Assembly (NCBI RefSeq): GCF_003614945.1
Contig: NZ_QYCZ01000001.1
Location: forward strand, 452,001-516,000
DNA length: 64,000 nucleotides
Direction: 5' to 3'
DNA from: Bergeyella cardium
GTDB taxonomy: Bacteria > Bacteroidota > Bacteroidia > Flavobacteriales > Weeksellaceae
Part shown: positions 1-64,000 of the stretch, piece after piece
Position numbering within the stretch: position 1 is the stretch's first letter
Layout of the letters: each line of letters opens with the position of its first letter
The notes under the pieces: model-generated
Seen by the model: only the letters and a program-made list of their open reading frames with translations
Database searches by the model: none
Told to the model about the DNA's origin: nothing
Position numbers and translations under genes: made by a program

Positions 1-584
1 TGGCTGAGCTCAAAGTATCCGTCCTCATCGGCTTTGGTAATATAGTAGGGTTTTTTCGTATAGTCTACCGAATCAGAAGCCTTATACAGCCCTATGATGA
101 AGTTCTTTTTAGCATCGTTTTTTTCTTTCGGGAAAGTATATCCGCTCTTTACCGTACCGCTGATATAAGTATCATCGAGCTCCGACCCTGTGGAGAAGAC
201 AAAGTTGAAGTAAGGCAGTACATTGCCTTCATTTAAATCTGCAATAGAATTTCCAAAGTTGAAATTATAAGTGGTATTGGGTTGCAGTGTTTCATCCCAT
301 TCTATAAGTATAAATTTATTTCCCAAAGAGGCGGGGATAATCTTCTTATACTTGATAGGTGGGGAGATGATCAGGTTTTTATGAACCTCTTTCAGGGTGA
401 TATACTCATCAAAGTAGAGTCTCAGCTGTTTAAGGTCAGTAGGCACATTTATTCGGGTAGTATCTATATTGGATTTTACCAATTTGGGGGCAAGGCTGTC
501 CTTCGCACCGCCTACGGGCGAGCCTACTCGGGCACAAGAAACTAAGGCAAAGCCCAGCATCAGTAGAGAAATGGCATTCTTCAT
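1..584 (-). CDS. Ig-like domain lipoprotein, 3' part cut by window edge
   Basis: The gene reads leftwards from an ATG at 584-582 and runs off the window, so only about 194 codons are visible. The N-terminus is a lipoprotein signal peptide with lipobox LVSC (Cys17), so the mature protein is probably anchored to the outer membrane or the periplasmic face. The following residues fit the bacterial Ig-like (SbsA/Big_5 type) domain seen in Flavobacteriia lipoproteins, with a DLKQLRLYFDEYITL stretch followed by a TLQPNTTYNFNFGNSIAD segment. Molecular function is unknown. It follows the OsmC gene on the same strand with a 30-nt gap and may be cotranscribed with it. Family assignment is from motif memory; the lipobox is seen directly. 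Confidence 0.72.
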   Translation of the reverse strand, partial: MKNAISLLMLGFALVSCARVGSPVGGAKDSLAPKLVKSNIDTTRINVPTDLKQLRLYFDEYITLKEVHKNLIISPPIKYKKIIPASLGNKFILIEWDETLQPNTTYNFNFGNSIADLNEGNVLPYFNFVFSTGSELDDTYISGTVKSGYTFPKEKNDAKKNFIIGLYKASDSVDYTKKPYYITKADEDGYFELS

Positions 585-614
585 CGGTTTAAGGGATATC
601 ATCTGTGTTTAAGG

Positions 615-1040
615 CTAATCTTCTGCTCTATTACCATTGATAACGGCTTCGTAGCTTATTTTAATATCGGGATTAAGGCTTTTAGATACGGAGCAATACT
701 TTTCAAACGAAAGTTCTGCTGCTTTTAATGCTTTTCTGGGCTCTACCTCTCCATCGATGATAAATTTCAGGTGGATAGATTTAAAAGGTTTAGCTTCATC
801 TACCTGCATTCTCTCTCCCTCCACCTCTATACTGAAGTTGGTGATCTGCTGTCTTTGCTTTTTGAGAATAGCGATTATATCTATACCGCTACACCCTGCT
901 ACTGCCATTAGTACTGCTTCCATCGGAGACGCCCCCTCTGCTTGTGGCAGGCTGGCGTTGTCGAGTTTTATTTTATTTCCTTGCTCATTGGTACCTTCAA
1001 ACAGGAAATTATCATTGAGCCTGCTGAGTTTTATTTTCAT
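615..1040 (-). CDS. OsmC family protein
   Basis: A 141-residue protein with the OsmC/Ohr fold signature. It has a conserved Cys50 in a VAGCSGID segment that starts the long central helix, and a second Cys116 in a YCSVSKSL segment. Proteins of this family are small cytoplasmic thiol-dependent peroxidases that reduce organic hydroperoxides. This one resembles the YhfA-like branch rather than Ohr, whose substrate is less clear. Length is normal and the ATG start is the first in frame. A TAnnTTTG box lies 20 nt upstream, and a terminator separates the gene from sufD, so it is probably its own unit although it sits directly downstream of the suf operon. Confidence 0.85.
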   Translation of the reverse strand: MKIKLSRLNDNFLFEGTNEQGNKIKLDNASLPQAEGASPMEAVLMAVAGCSGIDIIAILKKQRQQITNFSIEVEGERMQVDEAKPFKSIHLKFIIDGEVEPRKALKAAELSFEKYCSVSKSLNPDIKISYEAVINGNRAED

Positions 1041-1059
1041 TTTAATAGAATTTTAGTTG

Positions 1060-1087
1060 CAAATATAGGGCTTATGGCAATTAGCAA
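1060..1087 (-). promoter_or_regulatory. Promoter of the OsmC gene
   Basis: On the minus strand, TATATTTG (1067-1060) matches the Bacteroidota -7 box TAnnTTTG. TTG at 1087-1085 lies 17 bp upstream of it. The predicted start of transcription is about 10-15 nt before the ATG at 1040. Confidence 0.6.
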
Positions 1088-1114
1088 TTAGCTAATAGCT
1101 AGCCGCTAAAAGCT
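1076..1114. repeat. Dispersed intergenic repeat, GCTAAAAGC-type module
   Basis: A spacer rich in the words TTAGCAATTAGC, TAGCTAATAGC and GCTAAAAGC. The same words recur in the spacers near 13.6, 31.3, 34.9 and 38.7 kb. It lies between the OsmC promoter and the sufD terminator. Confidence 0.55.
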
Positions 1115-1141
1115 AAAAGAGAGTCTTTAAGACTCTCTTTT
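1115..1141 (-). terminator. Intrinsic terminator of the suf operon
   Basis: A perfect inverted repeat, AAAAGAGAGTCTT against AAGACTCTCTTTT. Read on the minus strand it forms a stem with a tight loop and ends in a T-rich tail. The last codons and the TAA of sufD (1129-1127) lie inside the stem, so termination is overlapped with the end of translation. Confidence 0.75.
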
Positions 1142-2404
1142 TGTGGTTAATTTCTCCGCGAGGAGTTTTGATATTTTTTGTTTTAGGGGTTCTATATCGA
1201 TATTCTCCATTACATTGCTTGCAAAAGCAAAGAGCAGGAGTGCCTGTGCCTCTTTTTTAGAGATACCCCTTGCGCGGAGGTAGAACATTGCGTCTTCATC
1301 GAGCTGACCTACCGTACAGCCGTGTGAGCACTTCACATCATCGGCGAAGATTTCTAACTGAGGTTTGGAGTCTATGGTTGCTCCTTCGCTTAGGAGGATG
1401 TTATTGTTCTGCTGATAGGCATTGGTCTTCTGTGCGATTTTATTCACGAAAACTTTGCCATTGAACACCCCGTGAGCGTGGTCTTTATAAATCCCTTTAT
1501 AGTTTTGGTAAGATTCACAATTCGGCTGATTGTGATGAACCGCCGTATGGTGGTCTACCAACTGCTCACCTCCGATGATGGTAATCCCATTCATAAAGGA
1601 ATTAATATTCTCCCCCTTGTGGATGAAATCAAGGTTGTTCCTCACGAGCTTACCTCCGAAAGAGAAAGTATTTACGGTCGCCATACTGTCTCTCTCCTGC
1701 TGAGCAAAGGTGTGATCTATCAGGTAAGAGGTCTCGCTATCATTTTGGAGTTTATGCCAGTCGGCACGCGCATTTTTATCAACAAAAATCTCTGTGAGGG
1801 AGTTGGTAAAGGTAAAATGCTCATCAAAATTATGATGGCTTTCTATGACTTCTACTTTTGCTCCTTCTTCTACGATGAGGAGGTTTCTTACATTATAGAA
1901 AGTATCGCTTTCTTGATTGTCAGAAAGGTAAAAAATGTGTATTGGTTTTTCTATAACAGTGTTTTTAGGCACTCGGAGGAAGAAACCGTGGGTGTATAAT
2001 GCCCTGTTGAGGTTCGTAAGAGCCAGCTCTTTGGAGGCAATCGTATCGAAATAATTGGTAATGATGTCTTGGTGTGCCTCATCTTCCAGAATGTGGGAGA
2101 GGGAGAGAAGCTCGATGTTTTCTATGGTGATTTTTGAGAGTTCTTTGTGGATTTTCCCGTTGATGAATACAATCCAGTCAAAGTTTTCTTCACCGAGGTG
2201 GAGGTTGTTCAGCTGCTCTCTCCCGATGTTGTGGGATTCTTTCGGCAGGAAGTTGTATTCTCTCTCGGTAATCTCTTTTAGGTTGGTATATTTATACTCC
2301 TCATCTTTTTTGGTAGGGAAGCCTGTTTGCAGGAACTTGTCCAGCGCAGAGGCTCTCTCGGCAGAGAGGGAGTTTTTCTGCTGTTGTATCTGTTCAAATA
2401 GCAT
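1127..2404 (-). CDS. sufD: Fe-S cluster assembly scaffold subunit SufD
   Basis: A 425-residue member of the SufB/SufD family. SufD forms the SufBC2D complex, on which Fe-S clusters are built in the cytoplasm, and is needed for iron entry. The C-terminal half carries the family beta-helix and the conserved stretch around DVKCSHGCTVGQLDEDAMFYL, with the Cys and His found in SufD proteins. The C-terminal helix region (ARGISKKEAQALLLFAFA) is also typical. The ATG start is 15 nt downstream of the sufC stop, which supports cotranscription with sufC. It is the last gene before a strong terminator. sufS and sufE, which often follow sufD, are absent here. Confidence 0.95.
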   Translation of the reverse strand: MLFEQIQQQKNSLSAERASALDKFLQTGFPTKKDEEYKYTNLKEITEREYNFLPKESHNIGREQLNNLHLGEENFDWIVFINGKIHKELSKITIENIELLSLSHILEDEAHQDIITNYFDTIASKELALTNLNRALYTHGFFLRVPKNTVIEKPIHIFYLSDNQESDTFYNVRNLLIVEEGAKVEVIESHHNFDEHFTFTNSLTEIFVDKNARADWHKLQNDSETSYLIDHTFAQQERDSMATVNTFSFGGKLVRNNLDFIHKGENINSFMNGITIIGGEQLVDHHTAVHHNQPNCESYQNYKGIYKDHAHGVFNGKVFVNKIAQKTNAYQQNNNILLSEGATIDSKPQLEIFADDVKCSHGCTVGQLDEDAMFYLRARGISKKEAQALLLFAFASNVMENIDIEPLKQKISKLLAEKLTTKRES

Positions 2405-2419
2405 AATTCTGTATTTGGG

Positions 2420-3163
2420 TTATTTTAAAAGCCAGTCGTAGCCTTTTTCTTCAAGTTCAAGGGCGAGGGATTTATCTCCCGTTTTAATGATTTTACCATC
2501 TGCCAATACATGGACGAAATCAGGCTGAATATAGTTGAGAAGCCTTTGATAGTGGGTGATGAGGAGCACTGCATTGCCTTGGTTTTTGAAATGATTCACC
2601 CCTTCGGAGACGATTCTCAGGGCATCAATGTCGAGTCCAGAATCGGTTTCATCCAAGATTGCCAATTTAGGATTGAGCATTAGCATTTGGAAGATTTCGT
2701 TTCTCTTTTTCTCACCGCCAGAGAATCCTTCGTTTAGCGAGCGAGCGAGGAAGTCTTTTTTAATACCGAGTAGCTCTGATTTCTCACGGATAAGGGCGAG
2801 CATTTCCTTTGCAGGCATATCTTCGAGTCCGTTTGCTTTTCTGGTTTCATTGATCGCTGCTTTGATGAAGTTGGTAACCGATACCCCAGGAATCTCCACA
2901 GGATACTGGAAAGACATAAAAATTCCTTTGTGTGCTCTCTCTTCTGGAGCATCTTCTATAATATTTTCCCCATCAAAGAGGATTTCTCCATCCGTAACTT
3001 CATAGTCTTCTCTACCAGCAATCACTGATGAAAGGGTAGATTTACCCGCTCCATTAGGACCCATAATGGCGTGTACTTCGCCAGGCTTAATCTCTAAATT
3101 AATTCCTTTTAATATCTCTGCTCCGTCTTCTATACGAGCGTGTAAGTTATTTATTTTTAACAT
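2420..3163 (-). CDS. sufC: Fe-S cluster assembly ATPase SufC
   Basis: A 247-residue ABC-type ATPase of normal length for SufC. It has a Walker A motif GPNGAGKST (residues 35-43), the signature FSGGEKKRNEI and the Walker B region LAILDETDSGLD. The TDSGLD form is diagnostic of SufC as opposed to transporter ATPases. It is a soluble protein that drives conformational change in the SufB-SufD scaffold. It sits between a hydroxyisourate hydrolase gene (79-nt gap) and sufD (15-nt gap) in the suf operon. No defect is visible. Confidence 0.97.
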   Translation of the reverse strand: MLKINNLHARIEDGAEILKGINLEIKPGEVHAIMGPNGAGKSTLSSVIAGREDYEVTDGEILFDGENIIEDAPEERAHKGIFMSFQYPVEIPGVSVTNFIKAAINETRKANGLEDMPAKEMLALIREKSELLGIKKDFLARSLNEGFSGGEKKRNEIFQMLMLNPKLAILDETDSGLDIDALRIVSEGVNHFKNQGNAVLLITHYQRLLNYIQPDFVHVLADGKIIKTGDKSLALELEEKGYDWLLK

Positions 3164-3242
3164 TGTTTTGATTGTTATCAGTTAATATTATTATTTGATT
3201 TTATTGCAATAGGCTTACTCAATATTTTTTTCCTTAAAAATT

Positions 3243-3659
3243 TTAATTCCCTCTATAAGTAGAGTATCCAAAAGGCGAAAGCGTAATCGGTACATGGTAA
3301 TGCTCATCATTTTTAATCTGAAAAACCACCTCAATATAAGGATAAAAACTTTCTGTTTTTTGGTTTGTGAAATAATTTTCCGTTAAGAATCTCAGCCTGT
3401 ATTTCCCGTGATTCTCATTTTTACCTTTGATGAGAGGAAGGAAATCAGTAATTCTTCCATTATTATCGGTCATCTTTTTAGTAATGAAAACCCATTGTTT
3501 GGAAATATCATTGTACTTTTCTAATTCAACTTCAACCTGAGGGGCTGGTCTTCCTGTAGAAATATCCAAGATATGGCTTGAAAGCTGAAAATTTTTATTT
3601 TTCTGAGCATATACTCCCAGATACATTACAGAAAATAATACTAATAATAGCTTTTTCAT
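3243..3659 (-). CDS. Exported hydroxyisourate hydrolase (transthyretin-like protein)
   Basis: A 138-residue protein with a Sec signal peptide (residues 1-18, ending in YAQ) followed by a complete 5-hydroxyisourate hydrolase domain. The family marks are visible. They are the N-terminal SHILDISTGRPA motif with the catalytic His, the central HGKYRLRF segment, and the C-terminal YRG tetrapeptide, which reads YRGN here instead of the usual YRGS. The enzyme hydrolyses 5-hydroxyisourate, the product of urate oxidase. The signal peptide predicts a periplasmic location. It is embedded in the suf operon, 20 nt after sufB and 79 nt before sufC. No other purine-degradation gene is in the window, so its role here is unexplained and it may act on something else. 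Confidence 0.85.
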   Translation of the reverse strand: MKKLLLVLFSVMYLGVYAQKNKNFQLSSHILDISTGRPAPQVEVELEKYNDISKQWVFITKKMTDNNGRITDFLPLIKGKNENHGKYRLRFLTENYFTNQKTESFYPYIEVVFQIKNDEHYHVPITLSPFGYSTYRGN

Positions 3660-3679
3660 TTGTTTAGATGTATTAATTA

Positions 3680-5128
3680 TTAGCCTACACTACCTTCTAA
3701 AGAAATTTCTAATAGCTTCTGTGCTTCAATCGCAAACTCCATTGGAAGTTTATTGAGCACCTCTTTACTGAAACCATTTACGATAAGTGCAATGGCTTTC
3801 TCGGTATCCAGACCTCTTTGATTACAGTAGAAGATTTGGTCTTCACCGATTTTGGAGGTTGTAGCCTCGTGTTCCAGTCTGCCTGTAGGGTCTTTTATCT
3901 CGATATAAGGGAAGGTGTGTGCACCACATTCGTTACCCATAAGCAGAGAGTCGCACTGAGAGAAGTTGCGAGAACCTTTTGCAGAAGGGAGTACCTTTAC
4001 CAGACCACGGTAGGAGTTGTTAGACTTACCTGCGGAAATCCCTTTGGAGATAATCGTAGATTTGGTTTTCTTACCTATGTGAATCATTTTGGTACCTGTA
4101 TCTGCGTACTGGAAGTTGTTGGTAACCGCTATGGAATAGAACTCACCTATAGATTCATCACCTTTTAGGATAACGCTTGGGTACTTCCAAGTAACGGCAG
4201 AGCCTGTCTCTACCTGAGTCCAAGAGATTTTAGCTTTTCTCTCTGCCAGTCCTCTTTTGGTTACGAAGTTATAAACCCCACCTCTGCCTTCCTCATCACC
4301 AGGATACCAGTTTTGTACAGTGGAATATTTGATTTCCCCACCTTCCATAGCGATAAGCTCTACAACAGCGGCGTGGAGCTGATTTTCATCCCTCTGAGGA
4401 GCGGTACAGCCTTCCAAGTAGGAAACATAAGCCCCCTCATCTACTATAAGGAGTGTTCTCTCGAACTGCCCGGTACCTGCTTGGTTAATACGGAAGTAAG
4501 TAGAAAGCTCCATAGGGCATCTTACCCCTTTGGGAACATAGCAGAAAGAGCCATCGGAAAATACAGCGGAATTAAGCGCTGCGTAGAAATTATCTCCTCT
4601 TGGAACTACTTTGCCAATGTATTTCTTTACTAAATCTGGATATTCTCTTATGGCTTCAGACATAGAGCAGAAGATAATACCTTTTTCTTTTAATGTATCT
4701 TGGAAGGTGGTCTTTACGGATACGGAGTCCATAACCACATCTACTGCAACGCCTGCGAGCCTCTTTTGTTCTTCTAATGAAATCCCGAGTTTTTCAAAGG
4801 TTTTTAAAAGCTCTGGATCTACTTCATCAAGGCTTGCCAATTCTGGTTTTTTTTTCGGTGCAGAATAATATTTTATAGCTTGGAAATCGGGTTTGTCATA
4901 TTTAATATTTGCCCAGTCGGGTTCTTCCATTTTCTGCCAGATACGAAATGATTCGAGGCGCCATTCTGTCATCCATTCTGGTTCTTCCTTTTTAGCAGAA
5001 ATCATTCGTATAATATCCTCATTCAATCCTGTAGGGAAGTCTTCGTATTCTATATCTGTATAGAAGCCCGCCTCATATTCTTTGTTTTTGAGGTCTTCCC
5101 TTAGGTCATCTTCTGTATATTTTGACAT
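3680..5128 (-). CDS. sufB: Fe-S cluster assembly scaffold subunit SufB
   Basis: A 482-residue protein of the usual SufB length. SufB is the scaffold that holds the nascent cluster and accepts sulfur from SufS/SufE. Visible family features include the [17 protein letters not shown] stretch with the essential Cys, the [20 protein letters not shown] segment and the C-terminal region [23 protein letters not shown]. The ATG start follows sufA by 53 nt. It is the second gene of the suf operon. Everything expected of an intact SufB is present. Confidence 0.97.
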
Positions 5129-5181
5129 CTTTTTTATTATGTGTTATATTGAAATTACTTTTTTAACTTTTTATCTATACT

Positions 5182-5511
5182 TTAAAGTGAGAAGCTCTCG
5201 CCGCAGCCACAGGTTCTGGTAGCATTTGGATTATTAAAGAAGAAGCCTTTGCCGTTTAGTCCTCCTGAGAACTCCAAAGTAGTACCTGCCAAGTAGAGTA
5301 TGGATTTTTTATCAACTACTATTTTTACTCCATTGTCCTCAAAGATTTGGTCGGTAGCGCTTTGTTCTCTGTCAAATTTCAGTACATACTCCAGTCCACT
5401 GCATCCTCCGCTTTTTACACCTACACGGATAAAATCATCCTTTGGATTAAACCCATCTTCGGTCATTAGCTGTATGGCTTTTTCTTTTGCTTTTTCACTT
5501 ACCTTAATCAC
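5182..5511 (-). CDS. sufA: A-type Fe-S carrier protein (SufA/IscA family)
   Basis: A 109-residue HesB/IscA-family protein. The three conserved cysteines that bind the cluster or iron are Cys37 (SGGCSG) and Cys101/Cys103 (CGCGESF). The protein accepts clusters from the SufBCD scaffold and passes them to target enzymes. The start is a GTG at 5511-5509. The next upstream codon in frame that matters is a stop, so no ATG is available, and the N-terminus MIKVSEKAKEKA fits the family. It is first in the suf operon and has a well-formed promoter about 30 nt upstream. Confidence 0.92.
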   Translation of the reverse strand: MIKVSEKAKEKAIQLMTEDGFNPKDDFIRVGVKSGGCSGLEYVLKFDREQSATDQIFEDNGVKIVVDKKSILYLAGTTLEFSGGLNGKGFFFNNPNATRTCGCGESFSL

Positions 5512-5541
5512 TGTAATCTATTTAGACTGATTTTAAGTCCG

Positions 5542-5573
5542 CAAATGTACAAACTAATGTACGGATTTTCAAA
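5542..5573 (-). promoter_or_regulatory. Promoter of the suf operon
   Basis: On the minus strand, TTTG (5573-5570) is followed after 20 bp by TACATTTG (5549-5542). This is a near-ideal Bacteroidota promoter. It places the transcript start about 20-25 nt upstream of the sufA GTG. No IscR- or Fur-like operator was recognised. Confidence 0.75.
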
Positions 5574-5647
5574 TCTGGTATTTTATTTTAGCTATACTTA
5601 TAATGGGTTTTATCTAAAAGTCTTTGAGTCTTTATTAGTGAAATAAA

Positions 5648-5671
5648 AAATCCCACTTAATAGCAGGATTT
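5648..5671 (-). terminator. Intrinsic terminator of rplY
   Basis: On the minus strand AAATCCTGCT pairs with AGTGGGATTT through a 10-bp stem with two G-U pairs and the loop ATTA, followed by a T-rich run. It ends the L25 transcript 25 nt after the stop codon. Confidence 0.65.
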
Positions 5672-5696
5672 TACAGTTTAAAATTTGTTGTGTTGA

Positions 5697-6287
5697 TTAT
5701 TCTTCATCATCGTCATCGGATGCTGCAGCTGCATTTTTCATTGCATTTCTAGACATCTTCACAGCAGCTACTACTGCATTGTCTGGGTGCATAAATGTGT
5801 ATGCTTCGCTTTTGATATCTCCGATGTATAGCTTGTTACCAATTTTAAGAGGGGTAACATCTACAATGATTTCATCTGGAAGGTTTGCTGGGATAGCTTT
5901 TACTCTTAGCTTTCTGAAAGACTGTCTAAGAACACCACCTGCTACTACACCTTTTGCACGACCTGTAATTTTTACAGGAACTTCCATAATTACTGGCTTA
6001 TCAGCAGAAAGTTGGTAGAAGTCTGCGTGTAAAATCCTGTCTGTAATTGGGTGGAACTGGATGTCCTGAAGAACAGCATTGATTTTCTCTCCATTGATTA
6101 CAAGCTCCACAGTGTGTGCGTCAGGAGTGTAAACTAAGTTCTTAAAAGATTTCTCCTCAGTAGAGAAATTTAAAGGCTCAGCACCTCCATAAACAACACA
6201 AGGAACTAGCTCAGCATCGCGTAGAGCTTTTGTAGATTTCTTGCCCACGCTTTCTCTTTTTGTACCTTGAATTGTAATAGATTTCAT
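5697..6287 (-). CDS. rplY: Ribosomal protein L25 / general stress protein Ctc
   Basis: A 196-residue L25 of the long Ctc type. The N-terminal half (1-90) is the 5S rRNA-binding domain, with [23 protein letters not shown]. The C-terminal half (95-180) is the TL5 domain, with [26 protein letters not shown] split around position 110. It ends in an acidic alanine-rich tail (DDDDEE), which is common in Bacteroidota. It binds 5S rRNA in the large ribosomal subunit. The gene stands alone with its own promoter and terminator; the usual neighbours prs and pth are not present. Confidence 0.95.
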
Positions 6288-6315
6288 TTGTAAAATATTG
6301 TTTTAATTGCGGCTG

Positions 6316-6344
6316 CAAATATAATACTTTATTTTAAATACAAA
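6316..6344 (-). promoter_or_regulatory. Promoter of rplY
   Basis: On the minus strand, TTTG (6344-6341) is followed after 17 bp by TATATTTG (6323-6316). The predicted transcript start lies about 22 nt upstream of the rplY ATG. Confidence 0.7.
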
Positions 6345-6376
6345 AGCCCACACTATACTCAAACTACAAAAGAGAG

Positions 6377-6405
6377 TTGCATATCTAAATAAAATTGTAG
6401 ATTTG
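6377..6405 (+). promoter_or_regulatory. Promoter of the tatA-ribA unit
   Basis: TTG (6377-6379) is followed after 18 bp by TAGATTTG (6398-6405). The transcript would start about 10 nt upstream of the tatA ATG at 6422. Confidence 0.7.
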
Positions 6406-6421
6406 CACAAATTTTTTTGAT

Positions 6422-6634
6422 ATGAACAGTTTAATAGTATTAGCCCTTTCTTGGCAGCATATAATCATCGTTTTGCTCATCGTTCTTTTACTTTTTGGAG
6501 GTAAAAAAATCCCTGAACTAATGAGAGGTATGGGCTCTGGAATAAAGGAGTTTAAAGATGCTATGAAGGAAGAAGATAAAAAGGAAAGTACGGGAAATCA
6601 TCAAGAGTCTAATTCTTCAAACGAGACTAAGTAA
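6422..6634 (+). CDS. tatA: Sec-independent protein translocase TatA/E
   Basis: A 70-residue TatA-family protein. It has one N-terminal membrane helix (about residues 10-26), the [20 protein letters not shown] hinge and amphipathic helix, and a charged hydrophilic tail. TatA oligomers form the channel through which folded twin-arginine substrates cross the inner membrane. The Phe-Gly pair at the end of the membrane helix is present. The stop codon overlaps the start of the next gene (TAATG), so translation is probably coupled. No tatC is in the window, which is usual for a scattered Tat system in this class. Confidence 0.93.
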
Positions 6635-7242
6635 TGACTTTTACCGAACAGGCTTGGCAAATCTTTAATAAATCTATTGAAGATTATCATTTTTTTGACA
6701 GTGTAGATCAGCCAGAGAGTAATCCTTATCCTCAAAATACTTTGGAACATCTTTTGTATTCCAAAAATTGGATTGATACCGTTCAATGGCATTTGGAAGA
6801 TATCATCCGAGATGAGAATATCTCTCCCGAAGAAGCACTCAAAATTAAAAGAAGAATAGATTCTTCAAACCAAAAGAGGACGGATTTAGTAGAGTATATA
6901 GACCAATGGTTCTATAATGAGTATAAGGATATAACGCCTGAAGCCAATGCTAAAATCAATACCGAAACACCCGCTTGGGCAGTAGATAGATTATCAATCC
7001 TCGCACTTAAAATTTACCATATGGCTTTAGAAGCAGGTAGAGAAACAGCAAGTGAGGAGCATAGAATCAAATGCCAAAACAAATTAGAGATCCTTTTGGA
7101 GCAGAGAGCAGACTTGAGTTCATCGATAGACTGCTTATTAAATGACATAGAAAGCGGTAGAGTAAAGATGAAGCTCTATAAGCAAATGAAGATGTACAAT
7201 GATGAGAGCCTCAACCCAGTTTTGTATAAAAACAAAAAATGA
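6634..7242 (+). CDS. DUF4254 family protein
   Basis: A 202-residue soluble, helix-rich protein that matches DUF4254, a Bacteroidota family of unknown function. Recognisable stretches are TLEHLLYSKNWIDTVQWHLE, the RRIDSSNQKRTDLVEYID region and the paired helices near EILLEQRADLSSSIDCLL. There is no signal peptide and no membrane segment, so it is cytoplasmic. Its ATG overlaps the tatA stop and its stop overlaps the next ATG (ATGA). That makes it a tightly coupled member of the tatA-lipoprotein-ribA unit. Some relatives sit beside glycosyltransferase genes, but nothing like that is seen here. Confidence 0.82.
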   Translation: MTFTEQAWQIFNKSIEDYHFFDSVDQPESNPYPQNTLEHLLYSKNWIDTVQWHLEDIIRDENISPEEALKIKRRIDSSNQKRTDLVEYIDQWFYNEYKDITPEANAKINTETPAWAVDRLSILALKIYHMALEAGRETASEEHRIKCQNKLEILLEQRADLSSSIDCLLNDIESGRVKMKLYKQMKMYNDESLNPVLYKNKK

Positions 7243-7712
7243 TAAAATATTTTACATATTTATTAATTCCCATTCTTTTGGTCTCTTGCACTTTGGAGAA
7301 GGCGAGTATTTCGCCTATGGGGGCGTCTCTTAATTCTTTCCCTTCCGAGACTAAAGTAGCATCAACCAATAAGAAGTCCAAAGACAAATCAGAGATTATT
7401 TACTACTCATCAGAGCTTACAAACCAAGTTTCAAGGTTTCCTAAATTTAAAAGTAATGCCGTAAATAAAGAAGTTCTTAACCTTAAAAAAAGCGTTAAGA
7501 ACTATGTTTATGCCTTGCAGGAATATAATATAGAAGCAAGAAAACAGGCATTATTTGAAATTGAACGCTCTTATAAGAAAATCCAAAGGTTGAGAAAGTA
7601 TCTCAGCAAAGATGATAACAATCTTATCAACCGCTACTTGGTAAGGGTAAAGAGTAATATCACCAAGCTCGAAACACTTACAAAACCTAAATCCGTTTCA
7701 ATAAAACAATAA
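7239..7712 (+). CDS. Hypothetical lipoprotein
   Basis: A 157-residue protein with a lipoprotein signal peptide ending in the lipobox LVSC (Cys17). The mature part begins with a Ser-rich linker and then is mostly charged and helical (roughly residues 60-150), with many Lys and Arg. No domain was recognised. The start overlaps the DUF4254 stop by four bases. It is probably inserted in the inner or outer membrane facing the periplasm. Function unknown. Confidence 0.75.
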   Translation: MIKYFTYLLIPILLVSCTLEKASISPMGASLNSFPSETKVASTNKKSKDKSEIIYYSSELTNQVSRFPKFKSNAVNKEVLNLKKSVKNYVYALQEYNIEARKQALFEIERSYKKIQRLRKYLSKDDNNLINRYLVRVKSNITKLETLTKPKSVSIKQ

Positions 7713-7720
7713 CTACAAAT

Positions 7721-8302
7721 ATGATTACAAAACAAGCAGAATCTAATGTCCCAACAGATTATGGGATATTTAAAATTATTGCCTTTTCCGAAAAATCTGA
7801 TGACTGGATGCCCCAGATGGCGCTCATTGCAGAAGGTACAGATTTATCAAAACCCGTGAATGTTCGTTTCCATTCCGAGTGTATTACGGGCGAAGTTTTT
7901 CACTCCAAAAAATGCGAATGCGGTCAGCAGCTCGCTGCAGCAATGAAGTATATGCAGCAGCACGGCGGTATTATCGTCTATCTAAGGCAGGAAGGGCGAA
8001 ACATCGGTATTATCAATAAGCTGAAAGCCTACTCCTTACAAGAGCAGGGCTTGGATACCGTGCAAGCAAATTTAGAGCTCGGATTACCGGCGGATGACAG
8101 AAATTTCTCCTCAGCAATAGAAATCCTCCACCAGCTTGGAGTAAAGCAAATTAACCTTCTGACCAACAATCCTGATAAGCTCAAATTTGTGGAGGATAGC
8201 GATATCCAGCTCTTAGAGAGGATTCCGCTACAGATAGAAGCCAATGAAAATAGTAAGGACTACCTCCAAACCAAGAAAGATTATTTCGGGCATTTGCTCT
8301 AA
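7721..8302 (+). CDS. ribA: GTP cyclohydrolase II
   Basis: A 193-residue stand-alone RibA. It opens the imidazole ring of GTP with release of formate and pyrophosphate, the first step of riboflavin synthesis. The zinc ligands are Cys54, Cys65 and Cys67 (CITGEVFHSKKCECG). The RQEGRNIGIINKLKAYSLQE loop and the TNNPDKL motif that contacts the guanine and phosphates are intact. No DHBP synthase (RibB) domain is fused, although many bacteria carry the two together. It is the last gene of the tatA unit, with an 8-nt gap after the lipoprotein gene and a terminator directly downstream. Confidence 0.93.
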   Translation: MITKQAESNVPTDYGIFKIIAFSEKSDDWMPQMALIAEGTDLSKPVNVRFHSECITGEVFHSKKCECGQQLAAAMKYMQQHGGIIVYLRQEGRNIGIINKLKAYSLQEQGLDTVQANLELGLPADDRNFSSAIEILHQLGVKQINLLTNNPDKLKFVEDSDIQLLERIPLQIEANENSKDYLQTKKDYFGHLL

Positions 8303-8312
8303 AATACTAAAG

Positions 8313-8335
8313 CACTGATTTTCAGTGTTTTTTTT
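8313..8335 (+). terminator. Intrinsic terminator after ribA
   Basis: CACTGA and TCAGTG form a 6-bp stem with a TTT loop, followed by a run of T residues. It lies 10 nt after the ribA stop. Confidence 0.7.
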
Positions 8336-8478
8336 TCTTCAAAATGATTTTGATTTTCATTAGATACAATAGTTGAAATCAATGGAAGTTCTTACTAATT
8401 GTACGAATTACTATGCTTTTAAATAGATGAAACTTTAAGTTTTAAGCGAGGATAGCTTTTCGCTCCCTTCAAGTTCCT

Positions 8479-8486
8479 TATTTTTG
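8479..8486 (+). promoter_or_regulatory. -7 box of cca
   Basis: TATTTTTG matches TAnnTTTG. It predicts a transcript start near 8492. This argues that the translation start is the ATG at 8527 and not the upstream TTG at 8497. No clear TTG -33 element was found. Confidence 0.5.
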
Positions 8487-8526
8487 CATCGGAATTTTGG
8501 AAATTTACCTTATTAATTCAGATTTT

Positions 8527-9948
8527 ATGTTTATCAATCTTAATCAGAATAAAAACCTTAAACTCTTTAAAATCATCTCTTCTGTCGCAAATGAAAATGG
8601 GCAAACCGTCTATGCTGTAGGGGGTTATGTGAGAGATTTGCTTATGGGCAGAGCGGTGCCTACCGATATAGATTTCGTAACCGAGCAGAGCGGGATAGCG
8701 CTGGCAAAAAGCATCGCCGAGCAGGTCGCTCCAGAGCAGAAAGTTTCGGTCTTTAAGACCTATGGCACAGCGATGTTTAGGTACGAAGATTTGGAGCTGG
8801 AATTTGTGGGAGCAAGGAAGGAAAGCTATTCTGAGGACTCGCGAAACCCCGCCGTAGAGCAAGGCTCGCTGGAAGATGACCAGAAGCGGAGAGATTTTAC
8901 GATTAATGCAATGGCAATCTCCCTAAACCAAGAGAATTTCGGCGAGCTGATAGACCCCTTTAATGGCCGACAAGACCTCACAGATAAAATCCTGAGAACG
9001 CCGCTGGAGCCCCGACAAACCTACTCCGACGACCCACTGCGGATGATGCGCGCCATTAGATTTGCCTGTGTGCTCGATTTCCAAATAGAGGCACATTCGC
9101 TCCAAGCCATAAAAGAGGAAGCGGAGCGGATTAGAATCGTCTCAATGGAGCGAATTATGAACGAGTTTAATAAAATAATGCTCTCCGCAAAGCCTTCCAA
9201 AGGGCTTAAAATCTTGGAAGAAACAGGGCTCCTCGACCATATCCTCCCCGAGCTCACCGCACTGAAAGGCATAGATGAGGTAGATGGGCATACGCATAAA
9301 GATAACTTTTTCCACACTTTGGAAGTGGTGGATAATATCGCCCAAAATACCGATAAACTCTGGCTCCGCTGGGCAGCACTCCTCCACGATATAGGCAAAG
9401 CACCCACCAAAAAATTTGAAAAAGGAACGGGCTGGACATTCCACGGGCACGAATACCTCGGCTCAAAAATGCTGAAACCCCTCTTCAAGAGGCTGAAACT
9501 CCCGCTGGGCAATGACCTGAAATATGTGCAAAAACTGGTGAAGATGCACGCCAGACCGATCGCCCTCGTTACCGATAACGCTTCGGACTCCGCACTTCGC
9601 CGCCTTGTTTTTGACTCTGGCGAAGACCTCGAGGACTTATTCACCCTCTGCAAGGCAGATATCACCACGAAAAACCACGCGAAACAAACGAAATTTAAGA
9701 AAAATTACGAGTATGTAGCCCAGAAAATAAAAGAAGTAGAGGAGAGAGACCGCGTGCGAAACTTCCAGCCCCCAATTTCAGGCGAGGAAATTATGCAGCT
9801 CTTTGGCATTAAACCAGGGAAAGAAATCGGTATTCTCAAAGAAAAAGTAAAAGAAGCCATATTAGAAGGCGAGATAGAAAACAACCCCGAGCAAGCAAAA
9901 AATTTCGTACTGAGAGAAGGCTCAAAGATGGGGCTTATCGCCGTATAA
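8527..9948 (+). CDS. cca: CCA tRNA nucleotidyltransferase with HD domain
   Basis: A 473-residue class II tRNA nucleotidyltransferase. The N-terminal polymerase head has the GGYVRDLLMGRAVPTDIDFV motif, with the two catalytic Asp residues in DID, and the RRDFTINAMA motif. An RNA-binding domain follows, with the flexible DDPLRMMRAIRFA segment. The C-terminal third has an HD phosphohydrolase signature, HTLEVVDNIAQN and LLHDIGKAPT. The enzyme adds or repairs the 3' CCA of tRNA. An in-frame TTG at 8497 would add 10 residues, but it sits at the predicted transcript start, so the ATG at 8527 was chosen. Its base composition is GC-richer than that of its neighbours. It is followed by mnmA on the same strand. 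Confidence 0.93.
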   Translation: MFINLNQNKNLKLFKIISSVANENGQTVYAVGGYVRDLLMGRAVPTDIDFVTEQSGIALAKSIAEQVAPEQKVSVFKTYGTAMFRYEDLELEFVGARKESYSEDSRNPAVEQGSLEDDQKRRDFTINAMAISLNQENFGELIDPFNGRQDLTDKILRTPLEPRQTYSDDPLRMMRAIRFACVLDFQIEAHSLQAIKEEAERIRIVSMERIMNEFNKIMLSAKPSKGLKILEETGLLDHILPELTALKGIDEVDGHTHKDNFFHTLEVVDNIAQNTDKLWLRWAALLHDIGKAPTKKFEKGTGWTFHGHEYLGSKMLKPLFKRLKLPLGNDLKYVQKLVKMHARPIALVTDNASDSALRRLVFDSGEDLEDLFTLCKADITTKNHAKQTKFKKNYEYVAQKIKEVEERDRVRNFQPPISGEEIMQLFGIKPGKEIGILKEKVKEAILEGEIENNPEQAKNFVLREGSKMGLIAV

Positions 9949-9985
9949 GGGGCTTTATTCGCCTTAATATTCATCCATTTTATTG

Positions 9986-9993
9986 TAATTTTG
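9986..9993 (+). promoter_or_regulatory. -7 box of mnmA, probably giving a leaderless mRNA
   Basis: TAATTTTG matches TAnnTTTG and ends only 4 nt before the mnmA ATG. A transcript start at the usual distance would fall on or next to the start codon. Confidence 0.5.
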
Positions 9994-9997
9994 CCGA

Positions 9998-11191
9998 ATG
10001 AAAATAGTAGTTGGTCTCTCAGGAGGGGTAGATAGCAGCGTGGCCGCTTACCTCCTGAAACAGCAGGGGCACGAGGTCATAGGTCTCTTTATGAGAAACT
10101 GGAATGATGCCTCTGTAACCTTAGAAGACGAGTGCCCTTGGATAGAGGACAGTAACGATGCCCTTATGGTAGCGAAGAAGCTCGGAATCCCGTTCCAGGT
10201 GATTGATATGAGTGCGCTGTATAAGGAGAGAATCGTAGATTATATGTTTGCCGAATACGAAAAGGGCAGAACGCCCAACCCAGATGTGCTCTGCAACCGA
10301 GAAGTAAAGTTTGATGTGTTTATGAAAACTGCACTCTCTCTCGGCGCCGATAAAGTAGCTACGGGGCACTATGCACGAATAGAAACCAGTACGAATGAAG
10401 CGGGAGAAACGGTCTATCACCTGCTTTCGGGTAAGGATAAAAATAAAGACCAGTCGTATTTCCTCTGCCAGCTGAGTCAGGAGCAGCTGTCTAAGGCGCT
10501 CTTCCCGATCGGGGAGCTGGAAAAACCCAAAGTGCGAGAGATTGCCAAGGCGGCAGGATTAGTTACCGCCGAGAAAAAAGATTCTCAGGGGCTCTGCTTT
10601 ATAGGAAAGGTAAGCCTGCCAGATTTCTTGAAACAGCAGCTGAAGCCCAAAGAAGGTGAGATTGTAGAAATCTTTAGAGATTCACCGCTCTTCCACCAAG
10701 AGGAGGTCTCCTTCTCAGCTGATGAAAAGCTCCGCGAGCTGGAATATCTCTCACAGAAAATCGATTATAAAAAATCCGATGGTAAAGTTATCGGGAAGCA
10801 TCAGGGAGCGCAGTATTATACGATTGGGCAGGGCAAGGGCTTAGGTATTGGTGGGCATAAGGAGTCTTGCTTCGTTATCCACCGAGATATGGAGAATAAT
10901 ATCCTCTTTGTGGGGGAGGGGCATTCTTTCCCTGGTCTTTACCGAAAAGCGTTGAGGATTGATAATAGCGAGGTGCATTGGGTACGCCCAGATTTGAGGT
11001 TGAAAACGGGAGCGTCTATGCCTGCCAAAGTTCGCATTAGGTACAGGCAACCCTTAGAAAATGCAACGCTCTATCAGTTTGATGAAGGGCTGTTTATCGC
11101 ATTTGAAAATCCACAATCGGCAATTGCAGAAGGGCAATTCGCTGCTTGGTATTTAGATGATGAGCTTATCGGCAGTGGAGTGATTTCTTAG
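9998..11191 (+). CDS. mnmA: tRNA-specific 2-thiouridylase MnmA
   Basis: A 397-residue enzyme that makes 2-thiouridine at the wobble position of tRNA-Lys, -Glu and -Gln. It has the ATP-pyrophosphatase P-loop SGGVDSS (8-14) and the nucleophile Cys99 in the [10 protein letters not shown] loop. The second catalytic Cys200 is in [11 protein letters not shown], followed by a C-terminal beta-barrel domain. The distance between the two cysteines is as expected. The central region (about 225-255) contains a short insertion rich in Glu and Ser compared with enterobacterial MnmA. The ATG is the only good start. It probably has its own promoter directly at the start codon. Confidence 0.95.
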
Positions 11192-11198
11192 GTTAAGC

Positions 11199-13490
11199 TT
11201 AGAGGGAGAGCTGCAAACCCGCCTTGATTCCGAATTTTGAGATGCCGGGTCTATCGAGATAGTTGCCCCTCCAGTTGAAATCTACACGGAAGAATCTAAA
11301 ATTCCCCAGACCGATATTCTCAATTCCAAAACCATATTCATAATAGATGTGCTCAGTAGGAGCGGAGTATTTCTTCGCTCCTATATTGATGTTTTTTGAT
11401 GCCTCGCTGAGACTGCCCGTTGCAGCACGGAAAAACCCTACCTCACGAAGTTTTAGTTTTTTTATGAGAGGGATGTAGGAGAGGAATTTCCCATTAAAAT
11501 GATGCTCATAGTGCAGGGTAGCATAGGAATCCGCCACAAATTCATAATAATTGAGCTGAGAGAAAGTATTTCTTGAAATAACATAACTCTCGTTTGCAGG
11601 GATGATGTTTTGCAATGCAAGAGGTACGGCATTGAAGTTTGTACCCGCCTCTACGGTGAGGTAAGATTTTCCCCAAGTGCTGATAATCATCGGCTGATAA
11701 TACATAAACTGCAATTTGTCGTAATTGAAATCTGCATTAAAAAGCCCTTCTATCCCCCTTGTGTATTTGAGCATAAGGGTAGGCGAGAGGGTAGAATGCT
11801 CCTTTCGGTCAAGTCCTATTTTGGAATATTTAGCTCCAGGTTTTGCGATGATGCTCAGCGTAAGTTTAGCATCATTAACCGTCTTTCGGAGCTGGCCATC
11901 TTTCAGGTACATCATACTGAACTGCTCAGGGTTTGCAGAAGTAATGCTCTGCAAAGTGCCATCTAACCTGAATTGGAGGTTTTTCACAGGTTCTATGGAG
12001 GTAAAGACATTGGTTTGTGTTACATTGCTCAGCAATCCGTTTCCAGAGCGGGATACGAGAGAGGAGGCGAAGGAAGAACTCATAATCCCCTCACCTGTGG
12101 TAAGCCTGCTCCCGAGCTGTAAGATATCTCGCTTTGTGCCTATACCTATGGTGAGCCGGTTCTGTTTATTGAGCATTGCGCGGGCTTCTGCGCTGTATTT
12201 GAATTTTCTGTCTTTAAAGCCGTAGGCACCGTATCCTTCTACTCGCCAGGTGTCATTTTGAGAGAAGAAAGTCCTCGCCCCGAGCCTTAGCCTCAGTCCT
12301 TCTATATTGTTTTGTCCGAAGATGGAATAAATACTCCCTACATCTATCTTTTCATTGATGTTGTAGTACCCTGTTCCGAGGGTTCTGTACGCTTTTAGGA
12401 TGGCTTTAAACTTAGGGACTTCGTTGAGCCTGTCGAGCATTGTGTATATCCCTGCTTCGGATTTGCTGAGGGAATCTGTACGGGCGGTTTTCCAGTATTC
12501 ATCATCTCTTGCTAAATCTTTGGTAGCGGTAGGCTCGTCTTTTTCTGTGAAGATTTTTGGGTCAAAATCTTTATTAAACTGATAGTCGGTATAGCGAATG
12601 CTCCTCTTGGTGATGAGCCCCTTTGCTTCTTTATTTGTCTTTGAGAATGAAAATTCAAACTCTGAATATATGCGATAGGGGAGGTAGGAGTCTGCATCTG
12701 GCGATGAAAATTCAAACTCTGCATACAGGTTTTTTACGAAGTTCATCGTAAGAGATTTTGGCGAGCGCAGGGTAACTTTTGCCAGATGATACCCATCTTT
12801 CACGATATAGATATATCCACGAAAGGCGAGCACATCTTTTCTTTTAGGTTCGTAGAGTATTCGGTAGCATTCGTTGCCGTCTATGGTAACATCTTCCAGA
12901 AGGTTGTAGTCATAGACCGAGAAACCTGTGGAGGAGATGGGGCTTTCAAAACCTATATTGAAGAAATTAATCGTATTGCTGAAAATATTGGTATCTTTAA
13001 AGAGGTTTTTTGCCATCAGTGCTACGACTTCGTTATCCTGAAACCCTGCTGTTTTCTGTGCGGTGAGTTTTCTTTTGGTTCGCTTTTGTGGCTGGTTTTC
13101 TCCGTAGATTTTATAGACGGCTTCGTTTAGGAAGAAAGGGAGCTTGAGCTTTCCGTTAGAGGTAGAGTCGGCATAATCAAAGATGAAATCCATCTTATTA
13201 AAGATTTTTTTCTTTACTAATGAGCTGTCTATATTATTGATATCAAACTCTATTTTCTCGTATTCGTCGTAGCTATAAGTTTTGTATTTCTCTAGAGCGT
13301 TTTCTCTTTTTCTTTTCCAAACTTCCTGTAATATGGAGTAGGCAGGGTTGTCTTTTTTCTTTTTGTAGCGTTTTACTTTTGCTTTTATCACCACTTCGCC
13401 TATATCTTTTACCTTTTCATCATTTCCTTGCGAAAAGGCGAGGGTATAGATTAATGAAAAAACAAATAATAAAATACTTTTCACGCTCAT
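11199..13490 (-). CDS. DUF5686 family outer-membrane protein
   Basis: A 763-residue protein with a Sec signal peptide (residues 1-20, ending in AFSQ). It matches the DUF5686 family, large outer-membrane beta-barrel proteins of Bacteroidota. The diagnostic N-terminal region is a Lys-rich segment followed by NPAYSILQEVWKRKRENALE and KYKTYSYDEYEKIEFDI. The remainder alternates short polar and hydrophobic stretches typical of a barrel and ends in a beta strand. The carboxypeptidase-like regulatory domain often found at the N-terminus of this family is absent or very short. Function is unknown. It is transcribed convergently with mnmA (7-nt gap). Confidence 0.82.
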   Translation of the reverse strand: MSVKSILLFVFSLIYTLAFSQGNDEKVKDIGEVVIKAKVKRYKKKKDNPAYSILQEVWKRKRENALEKYKTYSYDEYEKIEFDINNIDSSLVKKKIFNKMDFIFDYADSTSNGKLKLPFFLNEAVYKIYGENQPQKRTKRKLTAQKTAGFQDNEVVALMAKNLFKDTNIFSNTINFFNIGFESPISSTGFSVYDYNLLEDVTIDGNECYRILYEPKRKDVLAFRGYIYIVKDGYHLAKVTLRSPKSLTMNFVKNLYAEFEFSSPDADSYLPYRIYSEFEFSFSKTNKEAKGLITKRSIRYTDYQFNKDFDPKIFTEKDEPTATKDLARDDEYWKTARTDSLSKSEAGIYTMLDRLNEVPKFKAILKAYRTLGTGYYNINEKIDVGSIYSIFGQNNIEGLRLRLGARTFFSQNDTWRVEGYGAYGFKDRKFKYSAEARAMLNKQNRLTIGIGTKRDILQLGSRLTTGEGIMSSSFASSLVSRSGNGLLSNVTQTNVFTSIEPVKNLQFRLDGTLQSITSANPEQFSMMYLKDGQLRKTVNDAKLTLSIIAKPGAKYSKIGLDRKEHSTLSPTLMLKYTRGIEGLFNADFNYDKLQFMYYQPMIISTWGKSYLTVEAGTNFNAVPLALQNIIPANESYVISRNTFSQLNYYEFVADSYATLHYEHHFNGKFLSYIPLIKKLKLREVGFFRAATGSLSEASKNINIGAKKYSAPTEHIYYEYGFGIENIGLGNFRFFRVDFNWRGNYLDRPGISKFGIKAGLQLSL

Positions 13491-13569
13491 TTTCTTTTTG
13501 AATGTTTGATAGTCCTCTTTAATGACAACTCAACCCAGTATTAAACATTTAAAACTGTTATTTATTGCA

Positions 13570-13577
13570 CAAATATA
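13570..13577 (-). promoter_or_regulatory. -7 box of the DUF5686 gene
   Basis: On the minus strand, TATATTTG matches TAnnTTTG. It predicts a leader of about 75 nt before the ATG at 13490. No convincing -33 element was found; the bases where it should lie run into the adjacent repeat. Confidence 0.45.
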
Positions 13578-13592
13578 GGATATATGTAGAAT

Positions 13593-13633
13593 AAGCCAGT
13601 TGTCAGTTGCTAAAAGCTATTAGCTAGAAGCTA
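13593..13633. repeat. Dispersed intergenic repeat, GCTAAAAGC-type module
   Basis: The words GTTGCTAAAAGC, TATTAGCTAGAAGC and TAATTGCC repeat the theme of the spacer at 1.1 kb. The block runs into the stop codon of the cytochrome peroxidase gene (13633-13631). Confidence 0.5.
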
Positions 13634-14785
13634 ATTGCCTCCTGCTCTTGGAAAATCTGGTCGGGACATTTTGTAGTGGGTATTGGTTAGGGATTTTATA
13701 AAGGCTTGTAGAGCGAGGGATTCCTCTTTTGTCAGTCCGAGGGGTTTCATTAGCGGGTCGGTTACGGGGTAGAGTGGGTCTGCGGCTTTTTGTTCTTTTG
13801 TAGGGTTGGTGGGGAGCATACCGCTGTTATACATATTGATTACGCCTTGTAGGTCTTCCACGAGGCCGTTGTGCATCCAGGGTTTTGTAATCATCAGGTC
13901 GCGGAGGGTAGGTGTGCGGAAGCGCCCGATATCATCGGGGTTTTGGGTAATGTCATACCTACCGAGGTCTTGAAGCTCCCGTTTGTAGAAACTAAGCCCA
14001 ATATTGTGAAATTTCTCATCGGTGAAGTGTTTTCCGTAGTGGCAGTTCATACATCGGGCTTTGGTTCGGAAGAGGTGTAGCCCATAGATTTCCTCATCGG
14101 TTAGTGCTTTGTAGTTTCCGTTTAGGAATTTATCAAATCGGGAGGGCGTACTTCTAATGGTCTTTTGAAATTCTGCAAGGGCAGTTCGTATTTTATCGTA
14201 GGTGATTTCCTCTGTGCCAAAAGCATTTTTAAAAAGCGGTTTATAGCCTTGGATAAGGCTTAGTTTTTTCACGATTTCGCTGGGGATGGCATTCATCTCG
14301 TGTAGGGTAGTGATGGGGCCGTCGGCTTGTTCTTCAAGGGTAGCTGCACGCCCGTCCCAGAAGTAGGATTTCCTATCGGCGGTGTTAAAGAGGGAGGGGG
14401 TGTTTCGCTTTCCGAGGAGGTGGTCGTGCCCCAAGGAGCGTTCGCGCCCGTCTGACCAGCCGAGCTCGGGGTCGTGGCAGCTGCTACAAGAGATTTGGTT
14501 AGAGCCCGAGAGCTTAGGGTCAAAGAAAAGCATTTTTCCAAGCAGGATTAGGGGCTGCTCCATCGTTTGCTCATAGTTTTCATCAAAGCTGATGGGCGAG
14601 AATTCTTCCCATTCCACGCCTTTATCTATCTGTGGTTTTTCCCATTGGCTTATCGGCTTGCTATACATTTGTCTGTACTTTGAGAGGTCTTGTATCGGGG
14701 TGCCTGTATGGGTTTTGGGTATTATGCCATCGGTGAAAGCATAGAAAATGGAGAGGATGAATACGGTGAATAATAACTTTTTCAT
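13631..14785 (-). CDS. Di-heme cytochrome c peroxidase family protein (MauG/CcpA type)
   Basis: A 384-residue exported protein with an N-terminal signal peptide and two heme c attachment sites, CSSCH (100-104) and CMNCH (245-249). Motifs of the bacterial di-heme peroxidase/MauG superfamily are present: LLGKMLFFDPKLSGSNQISC, RNTPSLFN, FWDGRA, and a C-terminal FRTPTLRD and WMHNG pair. Members reduce hydrogen peroxide or oxidise other substrates in the periplasm. As the last gene of a TonB-receptor/lipoprotein operon, this one may act on iron or heme at the cell surface; that is inference. It starts 10 nt after the DUF6850 gene. Confidence 0.88.
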   Translation of the reverse strand: MKKLLFTVFILSIFYAFTDGIIPKTHTGTPIQDLSKYRQMYSKPISQWEKPQIDKGVEWEEFSPISFDENYEQTMEQPLILLGKMLFFDPKLSGSNQISCSSCHDPELGWSDGRERSLGHDHLLGKRNTPSLFNTADRKSYFWDGRAATLEEQADGPITTLHEMNAIPSEIVKKLSLIQGYKPLFKNAFGTEEITYDKIRTALAEFQKTIRSTPSRFDKFLNGNYKALTDEEIYGLHLFRTKARCMNCHYGKHFTDEKFHNIGLSFYKRELQDLGRYDITQNPDDIGRFRTPTLRDLMITKPWMHNGLVEDLQGVINMYNSGMLPTNPTKEQKAADPLYPVTDPLMKPLGLTKEESLALQAFIKSLTNTHYKMSRPDFPRAGGN

Positions 14786-14794
14786 TGTTTTGAT

Positions 14795-16297
14795 TTAAAA
14801 TTCTATTCCCAAGCCGAGCAGATAGCCTGTATTGGTCGCTTTTGGGAAGTATTGCTGCCAGAAATTGATTTGGGCAAAGATATGCTGTTTCTTGATAGGT
14901 TTCAGATGGTACTTTATTGAGGTTTCGGTTTCCCAATAGTTTTGGGAGCGGAGGTTGAACTTATGTTTCACTGCATTTTCAAGTGCTTGCACAGGATATT
15001 GATAACCGAAATGAGACCGAGCATCCAAACCATAGCGGTTGTTTAGGTTATAGCTTATGCTGAGCAGTCCGCCATTGAGCATTGTGGTGTAGCGGGAGCG
15101 TAGCCCGAAGTATAAGCTCTCAAAATCTTGGTATATCATCGGTTTTTTATAGCTTTCTTTTGAAAAATGGAGGGCTACGAAAGGCATAAAATACCAAGCG
15201 GATGACGGTGTGCGGTATTCTATATCGGTAGAGAGGCTAAATTTCTGCTGCTGGTGGAGGTAGCTTTTGAGCCTTCCTATCGTGATGTAGTTATTCGTAG
15301 AGCGGTTATCAAAAATACCTTCGGTGCCGGCTCTATCGATAATGCTCGCCTCGAGGTTGAGCTTAAAATTAGAGTTTTTTCTTTCCCAGAGCCAAGAGGT
15401 TTCGCCGTGCAGATGGTTTTCATCAATAGACAAAGCGGTGAGGTCTGCAAAAGACGGCATCACTTTATCAAAACTAAAATTTTTATAGCCGAGATGGAGC
15501 ATTAGCCCTTGTCGGTTTTTGGGGAGGAGGCTTAGGCTGGCTCCATAGCCTTGTCCGTCATAATAGCTTTCTAATTTATTACCTACAAGGAGGTTGTTAA
15601 ATGTCCCCAAGCCTGTGAGGTGATAGATGGCGGTATTCCCTATTTTGTTATAGAATTTGATTTCGTTGTTTTGGGTATATCGTCTGTAAAAGGCATCTGC
15701 ACCGATGCTGTAGCGCGCAATATCCCTTGCTAACCCTCCCTTAATACTGAAATCAGAGGTAATGTTATTCGGTCTGGGGTCTATTTTTCTGTATTGATTG
15801 GAGGCTCGGTAGGAGGTTTCTAAGCCGAATTGAGTTTTTCCTTTAGCCCTATTAAACCCGCCAGAGATGGAATAGGCTTCGTTTTGCAGGCTACCTCCTA
15901 CGGCATCTGCGGAGAGGTAAGGGTAGAGGAGGTGGGCATCTGCGGTCTCATTCCAGATGATGGCTTTTTGCTCGCCGTTCTGGTAGTGCGCCTCTCCCCA
16001 GACGGTATTTGCACTGCTGAGCTTGAGGTAGGACTGGGTTTCTACCGAGAACAGGCTACCGCCACTTCCGCTCTGGGCTTCGTACCTCTCTTTCTCGGTC
16101 TTTTGGAGGGAGGTGGAGAGCGAGGAGAGGGAGATCTCCTTCCTCAGAAACTGCTGAGCGGGGTTTTTGTAGGCGGCACCGAGTCAGTTATTCCTGAGGA
16201 GGTAGTTTTCGTAGATTTTTGTTTGGATGCTATCCGTTTGTTGCTGTGCGCGGCAGAAGATGGCAGCAAACAGCATTAGGGCAAGGTTGTGTTTCAT
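14795..16297 (-). pseudogene. DUF6850 family outer-membrane beta-barrel gene with in-frame TGA
   Basis: Read from the ATG at 16297, the frame encodes a signal peptide (LALMLFAAIFCRAQQ) and then continues as one reading frame of 500 codons to the stop at 14795, except for a single TGA at codon 38 (16186-16184). The codons around it read ENYLLRNN-stop-LGAAYKNPAQQ. A TGG to TGA change of a Trp in the family's early LxxNxWxxGAAYxNPA region is the simplest explanation. Translation could restart at 15610, but that product would lack the signal peptide and about 230 residues. The rest has barrel-like alternation and ends in GIEF. It is flanked by DUF4876 (2-nt gap) and the peroxidase gene (9-nt gap). 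A sequencing error cannot be excluded. Confidence 0.75.
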
Positions 16298-16299
16298 AT

Positions 16300-17505
16300 T
16301 TATTCTAATAATGAGGGCTTAGACAGTGGTGTGAAGTCTGCCGACGAGTTGTTGGTATCTCTCAGCTTTGCTTTGCCTGTGCTATCGGTGTGGAGGGTTT
16401 TTCTTTTCACGCTTTTTCCGTAGCGGTTGTCATCGTGGTAGGTTTTTGCGGTGTAGGTGTAGCCGATGTCTAATGACGGCGCCGTTACCAACCACTGAAA
16501 TTCGGTAGGGATGCTGAGGTTTACGGCATCTACTATCCACTCATTGGGGATGTAGTAGGACTTCTCGCTCAGGTTGAAGACATAGCCGTTATAGGTATAG
16601 GTCCATTTGTATTTATAGGTATAGTTTTTCAGATAATCTTCTTTGGAGACTCCTTTCGGTAGTCTGGAAAGGCTATATGCGGTATTCCCTTGGTTCTTCA
16701 TCACCATTTCGGAGACGAGGGATAGGGTGTTCGGCACATTAGGGGCGTCTATATCGTCCATTCCTTCTTTGTAGAATTCAAAATCGGCTTTGCTGAGGTC
16801 GGGCGAGTTCTCATTATACTCCTTATGATTAATCCCTGTATCGGCGATGAGGAAGTATTCGCCAGGTTTTACGGGGTGGTCCGTCCCCGAGCCGGGTATC
16901 ATTATAATAGCGGTTACGGTAAATGCCTCGTTCATCTTGTTGGGCTCATAGTTTTGCTTATCATCGGTGGTAAATTCGGACTGGCTTATCATCAGCCCAT
17001 CGGCGTAGAGGGTTTTGTCGGTATTGTTATAGAGGCGGATGTACTTATCATCGTCATACTGCTTGCCCTCGTTCGTAAGGCTTCCTGCGAAGAAGATTTC
17101 GGAGATGATGAAGTCCTCCTGCCCAGAGGAGCGTAGGAGCTCGATGCGGATTTGGGTGTTTTCATTTGTAATGGCGCAGCTCGGTAGGTAGCCTTTCAGA
17201 TGGGTAGTGTGGGTTTCGCCTGCGATTTCTATCTCTGCCGAGCCTTCTACTGCGATTTCATAGGTGCCTATTTCTAGTTTTAGGTTCAGCTGGTTTTCGT
17301 TAGTTTCTTGGCTAAAGCTATGCCCTGTATTGAGCTCTCTAAACGAGAATTTAAGGTTATTATACTTCAAGACTTGGGCATCTTTCCCCATTTCGGCGAT
17401 AATGGAGGTTTCGTAGAGGGGCGTGTAGAAGTCGCCCTCTTGTCGTGAGCAGCTTACAATAGCGAGGAGGATTGCAAGAGCGGTATATATTCTATTTTTT
17501 TTCAT
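16300..17505 (-). CDS. DUF4876 family lipoprotein
   Basis: A 401-residue lipoprotein with lipobox IVSC (Cys19). It begins with an Ig-like or transthyretin-like beta domain (about 30-125), whose ELNTGHSFSQETNENQLNLK stretch resembles carboxypeptidase regulatory folds. The DUF4876 lamin-tail-like domain follows, with EDFIISEIFFAGSLTNEGKQ, DKYIRLYNNTDKTLYADGL and GEYFLIADTGINH. The family occurs in Bacteroidota beside TonB receptors. It is probably anchored at the outer membrane, possibly surface exposed. It lies two bases upstream of the DUF6850 gene, so the two are cotranscribed. Specific function is unknown. Confidence 0.82.
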   Translation of the reverse strand: MKKNRIYTALAILLAIVSCSRQEGDFYTPLYETSIIAEMGKDAQVLKYNNLKFSFRELNTGHSFSQETNENQLNLKLEIGTYEIAVEGSAEIEIAGETHTTHLKGYLPSCAITNENTQIRIELLRSSGQEDFIISEIFFAGSLTNEGKQYDDDKYIRLYNNTDKTLYADGLMISQSEFTTDDKQNYEPNKMNEAFTVTAIIMIPGSGTDHPVKPGEYFLIADTGINHKEYNENSPDLSKADFEFYKEGMDDIDAPNVPNTLSLVSEMVMKNQGNTAYSLSRLPKGVSKEDYLKNYTYKYKWTYTYNGYVFNLSEKSYYIPNEWIVDAVNLSIPTEFQWLVTAPSLDIGYTYTAKTYHDDNRYGKSVKRKTLHTDSTGKAKLRDTNNSSADFTPLSKPSLLE

Positions 17506-17540
17506 TTGATAAAAGATTATGGTGTTATTAATTTCTATTT

Positions 17541-17860
17541 AATGCAAGAATTGCTGCATTCTAGCGTCATCCAGTCTTCATTGAAGGAAGAATGCTGCAT
17601 TCTAGCTCCACTTAAGCCCACTGCGTGGGGAGCACTTAAAATAATTGCCTCACCGGCTACGGTGCGTGGGGCGTTCTTAAAAATAATTGCCTCACCGGCT
17701 ACGGTGCGGAGGAAGAAACGCGTGAATCTTGCCAATATTTTTTTCATTGGAGGAAGAAACGCGTGAATCTTGTCAATATTTTTTTCATTGGAGGAAGAAA
17801 CGCGTGAATCTTGCCACTTTTTTTTCTCATTGGAAGAAAATTCGCGTGAATCCAGCTCCA
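17541..17860. repeat. Block of 41-42 bp tandem repeats within an operon spacer
   Basis: The 461-nt spacer between the DUF4876 gene and the HmuY-like gene is filled with repeats. Three units start at 17708, 17749 and 17790 (period 41) and share GGAGGAAGAAACGCGTGAAT; a diverged fourth starts at 17832. A 28-bp word containing GCCTCACCGGCTACGGTGCG occurs at 17639-17666 and 17681-17708 (period 42). Around 17550-17605 an older pair shares GCTGCATTCTAGC. The palindromic module CCCACTGCGTGGGGAGCACT lies at 17617-17636, and a diverged copy with CCCACTGGCGTGGC follows near 17868. No spacer-type variation, transposase or reading frame of note is present. Confidence 0.85.
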
Positions 17861-17966
17861 ACCCACCCACTGGCGTGGCACCTTGCAGGTGATGCACTTA
17901 CCACCCATTAGCATAGGGAGGAAATATTTAAAAATAATCATCTCCTCCCCTGCTAAGAGGTTAAGG

Positions 17967-19283
17967 TTATTGGAGAATTACCTTAATTGTTTTTTGTTGG
18001 CCACTGTGTTGCACAGCTACGATGTAGGTGCCTGCTGGGAGCTGTGGCAAGTGTAGCTTTTTGGTGAAGAAGGTCCCGGAAGAGGAGATGGCTTCTTGAT
18101 GCACTTGCTGTCCGCTCATAGAGAATACACTGATTTTTACAGGCTCGGAGCTGTGGTTTTTCAGGTTGAAGACGAGTTCTACGGTTTTGTTCTTCGCTGG
18201 GTTTTGTGCGAGGTAGATGTTGTATTTATCTGCTTTGGCAGTGAGTACAGACATACTGAGGTCTTTGAGGATCTCGGTCTTAAAGGTGGTTTTGTGCCCA
18301 TCGTACATATCTTTCAGAGAGATAAACACCAATCTGTAAATTCCTTTTTTATTCTTCACGAAGAAGTATTTATCATCGGTCAGCTCGATGTCTTCATCGG
18401 TGTTTTGATCATCAAGGGTATTCCAGATATGCCCGATGGAGGTAGCTTTGGTGCTGTAATCGGCATCGGTTACGCCATCCACCCCTGTGCTTTGGGCTAC
18501 TTTGGCTACGGAAACCTCAGGGCTTTGTAGCACACCGAAGAAAAAGAAGTTCTCGCCCGTGAAAGGGTTAGGCACTTCGAGTTTATCGTAGTATTTGGTA
18601 AGCATTAGGTCCCATTTATCGGCATCTGGGAGGAATTCTACGGTAGAATCGGTCTCGAGGTTGAAATAGGTATAGTCAGCCCCTGTGGTATTTACAGGGA
18701 TGGAAGCGGTTTTGGTCGGTTGCCAGCCTCCTTGTGAGCGTGTATAGACGGAATAGGAGATGCTGTATCGGGCATTGTCTTTAAAATCGATTTTGATTTT
18801 GTAGTATTTCCCTCTTCTGTCTTGGAGGAGGAGAACTTTATTCCCTTTGATGCTGCCATCGGCTTGTTTCGTTCCCCACCCGAAGTCGTTGCTATCAGCA
18901 GGGTTTGCGTTTTGGGAGAAAGCACCGCCGCTGCCCCAGTTTTCTAGGTTGTTGATGTAATCATTATAAGTATTATCTCTTACATCGGGTTTTGTAGTGA
19001 AATCCTCAATATTCTCTACTGCTGTTTTGGGGTAGTAGAGGGTGTTTGCCCCGAAGCTGTTTACGCGAATATCGGTCTTATCCCCGTCTTTGGTGTAGAA
19101 ACCGATATGCCAGGTGTAGTTATCAATGAGTTTAGCTTCATTGTCATTAAAAGTGTAGAAGGCGGAGTAATAGTAGTCATTCGCACCACCCTCTTTTTTG
19201 CCCAAGTCGATGGTTTTTGTTTTAGATTGGGCATTGCATAGCGCGGATACCATAGCCGCGGTGATAATAAAAAACTGTTTCAT
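17967..19283 (-). CDS. Secreted HmuY-like protein with type IX sorting domain
   Basis: A 438-residue protein with a Sec signal peptide (ending CNAQ) and a C-terminal type A T9SS sorting domain (about 355-438: NIYLAQNPAKNKTVE, KISVFSMSGQQV, LPAGTYIVAV). It is therefore exported across the outer membrane and cleaved or anchored at the surface. The body shows two copies of a pattern like the HmuY heme-binding family. The first is KVLLLQDRRGKYYKIKIDF with ADKWDLMLTKYYDKL; the second is KYFFVKNKKGIYRLVFISL. The HmuY assignment is inferred from these patterns and from the adjacent TonB receptor gene, 24 nt upstream. It could also be another surface-binding protein with the same fold. Confidence 0.7.
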   Translation of the reverse strand: MKQFFIITAAMVSALCNAQSKTKTIDLGKKEGGANDYYYSAFYTFNDNEAKLIDNYTWHIGFYTKDGDKTDIRVNSFGANTLYYPKTAVENIEDFTTKPDVRDNTYNDYINNLENWGSGGAFSQNANPADSNDFGWGTKQADGSIKGNKVLLLQDRRGKYYKIKIDFKDNARYSISYSVYTRSQGGWQPTKTASIPVNTTGADYTYFNLETDSTVEFLPDADKWDLMLTKYYDKLEVPNPFTGENFFFFGVLQSPEVSVAKVAQSTGVDGVTDADYSTKATSIGHIWNTLDDQNTDEDIELTDDKYFFVKNKKGIYRLVFISLKDMYDGHKTTFKTEILKDLSMSVLTAKADKYNIYLAQNPAKNKTVELVFNLKNHSSEPVKISVFSMSGQQVHQEAISSSGTFFTKKLHLPQLPAGTYIVAVQHSGQQKTIKVILQ

Positions 19284-19307
19284 AAAAAACGATTTAAAAA
19301 ATTAGTA

Positions 19308-22094
19308 TTAAAATTTAAAGTTAAGTTCCATTCCAAAATAAGGGCTTGCCTTTGCTCTCCTGCTGAGGTATATGCCGTTTTGCTCGTAAGGAGAGTCGTA
19401 GTTAAAGAGATGATTAACGAACATTGCCAGCCTGTAATTTTTGTAAATGGTCTTGGAGACTTTTATGTTAGAGCTCATAGACCAAGGGGTTCTGTATCGT
19501 TTAAAAGCATCTTCGTTATAGCTGATGTTGAGCCATTGGAGGAGGGCATCTTGCTTGTCTTTTTCGGTGTAGATATGCTCCGAGCCGTCTGGTGCTATAT
19601 AGGCGATGGGCGTACCGCTAAGGGGCATATCCTGCCTGATATGAAACCAGAGAAATTGCAGAGAAAGCGAGATTTCCATATCCAGATTGGGCAGATAGGT
19701 ATCAATCGTGAGATTAGAGTTGAAGTTTTGCATATCATAGCCCTCCACGCTTTCGTAGAGCCCGAGGTAGGTCTGTGCTTGTCCGCTACTTCCTATGATT
19801 TTCTTTTGAGGTTCGCGGTAAATCGGGAGGCTGTTTCGGTAGATGGTATTAAAGAAAGCACCATTAAGGGTAAATCTCGTCTTGATGGAGGGAAATCTCT
19901 TGGTCATTAGCTGGTATTCTACTCCTCGCTTCCAGGTTTCGCTACCATTGGAGTTGGTCGTGTATTTTTCTAAGCTGCTGATTTCTTTATAAGGCAGGCT
20001 TTCTATGGCTGGGGGTACCGTTATCGTATTGTAGTCTATCCCGGAGGCATCATATTGCTTAAAATCCATCTTTTTGTAGAGGTAGAGGTCTCGAAAGCCG
20101 GTGCTCATCTTCTCATCAAAGTAAGTTACCGAAAGGGAGGTGCCAGCATAGGAGAAATCTGCCCTTAGCTCCCATTTTTTATTGATAGCGGGGCTGATGT
20201 CGTAGTTGGTCGGATTGATGATATGCGTACGGATATTAATCCGTCTGTAATTAGGGTTGGGGTGATAGTAATTGAGCTGGGTAAAGTCCTTATAAATCTT
20301 CTCTGGATAGAGGGTGAGCAGGGTCGGGAACTTGGTTTGAAGCCCATAGCCCGCCGTAATGCTGGTAGATAGCTCCTTCCCGAGTATGGGGAGCTTGGCA
20401 AACTTCCACTGTAAGCTGATTCTTGGGTCTGCATAGTATTTCCCTTGCATCTTATATAGTGAAGGTAGATTTATCAACGAAGATGCCCTGAGCCCTAATG
20501 CCACTTTCGCCAAATGCTTCCCGAAAGGAAGGCTGGACTGGTTTTCTATAAAGAAAGACAGGTCTTGGTAGGCGGGGATATCTTTGTAGGCTCTTTTTCG
20601 GGTATCCATATCGGGAGTAGGTGGGGTGAAGACATCAAAGATTTGCCCAGAGCCGTTGTTCTTGGAGTAGTTCCACTCGGAACCGAGCTTTGTGGAGCTG
20701 AGAAACTGGCGAATGGAGAAATCAAAGTCTGCCATTACCTTGGTTCGGATATCCAGCGGTTTGCCGTCTACCACGAGATGAGAGATGTATTTAGGTTTTA
20801 GGAATACGCCATCGGATACCCCTTCTGTGAGGGTATTGGGAACGGCAGTGGGGCGGTCTAACTGCACAAATCGGGTTTGCTCAATTCTGTCGAAGTCCTG
20901 ACTGAGGTATTGCTCCCATTCTATCTTCTTGATGAGTTTTGAATCGAGAAATTCCCATTCTAATCGATTGCCAAAGCTGAGGTTTTTATTGGATGAGCGG
21001 TAGCTGTCTATACTCCCGAAATCATTGTCTGGGTCGGCTTTCTCATTATCTATGGTCTGGGAGAAGTCTATATTGGAATTGAGGCTGATTCTTCGGTGGG
21101 TATTCTCCCAAACTTTTTCCGATCGGGCAGATGCGGTGAGCCTCTTAAAGTTTTCAAAAGAATTTCGAGGGTCTGAAATAGCATCTAAATAATCTGCATC
21201 AAAATTGAGCTTCCAGTTTTTATTGAGCTCAAAACCTTTTCCTATAGCGAAGAGCTTGCTGATGCCATCGGCTTTGAACCTGCCAGTATAGGGAGTGTGC
21301 CCTTTCTTTCGGATGATTTTTACCAAGCCAGAGGTGAGGTCTCCATATTCTACGGAAGGGATTCCTCTGATGATTTCTACGCGCTCTATCTGATCGGTAG
21401 AGATGGTTCGCATATCTACTCCTGTGTGGGTATTATCCCTCCGCTTTGCTACCGAACCAGACGAGAGATTGATTTGGAAATCCTTACCTGTGGTGTATTG
21501 CATATTGGCATTGGAGTTTATTCTGTGCCCGTCCATAAGAAAGGCAGTGCCTAATGATGAGGTGTTGTAATTGTCGCCTTTTATGCCCGTTTCTCTTAAT
21601 CGGATTTTATTAGAGGCGTTAAATATGGGGTCTTTGGTAGTGCCACCAGGGAGAAGTTCCAGTATATCCGAAAAGCTTGAGGGCTGAAGATGTTGCATAG
21701 CCCTCTTATCTATCACAGAGGTACTGCTAAGCCCAGTAGATTCTTTTGCAGTGATGACCACCTCTTGAATGTTAATCACCTTTGGAGATAGATAGACCTC
21801 TGTGCTGAGGTTTTTATCGATAGAAATAGTCTGAGAATAGGTTTTATAACCTTCTTTAGCGACTAAAAGCGCGTACGAGCCTTGTGGAATATTCTCTATT
21901 ATCGCCTTGCCTTCTGAATGGGTTTTGGTACTGAACTTAATACTGCTCTCAACGGTATTCTTTAAGTTGATTGTAGCATCTGCCATTGCTTTTCTGTCCT
22001 CAGCAGATTGTACTTGGATTTTAAGGGAGTAGTTTTGCCCCTTACAGATGAAAATCAAAAACGAGAATACTATATAGAATAGATTTTTATTCAA
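19308..22094 (-). CDS. TonB-dependent outer-membrane receptor
   Basis: A 928-residue receptor. After a signal peptide comes a carboxypeptidase-like regulatory domain (about 22-105: ATINLKNTVESSIKFSTKTH, GSYALLVAKEGYKTYS). A plug domain follows (about 110-260: IQEVVITAKESTGLSSTSVI, RVEIIRGIPSVEYGDLTSG), then a 22-strand barrel ending in MELNFKF with the terminal aromatic Phe. Such receptors use TonB energy to import iron complexes, heme, vitamins or oligomers. The start is a TTG at 22094-22092; no ATG is in frame upstream, and a -7 box lies 20 nt away. It heads an operon with an HmuY-like protein, DUF4876, DUF6850 and a heme peroxidase, which suggests iron or heme uptake. Confidence 0.92.
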   Translation of the reverse strand: MNKNLFYIVFSFLIFICKGQNYSLKIQVQSAEDRKAMADATINLKNTVESSIKFSTKTHSEGKAIIENIPQGSYALLVAKEGYKTYSQTISIDKNLSTEVYLSPKVINIQEVVITAKESTGLSSTSVIDKRAMQHLQPSSFSDILELLPGGTTKDPIFNASNKIRLRETGIKGDNYNTSSLGTAFLMDGHRINSNANMQYTTGKDFQINLSSGSVAKRRDNTHTGVDMRTISTDQIERVEIIRGIPSVEYGDLTSGLVKIIRKKGHTPYTGRFKADGISKLFAIGKGFELNKNWKLNFDADYLDAISDPRNSFENFKRLTASARSEKVWENTHRRISLNSNIDFSQTIDNEKADPDNDFGSIDSYRSSNKNLSFGNRLEWEFLDSKLIKKIEWEQYLSQDFDRIEQTRFVQLDRPTAVPNTLTEGVSDGVFLKPKYISHLVVDGKPLDIRTKVMADFDFSIRQFLSSTKLGSEWNYSKNNGSGQIFDVFTPPTPDMDTRKRAYKDIPAYQDLSFFIENQSSLPFGKHLAKVALGLRASSLINLPSLYKMQGKYYADPRISLQWKFAKLPILGKELSTSITAGYGLQTKFPTLLTLYPEKIYKDFTQLNYYHPNPNYRRINIRTHIINPTNYDISPAINKKWELRADFSYAGTSLSVTYFDEKMSTGFRDLYLYKKMDFKQYDASGIDYNTITVPPAIESLPYKEISSLEKYTTNSNGSETWKRGVEYQLMTKRFPSIKTRFTLNGAFFNTIYRNSLPIYREPQKKIIGSSGQAQTYLGLYESVEGYDMQNFNSNLTIDTYLPNLDMEISLSLQFLWFHIRQDMPLSGTPIAYIAPDGSEHIYTEKDKQDALLQWLNISYNEDAFKRYRTPWSMSSNIKVSKTIYKNYRLAMFVNHLFNYDSPYEQNGIYLSRRAKASPYFGMELNFKF

Positions 22095-22113
22095 AATGAA
22101 GAATTTAGGGCGG

Positions 22114-22121
22114 CAAATGTA
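22114..22121 (-). promoter_or_regulatory. -7 box of the TonB receptor operon
   Basis: On the minus strand, TACATTTG matches TAnnTTTG. It puts the transcript start about 14 nt before the TTG start codon. No Fur box was recognised by eye. Confidence 0.5.
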
Positions 22122-22198
22122 TAATTATTTTTGATAAAACTAAATTAAAAATAAACTTTATTCTCAGAGATATAAGAGGGGTTCTTGCTTAGAAAAGG

Positions 22199-22230
22199 TT
22201 TGTGATATTAAATTCATTTGTATATATTTG
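22199..22230 (+). promoter_or_regulatory. Promoter of rpoBC
   Basis: TTTG (22199-22202) is followed after 20 bp by TATATTTG (22223-22230). This matches the class consensus exactly in both boxes and spacing. It sits about 360 nt upstream of rpoB. Confidence 0.75.
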
Positions 22231-22235
22231 CGGTC

Positions 22236-22589
22236 TCATTTGGTGCAATTCATTGTTTGTTTATTGGTAATATATTGATAATTATACTCTTCTGATAGAT
22301 GTCAGGAGGGCTGTTTTATTTGTGTATTTTCTTAGAATAGTCAATTTCTTGTTCCCAAAAGAGAAAAAATAAAAAATATTTTGCACTACTCCGTGAAAAG
22401 ATATACCGGCGTTGCAGTTAGACTGAAAATGAATAACAAAAGGTAGATTACGGCAACGGCTTTCTTTACTATTTGCACCAAAATACTTATTGCCTTGCGA
22501 CGCTCTTGTGCTTATTCAGCTTTTTGAGTCTGATATTTTTTAGCGTAATCAAAATATTTTTTAACAATTAATTTATTCTTAAAATTTTT
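22236..22589 (+). promoter_or_regulatory. Long 5' leader of rpoB
   Basis: About 354 nt from the predicted transcript start to the rpoB ATG, without a gene. It contains a perfect 10-bp inverted pair, TTTGGTGCAA at 22239-22248 and TTGCACCAAA at 22473-22482. Nested within that is a 6-bp pair, CGTTGC at 22410-22415 and GCAACG at 22453-22458. The arrangement would close a large stem around most of the leader. No known riboswitch was recognised. Confidence 0.4.
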
Positions 22590-25500
22590 ATGAGTAAAAA
22601 ATCAGCTGAAACCCAGCAAAATCAAAGAATTAATTTCTCTTCAGTAAAAGGGAAATTAGTTGCTCCTGATTTCTTGGATTTGCAGATTGAATCTTTTAGG
22701 GAATTCTTCCAGCTTGATACGCTGCCAGAAAACCGAAAGAACGAAGGTCTGTATAAAACATTCCAAGAGAATTTTCCGATTACGGATTCCAGAAATCAGT
22801 TTGTATTAGAGTTTTTGGATTATTTGGTAGACTCCCCAAGATACTCTATTGATGAGTGTGTGGAGAGAGGACTTACTTATTCTGTGCCTCTTAAAGCGAG
22901 ATTGAAGTTATATTGTACAGACCCTGAGCACGAGGATTTTCAAACGGTAATTCAAGATGTGTATTTAGGACCTGTTCCGTATATGACACCGAGTGGTTCG
23001 TTTATTATCAATGGTGCTGAGAGGGTAGTTGTTACGCAGTTGCACCGTTCGCCAGGTGGCTTCTTCGGACAAACTTATCACGCAAATGGTTCTAAACTAT
23101 ACTATGCGAGGATTATCCCTTTCAAAGGTTCTTGGATGGAATTTACTACGGATATTAACAATGTAATGTATGCGTACATTGACCGTAAGAAAAAATTACC
23201 GCTAACCACCCTTCTTAGAGCTATCGGATATGAGTCTGATAAAGACATTCTTCAAATATTTGACCTTGCAGAAGAGGTAAAAGTATCTAAGGCTGCCCTT
23301 AAAAAGGTGGAAGGGAGAACTTTGGCTGCGAGAGTGCTAAATACTTGGTTTGAGGACTTTGTAGATGAAGATACAGGAGAGCTGGTTTCTATTGAGAGAA
23401 ATGAAATTATACTCGATAGGGAGACAGTCCTCGAACAGGAGCATATCGATATGATTTTGGAGGCTGGCGTGAAATCTATCCTGATTCATAAAGAAAACAG
23501 TGGAGAGTTCTCTATTATCCAGAATACATTGCAGAAAGACCCTACGAACTCTGAAAAAGAGGCAGTAGAATATATTTATCGTCAGTTGAGAAATGCTGAC
23601 CCACCAGATGAGGAAACGGCAAGGGGAATTATTGAGAAACTCTTCTTCTCCGAGCAGAGATATTCCTTAGGTGTGGTAGGTCGTTACAGATTGAATAAAA
23701 AATTAGGTCTTAATATCTCAGAAGATGTAGAAGTGCTTACAAAAGAAGATATTATCGCTATCGTAAGACACCTTATAGAGCTCGTAAACTCTAAGGCTGA
23801 GGTAGATGATATAGACCACCTTTCTAATAGAAGGATTAAAACCGTAGGAGAGCAGCTTGCTGGTCAGTTTGGTGTAGGTCTTTCAAGGATTGCAAGAACC
23901 ATCCGTGAGCGAATGAATGTTCGTGATAATGAAATATTCACTCCTGTGGATCTGGTAAATGCAAAGACCCTTACCTCTGTGATTAATTCCTTCTTTGGAA
24001 CCAACCAGCTTTCTCAGTTTATGGATCAGACGAACCCGCTTTCAGAGGTTACCCATAAGAGGAGATTATCTGCCCTTGGGCCTGGCGGACTTTCCAGAGA
24101 GAGAGCGGGCTTTGAGGTGCGAGATGTTCACCATACGCACTACGGAAGGATTTGCCCAATCGAGACACCAGAAGGTCCGAACATTGGTTTGATTTCTTCA
24201 TTGGGTATTTATGCTAAGATTAATAACTTAGGTTTCATTGAAACTCCATATAGAAAGACGGAAAACGGTAAAGTAGATCTCAATTCAGAACCTATTTACC
24301 TTAATGCTGAGGATGAAGAATCCAAGGTTATTGCTCAGGCGAATGTAGAGATGAAAGATGATGGAACCATCGCTACCGAAAGGGTTATCGCTCGTCTTGA
24401 TGGTGATTATCCTGTAGTAGAACCTGCACAGGTAGATTTAATAGATGTAGCACCTAACCAGATTTCGGGTATTTCTGCATCTCTTATCCCATTCTTGGAG
24501 CACGATGATGCGAACCGTGCGCTGATGGGCTCGAATATGATGCGTCAGGCAGTTCCATTATTACAACCACAAGCACCAATTGTAGGTACAGGTCTCGAAA
24601 AGCAGGTGGCTGTAGATTCCAGAGTACTGATTAATGCAGAAGGAGCAGGTGTAGTGGAGTATGTAGATGCTTCTAAAATTGTAGTAAAATATGACAGAAC
24701 AGAGGAAGAAGATTTGGTATCCTTTGATTCTGCTACTAAAACTTATAATCTTCCTAAGTTTAGAAAGACCAACCAATCAACTACCATTACCTTGAAACCT
24801 ATCGTAAGAGTAGGAGATAAGGTAGTGAAAGGTCAGGTGCTCTGTGGTGGCTATGCTACCGAAAATGGGGAGCTTGCTTTGGGTAGAAACTTGGTGGTTG
24901 CTTTTATGCCTTGGAAAGGTTACAACTTTGAGGATGCTATCGTAATCAATGAAAAAGTGGTTCGTGAAGACTGGTTCACCTCTATTCATGTAGATGAGTA
25001 TTCCCTTGAAGTTCGTGATACTAAACTCGGTATGGAAGAGCTTACTTCTGATATTCCGAATGTTTCCGAAGAGGCTACTAAAGACCTTGACGAAAATGGT
25101 ATGATTAGAATCGGAGCAGAGGTAAAACCTGGTGATATTATGATAGGTAAGATTACTCCAAAAGGAGAGTCTGACCCTACACCGGAAGAGAAACTCCTTA
25201 GAGCTATCTTTGGCGATAAAGCAGGTGATGTAAAAGATGCTTCATTGAAAGCAGATTCCTCACTTCACGGAGTTGTCATTGATAAAAAACTCTTCTCCAG
25301 AAATATCAAGGATAAAAAGAAAAGAACAGAAGAAAAACTTAAACTTGAAGAAATTGAAAATACTTACAAGGCTAAGTTTGATGAATTGAAACAAACCCTT
25401 ATTGAGAAACTTCTTGTTTTGGTTAATGGTAAATCTTCACAGGGAATCCAAAATGACTTGGGAGAAGAAATCATCAGCAAAGGGGTTAAATTCAGCTTGA

Positions 25501-26411
25501 AACTTCTACAATCTATTGAAGATTATGTAAATATAGATGGTGCAGGCTGGACGGTAGATAGCGATAAGAATGAATTAATCAAACAATTGATTCATAATTA
25601 TAAGATTAAGTATAACGACTTGGCAGGGGTTAAAAACCGTGAGAAATTTGCTGTTTCCATCGGTGATGAGCTTCCTGCGGGTATTATGAAACTCGCAAAA
25701 GTCTATATCGCTAAGAAGCGTAAGCTGAATGTAGGTGATAAAATGGCAGGTCGCCACGGTAACAAAGGTATCGTATCCAGAATCGTTCGTGAGGAGGATA
25801 TGCCATTCTTGGAAGACGGAACGCCAGTAGACATCGTTCTTAACCCACTTGGGGTACCTTCTCGTATGAACATCGGTCAGATTTATGAGACTGTACTCGG
25901 ATGGGCAGGTAAAAAACTCGGATTGAAGTTCGCTACGCCAATCTTTGATGGTGCAAGCCTTGAACAAATCACTGAGTACACCGATAAGGCAGGTCTTCCT
26001 AAATATGGAAATACTTACCTCTATGATGGTGGTACGGGTGAGAGATTCACTCAGCCAGCTACTGTGGGTGTTATCTATATGCTGAAACTTGGGCATATGG
26101 TAGATGATAAGATGCACGCTCGTTCTATCGGTCCTTACTCGCTTATTACTCAGCAGCCGCTTGGTGGTAAGGCGCAGTTCGGTGGTCAGCGTTTTGGAGA
26201 GATGGAGGTTTGGGCTCTTGAAGCATTCGGAGCATCAAATATCTTGAGAGAAATTCTGACTGTGAAGTCTGATGATGTGATTGGTAGAGCTAAAACTTAT
26301 GAAGCAATTGCAAAAGGAGACCCAATGCCAGAACCAGGCATCCCAGAATCCTTTAATGTATTACTTCACGAGTTACAAGGTCTTGGACTTGATGTAAGAC
26401 TTGAAGAGTAA
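22590..26411 (+). CDS. rpoB: RNA polymerase subunit beta
   Basis: A 1273-residue RpoB of the length usual in Flavobacteriia. It has the rifampicin-binding region ([32 protein letters not shown]), the conserved [12 protein letters not shown] catalytic segment, and the C-terminal [19 protein letters not shown] region that contacts beta-prime. In the rifampicin cluster the positions equivalent to Asp516, His526 and Ser531 are Asp, His and Ser, the susceptible form. The ATG starts a frame with no rplL directly upstream; rplJ-rplL usually precede rpoB. rpoC follows after 102 nt. Confidence 0.98.
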
Positions 26412-26513
26412 TTTTAGATTATAATATTATAATGATAAATTTTAGATAAAAGATTTTGGGAGAGAATATCTCTTCAACCTGAAATCTCAATCTGAAATCC
26501 AAAATTTAATCAA

Positions 26514-29500
26514 ATGTCAAATAAAAATAAATCAAGCAGATTTAATAAAATCACCATTGGTTTGGCTTCTCCAGAATCTATTCTTCAAGAATCAAGAGGA
26601 GAGGTTCTAAAACCAGAGACTATTAACTACCGTACGCACAAGCCAGAAAGAGATGGTCTTTTCTGTGAGAAAATCTTTGGTCCTGTAAAGGATTATGAGT
26701 GTGCCTGCGGTAAGTATAAGAGAATTCGTTATAAAGGTATCGTTTGCGACCGTTGCGGTGTAGAGGTTACCGAGAAAAAAGTGCGTCGTGAGAGAATTGG
26801 GCATATTAATTTAGTAGTTCCAGTAGCTCACATTTGGTACTTCCGTTCTCTTCCGAATAAGATTGGCTACCTTCTTGGGCTGCCTTCCAAGAAGTTGGAT
26901 ATGATTATCTATTATGAGAGGTATGTAGTCATCCAGCAAGGTATTGCTAAAAAAGCAGATGGCTCAGACTTTGAGGAAATGGAGTTCCTTACGGAAGAGG
27001 AATATCTCGATGTATTAGACAGCCTCCCAGCAGACAATCAATATCTTGATGATTCAGATCCTAATAAGTTTATTGCTAAAATGGGAGCTGAAGCTGTGGA
27101 AGAGCTATTGAAGAGAATAGACCTCGATGCGCTTTCCTTTGATTTGAGACATAAGGCTCACAGCGAAGGTTCTAAGCAAAGAAGAACAGAAGCCCTTAAG
27201 CGTCTGAATGTAGTAGAAGCGCTTAGAAGTGCGAATACAAGAATGATAAACCGCCCAGAGTGGATGGTAATGCGCGTACTTCCTGTAATCCCGCCAGAAT
27301 TGAGACCTCTCGTTCCATTAGATGGTGGTCGTTTCGCTACTTCTGACCTCAATGACCTTTACAGAAGGGTTATCATTAGAAACAATCGTTTGAAAAGATT
27401 ATTGGAAATCAAAGCTCCAGAGGTAATCTTAAGAAACGAGAAGCGTATGCTTCAGGAAGCAGTAGATTCCTTATTTGATAATACAAGAAAATCTTCTGCT
27501 GTAAAATCCGAATCCAACAGACCACTTAAATCCCTTTCAGATTCATTGAAAGGTAAGCAAGGGCGTTTCCGTCAGAACCTCTTAGGTAAGAGGGTAGATT
27601 ACTCTGCTCGTTCGGTAATTGTCGTTGGTCCAAGCCTTCAGCTTCATGAGTGTGGTCTTCCTAAGGATATGGCAGCAGAGCTTTACAAACCGTTTATCAT
27701 CAGAAAGCTGATAGAGAGAGGTATCGTAAAAACCGTAAAATCTGCGAAGAGAATCATCGATAGAAAAGAGCCTGTGGTGTATGATATTTTGGAGAATGTG
27801 ATGAAAGGTCACCCCGTACTCCTCAACCGTGCGCCTACCCTCCACAGATTGGGTATTCAGGCATTCCAGCCTAAGATGATCGAAGGTAAGGCTATCCAGC
27901 TTCACCCATTGGTAACTACTGCGTTTAATGCCGACTTTGACGGTGACCAGATGGCGGTACACTTACCTCTCGGGCCAGAGGCAATTTTGGAAGCTCAACT
28001 GTTGATGCTCGGTTCTCAAAACATCTTGAACCCAGCAAATGGCTCGCCTATTACTGTTCCGTCTCAGGATATGGTTCTCGGGCTTTACTTTATGACCAAA
28101 GAAGGTATCTCTACCGAAGAGCATAAGATAAAAGGTGAAGGCTTGGCATTCTACTCCCCAGAAGAAGCAGAAATAGCTTATAATGAGGGCAGGGCTTCAC
28201 TTAATGCAAAAGTAAAATGTAAGCTCCCTGTAAAAAATGAACAAGGAGATTTTGAAATAAAACTTATTGAAACTACGGTTGGTAGAATTTTATTTAACCA
28301 AATTGTACCTAAGCAGGTAGGTTATGTAAATGAGCTGCTGACTAAAAAATCATTGAGAAATGTTATCGGTAAAATCTTAGCTGAAACAGACTTCCCAACC
28401 ACAGTGAAGTTCCTCGATGATATGAAGAATTTAGGTTATTATAACGCATTCAAAGGTGGGCTTTCATTCAGCCTTGGAGACATCGTAGTTCCAGAGGAGA
28501 AAAAACAGATGATTGCCAAAGCGGTTGAAACTGTTGATGAGATTAAGGCAAACTATAATATGGGTCTTATTACAGATACAGAGCGTTATAACCAGGTAAT
28601 TGATGTTTGGACGAATACCAATGCCAGCCTTACCGAGATGATTATGCAGAGAATGACTACCGACCAGGGAGGCTTCAACTCTGTGTATATGATGCTCGAC
28701 TCTGGGGCGAGGGGTTCCAAAGAGCAGATTCGTCAGCTCTCTGGTATGCGTGGTCTGATGGCTAAACCTCAAAAAGCAGGTTCCGTAGGTGCAGAGATTA
28801 TCGAGAACCCTATCGTTGCAAACTTTAAGGAAGGTCTTTCCATCTTGGAATACTTTATCTCTACCCACGGTGCGAGAAAAGGTCTCGCCGATACGGCACT
28901 TAAAACTGCCGATGCGGGTTACCTTACAAGAAGACTTGTGGATGTAGCGCAGGATGTCATCATTACAGAAGATGATTGCGGTACGCTCAGAGGTGTAGAT
29001 GTTACTCCATTGAAGAAAAATGATGAGGTTGTAGAGAAACTCTCTGAAAGAATCTTGGGTAGAGTTTCCCTTCACGATGTTTATCATCCAGAAACCGATG
29101 AGATCATCGTTAGTGCAGATGAACTTATCGATGAAGCATTGGCTCAGAAAATTGAAGAGTCTGGTATTGAGAGTGTAGAAGTTCGTTCACCGCTTACTTG
29201 CGAGGCAAGAAGAGGTATCTGTGCGAAGTGCTACGGTAGAAACCTCGCTACTGGTAAGATGATTCATATGGGTGAGGCAGTAGGTGTTATCGCAGCTCAG
29301 TCTATTGGTGAGCCAGGTACTCAGCTTACCCTTAGAACCTTCCACCAAGGGGGTACTGCAGGGAATGTCTCTGAAAACCCTACTATCGTTGCTAAGAAAG
29401 ACGGTATCGTAGAGCTTGATGAAATCAGAACCATTACTTCAGAAGACGAAAACGGCAATAAGGTAGAAATCGTAGTTTCTCGTTCTACGGAATTCCGTTT

Positions 29501-30782
29501 GGTAGCAGATAATGCTGCTCGTACTCCGCTTATGGTTCAGAATATCCCTTATGGTTCCATACTTTCTGTAAAACCAGGCGATAAAGTGAAAAAAGGAGAC
29601 CTTATCTGTAAGTGGGATCCATATAATGCGGTTATCATTGCAGAGACTGCTGGTAAGGTAGCTTATGAAGATATTATTCAAGGGGTTTCTTTCCAATTAG
29701 AGATAGATGAGCAGACAGGCTTTGAAGAAAAAGTAATCTCAGAAGCAAGAGGTAAGAAAGCCGTTCCTACCCTTAGAGTTGTAGATTCCAAAGGTGTAGA
29801 GCAGAAGTCTTACAACTTACCTGTGGGTGCTCACTTGATGGTTAATGACGGAGAGAAAATCAAAGCAGGGAAAATCCTCATCAAGATTCCTCGTAAATCT
29901 GCTAAGGCAGGGGATATCACGGGTGGTCTTCCGAGGGTTACCGAGCTCTTTGAAGCGAGAAATCCTTCCAATCCAGCTGTGGTTACCGAGATAGACGGTG
30001 TAGTTTCTTACGGTAAAATCAAGAGAGGAAACCGAGAGCTTATCGTGGAGGCAAAAACAGGTGAAAGAAAAATTTACCTGGTAAAACTTTCCAGCCAGAT
30101 TCTCGTTCAGGAGAACGACTTTGTAAGAGCAGGTACTCCGCTTTCAGACGGCTCCATTACACCAGACGATATCCTCAGAATCCAAGGGCCAACAGCCGTT
30201 CAGGAGTATATCGTTAATGAAATCCAGGAGGTATATCGTCTCCAAGGGGTGAAAATTGATGACAAACACTTTGAAATCATCGTAAGACAGATGATGACGA
30301 AGGTAGAAATCGTAGATGGTGGAGACACCCGCTTCCTCGAAGCTGCCCTTGAGCATAAGTATGACTTCCTCGATGAAAACAACCGTATCTTCGGTCTTAA
30401 AGTAGTTGTAGATGCAGGAGATTCCAAAGACTTTAAACCAGGGCAGATGATTACCGCTCGCGAGCTTAGAGATGAGAACTCTAAACTCAAGAGAGAAGAT
30501 TTACAGCTCGTAGAAGTGAGAGATGCTCTCCCTGCTACTGCTGTGCCTGTGCTCCAGGGAATTACCCGTGCAGCGCTTCAAACAAGGTCGTTTATGTCTG
30601 CCGCATCCTTCCAGGAGACTACGAAAGTTCTCAACGAAGCTGCTGTATCTGGTAAGGTAGATGACCTCAATGGATTGAAAGAAAATGTAATCGTAGGGCA
30701 TAGAATCCCTGCGGGAACAGGTCTTAAAGATTATCAGGATTTCCTCGTTGGTCTTAAAAAAGACTTTGAAGATCACAACTAA
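26514..30782 (+). CDS. rpoC: RNA polymerase subunit beta-prime
   Basis: A 1422-residue RpoC. The N-terminal zinc site is present ([20 protein letters not shown]), as is the catalytic magnesium triad in [15 protein letters not shown]. The second zinc cluster [15 protein letters not shown] follows, with the trigger loop region ([20 protein letters not shown]) after it. The C-terminal part ([20 protein letters not shown]) matches the omega-binding end. It lacks the large lineage-specific insertion between the two halves found in some phyla. It is cotranscribed with rpoB. Confidence 0.98.
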
Positions 30783-30800
30783 TACAAGTAAATATTCTAT

Positions 30801-30830
30801 TTGAAAATGTTTGAAAGTTCAGTATATTTG
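30801..30830 (+). promoter_or_regulatory. Promoter of the DUF3467 gene inside an inverted repeat
   Basis: TTG (30801-30803) is followed after 19 bp by TATATTTG (30823-30830). The -7 box lies in the loop of a perfect 9-bp inverted repeat, TTTGAAAGT (30810-30818) and ACTTTCAAA (30832-30840). The right arm is partly repeated as CTTTCAAA at 30841-30848. The repeat could be an operator or a weak rpoC terminator. Confidence 0.5.
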
Positions 30831-30872
30831 GACTTTCAAACTTTCAAAATTAACATTAAAACAATTAATAAA

Positions 30873-31175
30873 ATGGACAACAATCAGAATCAAGACAACA
30901 ACATCAACATTCAGTTGAACGAAGCTGTGGCTATGGGAGCTTATTGCAACCTTGCGCTTGTAAATCATTCTCCTTCGGAGTTTGTTTTAGACTTCATCCA
31001 GCTTATGCCAGGCGTTCAGCAAGCGAATGTAAGAAGCCGAGTAATCCTTGCTCCTCTTCACGCAAAAAGAGTTTTAAATGCTCTTCAACAAAATATTGCT
31101 AACTACGAACAACAATTCGGAGAAATAAAAGAAGTTGAGCCTTTCGTATTGGGAGGTAACAATGTTCAAGCATAA
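30873..31175 (+). CDS. DUF3467 family protein
   Basis: A 100-residue small soluble protein of the DUF3467 family (MDNNQNQDNNINIQLNEAVA at the start, then GAYCNLALVNHSPSEFVLDF and SRVILAPLHAKRVLNALQQN). The family is widespread, often encoded directly after rpoC in Bacteroidota, and has no assigned function. An in-frame TTG-type start further upstream (30801) would add 24 residues, but it overlaps the predicted promoter, so the ATG at 30873 was chosen. A terminator follows 19 nt after the stop. Confidence 0.88.
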   Translation: MDNNQNQDNNINIQLNEAVAMGAYCNLALVNHSPSEFVLDFIQLMPGVQQANVRSRVILAPLHAKRVLNALQQNIANYEQQFGEIKEVEPFVLGGNNVQA

Positions 31176-31194
31176 AACCTCCAAAACAAAAACC

Positions 31195-31228
31195 AAAACC
31201 CCTGAAGTTTTATTCAGGGGTTTTCTTT
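31195..31228 (+). terminator. Intrinsic terminator after the DUF3467 gene
   Basis: AAAACCCCTGAA and TTCAGGGGTTTT form a 12-bp stem with a short T-rich loop, followed by CTTTTC. It closes the rpoBC-DUF3467 region. Confidence 0.8.
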
Positions 31229-31233
31229 TCCCA

Positions 31234-31386
31234 CCCACTGCGTGGGGAGCACTTAGCAGGGGAGGCACTCGTTAGCACGGCAGGCACTTATCCCAAACTA
31301 CCCATCCACCGCTAACAGCTAAAAGCCAGTAACCAACCGCCAATTGCCACGCACTGCCTACTGCTTAAAGCCTACTGCCTATTGCG
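31234..31386. repeat. Dispersed intergenic repeat block, both modules
   Basis: The palindromic module CCCACTGCGTGGGGAGCACT lies at 31234-31253. It is followed by related words (GTTAGCACGGCAGGCACTTA), then the second module with GCTAACAGCTAAAAGCC, ACTGCCTACTGCTTAAAGCC and TACTGCCTATTGCG. The -33 element of the next promoter is inside its end. Confidence 0.75.
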
Positions 31387-31411
31387 TAATAAAAAAATAC
31401 TCTTATATTTG
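31382..31411 (+). promoter_or_regulatory. Promoter of the FISUMP gene leader
   Basis: TTG (31382-31384) is followed after 19 bp by TATATTTG (31404-31411). It predicts a transcript starting near 31417 with a leader of about 395 nt before the FISUMP ATG. Confidence 0.7.
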
Positions 31412-31434
31412 CCTCGCAATTAGATGAAAAAAGG

Positions 31435-31530
31435 ATGAAAAGGAATACCCAAAATATGACAAATATCATATACGCAAACTTGCGTATGTGCAATAATTTG
31501 TTATCCTTCCTTCCTTCCTTCAAAATATAG
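31435..31530 (+). CDS. Putative 31-residue leader peptide in the FISUMP leader
   Basis: A short frame (MKRNTQNMTNIIYANLRMCN, then a Leu/Phe-rich end) begins at ATG 31435 and stops at TAG 31528-31530. The stop is immediately before two strong hairpins. The tetranucleotide tract 31505-31521 lies inside its last third. Its start overlaps the stop of a four-codon frame (ATG at 31424, TGA at 31436). A gain of one 4-bp unit would fuse it to a frame that stays open through the hairpins and the entire FISUMP gene to 33743. Not similar to anything recognised. Coding status is inferred from position and frame only. Confidence 0.45.
   Translation: MKRNTQNMTNIIYANLRMCNNLLSFLPSFKI
31470..31487 (+). other. 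Hairpin inside the leader ORF
   Basis: ATACGCAA and TTGCGTAT form a perfect 8-bp stem with an AC loop. Confidence 0.6.
31505..31521. repeat. Tetranucleotide simple sequence repeat (CCTT)4C
   Basis: Seventeen bases of perfect CCTT repeat lie within the short leader ORF. Slippage by one unit changes the reading frame downstream. Confidence 0.9.
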
Positions 31531-31549
31531 TCTTATTTAAAAGACTATA
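31526..31549 (+). other. Hairpin at the end of the leader ORF
   Basis: TATAGTCTT and AAGACTATA form a perfect 9-bp stem with a 6-nt loop. The TAG stop of the leader ORF is in its left arm. Confidence 0.7.
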
Positions 31550-31553
31550 TAGA

Positions 31554-31600
31554 GCGCCGATAGGCGCGCGGGCTTTGCCCGCGCGCCTATCGGCGCTTTT
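31554..31600 (+). terminator. Perfect 20-bp hairpin with short T tail, candidate attenuator
   Basis: The left arm GCGCCGATAGGCGCGCGGGC (31554-31573) is fully complementary to 31577-31596, with loop TTT and followed by TTTT. It is a very stable GC-rich hairpin within an AT-rich leader, upstream of the FISUMP gene and downstream of its promoter. The T tail is short, so it may act as an attenuator, a transcript-stabilising element or a translation block. Confidence 0.6.
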
Positions 31601-31644
31601 GCGTTTGCCTGCTTCTCACTTTTTCGCTTATGCAGGAGGCAAAG

Positions 31645-31665
31645 TCGCGAGCGAAGCGAGCGACA
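31645..31665 (+). other. Weak hairpin in the FISUMP leader
   Basis: GTCGC (31645-31649) and GCGAC (31661-31665) can pair around an AGCGAAGCG core. Just upstream, TTTGCCTGC (31604-31612) can pair with GCAGGAGGCAAA (31633-31644) with a three-base bulge. Confidence 0.4.
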
Positions 31666-31728
31666 AAGCGCTAGTCAATCTTCTTTTAGAGCAAAATCAG
31701 ACAAGAGTGAAGATAGGGGAGGTGCATT

Positions 31729-31751
31729 GTCGCCAGCCAAAGGCTGGCGAC
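31729..31751 (+). other. Hairpin before the FISUMP start codon
   Basis: GTCGCCAGCC and GGCTGGCGAC form a perfect 10-bp stem with an AAA loop, 61 nt before the ATG. No T run follows. Confidence 0.65.
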
Positions 31752-31811
31752 CCAATTGCAGTTTCTACGCTCAATAATTATTCCCAAGGAAGTAACATAA
31801 ATAATAGATAT

Positions 31812-33743
31812 ATGAGATTTAAAATGATTTTAGCGTTTGTGCTAATAGGAGTATTAGCCAGCGCACAGACAGAGTACGACGGCAGAGTCGGAATCAATAC
31901 AGAGACGCCAAAGGCTACTCTGGATATTTCGCGGAATACAAGTGTATCATCTAGTTCTGTGCAAGGGGTTTTATTCCCAAGAGTAACATCAGTGCAGCGA
32001 GATGCTTTTAATCCTGCAGATGTGGAAGAAGGAACGATGATTTACAATTTAGACAGGAAATGCGTAGAGATATTTTCTAATTCGGGTTGGGACTGTATCT
32101 CTTCGGTTGCGCCTTCTTTGCCACCAGGAGTTACGCTTCAGATAATGGGAGCGGGCTGGGATGGTGTCTTTCAGGCAGGAACAGCCGTAGCCGCAGGTTC
32201 CGGTACGCATAAGGTGAAGCTTCTTATTAATAATACTGGAGCTACGCCTTATACTCAAAACCTTTCTTCTGCAATGACGATTACGAACATTCCTGGCACT
32301 CTGCCAGGGGGCGTTCCTGCACCTACAGGCACAGTAGCTTTGGATGGCGCCCAAAACAGTTCGGTAACGGTAGCACCAGGCACCTCCCAGATTATTTCGT
32401 ATAACCTGAAAGGTATGCCACAGGTAGGGGATATAAAGGCTACTTTCCGTATAGGGATATACAATGTAGAGCAGACCTATACCGTAAGCCAGGGTACGGC
32501 CTTGTTCCAAGACCATAGCATATTTGTATTTTCTTGGAAGGAGGACAGCTCAGTGCAGGGAACGCCTCCGATTGCATCATCTTACCAAGGGAAGATAGAC
32601 GGCAGTATCTACAAGATACCGGTTAAGATACCGTACAAGAACGGAGATGGTAAGTCTTTTGGAGAATTTACTAAGACAGTAAGTATAGGTACAGCACCTA
32701 ACCAGAAGACCTTGAAGCTAACGATACCAGCTGGTAAGCTACACCAATCGCCCAGTACAGGTCTTTATAATGTAATTGGAGGAACATTGGAAGTAATAGA
32801 CGGTACCTACAACGCACCACTATTAGAGGCAGGGAGTGCCGACCAGCTGATAGCTACCATTCCGGTACAGCTAACAAGCGCGATGACGCCATTTAACTTA
32901 AAAGTTTATGCTACGGGAGGTGTTAAGGATAAGCAGTATAACCACGAGACAGCAGGAGTAGCCGGCAGGTATGAGCACCGCTTTGTGTATAGCAAAGTAA
33001 TGACGTATGACGGGCAGATATGGCTAGACAAGAACCTTGGGGCATACTATGCCGATGCAAACCGTATAGCAGACTTTGGTAATGACCAGACCTATGCGAA
33101 GCGTAACCCAGTTAATGAGAGTATAGATTACCGAATGCTAGGCTCCGTATTCCAGTGGGGTAGGGATGCCGATGGCCACGAACTGGTGGACTGGCCAAGT
33201 AGTCTTGTAGGGGTGGTAGAGCCTACTAAGGGAAATTACTTTAAATATACTAACATTAGTCAGTTTCCTTCAGGTACTGTTACTAATGCTTGGAAGCGAC
33301 CTGAAAATATGACTAGTTATACTGCTCTTGTTAGTGGTTTTACAGATAACTGCCCAAGTGGATGGCATACCCCTACACTAACAGAAATTCAAGCTTGGGG
33401 ATTAAAGGTTTCTGGGAATGCTCTTGGAGCACGTTCGGAGGGCTACAGAGGTGGTTTTACAACAGAGATTGGACGCCTTGGAGGAGGATATTGGAAGGGG
33501 GAGGGGGATAAGGTTTATTCTCTAAGAATGGGGGATTCTCCATATTTTCATACAACTACACCATTTTCTAATGATAGATTTAATGCTTTCACAGCTTATT
33601 CATATGAGTATAATCCATTGCTCAAAATTCCACAGGCTTTAGATCCACTAATATATCCAGGTAATCATAGTTCATATACCTTGTCTTCTGATAGCAACTT
33701 ATATCGATACAGTGCTGTGCCTATCCGCTGTATAAAAGACTAA
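31812..33743 (+). CDS. Exported FISUMP-domain protein
   Basis: A 643-residue protein starting at ATG 31812 with a clear signal peptide (MILAFVLIGVLASAQ). The N-terminus YDGRVGINTETPKATLDIS is common among Flavobacteriia surface proteins. A beta-rich middle follows. The C-terminal FISUMP (Fib_succ_major) domain starts near residue 395, with DGQIWLDKNLGA, GSVFQWGRDADGHE and CPSGWHTPTLTEIQAW, and a final AVPIRCIKD. The protein is probably displayed on the cell surface; function unknown. The reading frame is open for about 280 nt upstream of the ATG, but no signal peptide is there. The DNA encoding the last ~170 residues is clearly more AT-rich than the middle, hinting at a recombined cassette. 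Confidence 0.82.
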   Translation: MRFKMILAFVLIGVLASAQTEYDGRVGINTETPKATLDISRNTSVSSSSVQGVLFPRVTSVQRDAFNPADVEEGTMIYNLDRKCVEIFSNSGWDCISSVAPSLPPGVTLQIMGAGWDGVFQAGTAVAAGSGTHKVKLLINNTGATPYTQNLSSAMTITNIPGTLPGGVPAPTGTVALDGAQNSSVTVAPGTSQIISYNLKGMPQVGDIKATFRIGIYNVEQTYTVSQGTALFQDHSIFVFSWKEDSSVQGTPPIASSYQGKIDGSIYKIPVKIPYKNGDGKSFGEFTKTVSIGTAPNQKTLKLTIPAGKLHQSPSTGLYNVIGGTLEVIDGTYNAPLLEAGSADQLIATIPVQLTSAMTPFNLKVYATGGVKDKQYNHETAGVAGRYEHRFVYSKVMTYDGQIWLDKNLGAYYADANRIADFGNDQTYAKRNPVNESIDYRMLGSVFQWGRDADGHELVDWPSSLVGVVEPTKGNYFKYTNISQFPSGTVTNAWKRPENMTSYTALVSGFTDNCPSGWHTPTLTEIQAWGLKVSGNALGARSEGYRGGFTTEIGRLGGGYWKGEGDKVYSLRMGDSPYFHTTTPFSNDRFNAFTAYSYEYNPLLKIPQALDPLIYPGNHSSYTLSSDSNLYRYSAVPIRCIKD

Positions 33744-33755
33744 TAAATACACCCC

Positions 33756-33779
33756 AAGGGGGAGTAATCCCCCTTTTTT
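33756..33779 (+). terminator. Intrinsic terminator after the FISUMP gene
   Basis: AAGGGGGA and TCCCCCTT form an 8-bp stem with a GTAA loop, followed by TTTT. It separates the FISUMP and DUF4469 transcripts. Confidence 0.8.
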
Positions 33780-33828
33780 ATAAAAGAAAACATAAAGAAT
33801 TATATATAAACCAATAAACATTATTACA

Positions 33829-34545
33829 ATGAAAAATACTTTAAAAGCGTGGCTAAGAGATAACCCTCTTACCAGCGACCCATCAGATTTTGTAGGCGTA
33901 CCCGCAAACGTAGGGAGCGTAAGCATCGCAGAGATTGTAGCAGAGCTCAAAAAAGAAGGTATGGAGATAAAAGAGGAGACGGCAATAGACATTGTTTCCC
34001 GCTTTAATCGCAAGAGCACAGAGCTTGTGCTCCAAGGCTATGTAGTGAATACAGGTCTCGTGATAATGCGCCCAGCGATAAAAGGTGTCTTTAAAGACAA
34101 AGTCTGGGATAAGGACAAGCACAGCGTCTATGTAAATGTTAATCAAGGTGCCGAGCTAAGGAAGGCAATCTCTCAAACCAAAGTAGAATTCCTTGGCGAG
34201 CAATCTAGCCCAATGGCAATCTTCGGTATTACCGACCTCAGCACTGGCAAAACGGATGGCACCCTCACCAAAGGCAAGAATGCCGAGATTAAAGGGACTT
34301 ACCTCAAGGTTGCAGGCACTCACACAGATAATGGTGTCTATCTCACGAATATAGACACCAAAGCCAAGACTAAGCTCACCGACCTTGTGATTAATGAGCC
34401 CGCTCGTCTTTTGGTGCTTATCCCCGCCTCGCTCCCCGCAGGCAACTACGAGCTGAGCATCACAACGCAGTTTAGCAGTGGTAAGAATGTCTTCCTCAAA
34501 GAGCCTCGCACAGATATTTTGGACACTATAATAGTCCTATCCTAA
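33829..34545 (+). CDS. HU-like DNA-binding protein with DUF4469 domain
   Basis: A 238-residue protein without signal peptide. Residues 1-120 resemble the atypical HU/IHF-like fold found in Bacteroidota (SIAEIVAELKKEGMEIKEET, FNRKSTELVLQGYVVNTGLV, RPAIKGVFKDKVWD). Residues 125-238 fit the DUF4469 beta-sandwich, with GTYLKVAGTHTDNGVYLTN, EPARLLVLIPASLPAGNYEL and SITTQFSSG. Such proteins are thought to bind DNA, but the targets are unknown. The GC-rich codon use differs from rpoBC. It lies 85 nt after the FISUMP gene beyond a terminator and directly before a palindromic 23-bp array. No clear promoter was found. Confidence 0.75.
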   Translation: MKNTLKAWLRDNPLTSDPSDFVGVPANVGSVSIAEIVAELKKEGMEIKEETAIDIVSRFNRKSTELVLQGYVVNTGLVIMRPAIKGVFKDKVWDKDKHSVYVNVNQGAELRKAISQTKVEFLGEQSSPMAIFGITDLSTGKTDGTLTKGKNAEIKGTYLKVAGTHTDNGVYLTNIDTKAKTKLTDLVINEPARLLVLIPASLPAGNYELSITTQFSSGKNVFLKEPRTDILDTIIVLS

Positions 34546-34576
34546 CTCATTGTAAGATAGTGCCCCTCTCAATAGG

Positions 34577-34680
34577 GTGTCTATCCTTACCGTGATAGGG
34601 TGTCTATCACTCTCGTGATAGAGTGTCTATCCTTACCGTGATAGAGTGTCTATCACTCTCGTAATAGAGAGTCTATTGTA
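34577..34680. repeat. Palindromic 23-bp tandem array
   Basis: Units start at 34577, 34600, 34623 and 34646 with an exact period of 23, and a degenerate fifth at 34669. Units alternate between a CTTACC and an ACTCTC core, giving a 46-bp higher-order repeat. Each unit is a hairpin; the best is CTATCACTCTCGTGATAG with 7-bp arms. It starts 32 nt after the stop of the HU/DUF4469 gene. There are no unique spacers, so it is not CRISPR. Confidence 0.9.
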
Positions 34681-34812
34681 ATATGATTTATAATAATAAT
34701 AACGAAATAAGAATCAAGGGAGATAAATCTTCCAAATGATAAAAAGAAATAGAAACCTTGCACTTTATCACTTGTGTGCATAATGCGTTTTTATAGTTGT
34801 TAGTATTTATTT

Positions 34813-34848
34813 GTACGGCACCCCACTCGGGGTGCCGTACTTCTTTTT
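34813..34848 (+). terminator. Strong intrinsic terminator
   Basis: GTACGGCACCCC and GGGGTGCCGTAC form a perfect 12-bp stem with an ACTC loop, followed by TTCTTTTT. It lies 268 nt beyond the DUF4469 stop with no gene between, so either the transcript has a long 3' end or an unrecognised small RNA ends here. Confidence 0.85.
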
Positions 34849-34852
34849 AGCA

Positions 34853-35045
34853 GATGGCAAATAGCTATTGGCTTTTAGCTATTGGCGGTGCGCGGTTAGC
34901 TTCGTGCAGTAAGCAGTAGGCTTTAGGCAGTAGGCGGTGTGCGGATAGTTTGTGATAAGTGTGCCCCACACAGTGGGTGCCTGCCGTGCTACGGCTAAGT
35001 GCTCCCCACGCCAGTGGGTGCTTACTGCTTGAGGCTTATAGCTTT
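34853..35045. repeat. Dispersed intergenic repeat block, both modules
   Basis: The module with TAGCTATTGGCTTTTAGC, AAGCAGTAGGCTTTAGGC and AGTAGGCGGTG is followed by palindromic modules at 34956-34977 (core CCCCACACAGTGGG) and 34996-35018 (core CCCCACGCCAGTGGG). The block overlaps the last codons of the convergently read membrane-protein gene that ends at 35022. Confidence 0.8.
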
Positions 35046-36644
35046 TTTGAGTTCTTGTATTTCCTTTTTGTTGAGTTTTTTCCAGTGGAAGCCGTTTTTT
35101 TTCCTTTCGGAATCCCATTGAGGGAAGATACCGAGCCTTAGATAGTCTTTCAAAAAGCCATTGGAAATGGTTGGGAGGGGGGTGTCAAACATAAAGGGAT
35201 AATCCTCCGCCGATAGATAAAATTCCAGATTCCCCACTTTATGGCTTTTGTATTGGTTGAGCTGGTATGCAGAGGGTTTTAGCCATTGGTTTTCATTAAA
35301 TCCGCCCATAAAATACCCCAGATAAAAGCTCGGAAGCTGTTTCTGTAGCCATTGGGGAGTGCTCAGTACGAAGGCTATTGCTAAGGTCATCACTGTAAAG
35401 CCTAAAATCGCGGTTTTCTTCCCTGCTTTCTGGTATGTGAGTATAAAAATCATTACGAAAAAGACTTCCAGAAAGAATCGGTATTGAGCGGAGAATGCCA
35501 GTACCATTGCGGATTTTAGCAGTACTGCCCCACAGAGGAGGTACAATACTTTCTTCCTTGAGATAAAGGTATGGAAGCACAAAATCATCAAACTGATGAT
35601 AAACAGGATATGGATTTTCCCTTTAATCCCCTCTAACAGCAGCCAGTTTTTTATGTAATCCCATTTGCTAAAAGAATGTATCTCGGCGTAGGTATATTGC
35701 AGGTTGTAGGTTTTCATTATGGCAATCATTGCCGAGTTTTTGAGCAGCTCGGGGTTGGGTTTCCAAGGCAAATTAAGGTCAATCACCGCTACAGGAAATA
35801 TGGGATAGCCGAAGAGCCATATATTTTTGAAGCAGAACAGCAGCCCAAGAGCAATGCCTGCGGGCATCCAGCTGAGGGGCTTTTGCTTTAAGCAGAAAAG
35901 ATTATACAGAAATACGAAGACAGGCACCCAAATGGCCGTTGGCTTTATTATAAATATGAATACCGAGAGTAGAAAGAGCCCTTTAGCATTGGTATTGCTT
36001 CGCATAGTCTCATTGAGCACTAGCATAGAGAGGATGATGACGGGCAAGTCTGCACTTGGCGACTGAACAAACAGAAACAAAATAGGGAAAAACAGCAGAT
36101 GGACGAAAACCCTCCTCTCCAATATATAAATGAGGTAGCCTGCCAGCATAAGTGAATTCATTCTAAGGAAAGTATCCGATAGGTTAGAAAACCCCGCTTG
36201 GAAAATATGCCAGACGGACATCTGCCCCAGCAATAAGTCGAGATTGGAAATTCCCCTTGGCATTCCCACTTCACGAATCCACTTTATACTGGGTACATAA
36301 TACCCAAAATGATCCAGAATAAATGGATAAAACGCTCCGAAGAACAATATAATAAAGAGAACGGGCACAAAAATGCGGTAGTGCTCTCTTAGAAAGCTAC
36401 CCAATGCCCTGTATTTTCTTTGATAGATGAATAGCGATATCCCCAGTAGGAGCGTAGGGATTTCTACCGCTGTATTTATCGGGATGAAGAATGCCAGAGC
36501 CGTCCAAACGATACTTATACTCACGATTCCCATTACTAAATCTGAACTTATCCCATCCCATAGCTTTATTTTTTGGCTGGCAAGACCACCTATCCCCAGT
36601 AGGGTAGGCAGAATAAGCATTAGCGATAGTAAAATATAGATCAT
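35022..36644 (-). CDS. Polytopic membrane protein (LIC_10190-like, possible GT-C fold)
   Basis: A 540-residue integral membrane protein with about 11-12 hydrophobic segments spread over residues 1-420 and a soluble C-terminal tail. The layout, with a loop after the first helices containing GAFYPFILDHFGYYVPSIKW and a later WKPNPELL loop, resembles GT-C-type or LIC_10190-family membrane proteins. These often take part in surface polysaccharide or lipid modification. No catalytic residue could be assigned, so the function is unproven. The C-terminal codons (KAISLKQ) are encoded by sequence of the neighbouring dispersed repeat. It lies 13 nt downstream of the YkgJ gene, so the two are probably cotranscribed. 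Confidence 0.65.
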   Translation of the reverse strand: MIYILLSLMLILPTLLGIGGLASQKIKLWDGISSDLVMGIVSISIVWTALAFFIPINTAVEIPTLLLGISLFIYQRKYRALGSFLREHYRIFVPVLFIILFFGAFYPFILDHFGYYVPSIKWIREVGMPRGISNLDLLLGQMSVWHIFQAGFSNLSDTFLRMNSLMLAGYLIYILERRVFVHLLFFPILFLFVQSPSADLPVIILSMLVLNETMRSNTNAKGLFLLSVFIFIIKPTAIWVPVFVFLYNLFCLKQKPLSWMPAGIALGLLFCFKNIWLFGYPIFPVAVIDLNLPWKPNPELLKNSAMIAIMKTYNLQYTYAEIHSFSKWDYIKNWLLLEGIKGKIHILFIISLMILCFHTFISRKKVLYLLCGAVLLKSAMVLAFSAQYRFFLEVFFVMIFILTYQKAGKKTAILGFTVMTLAIAFVLSTPQWLQKQLPSFYLGYFMGGFNENQWLKPSAYQLNQYKSHKVGNLEFYLSAEDYPFMFDTPLPTISNGFLKDYLRLGIFPQWDSERKKNGFHWKKLNKKEIQELKKAISLKQ

Positions 36645-36657
36645 AACAGGGGAGGGG

Positions 36658-37140
36658 TTATATTTTTTCTCTCATTTTCTCTATCCATTTGTACACCGCA
36701 GGGCATATAATGGCGTTTTTCGTAGTCAAGTGATTAATCTGATAGACTTTTTTCCTGTCCGTATGCGGATATTCGCGACAGGCTTTGGGTCTCACCTCAT
36801 AAATTAAGCATTTATTATCCGCACTGAGGAATACGCAGGGCAAGGTTTGTAGAACTTTATCATTATCCTCGTCCGTTCGCAGGTATTTCTTCTCAAAATC
36901 CGATGCTTTCATCCGCAGATGTTTAGAAATTCGCTCAATATCTTTTTCGGTGTAGAGAGGGCCAGTCGTTTTGCAGCAGTTGGCACATTCCAAGCAATCA
37001 ATTTCCTCAAAAACCTCTTCGTGAGCCTCCTGAGCTATATAATCTAAATTCTTGGGAGGCTTCTTCTTTAGCCCATCGAGGAACTTTTTATGTTCTTTTT
37101 TCTTTTGTAGTGCCTGTTGCCTGTAAAGTTCTAAGTTCAT
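36658..37140 (-). CDS. YkgJ family cysteine cluster protein
   Basis: A 160-residue cytoplasmic protein with the conserved cysteine pattern of the YkgJ/CxxCxxCC family: CLECANCC, then a further Cys in LPCVF, Cys in NKCLIYEVRPKACREYP and Cys in IICPAVY. The cluster probably binds zinc or an Fe-S centre; biological role unknown. The start is the ATG at 37140-37138. A TTG one codon upstream is less likely. It precedes the polytopic membrane gene. Confidence 0.85.
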   Translation of the reverse strand: MNLELYRQQALQKKKEHKKFLDGLKKKPPKNLDYIAQEAHEEVFEEIDCLECANCCKTTGPLYTEKDIERISKHLRMKASDFEKKYLRTDEDNDKVLQTLPCVFLSADNKCLIYEVRPKACREYPHTDRKKVYQINHLTTKNAIICPAVYKWIEKMREKI

Positions 37141-37188
37141 CAACCTTTTTTGAAAGCGGGCAATTTAGGAAAAAACCTGTACATTGAC

Positions 37189-37196
37189 TACTTTTG
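37189..37196 (+). promoter_or_regulatory. -7 box of the esterase gene
   Basis: TACTTTTG matches TAnnTTTG. It lies 20 nt before the ATG at 37217 and inside any longer frame, which supports the downstream start. Confidence 0.5.
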
Positions 37197-37216
37197 TCCC
37201 CATTAATCCTGATTTT

Positions 37217-38539
37217 ATGAAGAAAATAATCTGCCTTTTGGCTTTATTCTTAGCGAAGATTAGCTTTGCTCAAAAGGGTGAATTAAATGAATACTCTTAC
37301 CAGTGTGCAGATGGGAAACAGCGACCATTTGTGCTCTATACGCCACAAAATTCGGATAAGGCAAAGCTTCCGCTTCTTGTTTTTCTACACGGGGCAGTTT
37401 CTTCTCCTCAGCTTAAAAATGCGCTGGACTACGCTCGGAAATCGCCTTTTCTCAAAATGGCAGATGAAGCAGAGTTTGCTATTCTTTTCCCTTATGGGAA
37501 TAAGGGTGCGGGCTGGTTTGATGAAGTGGGTAGCGCTATGGTTCTCGGTGAGATAGCCGAAGCTCAGAAGAAAATAAAGATTGATAAAGATAAAATCTTC
37601 CTCTCTGGCTTTTCAGATGGAGGCTCTGGCGTACAGCTCTTCTCCGTGCTTTTTCCAGATTCATTTGCAGGGTTTATTTCCCTCAATGGGAGTTTTAAAA
37701 TTGCAGAAAAGCTCAGTGCTCAGCCTCTTTTCCCTGAAAATATGAATGCCAAACCGATGCTTATTTTCAATACTACGAAGGATTTTCTCTATCCGCTCTC
37801 GCAGATGCAGCCCATTGCCGATTATCTCAAAACTTTTAATCCAAATATTGAGTTTATCACTCCTGAAGGAGCTCACGACCCGAGCTACCTACCCCAGTAC
37901 GAGGAGAAAATCATTAATTTTATTAGAAGTACAACCCAAAGCCCTCAAACTGCCCTCTCTTGGGAATCTAATACCGAAAATACAGGCATTGGCTGGATAA
38001 AAATCAAGAAAATCAATACTCAAGAGCAGCCTCAGGACTGGCATAAACCTTACTCACTCAGGGTTTTTAATAATAAAGCAGATTTGGGCTTATTGTATGA
38101 TAATACCTATAAAGGTAAGGGACTAAAAGTCTATGGATTTAAAAACGAAAGGTCTGAAGCTCCTAAAATGGGCGTACAAATTGGGGATATTATCCTGAAA
38201 ATGGAAAATCACGAGATGAGCTCGCCTTTTTCCCAGATGTATTATTTCGCTACCAAGCAGGCAGGAGAGCCTACCAGCCTTAGCATTCAGAGGGGGGATA
38301 AAACACTTACCCTCAATGGAAAGCTAAATGAAGGTTATTATTATCAGATTTTTGAAAAGCCTGTAAACTCTGCAAAAGTAAAGGCACATATCTCAGGGAA
38401 AACCCTTATTATAAGTACTTCCAAAACTTCTGATATAGAAATTGACTACTCCCAAATCCCCCGTAAAATAAAGTGGGTAGAACTCAATGGAAAAAGGTTG
38501 AAAGCTACAACTAAAAATACCAGCATTACTCTTAATTGA
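37217..38539 (+). CDS. Exported esterase/hydrolase with PDZ-like domain
   Basis: A 440-residue protein with a signal peptide (MKKIICLLALFLAKISFAQ). Residues 20-245 form an alpha/beta-hydrolase of the PHB depolymerase/feruloyl esterase type. The oxyanion loop is LLVFLHGAVSSP, the nucleophile elbow GFSDGGSG, an acidic residue is probably in FNTTKDFLYP, and the catalytic His is in EGAHDPSY. Residues about 290-365 look like a PDZ domain (GLKVYGFKNERSEAPKMGVQ, IGDIILKMENHEM). It is probably periplasmic or surface located. The substrate is unknown. An in-frame start 33 bases upstream would hide the signal peptide, and it sits over the promoter, so it was rejected. Confidence 0.8.
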   Translation: MKKIICLLALFLAKISFAQKGELNEYSYQCADGKQRPFVLYTPQNSDKAKLPLLVFLHGAVSSPQLKNALDYARKSPFLKMADEAEFAILFPYGNKGAGWFDEVGSAMVLGEIAEAQKKIKIDKDKIFLSGFSDGGSGVQLFSVLFPDSFAGFISLNGSFKIAEKLSAQPLFPENMNAKPMLIFNTTKDFLYPLSQMQPIADYLKTFNPNIEFITPEGAHDPSYLPQYEEKIINFIRSTTQSPQTALSWESNTENTGIGWIKIKKINTQEQPQDWHKPYSLRVFNNKADLGLLYDNTYKGKGLKVYGFKNERSEAPKMGVQIGDIILKMENHEMSSPFSQMYYFATKQAGEPTSLSIQRGDKTLTLNGKLNEGYYYQIFEKPVNSAKVKAHISGKTLIISTSKTSDIEIDYSQIPRKIKWVELNGKRLKATTKNTSITLN

Positions 38540-38540
38540 G

Positions 38541-38708
38541 CAGATGGCTACTGGCTTTTAGCAGTAGGCTTTAGGCAGTAAGCAGTAGGCGATGTGCGTT
38601 TGTGGTAAGTGCTCCCCACGCAGTGGGTAAGTGCTCTCCACGCGAGTGGGTAAGTGTGCCCCACACAGTGGGCCATTAGCTATACGCCAGCTGCTATGAG
38701 CTAAAAAA
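38541..38708. repeat. Dispersed intergenic repeat block with three tandem palindromic modules
   Basis: TGGCTTTTAGCAGTAGGC and AGGCAGTAAGCAGTAGGC are followed by three adjoining modules at 38606-38627, 38628-38650 and 38651-38672. Each is of the form TAAGTGCTCCCCACGCAGTG, with variants CTCTCCACGCGAGTGGG and GTGCCCCACACAGTGGG. The block ends in AGCTATACGCCAGCTGC. Confidence 0.85.
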
Positions 38709-38738
38709 GGATTTGGAAAGATTTCCAAATCCTTTTTT
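38709..38738. terminator. Bidirectional terminator between the esterase gene and lpdA
   Basis: GGATTTGGAAA and TTTCCAAATCC form an 11-bp stem with a GA loop, flanked by six A on the left and six T on the right. It can stop both converging transcripts. Confidence 0.85.
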
Positions 38739-38765
38739 ATTATATGCTGTTAAGGTTTGTAATAA

Positions 38766-40157
38766 TTAGATATGTATTACTTCTCCGTAGGCAGCGGCTA
38801 CTGCTTCCATTACGGCTTCGGAGATGGTTGGGTGTGGGTGTATTGCTTTCAGGATTTCGTGCCCTGTAGTTTCGAGCTTCCTTGCTACTACGGCTTCGGC
38901 AATCATATCGGTTACGCCGTCGCCCACCATATGGCATCCGAGCCATTCGCCATATTTGGCATCAAATATTACTTTAATAAATCCATCTACATCACCATTA
39001 GCAGTGGCTTTTCCAGAAGCGGAGAATGGGAATTTACCTACTTTAATCTCATATCCTTTTTCTTTTGCCTGCTTTTCTGTAAGCCCTACAGAAGCTACTT
39101 CTGGGTGGCAGTAGGTACAGCCAGGGATATTTCCGTAGTTGATAGGCTCTACGCTTAGTCCTTTTATTTTCTCTACGCAGGTAATCCCTTCAGCGGAAGC
39201 CACATGGGCCAATGCTTGAGTTGGGAGTACATCTCCTATGGCGTAGTATCCAGGTACTGAGGTTTCATACCATTCATTCACGAGGATTCTTCCTTTTTCG
39301 GTTTTAATGCCTACTTCTTCCAGACCTATTCCCTCTACATTAGCAGTAATACCTACGGCAGAGAGCAGTACATCTGCTTCTAAGGTGATTTCTCCTTTTT
39401 CGGTTTTTACTTTTGCCTTTACACCAGTTCCTGAGGTATCTACGGACTCTACGGATGCTTTGGTCATAATCTCAATACCGGATTTCTTGAGGGATTTCTC
39501 TACATGTTTAGATACTTCCTCGTCTTCCACAGGGAGAATGTTTGGCATAAATTCTACGATGGTAACCTTTGTGCCCATTGTATTATAGAAGTCGGCAAAT
39601 TCTACCCCGATAGCCCCAGAACCTACGACAATCATAGATTTTGGCTGTTCAGCAAGGGTGAGTGCCTGTCTGTATCCGATAACTTTTTTACCATCCTGAG
39701 GCAGGTTTGGAAGCTCTCTTGACCTTGCTCCAGTAGCGATGATAATATGCCCAGCGCTATACTCGGTAGTTTTACCATCGGCAGCTGTTACGGAAACTTT
39801 TTTACCCGCTTTCACGGTTGCTGTTCCCATTATTACATCAATTTTGTTCTTTTTCATCAGGAATTGAATCCCTCCACTCATTTTAGAAGCCACGCCTCTA
39901 CTTCTCTGAACTACTTTGGAGAAATCAAACCCAGGATTCTCTACTTTATTAAGACCATAATCTTCTGCATTTTGAAGATACTTGAATACATGAGCAGATT
40001 TTAATAGCGCTTTGGTCGGTATACATCCCCAGTTTAAGCAGATACCCCCAAGATTTTCTTTTTCAATAATAGCAGTTTTAAAGCCTAACTGAGATGCTCT
40101 AATCGCTGTAACATATCCACCAGGACCACTCCCGATGACAATAACATCGTAATTCAT
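38766..40157 (-). CDS. lpdA: Dihydrolipoyl dehydrogenase (E3)
   Basis: A 463-residue flavoprotein that reoxidises dihydrolipoamide in 2-oxoacid dehydrogenase complexes and the glycine cleavage system. It has an N-terminal FAD site GSGPGGYVTAIRASQLG, the redox disulfide CLNWGC, the NAD site VVGSGAIGVEFADFYNTMG, and the C-terminal catalytic dyad HPHPTISE. The length is normal. gcvT in this window may use the same E3. The -7 box appears to be TACATTCG just upstream (one mismatch from consensus). Confidence 0.96.
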   Translation of the reverse strand: MNYDVIVIGSGPGGYVTAIRASQLGFKTAIIEKENLGGICLNWGCIPTKALLKSAHVFKYLQNAEDYGLNKVENPGFDFSKVVQRSRGVASKMSGGIQFLMKKNKIDVIMGTATVKAGKKVSVTAADGKTTEYSAGHIIIATGARSRELPNLPQDGKKVIGYRQALTLAEQPKSMIVVGSGAIGVEFADFYNTMGTKVTIVEFMPNILPVEDEEVSKHVEKSLKKSGIEIMTKASVESVDTSGTGVKAKVKTEKGEITLEADVLLSAVGITANVEGIGLEEVGIKTEKGRILVNEWYETSVPGYYAIGDVLPTQALAHVASAEGITCVEKIKGLSVEPINYGNIPGCTYCHPEVASVGLTEKQAKEKGYEIKVGKFPFSASGKATANGDVDGFIKVIFDAKYGEWLGCHMVGDGVTDMIAEAVVARKLETTGHEILKAIHPHPTISEAVMEAVAAAYGEVIHI

Positions 40158-40222
40158 TTGATCGAAATTTTTACGCGAATGTAAGAAAAATTATTAAAAA
40201 GAGGCGCTTAGTATATTTTCAT

Positions 40223-40230
40223 TATGTTTG
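40223..40230 (+). promoter_or_regulatory. -7 box of the LTA-synthase-like gene
   Basis: TATGTTTG matches TAnnTTTG, 26 nt before the ATG. Confidence 0.5.
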
Positions 40231-40256
40231 CAACACAGAAAAATTAAACCATTAGA

Positions 40257-42344
40257 ATGAAGCATTTGTTACAAAAACTAAAACCATTTTTCTATATAGG
40301 TGGGCTCTATATTTTAGTTTCTTTTATCCTTAGGATTGTTTTTATCTTTCACCCGATTACTACGGCATCTTTTTCCTTTATAGAAACACTGAAAGTATTG
40401 TTTATCGGTGGGCTTTCAGATGTGTTTATTATCATTCTGGCGAGTAGTTTTCTGGCGCTTTATTTCCTTTTTTTATCAAATGCGAAATACGATAAGCCTT
40501 ATGGAGTGCTTATTTTTTCATCAATGCTTCTTCTTGTGCTTTATACGGCCTTTGTTCCGAATAATATTTTCAGCCAGTATGGGGGTTCTGTGCAAGATAT
40601 AGCCTTAATTTTCTTTGGGCTGAAAACTTTCTGCTTTGGAGTGATGCTTTTCCTCCCAAAATACAGGGTACAGGTGAGGAATGTTCTTTATTTTATTACG
40701 CTGTTTATCTATTCTCTGTCCATTATCTTTAATGCCGTTAGCGAATATTTCTTTTGGAATGAGTTCGGTATCAGATATAATTTTATTGCGGTAGATTATC
40801 TTATTTATACCAATGAAGTTATCGGGAATATAATGGAGAGCTACCCAGTGCTTCCACTGTTTTCAGTGATTTTTATCGTTACCCTTTTGGTTACGATTTT
40901 CATTTTTAAGAGAACTAAAGTTACCCTCCTCTCCTTACCGAATTTAAAGCAGAAGTTTATTCTTTTAGTCAGCTTTTTATTCCTTTGCTTGGTGAGTCTG
41001 GGGCTTTCTCCTCAGTTTGAAAAGGTAAAAGCCTCAAATATATTCTCGCAGGAAGTACAGGCAAATGGAGTTTATAAATTTTATTATGCTTTTACTCACA
41101 GTGAGCTGGATTATTTCCAGTTCTATCCGCAGATGGAGCAGAAACAAGCTGAAAATCTCTTTCTGAAACAGCTCTCTGCCCCTGCATTAGAGCGAGAGAT
41201 TAGTCCTAATGCTGAGGAAACCCGTAAAAATGTAGTCCTTATCTCCATAGAAAGCCTCTCGGCAGAGTTTATGGCATATTATGGTAATCAGGAGAACATC
41301 ACTCCTTTCCTCGATAGCCTTGCTCAGAAGAGCCTTTTCTTTACCAATCTGTACGCTACAGGCAACCGTACCGTGAGGGGATTAGAGGCGCTTACCCTCT
41401 GTATTCCACCTACGCCTGGTGAGAGTATCGTAAAGCGAAAAGACAATAAGAATAAATTTACAACGGGTTCTGTATTCAAATCCAAAGGCTATCAGGTGAA
41501 ATACCTCTATGGAGGTTTCAGCTATTTTGATAATATGAAAGACTTCTTCTCTGGAAATGGTTATGATATTATAGATAGGAGTAATTTCAAGCCCGAAGAA
41601 ATCACTTTTGCCAATATATGGGGCGTCTGTGATGAAGATATGGCTCGGAAGGCAGTAAAGGAAATGACCCAGCAGGCAAAACAGGGGAAACCTTTCTTTA
41701 ACCATTGGATGACGGTTAGCAATCACAGACCTTTTACCTATCCGAATGGGAAGATTGATATTCCTGGTGATTCAAAATCCAGAAGCGGCGGCGTGAAGTA
41801 TACAGACTATTCACTGAAAGTCTTCTTCGAGCTTGCTAAAAAGGAAGATTGGTTTAAGGATACTATTTTCGTTATCGTGGCAGACCACTGTGCATCCAGT
41901 GCGGGTAAAACCGAACTCCCTCTGGATAAATACAGGATTCCGTGCCTCATTTATTCGGAAGAGATTGCTCAGCAGCCGAAAGAAATCAGCAGTTTGGCCT
42001 CTCAGATAGATGTGATGCCTACCGTATTTGGATTGCTCAACTTTAAATATACCTCTAAATTTTTAGGTGAAGATGTCTTGAAGGAAACCTATAAACCAAG
42101 AGCATATATCGCGACTTATCAGGATTTGGGCTATATAGAGCAAGACCGCCTCACGATTATTTCGCCTATTAATAAGACCAAGCAGTATGAACTCAAGTTA
42201 CAAAGCGAGCAGCCGTCTAAGGAGCATCCAATTTTTTATGATGAGATTCTCCTCCCAAATATTGATAAAACCCAAGCTGAGAAATGTGTCTCTGCCTATC
42301 AATCTACCGCCTTTTGGATTAAGAGCCAAAAGCTCAATAAATAG
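40257..42344 (+). CDS. LTA synthase family sulfatase/phosphoglycerol transferase
   Basis: A 695-residue protein with five N-terminal membrane helices (about 10-230) and a periplasmic sulfatase-fold domain (about 320-640). The metal-binding and nucleophile region is seen in NVVLISIESLSAEF and TGNRTVRGLEALTLCIPPTP, whose Thr in ATGNRTVRG is the nucleophile. A downstream Asp-His pair is in IFVIVADHCASS. In Gram-positive bacteria this family makes lipoteichoic acid; in Bacteroidota the members probably transfer phosphoglycerol or phosphoethanolamine to membrane glycans. The exact substrate is unknown. It has its own promoter and is divergent from lpdA. Confidence 0.87.
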   Translation: MKHLLQKLKPFFYIGGLYILVSFILRIVFIFHPITTASFSFIETLKVLFIGGLSDVFIIILASSFLALYFLFLSNAKYDKPYGVLIFSSMLLLVLYTAFVPNNIFSQYGGSVQDIALIFFGLKTFCFGVMLFLPKYRVQVRNVLYFITLFIYSLSIIFNAVSEYFFWNEFGIRYNFIAVDYLIYTNEVIGNIMESYPVLPLFSVIFIVTLLVTIFIFKRTKVTLLSLPNLKQKFILLVSFLFLCLVSLGLSPQFEKVKASNIFSQEVQANGVYKFYYAFTHSELDYFQFYPQMEQKQAENLFLKQLSAPALEREISPNAEETRKNVVLISIESLSAEFMAYYGNQENITPFLDSLAQKSLFFTNLYATGNRTVRGLEALTLCIPPTPGESIVKRKDNKNKFTTGSVFKSKGYQVKYLYGGFSYFDNMKDFFSGNGYDIIDRSNFKPEEITFANIWGVCDEDMARKAVKEMTQQAKQGKPFFNHWMTVSNHRPFTYPNGKIDIPGDSKSRSGGVKYTDYSLKVFFELAKKEDWFKDTIFVIVADHCASSAGKTELPLDKYRIPCLIYSEEIAQQPKEISSLASQIDVMPTVFGLLNFKYTSKFLGEDVLKETYKPRAYIATYQDLGYIEQDRLTIISPINKTKQYELKLQSEQPSKEHPIFYDEILLPNIDKTQAEKCVSAYQSTAFWIKSQKLNK

Positions 42345-42347
42345 CCA

Positions 42348-42375
42348 TTGGTATTGCTTTTAATTTATATATTTG
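42348..42375 (+). promoter_or_regulatory. Promoter of the aspartate aminotransferase gene
   Basis: TTG (42348-42350) is followed after 17 bp by TATATTTG (42368-42375), 25 nt before the ATG. Confidence 0.65.
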
Positions 42376-42400
42376 TTACCTCAATCAATAATAAAATAAA

Positions 42401-43603
42401 ATGAACAGATTATCAGACAGATTAAACAGAATGAGCTACTCTCAAACTTTCGTGATGAGCAATAAAGCAAGGGAGCTAAAAGCTGCTGGGAAAGATATTA
42501 TAAGCCTTACACTTGGCGAGCCCGACTTTGATGTCCCTGCCAATATAAAGCAAGCCGCTCATACTGCAATAGATGAAAATTACAGCCACTATTCGCCTGT
42601 TCCAGGCTTTTTAGAGCTAAGGCAAGCGGTGGTAACCAAACTAAAAAGAGATAACAACCTCGATTATAAACCTACTCAAATCTGTGTATCAAATGGTGCA
42701 AAACAATCTATTATCAATGTACTTTTAGCCGTAGTCAATGAGGGAGATGAAGTCATACTCCCTGTGCCTTATTGGGTGAGCTACGAAGAAATGGTAAAGC
42801 TCGCAGGCGGTAAGTCTGTATTCATAAAGACAAGCCACGAGACCGACTTTAAAATCACCCCAAAGCAATTAGAAGAAGCCATTACTCCAAAGACAAAAGC
42901 AATACTTTATAGCTCACCGTGCAACCCATCAGGGAGTTATTATACAGAGGAAGAGCTTAGAGCAATCGGGGAAGTGCTTGCCAAGCATCCGCATATTACC
43001 ATTATTTCTGATGAGATTTATGAGTACATCAATTATGAATCAAAGCATAAATCCATAGTGGAAGTTTGTCCAGAGCTTTATGACCAAACGGCGATTATTA
43101 ATGGTGTCTCCAAAGGTTATGCAATGACGGGCTGGCGTATCGGCTACTCTGCTGCTCCCGAGTGGCTGGCTAAGGCGTGCGATAAAATCCAAGGGCAGAT
43201 TACTAGTGGTGCAAATACCGTAGCTCAGCGAGCATCTATCACTGCTCTGGAGGCAGACCCAAAGGAATATCACTATATGATAGAAGAATTTAAAAAGAGG
43301 AGAGATTTGGTTTTTGAGCTGATGAAAGATATCAGAGGTTTTCAGGTGGCTCTTCCCAAGTCTGCTTTCTATTTCTTCCCAGATATATCTTATTATATAG
43401 GTAAAAAAGTGAATGGTACGCTTATAAACGACTCTGATGACTTTGCAATGTTCCTTCTTGAGAATGCTTATGTAGCCTCAGTAGGGGGAGTGTCTTTCGG
43501 TAGTCCAGAGTGTATCAGGTTCTCCTATGCAGCTTCCGAAGAAGAGCTAAGAGAATCAATGAAAAGAATAAAAAACTGCTTGAGCGCTGCTGAAATAGTT
43601 TAG
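42401..43603 (+). CDS. aspC: Class I aspartate aminotransferase
   Basis: A 400-residue PLP-dependent enzyme of fold type I, Ib subgroup. It converts aspartate and 2-oxoglutarate to oxaloacetate and glutamate. PLP-binding Lys238 is in NGVSKGYAMTGWRIGY. The Tyr in VPYWVSYEEM stacks with or near the cofactor, and the substrate-carboxylate Arg is in CIRFSYAAS. The subgroup is supported by the NKARELKAAGKDIISLTLGE start. It is monocistronic, with a terminator downstream. Confidence 0.9.
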   Translation: MNRLSDRLNRMSYSQTFVMSNKARELKAAGKDIISLTLGEPDFDVPANIKQAAHTAIDENYSHYSPVPGFLELRQAVVTKLKRDNNLDYKPTQICVSNGAKQSIINVLLAVVNEGDEVILPVPYWVSYEEMVKLAGGKSVFIKTSHETDFKITPKQLEEAITPKTKAILYSSPCNPSGSYYTEEELRAIGEVLAKHPHITIISDEIYEYINYESKHKSIVEVCPELYDQTAIINGVSKGYAMTGWRIGYSAAPEWLAKACDKIQGQITSGANTVAQRASITALEADPKEYHYMIEEFKKRRDLVFELMKDIRGFQVALPKSAFYFFPDISYYIGKKVNGTLINDSDDFAMFLLENAYVASVGGVSFGSPECIRFSYAASEEELRESMKRIKNCLSAAEIV

Positions 43604-43628
43604 AAAATTTAATAATATTCATTTTGAA

Positions 43629-43657
43629 GTCGTGGCTGCTTTGCTACGGCTTTTTTT
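43629..43657 (+). terminator. Intrinsic terminator of the aminotransferase gene
   Basis: GTCGTGGC and GCTACGGC pair over 8 bp with two G-U pairs around TGCTTT, followed by seven T residues. Confidence 0.65.
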
Positions 43658-43748
43658 ATCCTTATTGATGAAGAAATAAAATCAAGAGTAAGACTTTTCT
43701 AAAATACTAGGAAAAAAAATCTTTTGAAAGAATTAGAGGAAACAAAAA

Positions 43749-43772
43749 GCGCCTCACAAAGAGGCACTTTTT
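43749..43772 (-). terminator. Probable terminator of sppA
   Basis: GTGCCTC and GAGGCGC (minus-strand reading) form a stem with one mismatch and a TTTGT loop, followed by a T run on the minus strand and a T run on the plus strand as well. It may serve both directions. Confidence 0.6.
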
Positions 43773-43790
43773 TCTTGTTATTATAAGGTG

Positions 43791-45542
43791 TTATTTTATA
43801 CTGATTTCGTAAGGGGTTTCCATTAGGATTTGCCCTTTTATTTTGGGGTGAGCTATCTGCTCATAGATTTTGTAATTCTCTTTCCCGAGCTTGGATTTTA
43901 GGATTCTTGTGGAGATTTCTTCCTCATTCATCTTGCCAAAAATCTTTTCAAATGGAGAGACCTCCTTTGGATAGGAAACAACTTGATAGGTCTTGATGTT
44001 GGCTTTCTTCGCTGCGAATGCTAAGGCATCATTAAGTGTACCGAGCTCATCTACGAGGCCGATTTCCTTTGCTCTCGTGCCAGACCAAACCCTTCCGCCG
44101 CCTACTTCATCTACTTGCTCGAAGCTCATCTTTCTGTTCTCGGTTACGAAGTGTACAAATCTCTTATAGGTCTGCTCTACACTTTTGGTAATGATGCTCT
44201 GCCCGTCCTTAGAGAAGCCACTGAGGGGCGAGTATAAATGGCTATTGGTATGGGTAGAGACCACCTCGGAGTGGATGCCGTTTCTGTTGGCAAGTTCTTT
44301 TGCATTCATTAAAACCCCGAAAACCCCGATAGAGCCCGTGAGGGTGTTCGGCTCAGAATATATCTTGTCGCCTGCCATAGCGATGTAGTACCCTCCCGAA
44401 GCTGCATAGTCGCCAAAAGAAACAATAAGTGGCTTTTTCTTTTTGAGCTCGCTGAGTTCAAAGAGGATTTCATCCGAGGCATTGGCACTTCCCCCGGGAG
44501 AATTGATGCGGAGTACTACGGCTTTTATCTTTTTATCATCTGCAAGTTTCTTGATGTCTTTGATGAAAGTGGTGGAGTAGATACCATCATAGCCCTCGCC
44601 GTTGTAGATAGCTCCCGAAGCGTAAAGGATGCCTATTCTGTTATCATCTTTTGTTTTCTTTAAAGAATTAATATAGCCTGAAAAAGGGACTTTATTGATT
44701 TTATCTTTCTCTCCTATCTTGAGTTTAGCGCGGAGGATATCATCGTACTCCGCTCTTTGTATGAGTTTATCTGCCAGTCTATACTTTATATTATTATCGG
44801 GTATGTAGCTGTAGAGGCTATCGGTTATCGTTTGGAAATCTGCCAGGGCTATCTTTCGGGAAGCACTCATCTTTGGTGCCATTTGCCCCCATATATCGTT
44901 AAGCATAGCCGAGAGCTGCTCTTTATTTTCTGGTGATAAATCATTTCTCAGGTAAGGTTCTACTGCGGATTTGTACTTACCGTGGCGGATGATATCCAAG
45001 CCTATCCCGTACTTCTCTGCAAAATCTTTAAAGAAAGCAATCTCGGTAGATAGACCTTTTAAATCTATCCCTCCTGCTGGGTGGAGGTAATATTCATTGG
45101 CAACAGAGCCAAGATAATAGGTAGCTTGGCTTGCTGTATTGGCATAGGTGAGCACGAATTTTCCAGATTTTTTAAAGTCCTCTAATGCCGCTCGTATATC
45201 ATCAAGCTGAGTAATTCCAGCAGAGATTTCATCAGTTTCAATGGATATTCCCTTAATCTGTTCATCGGTTTTGGCTTTTTCAATTGCTTGAAGAACATCA
45301 AAGAGGAGGAGGGTTTCCTTATCATCATTAAAGCCTAAGAAAGAATCTACTTCTTCATTGGGGCTGTCGATAATATGGGTTTTTAGATTTAATGCCAGTA
45401 TAGAATTGTCTTTCACAGAGATTCCTGCGTCTTTACTCGCCATACTTATCCCAATAAAGGCGATTAAAAATATAAATCCTACCACACAAATAACCAATAT
45501 TGCTACGATATTCGCCAGCACACTTTTAAAAAAACTTTTCAT
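43791..45542 (-). CDS. sppA: Signal peptide peptidase SppA, long (67K) type
   Basis: A 583-residue inner-membrane protease with one N-terminal membrane helix (about 8-32) and two tandem ClpP/crotonase-like halves. The general base Lys191 is in GKYKSAVEP in the first half. The nucleophile Ser382 is in GDYAASGGYYIAM in the second half, as in the E. coli type. The enzyme degrades cleaved signal peptides in the membrane. Length and both catalytic residues are intact. It is transcribed divergently from folK; the start codons are only 32 bp apart. Confidence 0.95.
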   Translation of the reverse strand: MKSFFKSVLANIVAILVICVVGFIFLIAFIGISMASKDAGISVKDNSILALNLKTHIIDSPNEEVDSFLGFNDDKETLLLFDVLQAIEKAKTDEQIKGISIETDEISAGITQLDDIRAALEDFKKSGKFVLTYANTASQATYYLGSVANEYYLHPAGGIDLKGLSTEIAFFKDFAEKYGIGLDIIRHGKYKSAVEPYLRNDLSPENKEQLSAMLNDIWGQMAPKMSASRKIALADFQTITDSLYSYIPDNNIKYRLADKLIQRAEYDDILRAKLKIGEKDKINKVPFSGYINSLKKTKDDNRIGILYASGAIYNGEGYDGIYSTTFIKDIKKLADDKKIKAVVLRINSPGGSANASDEILFELSELKKKKPLIVSFGDYAASGGYYIAMAGDKIYSEPNTLTGSIGVFGVLMNAKELANRNGIHSEVVSTHTNSHLYSPLSGFSKDGQSIITKSVEQTYKRFVHFVTENRKMSFEQVDEVGGGRVWSGTRAKEIGLVDELGTLNDALAFAAKKANIKTYQVVSYPKEVSPFEKIFGKMNEEEISTRILKSKLGKENYKIYEQIAHPKIKGQILMETPYEISIK

Positions 45543-45561
45543 AAAATAGGTATATTAATCT

Positions 45562-45569
45562 TAATTTTG
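45562..45569 (+). promoter_or_regulatory. -7 box of folK, probably giving a leaderless mRNA
   Basis: TAATTTTG matches TAnnTTTG and ends 5 nt before the folK ATG. The upstream part of this promoter must overlap the start of sppA. Confidence 0.5.
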
Positions 45570-45574
45570 CCAAT

Positions 45575-46009
45575 ATGTTGCACAGAACTGTTATTTTGTT
45601 ACTGGGAAGTAACCTTGGAGATCAAAAAAAAAATCTAGAAGAAGCCTTATCTGAGATTAAATTACAGATTGGTAAGGTATTACAGATTTCTAATTTTTTG
45701 TACTCGGAACCCGTAGAGTTTGTGAGTTCTAATATTTTTTGTAATATTGCAGCCTCAGTAAATACAATTTTATCTCCTATTGAACTATTAAGAGTGATTA
45801 AAAAGGTAGAGCAGAAGATGGGAAGGGAGTTTGACTCATCCTTTTATGAAGGAGAATACAGAGATAGAGTTATTGATATTGATATTGTGAAAATCGAGGG
45901 TTTGCATTTTGAGTGTAATAAACTCTCAATACCACATAAAAAACATTTAGAAGAAAGACAGTTTTCAAAAGAAATATTAAATAATCTTATAAATTTTTGT
46001 AAAACATAG
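45575..46009 (+). CDS. folK: 6-hydroxymethyl-7,8-dihydropterin pyrophosphokinase
   Basis: A 144-residue HPPK that transfers pyrophosphate from ATP to the pterin in folate synthesis, upstream of FolP (also in this window). It has the start LLLGSNLGDQKKNLEEAL. A diverged substrate loop is in LYSEPVEF, and the metal site is in RDRVIDIDIVKIEGL. It is shorter and more AT-rich than many relatives. The family C-terminal IPHKxxxxR pattern is seen as SIPHKKHLEERQF. It lies 3 nt upstream of an outer-membrane protein gene, so the two may be cotranscribed. Confidence 0.9.
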   Translation: MLHRTVILLLGSNLGDQKKNLEEALSEIKLQIGKVLQISNFLYSEPVEFVSSNIFCNIAASVNTILSPIELLRVIKKVEQKMGREFDSSFYEGEYRDRVIDIDIVKIEGLHFECNKLSIPHKKHLEERQFSKEILNNLINFCKT

Positions 46010-46012
46010 ATT

Positions 46013-47119
46013 ATGAAACTAAGTTTATTATTGGCTATATCTTTACCAATAGCATTTTATGCACAGGAAAAGACTGCTGATCAAGTAAAAAAAGAAGAGT
46101 ATCCTAATACATTTTCTTCAGGTTCAGCAAATGTGAGTAAATTTACCAATCAATCCCGATCATTTAATGATTGGGCTATCTCTGCTGGTGGAGGTACGGC
46201 ATTAATGTCTTATGGTGACCTTACCTCTTTTTATGATGGTAAAATAGATTTTGGTTGGAATGCTTATTTAAGTGTAGATAAGCAAATTACTCATACTTTT
46301 GGTTTGAGTTTGCAATATCAGACAGGTAAAACTAATCAAAAAGCTCTTTTAAAAGAAGAATATGGAGTAGCTAAGGCTTGGTCAAAATATAACCAAATCA
46401 GTTTGCTTGGAGATATTAACTTAACAAACCTTTTAAGAAGGGTAGATAATAATTCTGCTTATAAATGGGCTTTGCACGGTTATGCAGGTATAGGATTAAT
46501 GAGTTATAAAACCTATTTGGAAGATAGCTCTAAAAGGTGGAATAACCCATTTTCATTAGAGCAGGATTTTGATTTTGCATCTTTCTTCTTTCAAACAGGG
46601 GTAGGTGTAAAATATAATCTTTCAAGAAGATTAGATTTAGAAGCAAGAGCAATATATGTTATTACGGGTGATGATGAGTTTGATGGGGGAGGTGAGCAAT
46701 CAGGTTTGGTACTAGGTACACCTAGACAGGCAGATAATCCATATAACTATATCAAGAAAAATACATCCGATAATTATTTTACTGTAAATATAGGGGTATC
46801 TGCTAAATTGGGTAAACATAATACTCATTTGGCTTGGTTTGATCCTTTGCAGGATGTGTATTATAGAACAGCTCTTTTAGAAAATAAGATCGGTGAGGTA
46901 TATGTATGTGAAAAAGGAGATAAAGACAGAGATGGGGTATGTGATGATTGGGATAGACAGCTTGATACTCCTTTTTGGGCAAGAGTTGATGGTGCAGGTG
47001 TAGCATTAGATATTGACTTGGATGGTGTAATCGATCTCTATGATAAATGTGTAACAGTTCCAGGTGTTCCAGAAAATAAAGGCTGTCCCCTAGGTACTGA
47101 AATTCCTCAAAAAAAATAA
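46013..47119 (+). CDS. Outer-membrane beta-barrel protein with calcium-type repeats, no OmpA domain
   Basis: A 368-residue exported protein. After a signal peptide (ending FYAQ) come a barrel-like domain (about 45-270) and a calcium-binding thrombospondin-type 3 segment (KGDKDRDGVCDDWDRQLDTP, DIDLDGVIDLYDKC). It stops right after GCPLGTEIPQKK. The next gene is its paralog and continues from the same point into an OmpA domain, which is missing here. So this is either a truncated copy or a natural barrel-only form. Recognisable shared features are FSSGSANVSKFTNQSRSFND at the start and the SYKTYLEDSS-type region. Probably outer-membrane. Confidence 0.82.
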   Translation: MKLSLLLAISLPIAFYAQEKTADQVKKEEYPNTFSSGSANVSKFTNQSRSFNDWAISAGGGTALMSYGDLTSFYDGKIDFGWNAYLSVDKQITHTFGLSLQYQTGKTNQKALLKEEYGVAKAWSKYNQISLLGDINLTNLLRRVDNNSAYKWALHGYAGIGLMSYKTYLEDSSKRWNNPFSLEQDFDFASFFFQTGVGVKYNLSRRLDLEARAIYVITGDDEFDGGGEQSGLVLGTPRQADNPYNYIKKNTSDNYFTVNIGVSAKLGKHNTHLAWFDPLQDVYYRTALLENKIGEVYVCEKGDKDRDGVCDDWDRQLDTPFWARVDGAGVALDIDLDGVIDLYDKCVTVPGVPENKGCPLGTEIPQKK

Positions 47120-47151
47120 TTTAATTAGTTTAACATAAAAAATCAAATATA

Positions 47152-48624
47152 ATGAAACTAAATTGTACAAGTGTTGCATTGGCATTAGCTTTACCAACTG
47201 TTATATTAGCTCAAAGTACAGTAGCAACAGAAGCTAATGGAGTTTTTCCTAATACTTTTACATCAGGCTCTTCTAATGTTTCCAAGTTTACTCAAGAATC
47301 AAAAAGATTTAATGATTGGTCTGTTTCTGCAGGGGTGGGAGTTCCACTTGTTCAGTCTGCAGACTTAACATCAATTAAAAATGGAAATGGTAAAAATGTT
47401 TTTGGATACTCCTTTTATTTAAGTGTAGATAAAGCAATCACTCATTCCTTTGGCCTTAAACTTCAGTATGACAGAGGAGAAACAAGACAAGGTTGGTTCC
47501 ACACTAAAAAACATAACCCAAGCAGTGCTAAGGAGGTTGGAGCTTTAACTCAGTATGATGCGATCTCACTTATTGGAGATTTAAATTTTTCAAATTTACT
47601 TAGAAGGGTAGATAATCACTCTACATATAAGTGGGCTATTCACGGTTACTTTGGCTTTGGTACATTAGCCTATAGAGCTTATTTGGAAGATATGAACGGA
47701 ACAGATTTAACCTCTGAGGTTAAACCTTTTAATTTGAGTTCATTATTTATACAGGCTGGTACCGGAGTTAAATATAAAATCTCAAGAAGATTTGATGTAG
47801 AAGGTAGAGTGATGTATGTAGTTACAGGTACAGATGAATTTGATGGTGGAGGTCAGCCATACAGTAATATTAATATGACTGAAGAGCAAATTTCAGATAA
47901 TTTCTTTAATATTACAGCAGGTGTAACTTATAAAATTGGAAAACACCAATCTCATTTATTCTGGCATGATCCTTTCCAAGAGGTTTATTCCAAACTTGAT
48001 AACTTGGCAAATAAAAATCAAGATATTGAAGTTTGTAAAAAAGGAGATCAGGATAATGATGGAGTATGTGATGACTGGGATAGACAACTTGATACACCTG
48101 CAGGTGCAAGAGTTGATGGTGCTGGTGTAGCTTTAGATGCTGACTTGGATGGTGTAATTGACCTTTATGATAAGTGTGTGACTGTTCCAGGACCTGTAGA
48201 AAATCAAGGTTGTCCACTAGAGCCTAAGCCAGAAGTTAAAATAAACACCAAGGCAGTAGTAAGCGAAGTTAATAAGCACTTTGAAGGTATAGAGTTTGAG
48301 CTTAACAGTGATAAAATTAGACCTGTTTCATTTGATAGACTGAATAAAGCAGCGGATATCATCAAGACTTTAAATTCTAATGATAGGTTCTTAGTTATCG
48401 GTGCTACAGATACTAGAGGCTCTGCTAAATATAACTTGGCACTTTCTCAAAGAAGAGCAAAAGCAGTAGTAAAATATTTAGTAGATAGAGGGGTGAGTAC
48501 TTCAATGCTAATAGCAGAGGGTAGAGGTAAAAATGACCTTAAATATCCTGAGTGCGACCCAGCTACTAAGTGCCCTGAATGGAAAAATGAAGCAAATAGA
48601 AGAGTTTACTTTGAGGCTAAATAG
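47152..48624 (+). CDS. OmpA family outer-membrane protein (P60-like)
   Basis: A 490-residue protein with signal peptide (ending ILAQ), an N-terminal barrel (about 50-275), thrombospondin-type 3 repeats (DQDNDGVCDDWDRQLDTP, DADLDGVIDLYDKC) and a C-terminal OmpA domain (about 365-490). The OmpA domain carries the peptidoglycan-binding pattern VIGATDTRGSAKYNLALSQR with RAKAVVKYLVDRGV. The protein links the outer membrane to the cell wall and is a major outer-membrane protein in Flavobacteriia. It follows its shorter paralog by 32 nt and ends before a strong terminator. Confidence 0.92.
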   Translation: MKLNCTSVALALALPTVILAQSTVATEANGVFPNTFTSGSSNVSKFTQESKRFNDWSVSAGVGVPLVQSADLTSIKNGNGKNVFGYSFYLSVDKAITHSFGLKLQYDRGETRQGWFHTKKHNPSSAKEVGALTQYDAISLIGDLNFSNLLRRVDNHSTYKWAIHGYFGFGTLAYRAYLEDMNGTDLTSEVKPFNLSSLFIQAGTGVKYKISRRFDVEGRVMYVVTGTDEFDGGGQPYSNINMTEEQISDNFFNITAGVTYKIGKHQSHLFWHDPFQEVYSKLDNLANKNQDIEVCKKGDQDNDGVCDDWDRQLDTPAGARVDGAGVALDADLDGVIDLYDKCVTVPGPVENQGCPLEPKPEVKINTKAVVSEVNKHFEGIEFELNSDKIRPVSFDRLNKAADIIKTLNSNDRFLVIGATDTRGSAKYNLALSQRRAKAVVKYLVDRGVSTSMLIAEGRGKNDLKYPECDPATKCPEWKNEANRRVYFEAK

Positions 48625-48652
48625 TTTTTAAAATTAAACTTTGAAAATACTG

Positions 48653-48688
48653 AATCGGAAGTAGAATATTCTACTTCCGATTTGTTTT
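48653..48688 (+). terminator. Intrinsic terminator after the OmpA gene
   Basis: AATCGGAAGTAGAAT and ATTCTACTTCCGATT are perfectly complementary over 15 bp with a minimal loop, followed by TGTTTT. It lies 28 nt after the stop. Confidence 0.85.
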
Positions 48689-48716
48689 AATTATTTTGTT
48701 CTATCTTTACGCCTGT

Positions 48717-50618
48717 ATGATATCAGCAGAGAATTTGAGGGATCTGAAATACCAAACGCTTAAGGAGTTTTGGGGCTATACCGAATTTAGAGCGCCTCAG
48801 GAGGGGATTATTGATAGCATCTTATCAGGCAAGGATACCGTAGCACTTCTCCCTACAGGAGGGGGTAAGTCGCTCTGCTATCAGCTTCCTGCATTGCTCA
48901 GCGAGGGCGTATGCCTTGTGGTTTCTCCGCTTTTAGCATTGATGAAGGACCAGGTTGAGCAGCTCAATTCCATAGGTATAGAGGCAGATTACCTCTCATC
49001 TGATTTGGATACGGTAGAGGAAGACCTCGTGTATTCCAGAGCGAAGGAGGGCGTTACAAAATTGCTCTACATCTCCCCTGAAAGATTGAGCAATCAAAGG
49101 TTTTTAATGGAAACTCAAGATATCCAGCTCTCTTTTATTGCGGTAGATGAGGCACATTGCGTCTCCGAATGGGGGCAGGACTTCCGCCCGAGCTATAGAA
49201 ACATTAAAATGTTCAGGGAGCAGTATTATCATTTGCCTTGTATCGCACTTACGGCAACAGCCACCCCGAGAGTTCTCACCGAGATTGTAGATAAATTAGC
49301 ACTAAAAGCTCCTCAAATCTTTAAAAAAGGCTTTAGAAGGGAGAATATTCATATTAATGTATTAGAAATCTCGGATAAATATCCTCATATCTATCATTAT
49401 TTGAATATGAACCGCACCTCAGGGCTTATCTATACCCGAACGAGGAGAGAGGCAGAGGAATTATCCCAATATCTCCAATCAAGAGGATTGACAAATGTAG
49501 ATTATTACCACGCAGGGCTGCCCAAAGATGAGCGAATAAAGAAGCAAAACTGGTGGCAGAGAAGCAGCCTGAATGTCCTGATCTCTACCAATGCTTTTGG
49601 GATGGGGATAGATAAGGAGAATGTCTATTTCATCATTCATCTTTCGCCATCTCAGTCCATCGAGAATTATTACCAAGAAATCGGAAGGGCGGGGAGAGAC
49701 GGAGCCGAGAGCTTTGCCCACTTGCTTTGGGACAAGCAGGACTTGCTGAAGGTAGATAAGATACTGAGGAGCCAATACACCTCTAAGGAAGAGTACCAGA
49801 AGATTATTTCTTACCTCTACTCAATGTTTGGTATTGCTGAGCAGCAAAAGGTGGAGAAAGAATTTCAGTTTAGCCTTGAAAAATTGCTTAAACTGACGGC
49901 AATTGGGAAAACAAAACTAAAATCTGTCCTCAATTTTCTTCATATTCAAGAAGTGATTTACCTCAGGGAGCAAAAGAATCGCTCATCCATCGAGCTGCTT
50001 ATTCCTTACGACCAGATAGAGCTCTTGCCAGAGGAAGATGCCTATTTCATTGAGCTTCTGCTACGGAATATTATAGGTTTTACGGCTCAGAAAGTACATT
50101 TTGATGAGGAAATCCTCTCCGAAAAGCTAGAATCTCCACTTCATCTGATAAAAAAGCGCCTCAGCAAGATGAAAAACAAAGGCTATATGGAATATATAGA
50201 TGGCGGGCAGGCGAGCATTAAATTCCTCACCCCAAGAGATGAGAGGCTTTTGTTTGGGAAATACTATAAAACCTTCTCTACAATCCAAAAGAATAAAGTC
50301 CGAAAGTGGGAAGAGATGAAATTCTTCATTACCGATATCTCCTTCTGCAAAATGAGGCTGATTTTACAGTACTTCGGTGAGAGAAATGCTCAGGATTGTG
50401 GCAACTGCTCCTATTGTAGCAACCGATTTCAGAATAATATCAAGGGTAGCCCCCAAAAAGATATTCTCAATGCCTTAGCGAGCAGGCCTCTTACCTTAGA
50501 TGAGCTATGTATTGCCATCAGTAACGGTAATCGAGAGGAGGTCCTCGAGCATCTCATCCTACTGAGAGATTCTGGCAAAATAAAAATGCAGGATTATAAG
50601 ACTTATATGCTGGTATAA
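48717..50618 (+). CDS. recQ: ATP-dependent DNA helicase RecQ
   Basis: A 633-residue 3'-5' DNA helicase of the RecQ family. Motifs are seen in order: LLPTGGGKSLCYQLPALL (Walker A), the DEAHC box in VDEAHCVSEWGQDFRP, LTATATPR, GLIYTRTRREAEELS, NAFGMGIDKENVYFIIH and the QEIGRAGRDG arginine-finger motif. The zinc site has CxxCxxC (CGNCSYC). The C-terminal part contains a winged-helix but is short of a full HRDC domain. The ATG at 48717 was preferred over an in-frame TTG at 48696, because a promoter-like TATCTTTA lies between them. Confidence 0.94.
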   Translation: MISAENLRDLKYQTLKEFWGYTEFRAPQEGIIDSILSGKDTVALLPTGGGKSLCYQLPALLSEGVCLVVSPLLALMKDQVEQLNSIGIEADYLSSDLDTVEEDLVYSRAKEGVTKLLYISPERLSNQRFLMETQDIQLSFIAVDEAHCVSEWGQDFRPSYRNIKMFREQYYHLPCIALTATATPRVLTEIVDKLALKAPQIFKKGFRRENIHINVLEISDKYPHIYHYLNMNRTSGLIYTRTRREAEELSQYLQSRGLTNVDYYHAGLPKDERIKKQNWWQRSSLNVLISTNAFGMGIDKENVYFIIHLSPSQSIENYYQEIGRAGRDGAESFAHLLWDKQDLLKVDKILRSQYTSKEEYQKIISYLYSMFGIAEQQKVEKEFQFSLEKLLKLTAIGKTKLKSVLNFLHIQEVIYLREQKNRSSIELLIPYDQIELLPEEDAYFIELLLRNIIGFTAQKVHFDEEILSEKLESPLHLIKKRLSKMKNKGYMEYIDGGQASIKFLTPRDERLLFGKYYKTFSTIQKNKVRKWEEMKFFITDISFCKMRLILQYFGERNAQDCGNCSYCSNRFQNNIKGSPQKDILNALASRPLTLDELCIAISNGNREEVLEHLILLRDSGKIKMQDYKTYMLV

Positions 50619-50839
50619 GTTCTTTATTCAGGGTTAATTTGCAGTGAAAGACACATAAAATCAAAAGCAGAAACCTTTACAGTAGAGAGACTTAATAGTA
50701 GGATAAGGCATCATTTGGTAAGATTTAAGAGAAAAGGAAAAGTTACTCAAAGTAAAAAATGATAGTAGAAAATTCTTTGAAACTTTTGTTTTTAAAGCTA
50801 AATAACGAATAGAGTATAATATATAGATAGTTAAAAACA

Positions 50840-51991
50840 ATGAGAAAATATATTTTAATTATAGGAATAGCTCTGGCAAATGCTATAAGTGCGCAGACAG
50901 AGGAAACAAAAGCAGATTATCTGCTCAATAACCTTGATATTAACCTCGTATTTCGTTCCTCTTTGGAAGTCCCAGAGGGAGAAAACAATCAGGCGGGCTT
51001 TAAATTAAACGAAAGCCGACTGCAATTCATCGGGAAAGTGAATCCTGACATAAAATACAACCTAAGGTTTAGGCTCAACAGAGCGCAAGAGCCCAATACA
51101 CTCGATAATGCCCCCGCCTCATTGGATTTTGCTTATGTAGAATACCTCTTCGGGAAGGAAAAACAGTGGTCAATTATGGCAGGGAAGCATTTCGTATCCA
51201 CAGGCTCGTGGGAGGCGGATATCAACCCTGTATTTGAATACCAATACTCGGATTATCTTAATCAGCAACTCAATCTCTTTGCTTTCGGTACGAGGCTTTC
51301 GTATGCCTTCAATGCAAACCATCAGCTTCAATTGGAGGTTTATAATACCAGTAACAATACTTTTAGCAAGCTCCACAAAACCACAGGTTATAGTGTTAAT
51401 GCTTTAAAAGCCGCTAAGCTTCCCCTTGGTGCCAACATCATCTGGAAAGGAGATTTCTGGGATAATAGATTCAGAACTTATTATTCTGCGGGCGTTTCTC
51501 AGGTAGCGGAAGGCAAAACTAATGTAAGCCTCTCTCTCGGGAACCGTTTTACCTTTGGAAATTTTGATATGTACTTAGACCTCCATCAAACCAATGCAGC
51601 GGTAGATTACTCCAACCTTATCTCTCCTGTATTAAATGCCTACAACCTCGCTCAGGATATCAATTATCAGCCTGTTTATGCTCGGAACATCCAGCATCAG
51701 GCGGCGGTACTTCGTGTGGATTATGCCCTCACGCCTAAAATCTTTATAACAGGGAAAACCATTGCAGAGCGTATCAACAGCAGATCTGAATCTATGGAGC
51801 GCCACCTCTCTCATCATTATATTAACCTTATCGGTTTGGAGTTTAAACCTTTTGAGAGCCAGAACTTCAAGATATTTACCCATTTCAGTAATAATTCATA
51901 CAAATTCCACTCTACCTACAGGGAGCAGACGCCCAATACAAGCAAGAATATGCTGAGCGTAGGCTTGCTCTACCTTCTCAATATCCTCTAA
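50840..51991 (+). CDS. Phosphate-selective porin O/P family outer-membrane protein
   Basis: A 383-residue protein with a signal peptide (ending AISAQ) and a barrel of the porin O/P type. Marks are the FRSSLEVPEGENNQAGFKLNE segment, the GKVNPDIKYNLRFRLNR strand pair, DFAYVEYLFG, and a later MAGKHFVSTGSWEADINPVF region. The C-terminus is LLYLLNIL. It probably forms a channel for anions or sugars in the outer membrane. The 221-nt spacer upstream holds no recognised gene. It lies upstream of dedA by 40 nt, but dedA has its own promoter. Confidence 0.8.
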   Translation: MRKYILIIGIALANAISAQTEETKADYLLNNLDINLVFRSSLEVPEGENNQAGFKLNESRLQFIGKVNPDIKYNLRFRLNRAQEPNTLDNAPASLDFAYVEYLFGKEKQWSIMAGKHFVSTGSWEADINPVFEYQYSDYLNQQLNLFAFGTRLSYAFNANHQLQLEVYNTSNNTFSKLHKTTGYSVNALKAAKLPLGANIIWKGDFWDNRFRTYYSAGVSQVAEGKTNVSLSLGNRFTFGNFDMYLDLHQTNAAVDYSNLISPVLNAYNLAQDINYQPVYARNIQHQAAVLRVDYALTPKIFITGKTIAERINSRSESMERHLSHHYINLIGLEFKPFESQNFKIFTHFSNNSYKFHSTYREQTPNTSKNMLSVGLLYLLNIL

Positions 51992-52006
51992 TATTAAAAT
52001 TATCCT

Positions 52007-52014
52007 TACTTTTG
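52007..52014 (+). promoter_or_regulatory. -7 box of dedA
   Basis: TACTTTTG matches TAnnTTTG and lies 17 nt before the ATG. Confidence 0.5.
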
Positions 52015-52031
52015 CTCAAAGACTTTATTGA

Positions 52032-52724
52032 ATGGAACATTTTGAGAGTTGGAAAGACTTGTTAAACCCAGAATTTTACATAAAACTCGGTGGTTTTTGG
52101 TTAGTGTTATTTATCATTTTTGCAGAAACGGGTTTATTTGTAGGGTTTTTCCTTCCTGGCGACAGTCTGCTATTCATCTCTGGTATATATGCAAAGACTA
52201 TTATTGAAGAGACATTTGGCTCTTTCGGGAATGATTTTTTAGACACTTCTATTTTAGCTTTTTTTATCGCACTGGCGGCTATCATTGGCAATGAGGTAGG
52301 TTACTATTTCGGTTATAAAACAGGACCTGCTCTCTACAAGAGAGAAGATTCCTTGCTTTTCAAGAAAAAATATCTGTACCAAGCGCACGACTTCTTCGAG
52401 AAGCACGGTTCTATGGCAATTATCCTCGCCCGCTTCCTCCCGATTGTCCGTACTTTTACGCCCATCGTTGCGGGGATTGTCAAGATGGATAAAAAGAAGT
52501 TCTTCCGCGATAATATCATCGGGGGAGTCCTCTGGGCATTCCTTCTCGTCTATGCTGGGCATTATTTACAGCGCCTTTTGGAAGACCAGTTCGGGCTCGA
52601 CTTGAAAAAACACTTGGAAATTATCGTCATCGGTCTTGTATTGGTTACCACACTGCCTGTAATCATCAAATTAGTCTTTGGAAAAGCAAGCGACAGAGGC
52701 AGCGATACTCATCCCCAACCCTAA
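52032..52724 (+). CDS. DedA family membrane protein
   Basis: A 230-residue integral membrane protein. It has the DedA/VTT signature FAETGLFVGFFLPGDSLLFI with the conserved acidic Glu and Asp in the first re-entrant region, and the ARFLPIVRTFTPIVAG stretch with its Arg pair. There are about four to five membrane helices. Members probably flip undecaprenyl phosphate or phospholipids and use the proton gradient. It is followed by idi after 10 nt and then gcvT, so the three may be one operon. Confidence 0.9.
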   Translation: MEHFESWKDLLNPEFYIKLGGFWLVLFIIFAETGLFVGFFLPGDSLLFISGIYAKTIIEETFGSFGNDFLDTSILAFFIALAAIIGNEVGYYFGYKTGPALYKREDSLLFKKKYLYQAHDFFEKHGSMAIILARFLPIVRTFTPIVAGIVKMDKKKFFRDNIIGGVLWAFLLVYAGHYLQRLLEDQFGLDLKKHLEIIVIGLVLVTTLPVIIKLVFGKASDRGSDTHPQP

Positions 52725-52734
52725 ATCTTATCCA

Positions 52735-53262
52735 ATGACAGAGTTTGTAATCTTAGTAAATCCTCAGGACGAAGTTCAAGGGCTGATGGAGAAGCAAGAA
52801 GCCCATCGCAAAGGACTTTTGCACCGTGCCTTCTCTGTCTTCATTTTTAATTCCGATGGAGAAATGCTCCTCCAAAGGCGAGCGAGCACCAAATACCACT
52901 CGCCCAACCTCTGGACGAATGCCGTATGCTCGCACCCGAGAGAAGGCGAAACCTACAAAGACGCCGCAATCCGCCGAATGAAGGAAGAGCTAGGCATCAG
53001 CACAGAAGTAGAGAAGAAATTCCACTTTATCTACAAAGCCGAAGTAGGAGGAGGCTTGTGGGAGCACGAATTAGACACAGTTTTCGTGGGTGAGTACAAT
53101 GGCCCCTTTTCCCCAAACCCTGCCGAAGTCTCCGAGCTTAGGTTTGTTTCCCTTGACAGGCTGAGCGAGGAAATCTCCCAGTCGCCAGAACAATTTACCG
53201 AATGGTTTAAAATCATTTTAAACGAGTTCCAACAGTTTTTGTTAAAGAATAAAATTAAATAA
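52735..53262 (+). CDS. idi: Isopentenyl-diphosphate delta-isomerase, type I
   Basis: A 175-residue Nudix-fold enzyme that converts isopentenyl diphosphate to dimethylallyl diphosphate. The active-site Cys is in [12 protein letters not shown] and the acidic partner in [13 protein letters not shown]. The Nudix-like helix [14 protein letters not shown] is present. The ATG at 52735 gives the expected N-terminus; an in-frame TTG at 52678 lies inside dedA and was rejected. It is in a likely dedA-idi-gcvT operon, although no metabolic link to these is obvious. Confidence 0.93.
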
Positions 53263-53282
53263 TCAATACATAAAAGTAAGCA

Positions 53283-54365
53283 ATGAAGAAAACAGCACTT
53301 TTTGACAAGCACTGCTCCCTCGGAGCCAAGATGGTGCCTTTCGCGGGCTTTGAAATGCCCGTGCAATACACAAGCGTAACCGACGAGCACTTCGCCGTAA
53401 GAGAAAGAGCAGGGATGTTCGATGTCTCTCATATGGGGCAGTTCCTCATCGAAGGTGCAGAGGCAAAAAACCTCCTGCAATATGTAACCACAAACGATAT
53501 CGCCCTCCTCACCGACGGTAAGGCACAGTACTCCTGCCTGCCCAACGGAAGCGGAGGCATCGTAGATGACCTCATCATCTATAAAATGAATGACGAGAAG
53601 TATTTCGTGGTCGTAAACGCCTCGAATATCGAGAAAGACTGGGCGCATATCTCTAAATACAATGAGAAATTTGGAGCAAAGATGACCAACCTCTCCGATG
53701 AGACCTCCCTCATCGCTATTCAAGGGCCGCTTGCCCTCCAAGTCCTCCAAAAACTGACGCCAGTAAACCTCTCCGAAATCCCCTACTACCATTTCTCGGT
53801 GGGAGTGGTGAATGAAATCCCTAATGTCATCATATCCAACACAGGATACACAGGGAGCGGAGGCTTTGAAATCTATTTTGAAAATCAATATGCCGAAAAA
53901 CTCTGGGATGCCATCTCCCTTGCGGGAAAAGAAGAGGGGCTTATCCCTTGCGGGCTCGGGGCGAGAGATACCCTCAGGTTAGAAAAAGGCTTCTGCCTCT
54001 ATGGGAATGATATAGACGACTCTACCTCGCCGATGGAAGCTGGACTGGGCTGGATAACCAAGCTGCAGAAAGGAGATTTCATCAATAGGGAAGTCTTTGC
54101 AAAGCAGAAGGAAGAAGGCGTTACAAGGAAATTGGTTGGGTTTGAGCTGCTGGAAAAAGGAGTGCCCCGCCACGGCTACGAAGTAGTAGATTCCGAAGGA
54201 AAAGTCATCGGTACGGTAACCTCTGGAACCTCCTCGCCGATGAAAAAAATAGGAATTGGGCTCGCCTATGTGCCTACCGAGTTCTCAAAGCCCAGCTCGG
54301 AAATCTTTATACAGGTGCGCAACAAACATTTAAAGGCTACGGTGGTAAAATTGCCTTTCGTATAA
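53283..54365 (+). CDS. gcvT: Glycine cleavage system T protein (aminomethyltransferase)
   Basis: A 360-residue folate-binding enzyme that releases ammonia from the aminomethyl-lipoyl H protein and makes methylene-tetrahydrofolate. The pattern is seen from [20 protein letters not shown], then [13 protein letters not shown] with the catalytic Asp, [31 protein letters not shown], and the C-terminal [16 protein letters not shown]. Length is normal. Its partners gcvH and gcvP are not in this window. A strong terminator follows. Confidence 0.95.
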
Positions 54366-54387
54366 GAGAGAAACACCTTACAATACA

Positions 54388-54422
54388 AATAAACCTCTGC
54401 CCTGGGCAGAGGTTTATTTTAT
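54388..54422 (+). terminator. Intrinsic terminator of gcvT
   Basis: AATAAACCTCTGCCC and GGGCAGAGGTTTATT form a 15-bp inverted repeat with a very small loop, followed by TTT. Confidence 0.85.
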
Positions 54423-54449
54423 GAGTTTGTCCCAAAATAAAGACTTTCT

Positions 54450-54782
54450 TTATGGGGTTATACCTTTATTTGTTGTGTAGTATTTCTTTTTTAGAAAAAA
54501 GACTGTAAAAAATAAGACTAAAACTATTGAAATATATTTTACAACTAACATTCTATCTGTTTCCTTAAAAAAAGCTCCAATAATAAAAAGAGTTATAATT
54601 CCTCCACTGGTTTCAATCAAATTTTCTTTCAAACTTTTGTTATTATCAATAAGATAATGATAGGCTAAAGCTATAAAAGACGAAAATACAATGAGCATTG
54701 AGTCTTGGTTACCAAAAAATATAATCCCTGTGATTATATAAAATATTGGTATAATACTTACTTTAAAGATTCTGTTTTTCAT
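54450..54782 (-). CDS. Small integral membrane protein, unknown function
   Basis: A 110-residue AT-rich frame with ATG at 54782 and four predicted hydrophobic helices (about 8-25, 28-45, 57-73, 80-97) and a charged C-terminus. No family was recognised. It stands in a run of very AT-rich DNA (54420-55000) with no clear promoter. The composition differs strongly from gcvT next to it, which may indicate foreign origin. A tiny hydrophobic peptide frame is just upstream on the same strand. Confidence 0.5.
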   Translation of the reverse strand: MKNRIFKVSIIPIFYIITGIIFFGNQDSMLIVFSSFIALAYHYLIDNNKSLKENLIETSGGIITLFIIGAFFKETDRMLVVKYISIVLVLFFTVFFLKKKYYTTNKGITP

Positions 54783-54815
54783 ATAAAAATATAATATAAT
54801 TAATAAATAATATTA

Positions 54816-54896
54816 TTAAAATCCTACATATCCTGTACATTCCTGAGAAACTAAAGCTAATAAAATAGCTAAAATTGAAATGATTTTTTTGTCCAT
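54816..54896 (-). CDS. Putative 26-residue hydrophobic peptide
   Basis: Starting from ATG 54896-54894, the frame reads MDKKIISILAILLALVSQEC followed by TGYVGF and a TAA stop. The first 16 residues form one hydrophobic helix after two Lys. It could be a short membrane peptide, a lipoprotein-like peptide or a chance frame. It lies 33 nt upstream of the small membrane protein gene in the same direction. Function unknown. Confidence 0.3.
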   Translation of the reverse strand: MDKKIISILAILLALVSQECTGYVGF

Positions 54897-55098
54897 TTTT
54901 TTTATTTTTAATAAATCGTTCCAAATCTAAATAAATTATTTCAATTACCAAAATATATGTATTAAAAAATTCTAAATAAAAAATGTTGCATTAGAAAAGT
55001 AAAACAACACTCTCTTCAATATATTGTTTTTAGGTATTATCGGGGAGGAGAAGGATGTCCCAAGAGTTAAGCCACAATATTACTCCCTATCAACTTTA

Positions 55099-55659
55099 CT
55101 AAATCCTATCCAGTAGGGTTATTTCCTTCTCCCTCCTCTTTCTAAATTCTCTCGGCGAGAGCCCTGTATAATCCTTCATTTGTTTAGAAAGGTGCTGCAC
55201 AGATTTGTACCCGAGCATCGCAGCTATCTGTGTATTGCTGTATTCCTCGTAGGTGAGGAGCTCCTTTGCTTTTTCTAGCCTGTGGCGAATAAAATAATAC
55301 CGTATGCTTATCTTTTCGTTCTCCAAAAAGAGCCGCGCCATATCTCTATATTTCTTATTCGTAACCTCTCGCACGAAATCCGAGATAATAATCCCCTCCT
55401 CTACATCGAGCGAGGCTATTTTCTCCCGTATCGCAGTCTTTATCGCTTCTAGTAGCCTGTCTTTTTCCCGTATAAGTATCTGAAAACCCTCTTTTCTCAG
55501 CTCAAGGTCTAATTCTTTTATCATCTCTTTAGATACGGAGCTTAGAACATAGACTTCCCCCAAAGAAACCCTCCCTACGGAGATGTTTTTCTCCTCAAAA
55601 ATCCGCTTCACGGCTCTAATGCACCTCTCGCAGACCATATTCTTAATATAAACTACCAT
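55099..55659 (-). CDS. AraC family regulator with N-terminal CxxC metal-binding-like segment
   Basis: A 186-residue protein. Residues 1-70 resemble a heavy-metal-associated (HMA-like) ferredoxin fold, with a MVCERC CxxC motif (Cys10, Cys13). Residues about 95-180 are an AraC/XylS helix-turn-helix pair (EKISIRYYFIRHRLEKAKEL, QIAAMLGYKSVQHLSKQMKD, YTGLSPREFRKRR). This fusion is found in Bacteroidota beside copper or heavy-metal efflux genes. Here no metal ATPase or transporter is nearby. It may sense copper or another soft metal. It is divergent from, and separated by about 140 nt from, a 42-bp tandem array. Confidence 0.82.
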   Translation of the reverse strand: MVVYIKNMVCERCIRAVKRIFEEKNISVGRVSLGEVYVLSSVSKEMIKELDLELRKEGFQILIREKDRLLEAIKTAIREKIASLDVEEGIIISDFVREVTNKKYRDMARLFLENEKISIRYYFIRHRLEKAKELLTYEEYSNTQIAAMLGYKSVQHLSKQMKDYTGLSPREFRKRREKEITLLDRI

Positions 55660-55763
55660 ATTTATATGTATTTAGTGTTATTCAGCTTGATATTTTAGGA
55701 GAGATAATGCCTTTCCCCCACATTTTGGAAAAATTCTAAGCCCCTCTCCTCAATTTTATGATA

Positions 55764-55771
55764 CAAATGTA
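55764..55771 (-). promoter_or_regulatory. -7 box of the AraC regulator
   Basis: On the minus strand TACATTTG matches TAnnTTTG. It predicts a leader of about 95-100 nt. Any -33 element would lie within the first, partial unit of the 42-bp array. Confidence 0.5.
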
Positions 55772-55785
55772 TGAAAATTTATTAT

Positions 55786-56061
55786 AAACTTATATCCGTG
55801 GTCAAAATAGTTATACTTGTTTGTTGCCAACTTATATTTTTAGTCAAAATAGTTATACTCGTTTGTTGATAACTTATATTTTTAGTCAAAATAGTTATAC
55901 TCGTTTGTTGCTAACTTATATTTTTGGTCAAAATAGTTATACTCGTTTGTTGCTAACTTATATTTTTGGTCAAAATAGTTATACTCGTTTGTTGCCAACT
56001 TATATTTTTGGTCAAAATAGTTATACTCGTTTGTTGCCAACTTATATTTTTGGTTAATTTA
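55786..56061. repeat. Tandem array of 42-bp units
   Basis: Six units start at 55810, 55852, 55894, 55936, 55978 and 56020 with exact period 42, plus a partial one before 55810. Each contains GTTATACTCGTTTGTTG and TTATATTTTTGGTCAAAATA with a few substitutions. On the plus strand every unit carries TATTTTTG (or TATTTTTA in the two oldest-looking ones), similar to the class -7 box. The period is a multiple of three, so one plus-strand frame is open through the array, encoding a 14-residue repeat, but this is expected of such arrays and no start or flanking gene supports it. Confidence 0.92.
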
Positions 56062-56180
56062 GTTCTATTTTTATATATATTACTATTTTTTGGGGCTTAA
56101 AGTATCAGATTTGAAGATTAAATATCGGGATAAGGGCAAGAAAAATCCCCATCCTGAAAGAGAAAGGGGGAGGGTTGGGA

Positions 56181-57539
56181 TTAATTTCCTGCCAGCATAA
56201 GCCGCACGGAGGCTTGCATATCTATAATGGCAGTGAGCCCGTGCACTCCTACAAGTATCTTCTGCGGCGCGAGAGAAGTAACTCTTCCCGAGAGCTTTAC
56301 CCCTTTGTAATAGTCTTTATTAAAGGCTTGTTCGGTACTTTTTCGGGAGTAGTTTTCGAGCTCGGCAGTAGGGATTCCGTAGTCTTCTTCTATCATTCGT
56401 GTGATTTTGTTTTTGAACAAGAGCGATGCTGCTTTGTGGAGGATGTTTTGGGTTCTCAGCTTGAAGTGGGTCTCTCTCAGCACAATTTTTCTCTTCTGAG
56501 CATCATATACGGGCGTTCCCGTGATGATGCTGACGCCATTTACAGCGCCTTCGGTAGTAGCTTCAAGGACTACCTGACCGTCCTTCCCATATACTTTGAT
56601 GTCTTTTATCTGTACTTTATGCTTCGAATCTCGGAAATCGAACTCCTTCTCATCAAACATCTCCATTGCCATTCTCGTTGCTTCCGAATAGGGGATGCTG
56701 GCAGTGGTTTGCAGGAGGAAGTTGGTCGGGAGCACCTCTGCCTTACTAAAAGCGGGAGCTGCGGTTCTTAGTGCGGAGGCTTTGGGCTTTGCCCCTGTGA
56801 GGGTTTCGGAGAAAATCTCTACTCCTATACTGAAATCAAGGGCGTCTTTGTAGAAAACAAGAGGCGTTACGCTGATTTTTGTTGGACTGATCTTCAGCCA
56901 AGTATGGAAGTCTTCTGAAATGAGGAAGGGCTCGGAGAATAGGTTCCACGCGGAGACTACCATCTCTTGGAAATTGAGTTTTGAGGAGAGTTCCTTGTCC
57001 ATTGTAGCACAGAATTTCTGCTGTTCTGTGCGTAATTTGCTTTCCACAAGAGGGGTGATGGGGATTTTCACCTGCCCGTAATCGAGGACGGGTTTGCTCA
57101 CCCACTTAAAGCCCTTGCTTGTGGTTTGGGTAGAGATGGTCCAGTTGGGATTAAAGTTGATGCTGGTATTAAAGTGCATTACGGTCTCAAAAGTGGTCTC
57201 TTGATAGGTATAAACGCCGAGTGTACCGATGCCTTTTTCTATCCAGATCTTTATCGGGACTTCTATCAGGAAGTTTTGCTTTGCGCCGGAGGTTATTTTT
57301 ATGGGGTTGGTTTTCCATACTTTGATTCTCAGCTGGTCATTATTATTATCCACCCTTGAATCATCTGAGAATATGAGCCCTGTTACTGAGCTGTTTGCAA
57401 TGTTCATAAGTTCGGAGAGCGGAACACGCACGGGCATATTTATCGATGACTTTAATTTTGGGAAATTGTAGTTGATTTCTTGAGAAAATAGCTTCCCGAA
57501 GCTCATTATCCATAGGATTAGGATTAATTTATGGTTCAT
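56181..57539 (-). CDS. DUF4403 family protein
   Basis: A 452-residue exported protein with a signal peptide (ending KLFSQ). It matches DUF4403, a Bacteroidota and proteobacterial family of tandem lipid-binding-like beta-domains. Recognisable are the N-terminal SSINMPVRVPLSELMNIAN segment, GQVKIPITPLVESKL, the TWLKISPTKISVTPL strand pair and the C-terminal GVHGLTAIIDMQASVRLMLA. It has no lipobox Cys. Function unknown; periplasmic or envelope location is likely. The gene has its own -7 box. Confidence 0.83.
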   Translation of the reverse strand: MNHKLILILWIMSFGKLFSQEINYNFPKLKSSINMPVRVPLSELMNIANSSVTGLIFSDDSRVDNNNDQLRIKVWKTNPIKITSGAKQNFLIEVPIKIWIEKGIGTLGVYTYQETTFETVMHFNTSINFNPNWTISTQTTSKGFKWVSKPVLDYGQVKIPITPLVESKLRTEQQKFCATMDKELSSKLNFQEMVVSAWNLFSEPFLISEDFHTWLKISPTKISVTPLVFYKDALDFSIGVEIFSETLTGAKPKASALRTAAPAFSKAEVLPTNFLLQTTASIPYSEATRMAMEMFDEKEFDFRDSKHKVQIKDIKVYGKDGQVVLEATTEGAVNGVSIITGTPVYDAQKRKIVLRETHFKLRTQNILHKAASLLFKNKITRMIEEDYGIPTAELENYSRKSTEQAFNKDYYKGVKLSGRVTSLAPQKILVGVHGLTAIIDMQASVRLMLAGN

Positions 57540-57566
57540 CTTTCTTAGATTTTATGATATTGAGGG

Positions 57567-57574
57567 CAAAGCTA
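57567..57574 (-). promoter_or_regulatory. -7 box of the DUF4403 gene
   Basis: On the minus strand TAGCTTTG matches TAnnTTTG, 28 nt before the ATG. Confidence 0.45.
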
Positions 57575-57603
57575 AGGGAAATGTTGTAAAAGTGAAATAA
57601 AAA

Positions 57604-57632
57604 ATCCACAGCCAAAAAATTCGGCTATGGAT
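57604..57632 (-). terminator. Intrinsic terminator of the superoxide dismutase gene
   Basis: On the minus strand ATCCATAGCC and GGCTGTGGAT form a 10-bp stem with one G-U pair, followed by a T run. It lies 26 nt after the stop codon. Confidence 0.75.
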
Positions 57633-57657
57633 TCCACTCAATTTAAATGAAAAATTA

Positions 57658-58254
57658 CTATTTATTATAAAGATTCTCTACTTTATCCCAATTGATGACA
57701 CTAAAAAATGCCTCAATATAATCTGGTCTTCTGTTCTGATAATTCAGATAATAGGCGTGTTCCCATACATCAAGCCCTAAAATAGGGGTTCCGCTGCATC
57801 CTACCTCTGGCATCAAGGTATTGTCTTGATTCGCCGTGGAGCAAACTATCAGAGAGCTGTCATTTTGCTTACACAACCAAGCCCATCCTGAGCCGAATCT
57901 GGTTTTTGCGGCATTCTCAAAGTCAGTTTTAAACTTCTCAAAGCCTCCGTAAGCCTCAATAGCTTCTTTTACTTTTCCAACAGGCTCTTTACTCCCACCA
58001 GGGGTTAATATTTCCCAAAACAGAGAGTGGTTAAAATGCCCACCACCATTATTTCTTACCGCTGGAATATGAGAACCTTCTCTGCATATTTCCTCTAATG
58101 TAATCCCTTCCAGTTCGGTATCTTTAATAGCTGCATTTAAATTATCTACATAGGCCTTATGATGTTTTGTATGGTGTATTTCCATTGTCTTAGCATCAAT
58201 TGCTGGTTCCAAAGCATCATAATTATAGCTCAAATTTGGTAACTCAAATGGCAT
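57658..58254 (-). CDS. sodB: Superoxide dismutase, Fe/Mn type
   Basis: A 198-residue cytoplasmic enzyme that dismutates superoxide. Metal ligands are His27 (EIHHTKHH), a His in [11 protein letters not shown], and Asp and His in [20 protein letters not shown]. The start is the ATG at 58254; an in-frame ATG at 58287 lies over the promoter, and the N-terminus [17 protein letters not shown] fits the family. Metal preference cannot be told reliably; the Fe type is favoured by the overall look, but cambialistic activity is common in the phylum. Confidence 0.95.
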
Positions 58255-58273
58255 AACTCTATTTTTGATGTTG

Positions 58274-58281
58274 CAAATGTA
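58274..58281 (-). promoter_or_regulatory. -7 box of the superoxide dismutase gene
   Basis: On the minus strand TACATTTG matches TAnnTTTG and lies 20 nt before the ATG at 58254. Confidence 0.5.
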
Positions 58282-58461
58282 AATCATCAGTTTCTATAAA
58301 TCACACTTATTACAATTGTTATTATTTATTGCTGTGATAGATAAAAATGAAAACTATTGTCTTTTTATTGATAATAAGAGACTTGAATATTCTAAAAATA
58401 ATAAAATAATATTATTGTACAAGGATAATATATTATTTTAGTAGAGGCTGTTTTTAGGTTT

Positions 58462-59250
58462 TTAATAGTGTTTTCTGATGATTTTAGCCCCCTTTTGCAA
58501 TGCTTTTTGGTGTAAAGCTTCTACCTCTTGTTCTATTTCCAAAGGAGATTTGCCCAGTGGCTTATAAATAAATGATTTTCTCGAAATACCGATGAGCATT
58601 GGTAAGCCCCCGAAGCCGATATAGCTGAGCTCATCGAGCATTTGATGCTGCTGCTCTATGGTTTTACCGAAACCAAAACCTGGATCGAGGATGATGTCTT
58701 TAATCCCAAACTTTTGTCTTAGTTCGCCAACCTTCTCTGAGAAAAATCGATTAATCTCGAGGATGATATCCCCTGTGATGAGCTTTTCGTGCATTGTTTC
58801 ATAGCTTGGATTAATGTGCATTAAGATGTAAGGAAGCCCCGTTTGTGCCACTGCGGGGAGCATCTCTTCATCAAACTGACCCGCAGAGATGTCGTTGATG
58901 ATATCTATCCCCTCATCATATCCAAACTTGACTACTTTGCCATAAAAAGTGTCGAGTGAAATTAGGATTTGTGGGAATTCCTTTTTCAGCTTTGAGATAA
59001 TGCTCCCCAGCCGGTCTATTTCCTGCTTCGCAGAGAGCTTTTGTGCATTGGGGCGGGTAGATTGTGCGCCTATGTCTATGATTTCGGCTCCCTTAGAAAG
59101 CATTTTCTCTACCTGCTTTATCGCGGCGTATTCATTATTAAACAATCCACCATCTGAAAAGGAATCTGGGGTGATATTGAGAATCCCCATCATCTTAGGA
59201 TGAGATAAATCAATAAGCCTACCCCTGCAATTGATTAAACACTGGTTCAT
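58462..59250 (-). CDS. folP: Dihydropteroate synthase
   Basis: A 262-residue enzyme that joins p-aminobenzoate to the pterin pyrophosphate made by FolK. Motifs are MMGILNITPDSFSDGG, GAEIIDIGAQSTRPNA, NDISAGQ, and the C-terminal DIILDPGFGFGKT with LPMLIGISRKSFI. The Ser-Arg-Lys triad of the sulfonamide-contact loop (SRKSF) is unchanged. It has its own -7 box. folK is about 13 kb away, so the folate genes are not clustered. Confidence 0.95.
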   Translation of the reverse strand: MNQCLINCRGRLIDLSHPKMMGILNITPDSFSDGGLFNNEYAAIKQVEKMLSKGAEIIDIGAQSTRPNAQKLSAKQEIDRLGSIISKLKKEFPQILISLDTFYGKVVKFGYDEGIDIINDISAGQFDEEMLPAVAQTGLPYILMHINPSYETMHEKLITGDIILEINRFFSEKVGELRQKFGIKDIILDPGFGFGKTIEQQHQMLDELSYIGFGGLPMLIGISRKSFIYKPLGKSPLEIEQEVEALHQKALQKGAKIIRKHY

Positions 59251-59275
59251 ATATGTCTTACTTTTTTTCAGAACA

Positions 59276-59283
59276 CAAATATA
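59276..59283 (-). promoter_or_regulatory. -7 box of folP
   Basis: On the minus strand TATATTTG matches TAnnTTTG, 26 nt before the folP ATG. Confidence 0.5.
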
Positions 59284-59452
59284 CGGCTTCCAGCTGATGG
59301 ACTTCCCTACACTATAGCCAGTAAGGTGTTTGTTTTTTTATGATAGATAATTATTGTCCAACGAACACTCCGATTATATTGGACTGTCCTTAGCGGGTTG
59401 GTATGAGAGATTAGAATAAAATTCCTACTTTTACAAGGCTAAAAAGTATAAA

Positions 59453-60787
59453 ATGAAAACACTGATAAAGAATGCTAAAATCGTTAATGAGAATCAAATT
59501 TTTCAGTCAGATGTACTTATTGAAAATGATTTCATCGCTAAAATTTCTGAACATATCTCCGAAAAAGGAGTGGATAAGATCATCAATGCAGAAGGGAAAT
59601 ACCTTCTGCCTGGGATAATTGATGATCAGGTGCATTTCCGAGAGCCTGGGCTTACCTACAAAGGCGATATAGAGAGCGAGAGCCGTGCTGCCATAGCAGG
59701 AGGAGTAACCACTTTCATAGACCAGCCCAATACAGTGCCCAATGCCGTAACTCAGGAGCTTTTACAACTGAAATACGATATCGCTGCTGAAAAATCCTTT
59801 GCCAACTATGGTTTTATGATGGGTGGTACAAATGACAATCTGGATGAAGTCCTCAAAACCAATCCGAGGAATGTGCCTGGAATAAAGCTATTTCTCGGCT
59901 CTTCCACAGGAAATATGTTAGTAGATAATCCAGAGACGCTGGAAAATATATTTCGCAAGACAAAGATGCTCATTGCGGTTCATTGTGAGGACGAAGCTAC
60001 TATACGAAATAATACTCATACCTATAAAGAACAGTACGGAGATGATATTCCTGTAAAGTTTCATCACCTTATCCGCAGTGAGGAAGCCTGCTGGATTTCC
60101 TCATCAAAAGCAGTAGAACTCGCAAAGAAAACAGGAGCAAGACTTCATATATTTCACCTTTCCACAGCGAGAGAAACCTCTCTTTTCAGAAATGATATTC
60201 CCCTAAAAGATAAAAAGATTACCGCAGAGGTTTGTGTGCACCATCTTACCTTTACTAATGAGGATTATGAGACTAAGGGTAGCCTTATCAAATGGAACCC
60301 TGCAGTAAAAACTCAAAAAGATAAAGACGGGCTCTGGAAAGCCTTATTGGATGATAGAATAGATGTAATCGCTACCGACCATGCTCCACATACCTGGGAA
60401 GAGAAGCAAAAACCCTACACTCAATGTCCATCAGGGGCACCATTGGTGGGTCATTCTCTTTTAGTAATGCTGGAAAATTATCATACAGGAAAAATCTCCT
60501 TAGAGAAAATTGTAGAAAAAATGGCACATAACCCCGCTATAATTTTTAAAATTGAAAAAAGAGGCTTTATCAGGGAAGGGTATAAGGCTGATTTAGTGCT
60601 TGTGGATTTTAATGAAAAATGGGTAGTGAGCAAAGAAAATCTCTTGTATAAATGTGGCTGGTCTCCATTAGAAGGTATGGAACTAAGTTCCAAAGTAACT
60701 CATACTTTTGTAAATGGACATCTTGCTTATGAAAATGGACTTATCTCTCAAGAGAAAAAAGGCGAAAGGCTTTTATTTGAGAATTAG
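59453..60787 (+). CDS. pyrC: Dihydroorotase (class I-like)
   Basis: A 444-residue member of the cyclic amidohydrolase family. Dihydroorotase closes carbamoyl-aspartate to dihydroorotate in pyrimidine synthesis. The metal-site strand reads IIDDQVHFREPG, with Gln59 where the first His of the usual HxH pair is expected and His61 kept. Further ligands or contacts are seen in IAVHCEDEA, HIFHLSTARE and ATDHAPHTWEEK. The substitution is known in some Bacteroidota forms, so activity may be retained. Allantoinase is an alternative assignment. A weak TACTTTTA -7-like box is 20 nt upstream. Confidence 0.85.
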   Translation: MKTLIKNAKIVNENQIFQSDVLIENDFIAKISEHISEKGVDKIINAEGKYLLPGIIDDQVHFREPGLTYKGDIESESRAAIAGGVTTFIDQPNTVPNAVTQELLQLKYDIAAEKSFANYGFMMGGTNDNLDEVLKTNPRNVPGIKLFLGSSTGNMLVDNPETLENIFRKTKMLIAVHCEDEATIRNNTHTYKEQYGDDIPVKFHHLIRSEEACWISSSKAVELAKKTGARLHIFHLSTARETSLFRNDIPLKDKKITAEVCVHHLTFTNEDYETKGSLIKWNPAVKTQKDKDGLWKALLDDRIDVIATDHAPHTWEEKQKPYTQCPSGAPLVGHSLLVMLENYHTGKISLEKIVEKMAHNPAIIFKIEKRGFIREGYKADLVLVDFNEKWVVSKENLLYKCGWSPLEGMELSSKVTHTFVNGHLAYENGLISQEKKGERLLFEN

Positions 60788-60814
60788 CCCTATACATAAT
60801 AACTAAATAAAACA

Positions 60815-60844
60815 AAACCCTCTCTTAATTTTAAGAGAGGGTTT
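60815..60844. terminator. Bidirectional terminator between dihydroorotase and outer-membrane genes
   Basis: AAACCCTCTCTTAA and TTAAGAGAGGGTTT form a 14-bp stem with a TT loop between two converging genes. Confidence 0.85.
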
Positions 60845-60884
60845 CTTGTATTAAAATTATTTATTAACTCTTTTCCTAATTTAA

Positions 60885-61589
60885 TTAGAAAGCATAACCT
60901 AATCTAATACCTGCAACTACAGAAGGAGTAATTCCGAAAGAGCTACCACCTTTAGTAGAAGATTCTGTATTAGTAGTAACACCACCTACAGTTGCAGAAG
61001 ATGAAGTTTTAGTCTCTCCTCTAGATCCAAACTTCACAGCAAGACCTCCTTCTACACCAAGGTAAACTCTCTTAGCAAAATAGTAATCTGCACCAAATAC
61101 ACCTCTTACACCAAAGTTGAAAGCATTAGGACCTTTAACTTCGTTTTTACTTTTATCAGTATTAGTAAGGGAGTTAACTTCAGTAGTAACTTTTTGGCTA
61201 TTAAAACCTACCAAGATATCACCACCTACATAGGTATCTAATCTATCAGTACCTGTAAAGTGTCTTTCAACACCAAGACCTAATTCTAAACCTAAATTAG
61301 ATTTTGTTTGCTTGTTATCAGAAACATTAGGTACACTTGCAGATTTATCAGTAGTGCTTGTGCTATTTACATTCAAGATTCCTCTGTAAGCCCATTGTTC
61401 TGAGTTAAAGTATCTTGCTTTAAATACTGCACCTGCATCTAAACCTGCTGCTGGAAGGGATACTGCTGTATTACCCAAACCACCAGAAAGACCGAAATCT
61501 ACAGTTACATCACCTGCACCAGCTTTGTACTCCTGAGCATTTACTGCTGCGAAAAGTGCTAACGCACCCGTTAAAAATAACTTTTTCAT
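60885..61589 (-). CDS. Small outer-membrane beta-barrel protein
   Basis: A 234-residue protein with signal peptide MKKLFLTGALALFAAVNAQ and a predicted 8-12 strand barrel. Loops are rich in Ser, Thr and Gly (GETKTSSSATVGGVTTNTES), and it ends in GIRLGYAF with a C-terminal Phe, the outer-membrane insertion signal. The gene is more AT-rich, with lower complexity, than its neighbours. Its signal peptide is almost identical to that of the next upstream gene, so the two arose by duplication or share the exported front. Function unknown; porin-like family. Confidence 0.82.
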   Translation of the reverse strand: MKKLFLTGALALFAAVNAQEYKAGAGDVTVDFGLSGGLGNTAVSLPAAGLDAGAVFKARYFNSEQWAYRGILNVNSTSTTDKSASVPNVSDNKQTKSNLGLELGLGVERHFTGTDRLDTYVGGDILVGFNSQKVTTEVNSLTNTDKSKNEVKGPNAFNFGVRGVFGADYYFAKRVYLGVEGGLAVKFGSRGETKTSSSATVGGVTTNTESSTKGGSSFGITPSVVAGIRLGYAF

Positions 61590-61628
61590 TGTTTTAAAAA
61601 ATTTTATTTACTGTTAAATTTTACTTTA

Positions 61629-62132
61629 TTAAAAATGGATAGCAAAACCAAGGTTTCCACTAAATACTCCTTTTTGGCCTTCTTTGAAACCGATATCATA
61701 TCTGATACCTGGTTCTAAAGATACATTTGGTGCTACAAACCAAGCATAACCTCCTTGTAAGCCTACTGCATTAGCACTATTACCATCTGAAGAAGCTCCA
61801 TTAAAGTCTACTTGTAATGGGATTTGCCCGATAACATAATACTTAAGACCAAGTTTGTAATTGAAGGTATTTTGAGAGTTTCCCTCAGAAGTATACCCTA
61901 AGCCAGCTTTAATCGCTAAGTTTTCGATTACAAAATAACCAGCTTCTGCACCAATCCTAAATGCTGTATTGCCATTTGAACTTTTTAATGCAACTCCTGT
62001 TTGTGCTGGACTAAACTGACCGAAACCAGTATTAGCTTCTACAACCCAGCTACCTTCTGATAATGCTTTTTGAGCATTTACGCTCATCATTCCGAAAAGT
62101 GCCAAAGCACCTGTTAAAAATAATTTTTTCAT
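61629..62132 (-). CDS. Small outer-membrane beta-barrel protein, paralog
   Basis: A 167-residue protein with signal peptide MKKLFLTGALALFGMMSVNA and an eight-strand-like barrel, ending in NLGFAIHF with a terminal Phe. Loops such as SSNGNTAFRIGAEAGYFVIE and ASSDGNSANAVGLQGGYAW alternate with strands typical of OmpX/OmpW-like proteins. It is upstream of the 234-residue paralog, separated by 39 nt; cotranscription is likely. Function unknown. Confidence 0.83.
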   Translation of the reverse strand: MKKLFLTGALALFGMMSVNAQKALSEGSWVVEANTGFGQFSPAQTGVALKSSNGNTAFRIGAEAGYFVIENLAIKAGLGYTSEGNSQNTFNYKLGLKYYVIGQIPLQVDFNGASSDGNSANAVGLQGGYAWFVAPNVSLEPGIRYDIGFKEGQKGVFSGNLGFAIHF

Positions 62133-62167
62133 TGTTTAGAATTTTAATTTTCTTATTAAAAGTAGAG

Positions 62168-62175
62168 CAAATATA
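62168..62175 (-). promoter_or_regulatory. -7 box of the outer-membrane protein pair
   Basis: On the minus strand TATATTTG matches TAnnTTTG and lies 35 nt before the ATG at 62132. Confidence 0.5.
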
Positions 62176-62452
62176 AACTTTTTTTATATATTACTAAAAG
62201 ATTTTTTTTCTACATATGTAATAAATAATAAAACAAATTAAACAATAATAATGCCAAAATAATATTTTAATACATATATTTAAAAATATCAAGATTTTAA
62301 ATAGGAAAAAAATAATTATAAAGTATTAACAGATTAGGAATTATGATTTTTATCATAAATATGATTTTTTGATAAACTAAAGGTCTATTATAATGGTTAA
62401 AAGAATTTCCATAATATTGAAGTTTTGGTTATTTTTACCGAAATTTAAAATT

Positions 62453-62890
62453 ATGAAAAAGCTGGTATTAGGACTTGTATTATTGGTAAGCATAGGATGT
62501 AAAAAAGAAATTAGAACCGAAAGTTCTCCATTGATAGATTCATTGGAAATGAATGATACAATACAATTGGATAGCATAGAACTAAATGGAAGTGAAGGAA
62601 AAACAATCTTCAGCCAAGGCGGAAAAACAATTATAGTTTTTGATACAAAAGCAAATACAGGAATAATAAATATTAATGGTAAAAAAATTCTACTGGATGA
62701 GTTAGTATTTACAGAAAATAATTATGAAATCAGTGGACAAAATATTAAAATAACTGCAGAGGATGGAGATTTCAAAGAATCTGAAAATAATTGTAATGAG
62801 GGGATTTTTAAGTGTGTATATATTGAATTTGAAGGCAAACTAAGTCTCCTTGAAAATATAAAAGTAAAAGACTGTAGAGATTATAACTAA
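62453..62890 (+). CDS. Hypothetical lipoprotein
   Basis: A 145-residue lipoprotein with lipobox SIGC (Cys16). The mature part is acidic, mostly beta-predicted, with a C-terminal Cys-containing region (NNCNEGIFKCVYIEF, VKDCRDYN). No domain was recognised. The ATG at 62453 was chosen, because the longer frame from 62393 would put a second hydrophobic stretch ahead of the signal peptide. It sits in an AT-rich stretch between an outer-membrane pair and prfB. The 62133-62452 gap upstream has very AT-rich DNA with only the -7 box noted. Confidence 0.65.
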   Translation: MKKLVLGLVLLVSIGCKKEIRTESSPLIDSLEMNDTIQLDSIELNGSEGKTIFSQGGKTIIVFDTKANTGIININGKKILLDELVFTENNYEISGQNIKITAEDGDFKESENNCNEGIFKCVYIEFEGKLSLLENIKVKDCRDYN

Positions 62891-63089
62891 AAGTTTTTAA
62901 AAAAATTCTACTATCGTTTTTGACTTTGAGTAGCTTTTTTCTTTTTCTCTTGAATCTTGCCAAAGAACTTTTCTTACTTTATATCCCTAACAGCTTTAAT
63001 CTTATTTGATACTTGACATTTGGTGCAGTTTATTTAGCTAAACCACAAAAATAGATGAAGTTAGTAATGCCTTATATTGTTTTAAGGTT

Positions 63090-64000
63090 TTACAAGTCAA
63101 AATCATCATTAGACACCGCAGTGCCGTCTGCCATTAGAAAGGCTTTCAGAAAGGGGGTAATGTTTCCATTCATCACCGAATCTACATCGGAGGTTTCGTA
63201 GGCAGAACGAACATCTTTTACGAGTTTGTAAGGGTGCATTACATAGTTTCGTATCTGGCTGCCCCATTCAATTTTCATTTTATTGGCTTCGATTTCGTTT
63301 CGGGCTTTCATCCTTTCTTCAAGCTCTATTTCATAGAGACGAGATTTGAGGAGCTGAAGCGCCTTTTCCTTGTTTTGAAGCTGAGAACGGCTCTCGGAGT
63401 TTTCAATAATAATGCCCGTAGGTGAGTGCCTAAGCCTTACGGCAGTCTCTACTTTATTTACATTCTGCCCGCCGGCACCTGAGGCTCTCATCGTCTCGAA
63501 ACTGATGTCCGCAGGGTTAATGTTAATTTCAATCGTATCATCTACAAGAGGGTATACATAGACCGAAACGAAGCTCGTATGCCGCTTGGCATTGCTGTCA
63601 AATGGGGAGATTCTCACCAGCCTGTGCACGCCGTTTTCGCCTTTTAAGTATCCGAAGGCATACTCGCCATCAATCTCGAGGGTAACGGTCTTGATGCCCG
63701 CCACATCTCCCTCCTGATAGTTGAGCTCTCGTATTTTGTAGCCTTGCTTTTCTGCCCACATTGTGTACATTCTCATCAGCATAGATGCCCAGTCGCAAGA
63801 TTCCGTACCGCCAGCACCCGCCGTAATCTGAAGTACGGCAGAAAGCTCATCGCCTTCATTGGAAAGCATATTCTTAAACTCAAGGTTTTCTATTTTTTCA
63901 ATGAGCAGGGGGAAGCTCTCATCGAGTTCCCGCTCGGAGTCTGGGTCTTCCTTAGCGAAGTCAGCAAGCACCTGTATATCCTCAAACGAGTGGAAGATTT
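63090..64000 (-). CDS. prfB: Peptide chain release factor 2, 5' part cut by window edge
   Basis: About 303 codons of RF2 are visible, open to the window edge (the N-terminal part, including the domain-1 start, lies outside). RF2 recognises UGA and UAA and releases the finished chain. Visible are the RF2 stop-recognition motif SPF in [16 protein letters not shown], the peptidyl-tRNA hydrolysis motif GGQ in [16 protein letters not shown], and the C-terminal [12 protein letters not shown]. Whether the usual programmed +1 frameshift near codon 26 is present cannot be seen here. An internal GTG at 63971 is not a start, since the upstream residues ([14 protein letters not shown]) match the family. 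Confidence 0.93.

Follow-up and report, generated by a model that had tools for sequence, protein, structure and literature searches.

The closest described system is the pil1 locus of S. gallolyticus, in which GCAGA repeats are located within a leader peptide and longer leader peptides prevent a terminator and raise transcription, a mechanism shown by repeat variants, by deletion of the terminator and by mutation of the start signal (Danne et al. 2014, PMC3894217). Repeat-phased attenuation is thus proven at pil1, and it is indicated by repeat variants at pil3 (PMC3894217). Both loci belong to a Firmicute, carry a pentanucleotide repeat, with 22 (pil1) and 13 (pil3) units in UCN34, and show observed switching. 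For the surface-gene family considered below, phase variation has already been suspected. A published system includes the same kind of surface gene together with a special upstream sequence, and its accessible text names no repeat, leader ORF or attenuator; no mechanism is given in the accessible part of PMC6421346. In the literature searched, which took in few subscription papers, no description was found of the leader logic reported here.

The window is a stretch of 64,000 nucleotides (positions 452001-516000 of contig C1) from a genome of 1.96 Mb. The leader in front of one of its surface genes resembles pil1 and pil3 in that a repeat lies within a leader-peptide ORF and its phase places the end of the leader either before or within/after a hairpin, which at pil1 and pil3 precedes a surface operon. 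It differs from both in an open phase that extends as far as the gene or enters it, and in the recurrence of the design at many loci in relatives; in addition, both other phases raise expression at pil1, whereas one of three phases is predicted to read through in the window design. As judged from its sequence, the leader is best described as a repeat-phased attenuator, an architecture supported by the comparisons given below, and it is probably phase-variable, controlled by translation and at present in an OFF-like state.

All features of the window described here are on the plus strand. A Bacteroidota-type promoter, TTGC ... TATATTTG, is located at 31382..31411; the consensus of Bacteroidota promoters is TAnnTTTG. 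It is followed by a leader ORF of 31 codons (31435..31530, with the stop TAG at 31528-31530) for the peptide MKRNTQNMTNIIYANLRMCNNLLSFLPSFKI, and the simple sequence repeat (CCTT)4 is located within this predicted ORF at 31505..31520, followed by C at 31521, as is characteristic of the pil1 type. These elements, together with the hairpins and the stop-free frame behind them, had been proposed in the initial annotation, and all of them were confirmed by reading the sequence. When the whole window genome was searched, CCTTCCTTCCTTCC was confined to four leader copies and (AC)7 was absent. No known structured RNA of Rfam 15 was detected in the window at the gathering score. An amino-acid-sensing leader peptide of the trp type contains a run of codons for the regulating amino acid, and no such run is present among the 31 codons of the leader.

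The surface gene itself (31812..33743) has a signal-peptide-like start as judged by eye. The FISUMP label given to it earlier is retained here as FISUMP-like, because its match to TIGR02145 and PF09603 is below threshold (16.5 bits, where 41.65 and 33.9 are required); c396k, the only paralog scanned, gave 28.2 and 23.8 bits, also below the curated cut-offs. The last gene of the cassette (33829..34545) encodes a protein with an HU-like DNA-binding domain (PF14848, E 4.8e-39) and DUF4469 (PF14734, E 1.5e-29).

The frame of the surface gene is stop-free from 31497 to 31811, linking the tract to the gene over 105 codons upstream of the ATG at 31812. Such an opening is unlikely by chance: among 5000 dinucleotide shuffles of 31521-31811 the gene frame was open in 17 and any of the three frames in 34, against an initial estimate of about 1 in 100. 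With the present tract the leader ORF has 31 codons; addition of one unit gives 770 codons and of two units 37, and loss of one unit gives 33 codons and of two units 766. The joining of both frames into 770 codons upon gain of one unit thus holds as proposed initially. The joined 770-codon product would contain the signal-peptide-like start MRFKMILAFVLIGVLASAQ about 127 residues from its N terminus, and for this reason it is unlikely to be the functional product. Translation more likely starts at the ATG of the surface gene itself, once a ribosome that holds the RNA open has arrived there.

The leader is highly structured. The fold of 394 nt reached -152.5 kcal/mol (z -11.1) and was equaled in none of 100 shuffles. 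One hairpin (31467..31490) is formed within the leader ORF on the 5' side of the tract, and the 50 nt directly before the tract fold with -17.6 kcal/mol (z -4.9). Hairpin 1 (31525..31550; 10 bp in the predicted fold) carries the leader stop codon in its 5' arm. Hairpin 2 is a perfect inverted repeat as described in the initial annotation, although of 21 bp (31553-31573/31577-31597) instead of 20 bp, and is terminator-like with a weak T-run, TTTTGCG; as a terminator it passes one scan and fails a stricter T-run filter. A further perfect hairpin, read from the sequence, is located near the surface gene at 31730..31750.

On the basis of this anatomy, the following course of events is proposed. 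Transcription would start just after 31411, and a ribosome would translate the leader ORF of 31 codons, passing over the CCTT tract. Two of the three phases are predicted to halt the ribosome about 10 or 20 nt past the tract, upon which the 21-bp hairpin could form and transcription of the surface gene would presumably be terminated or reduced. In the third phase the ribosome would follow the polymerase through the hairpins to the surface gene, keeping the hairpins open, and expression would be raised, with translation either restarting at the ATG of the gene or yielding a fusion. The scheme supposes that the window tract slips at a useful rate. All four close copies of the leader are in a stopping phase at present.

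Three close copies of the leader, 97, 93 and 92% identical to that of the window, and a diverged fifth copy of 69% identity were identified in the window genome, and the similarity among copies spans the whole cassette of leader, FISUMP-like gene and HU/DUF4469 gene. The -7 box TATATTTG is shared by the three other close copies, and the fifth has CATCTTTG, off the consensus. The leader peptide is identical in three of the four close copies, with three residue changes in the remaining one. Paralogous leaders with different unit numbers, which the initial annotation had raised, were not found in the genome search: the tract consists of four units in 4/4 close copies, all in the phase stopping before the second hairpin. 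The joined frame is likewise free of stops in all four (105, 105, 109 and 109 codons open upstream of the gene), and by frame arithmetic a change in unit number moves the leader stop, which now precedes the hairpin, to a position past it in each of them. Stops in the joined frame of paralogs were to be taken as refuting the switch; with 4/4 close copies open they do not refute it, although one is present in the fifth copy, which is without the CCTT tract and whose gene frame closes a single codon ahead of the ATG.

The stretch after the tract includes 30 variable columns among the four close copies, distributed 8/12/10 by codon position, and one indel, of 12 nt, and amino-acid-changing codon differences exceed silent ones in 6/6 pairs. 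With no codon-position bias and an excess of amino-acid-changing differences, the stretch is unlike a selected protein and yet stop-free; the lack of protein-type constraint is expected if the absence of stops is all that matters. The four close copies are related and may convert each other, so that they do not represent four independent cases.

The hairpins are conserved to different extents among the copies. In the hairpin before the tract, pairs are kept through one-sided changes in copy c1430k, and several pairs are broken in the fifth copy. In the stem of hairpin 2, the fifth copy has four pairs with substitutions in both arms that retain pairing, and one pair is broken in copy c396k. Two close copies have AAA and the other two TTT as the 3-nt loop of the hairpin at 31730-31750, with the stem kept. 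The fifth copy encodes a related leader peptide of 27 residues (E 0.0055), followed by a hairpin that, by eye, is different from hairpin 1 at the same position, and then by the long hairpin; its HU gene is truncated. An interspersed repeat of the REP or MITE-like kind was rejected as the origin of the hairpins, because the leader search gave matches (E <= 0.001) at the five leader copies only.

Upstream of other GINT-type genes of the window genome, no repeat longer than 12 nt was found by the script rule at the seven places covered (L244, L245, L247-L250 and L253, of which L247 is the fifth copy); at L246, L251 and L252 the rule gave no gene start. L244 and L245 (C1:363431 and C1:1751039) are two copies of another GINT-type gene with a common leader, composed of a promoter and a short ORF that runs, by eye, through a terminator-like hairpin, without a repeat.

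Comparison was extended to 320 genomes of the family, among which the window genome is the sole member of its own genus. The FISUMP-like protein as query detected no relative on the genome contigs searched, and alignment of the HU/DUF4469 protein was used instead. This protein is present in 12/320 genomes at E <= 1e-40, the window genome included, four of the matches being distant (34-38%); full-length matches are 65-69% identical in the relatives' genomes used. The relatives include Riemerella columbina DSM 16469, R. anatipestifer CCUG25054 and Bergeyella zoohelcum ATCC 43767. Many leaders of Riemerella, Bergeyella and one further genus carry an AC tract inside the leader ORF, and TGTAA(AC)8 occurs in 8/320 family genomes of three genera. 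These AC leaders share with the window leader the promoter type, a leader ORF before and across the tract and one read-through phase of three, and those found by the HU/DUF4469 gene have a neighbor of that family; they differ in the dinucleotide unit and in the hairpin before the tract, which is clear in some genomes only (median z in Riemerella -3.8 and -4.0 for two genomes and -6.5 for another, which has two leaders; -2.1 in the further genus; weak values of -0.9 for R. columbina and -1.25 for B. zoohelcum).

The DNA of one AC leader (L094) matched 3 to 42 pieces in each of seven of the eight genomes chosen and none in the window genome. Among 58 relatives, 12 gave weak matches of 22-54 nt to the window leader; the one such locus inspected in full (L019) was by eye the promoter region of another gene. 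AC leaders were accepted by the rule of a promoter TAnnTTTG, an ATG with an open path and a tract of at least four units. A total of 62 out of 78 stretches from L094 matches, which covered more places than those 78, passed the rule, and 20 leaders were added from 36 stretches chosen by the HU/DUF4469 gene, often contig-edge or distant matches. From 85 rows, three non-leader or nested ones were removed to leave 82, and four cut by a contig edge to leave 78. The 16 stretches that failed the rule are outside the phase count: nine have a tract of 6-9 nt, L190 and L197 have a long tract and no TAnnTTTG at the usual place, and the remaining five (L214, L215, L216, L232 and L238, genus g29) represent a second type of AC-tract leader, with the ATG 8 nt before the tract. 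L111 was left out as a duplicate of L109, even though the AC tracts of these duplicated cassettes of one genome (G330), identical in the flanks compared, are 9 and 31 nt, respectively.

In 71/82 AC leaders the ATG is located 79 nt before the tract. Exactly one of the three phases runs more than 150 nt past the tract in 76/78, the exceptions being L167 and L220 (the interrupted tract of L169, 15 and 13 nt, was counted by its first part), and the median positions of the stops are 6, 33 and 384 nt after the tract for the three phases. When rows with N were left out, the same rule held for 68/70, whereas 200 shuffles averaged 6 and never exceeded 13, and the reverse strand gave 8. Most AC leaders belong to a single family of copies and are not independent cases; the design has been kept many times rather than having arisen many times.

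The long phase leads to a gene. By a looser rule tied to the stop, an ORF of at least 60 codons starts within -12..+120 nt of the read-through stop in 67/76 leaders, compared with 9/76 for the middle-phase stop. By a hydrophobic-start rule (ORF of 100 codons) a gene was assigned to 72/76, at distances of 0-60 nt in 39 cases, negative in 5 and larger in 28. The read-through stop is well beyond the gene start in 4/72, a fifth overlaps the start by 4 nt, and joined ORFs may thus occur among AC leaders as well. The downstream genes inspected have signal-peptide-like starts, which the script rule favored.

The present phase is the read-through phase in 13/78 AC leaders, and in 13/67 of those with a tract longer than 11 nt; AC tracts reach up to 119 nt. 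The two single genomes with 22 and 24 analyzed AC leaders have most of them in a stopping phase. At matching Riemerella loci, identified by their upstream flanks, none of the 11 between-genome pairs listed, covering nine loci, has tracts of equal length (for example, 31 vs 79 nt and 57 vs 9 nt). The invariance that was to count against a switch is thus observed within the window genome and not at the matching loci of relatives. As for the switch tuned by repeat length that was originally suggested, its design as a repeat-phased attenuator is supported by the relatives and by pil1, but the support does not extend to active slippage at a tract of 16 bp: a tract of four units that is the same in each of the four copies, unlike the widely varying AC tracts, may not slip often. 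It is conceivable, albeit rather unlikely, that the tract was reduced to four units and no longer changes, the leader being a locked-OFF relic of a once variable switch in which gene conversion keeps the copies in step. Consistent with such a relic are the common unit number and stopping phase of the four close copies, their 92-97% identity to the window leader within cassettes that look mosaic, and the state of the relatives' tracts, since those of 11 nt or less are in a stopping phase in 11/11 cases against 54/67 of the longer ones. The joined frame, however, has stayed stop-free in all four copies despite the 30 variable columns and the indel, which argues against a relic.

The CCTT unit itself was searched for in the family, and tracts of (CCTT)4.5 or longer were found in 8/320 genomes. 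R. anatipestifer CCUG25054 and a sister genome carry it at the same locus (L269 and L270; 96% identity over the 401-nt leader) within a leader ORF, where it is read as FLPS repeats, with 28 nt (seven units) in the former vs 40 nt (ten units) in the latter. Two phases stop 6 and 10 nt past the tract, the third comes to its stop 4 nt short of the next gene, and in R. anatipestifer this third phase crosses a strong terminator that passes the stricter filter (stem of at least 16 pairs and a T-run). This leader is like that of the window in the CCTT unit, the FLPS reading, the stops just past the tract, the hairpin and the read-through to the gene, and differs in the unit number, the strength of the terminator and the downstream gene; it has no clear hairpin before the tract. 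No DNA match to it was found in the window genome, and since the window leader matches neither this leader nor L094, what the comparison shows is a shared design rather than homology. In the other six genomes (L263-L267 and L268) no leader design was recognized by eye. L268 (G331:C1:1735367), with 20 CCTT units, was rejected as a leader, its repeat being interpreted as a coding tract seen from the reverse strand; it lies beside an apparent gene on the opposite strand and is likely a coding contingency locus.

Terminator-like elements are unevenly distributed among the AC leaders. By the stricter T-run filter they were detected in 30/74 leaders (shuffle mean 0.5, maximum 1; reverse strand 9) and by the other filter in 25/71 (shuffle mean 4.0), rows with N or without a long phase being left out, and in none of nine B. 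zoohelcum leaders by either filter. In many AC leaders control may therefore be exerted through Rho or translational coupling, and another stopping route such as Rho is likely in many of them. For the window leader it is doubtful that phase variation works through translational coupling or Rho-dependent polarity instead of an intrinsic terminator, with re-initiation at the gene start or with RNA shielded from Rho. The weak T-run of hairpin 2, the absence of a terminator-like element from 44/74 AC leaders and the read-through stops near an ORF start in 67/76, including L058 where the stop overlaps the start, are in line with coupling or Rho. The strong terminator of the Riemerella CCTT leader is not, and simple stop-start coupling does not apply to the window, because its open frame is continuous with the gene.

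An ordinary structured 5' leader with an upstream ORF, in which tract and open frame are incidental, is improbable: the fifth copy, which has retained the leader ORF and the hairpins but has neither tract nor open frame, would suit it, but the gene frame is open by chance in 17/5000 shuffles and the three-phase logic holds in 76/78 leaders of relatives. That the 770-codon ORF is an original gene split by a frameshift, the open stretch being an N-terminal extension of the surface protein, accounts for a frame open in all four close copies but is highly improbable given the signal-peptide-like start at 31812, a fifth copy without the extension, the excess of amino-acid-changing differences in 6/6 pairs and the lack of codon-position bias.

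The repeat-phased attenuator is thus retained for the window leader, and on balance we favor a wider reading, in which it is one member of a multi-locus contingency system of this branch of Bacteroidota. In such a system the repeat tract of each translated leader, AC in some lineages and CCTT in others, would determine whether ribosomes escort transcription through the leader to the gene, as they would in one phase out of three; up to two dozen or more cassettes would exist per genome, each with its own leader and many with a signal-peptide-like first gene. The same leader logic would recur in leader sequences without DNA similarity, the window genome keeping a four-copy CCTT version. If this is true, it would be a widespread means of varying surface gene expression in animal-associated Bacteroidota, and it would provide a plain genomic rule for finding such leaders in non-coding DNA, namely that a single phase of the three is open and that it extends to the gene.

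The HU-like/DUF4469 protein ends those cassettes that were found by searching with it, and in one genome (G337) the same gene for a transposase-like protein (by eye) of 292 aa adjoins the HU/DUF4469 cassettes at L092, L093, L098 and L091. The surface gene of the window (31812-33743) and those at L009, L010 and L011 are similar at their 5' ends and 3' flanks and diverged in the middles or C-termini, the window gene being closest to c1819k and c396k closest to c1430k. This mosaic pattern looks like recombination between cassettes, which could add another route to antigen variation. Elsewhere in the window genome, on another contig (C2:72615-72749), lies a remnant of the HU/DUF4469 gene that is 45 residues long and 93% identical.
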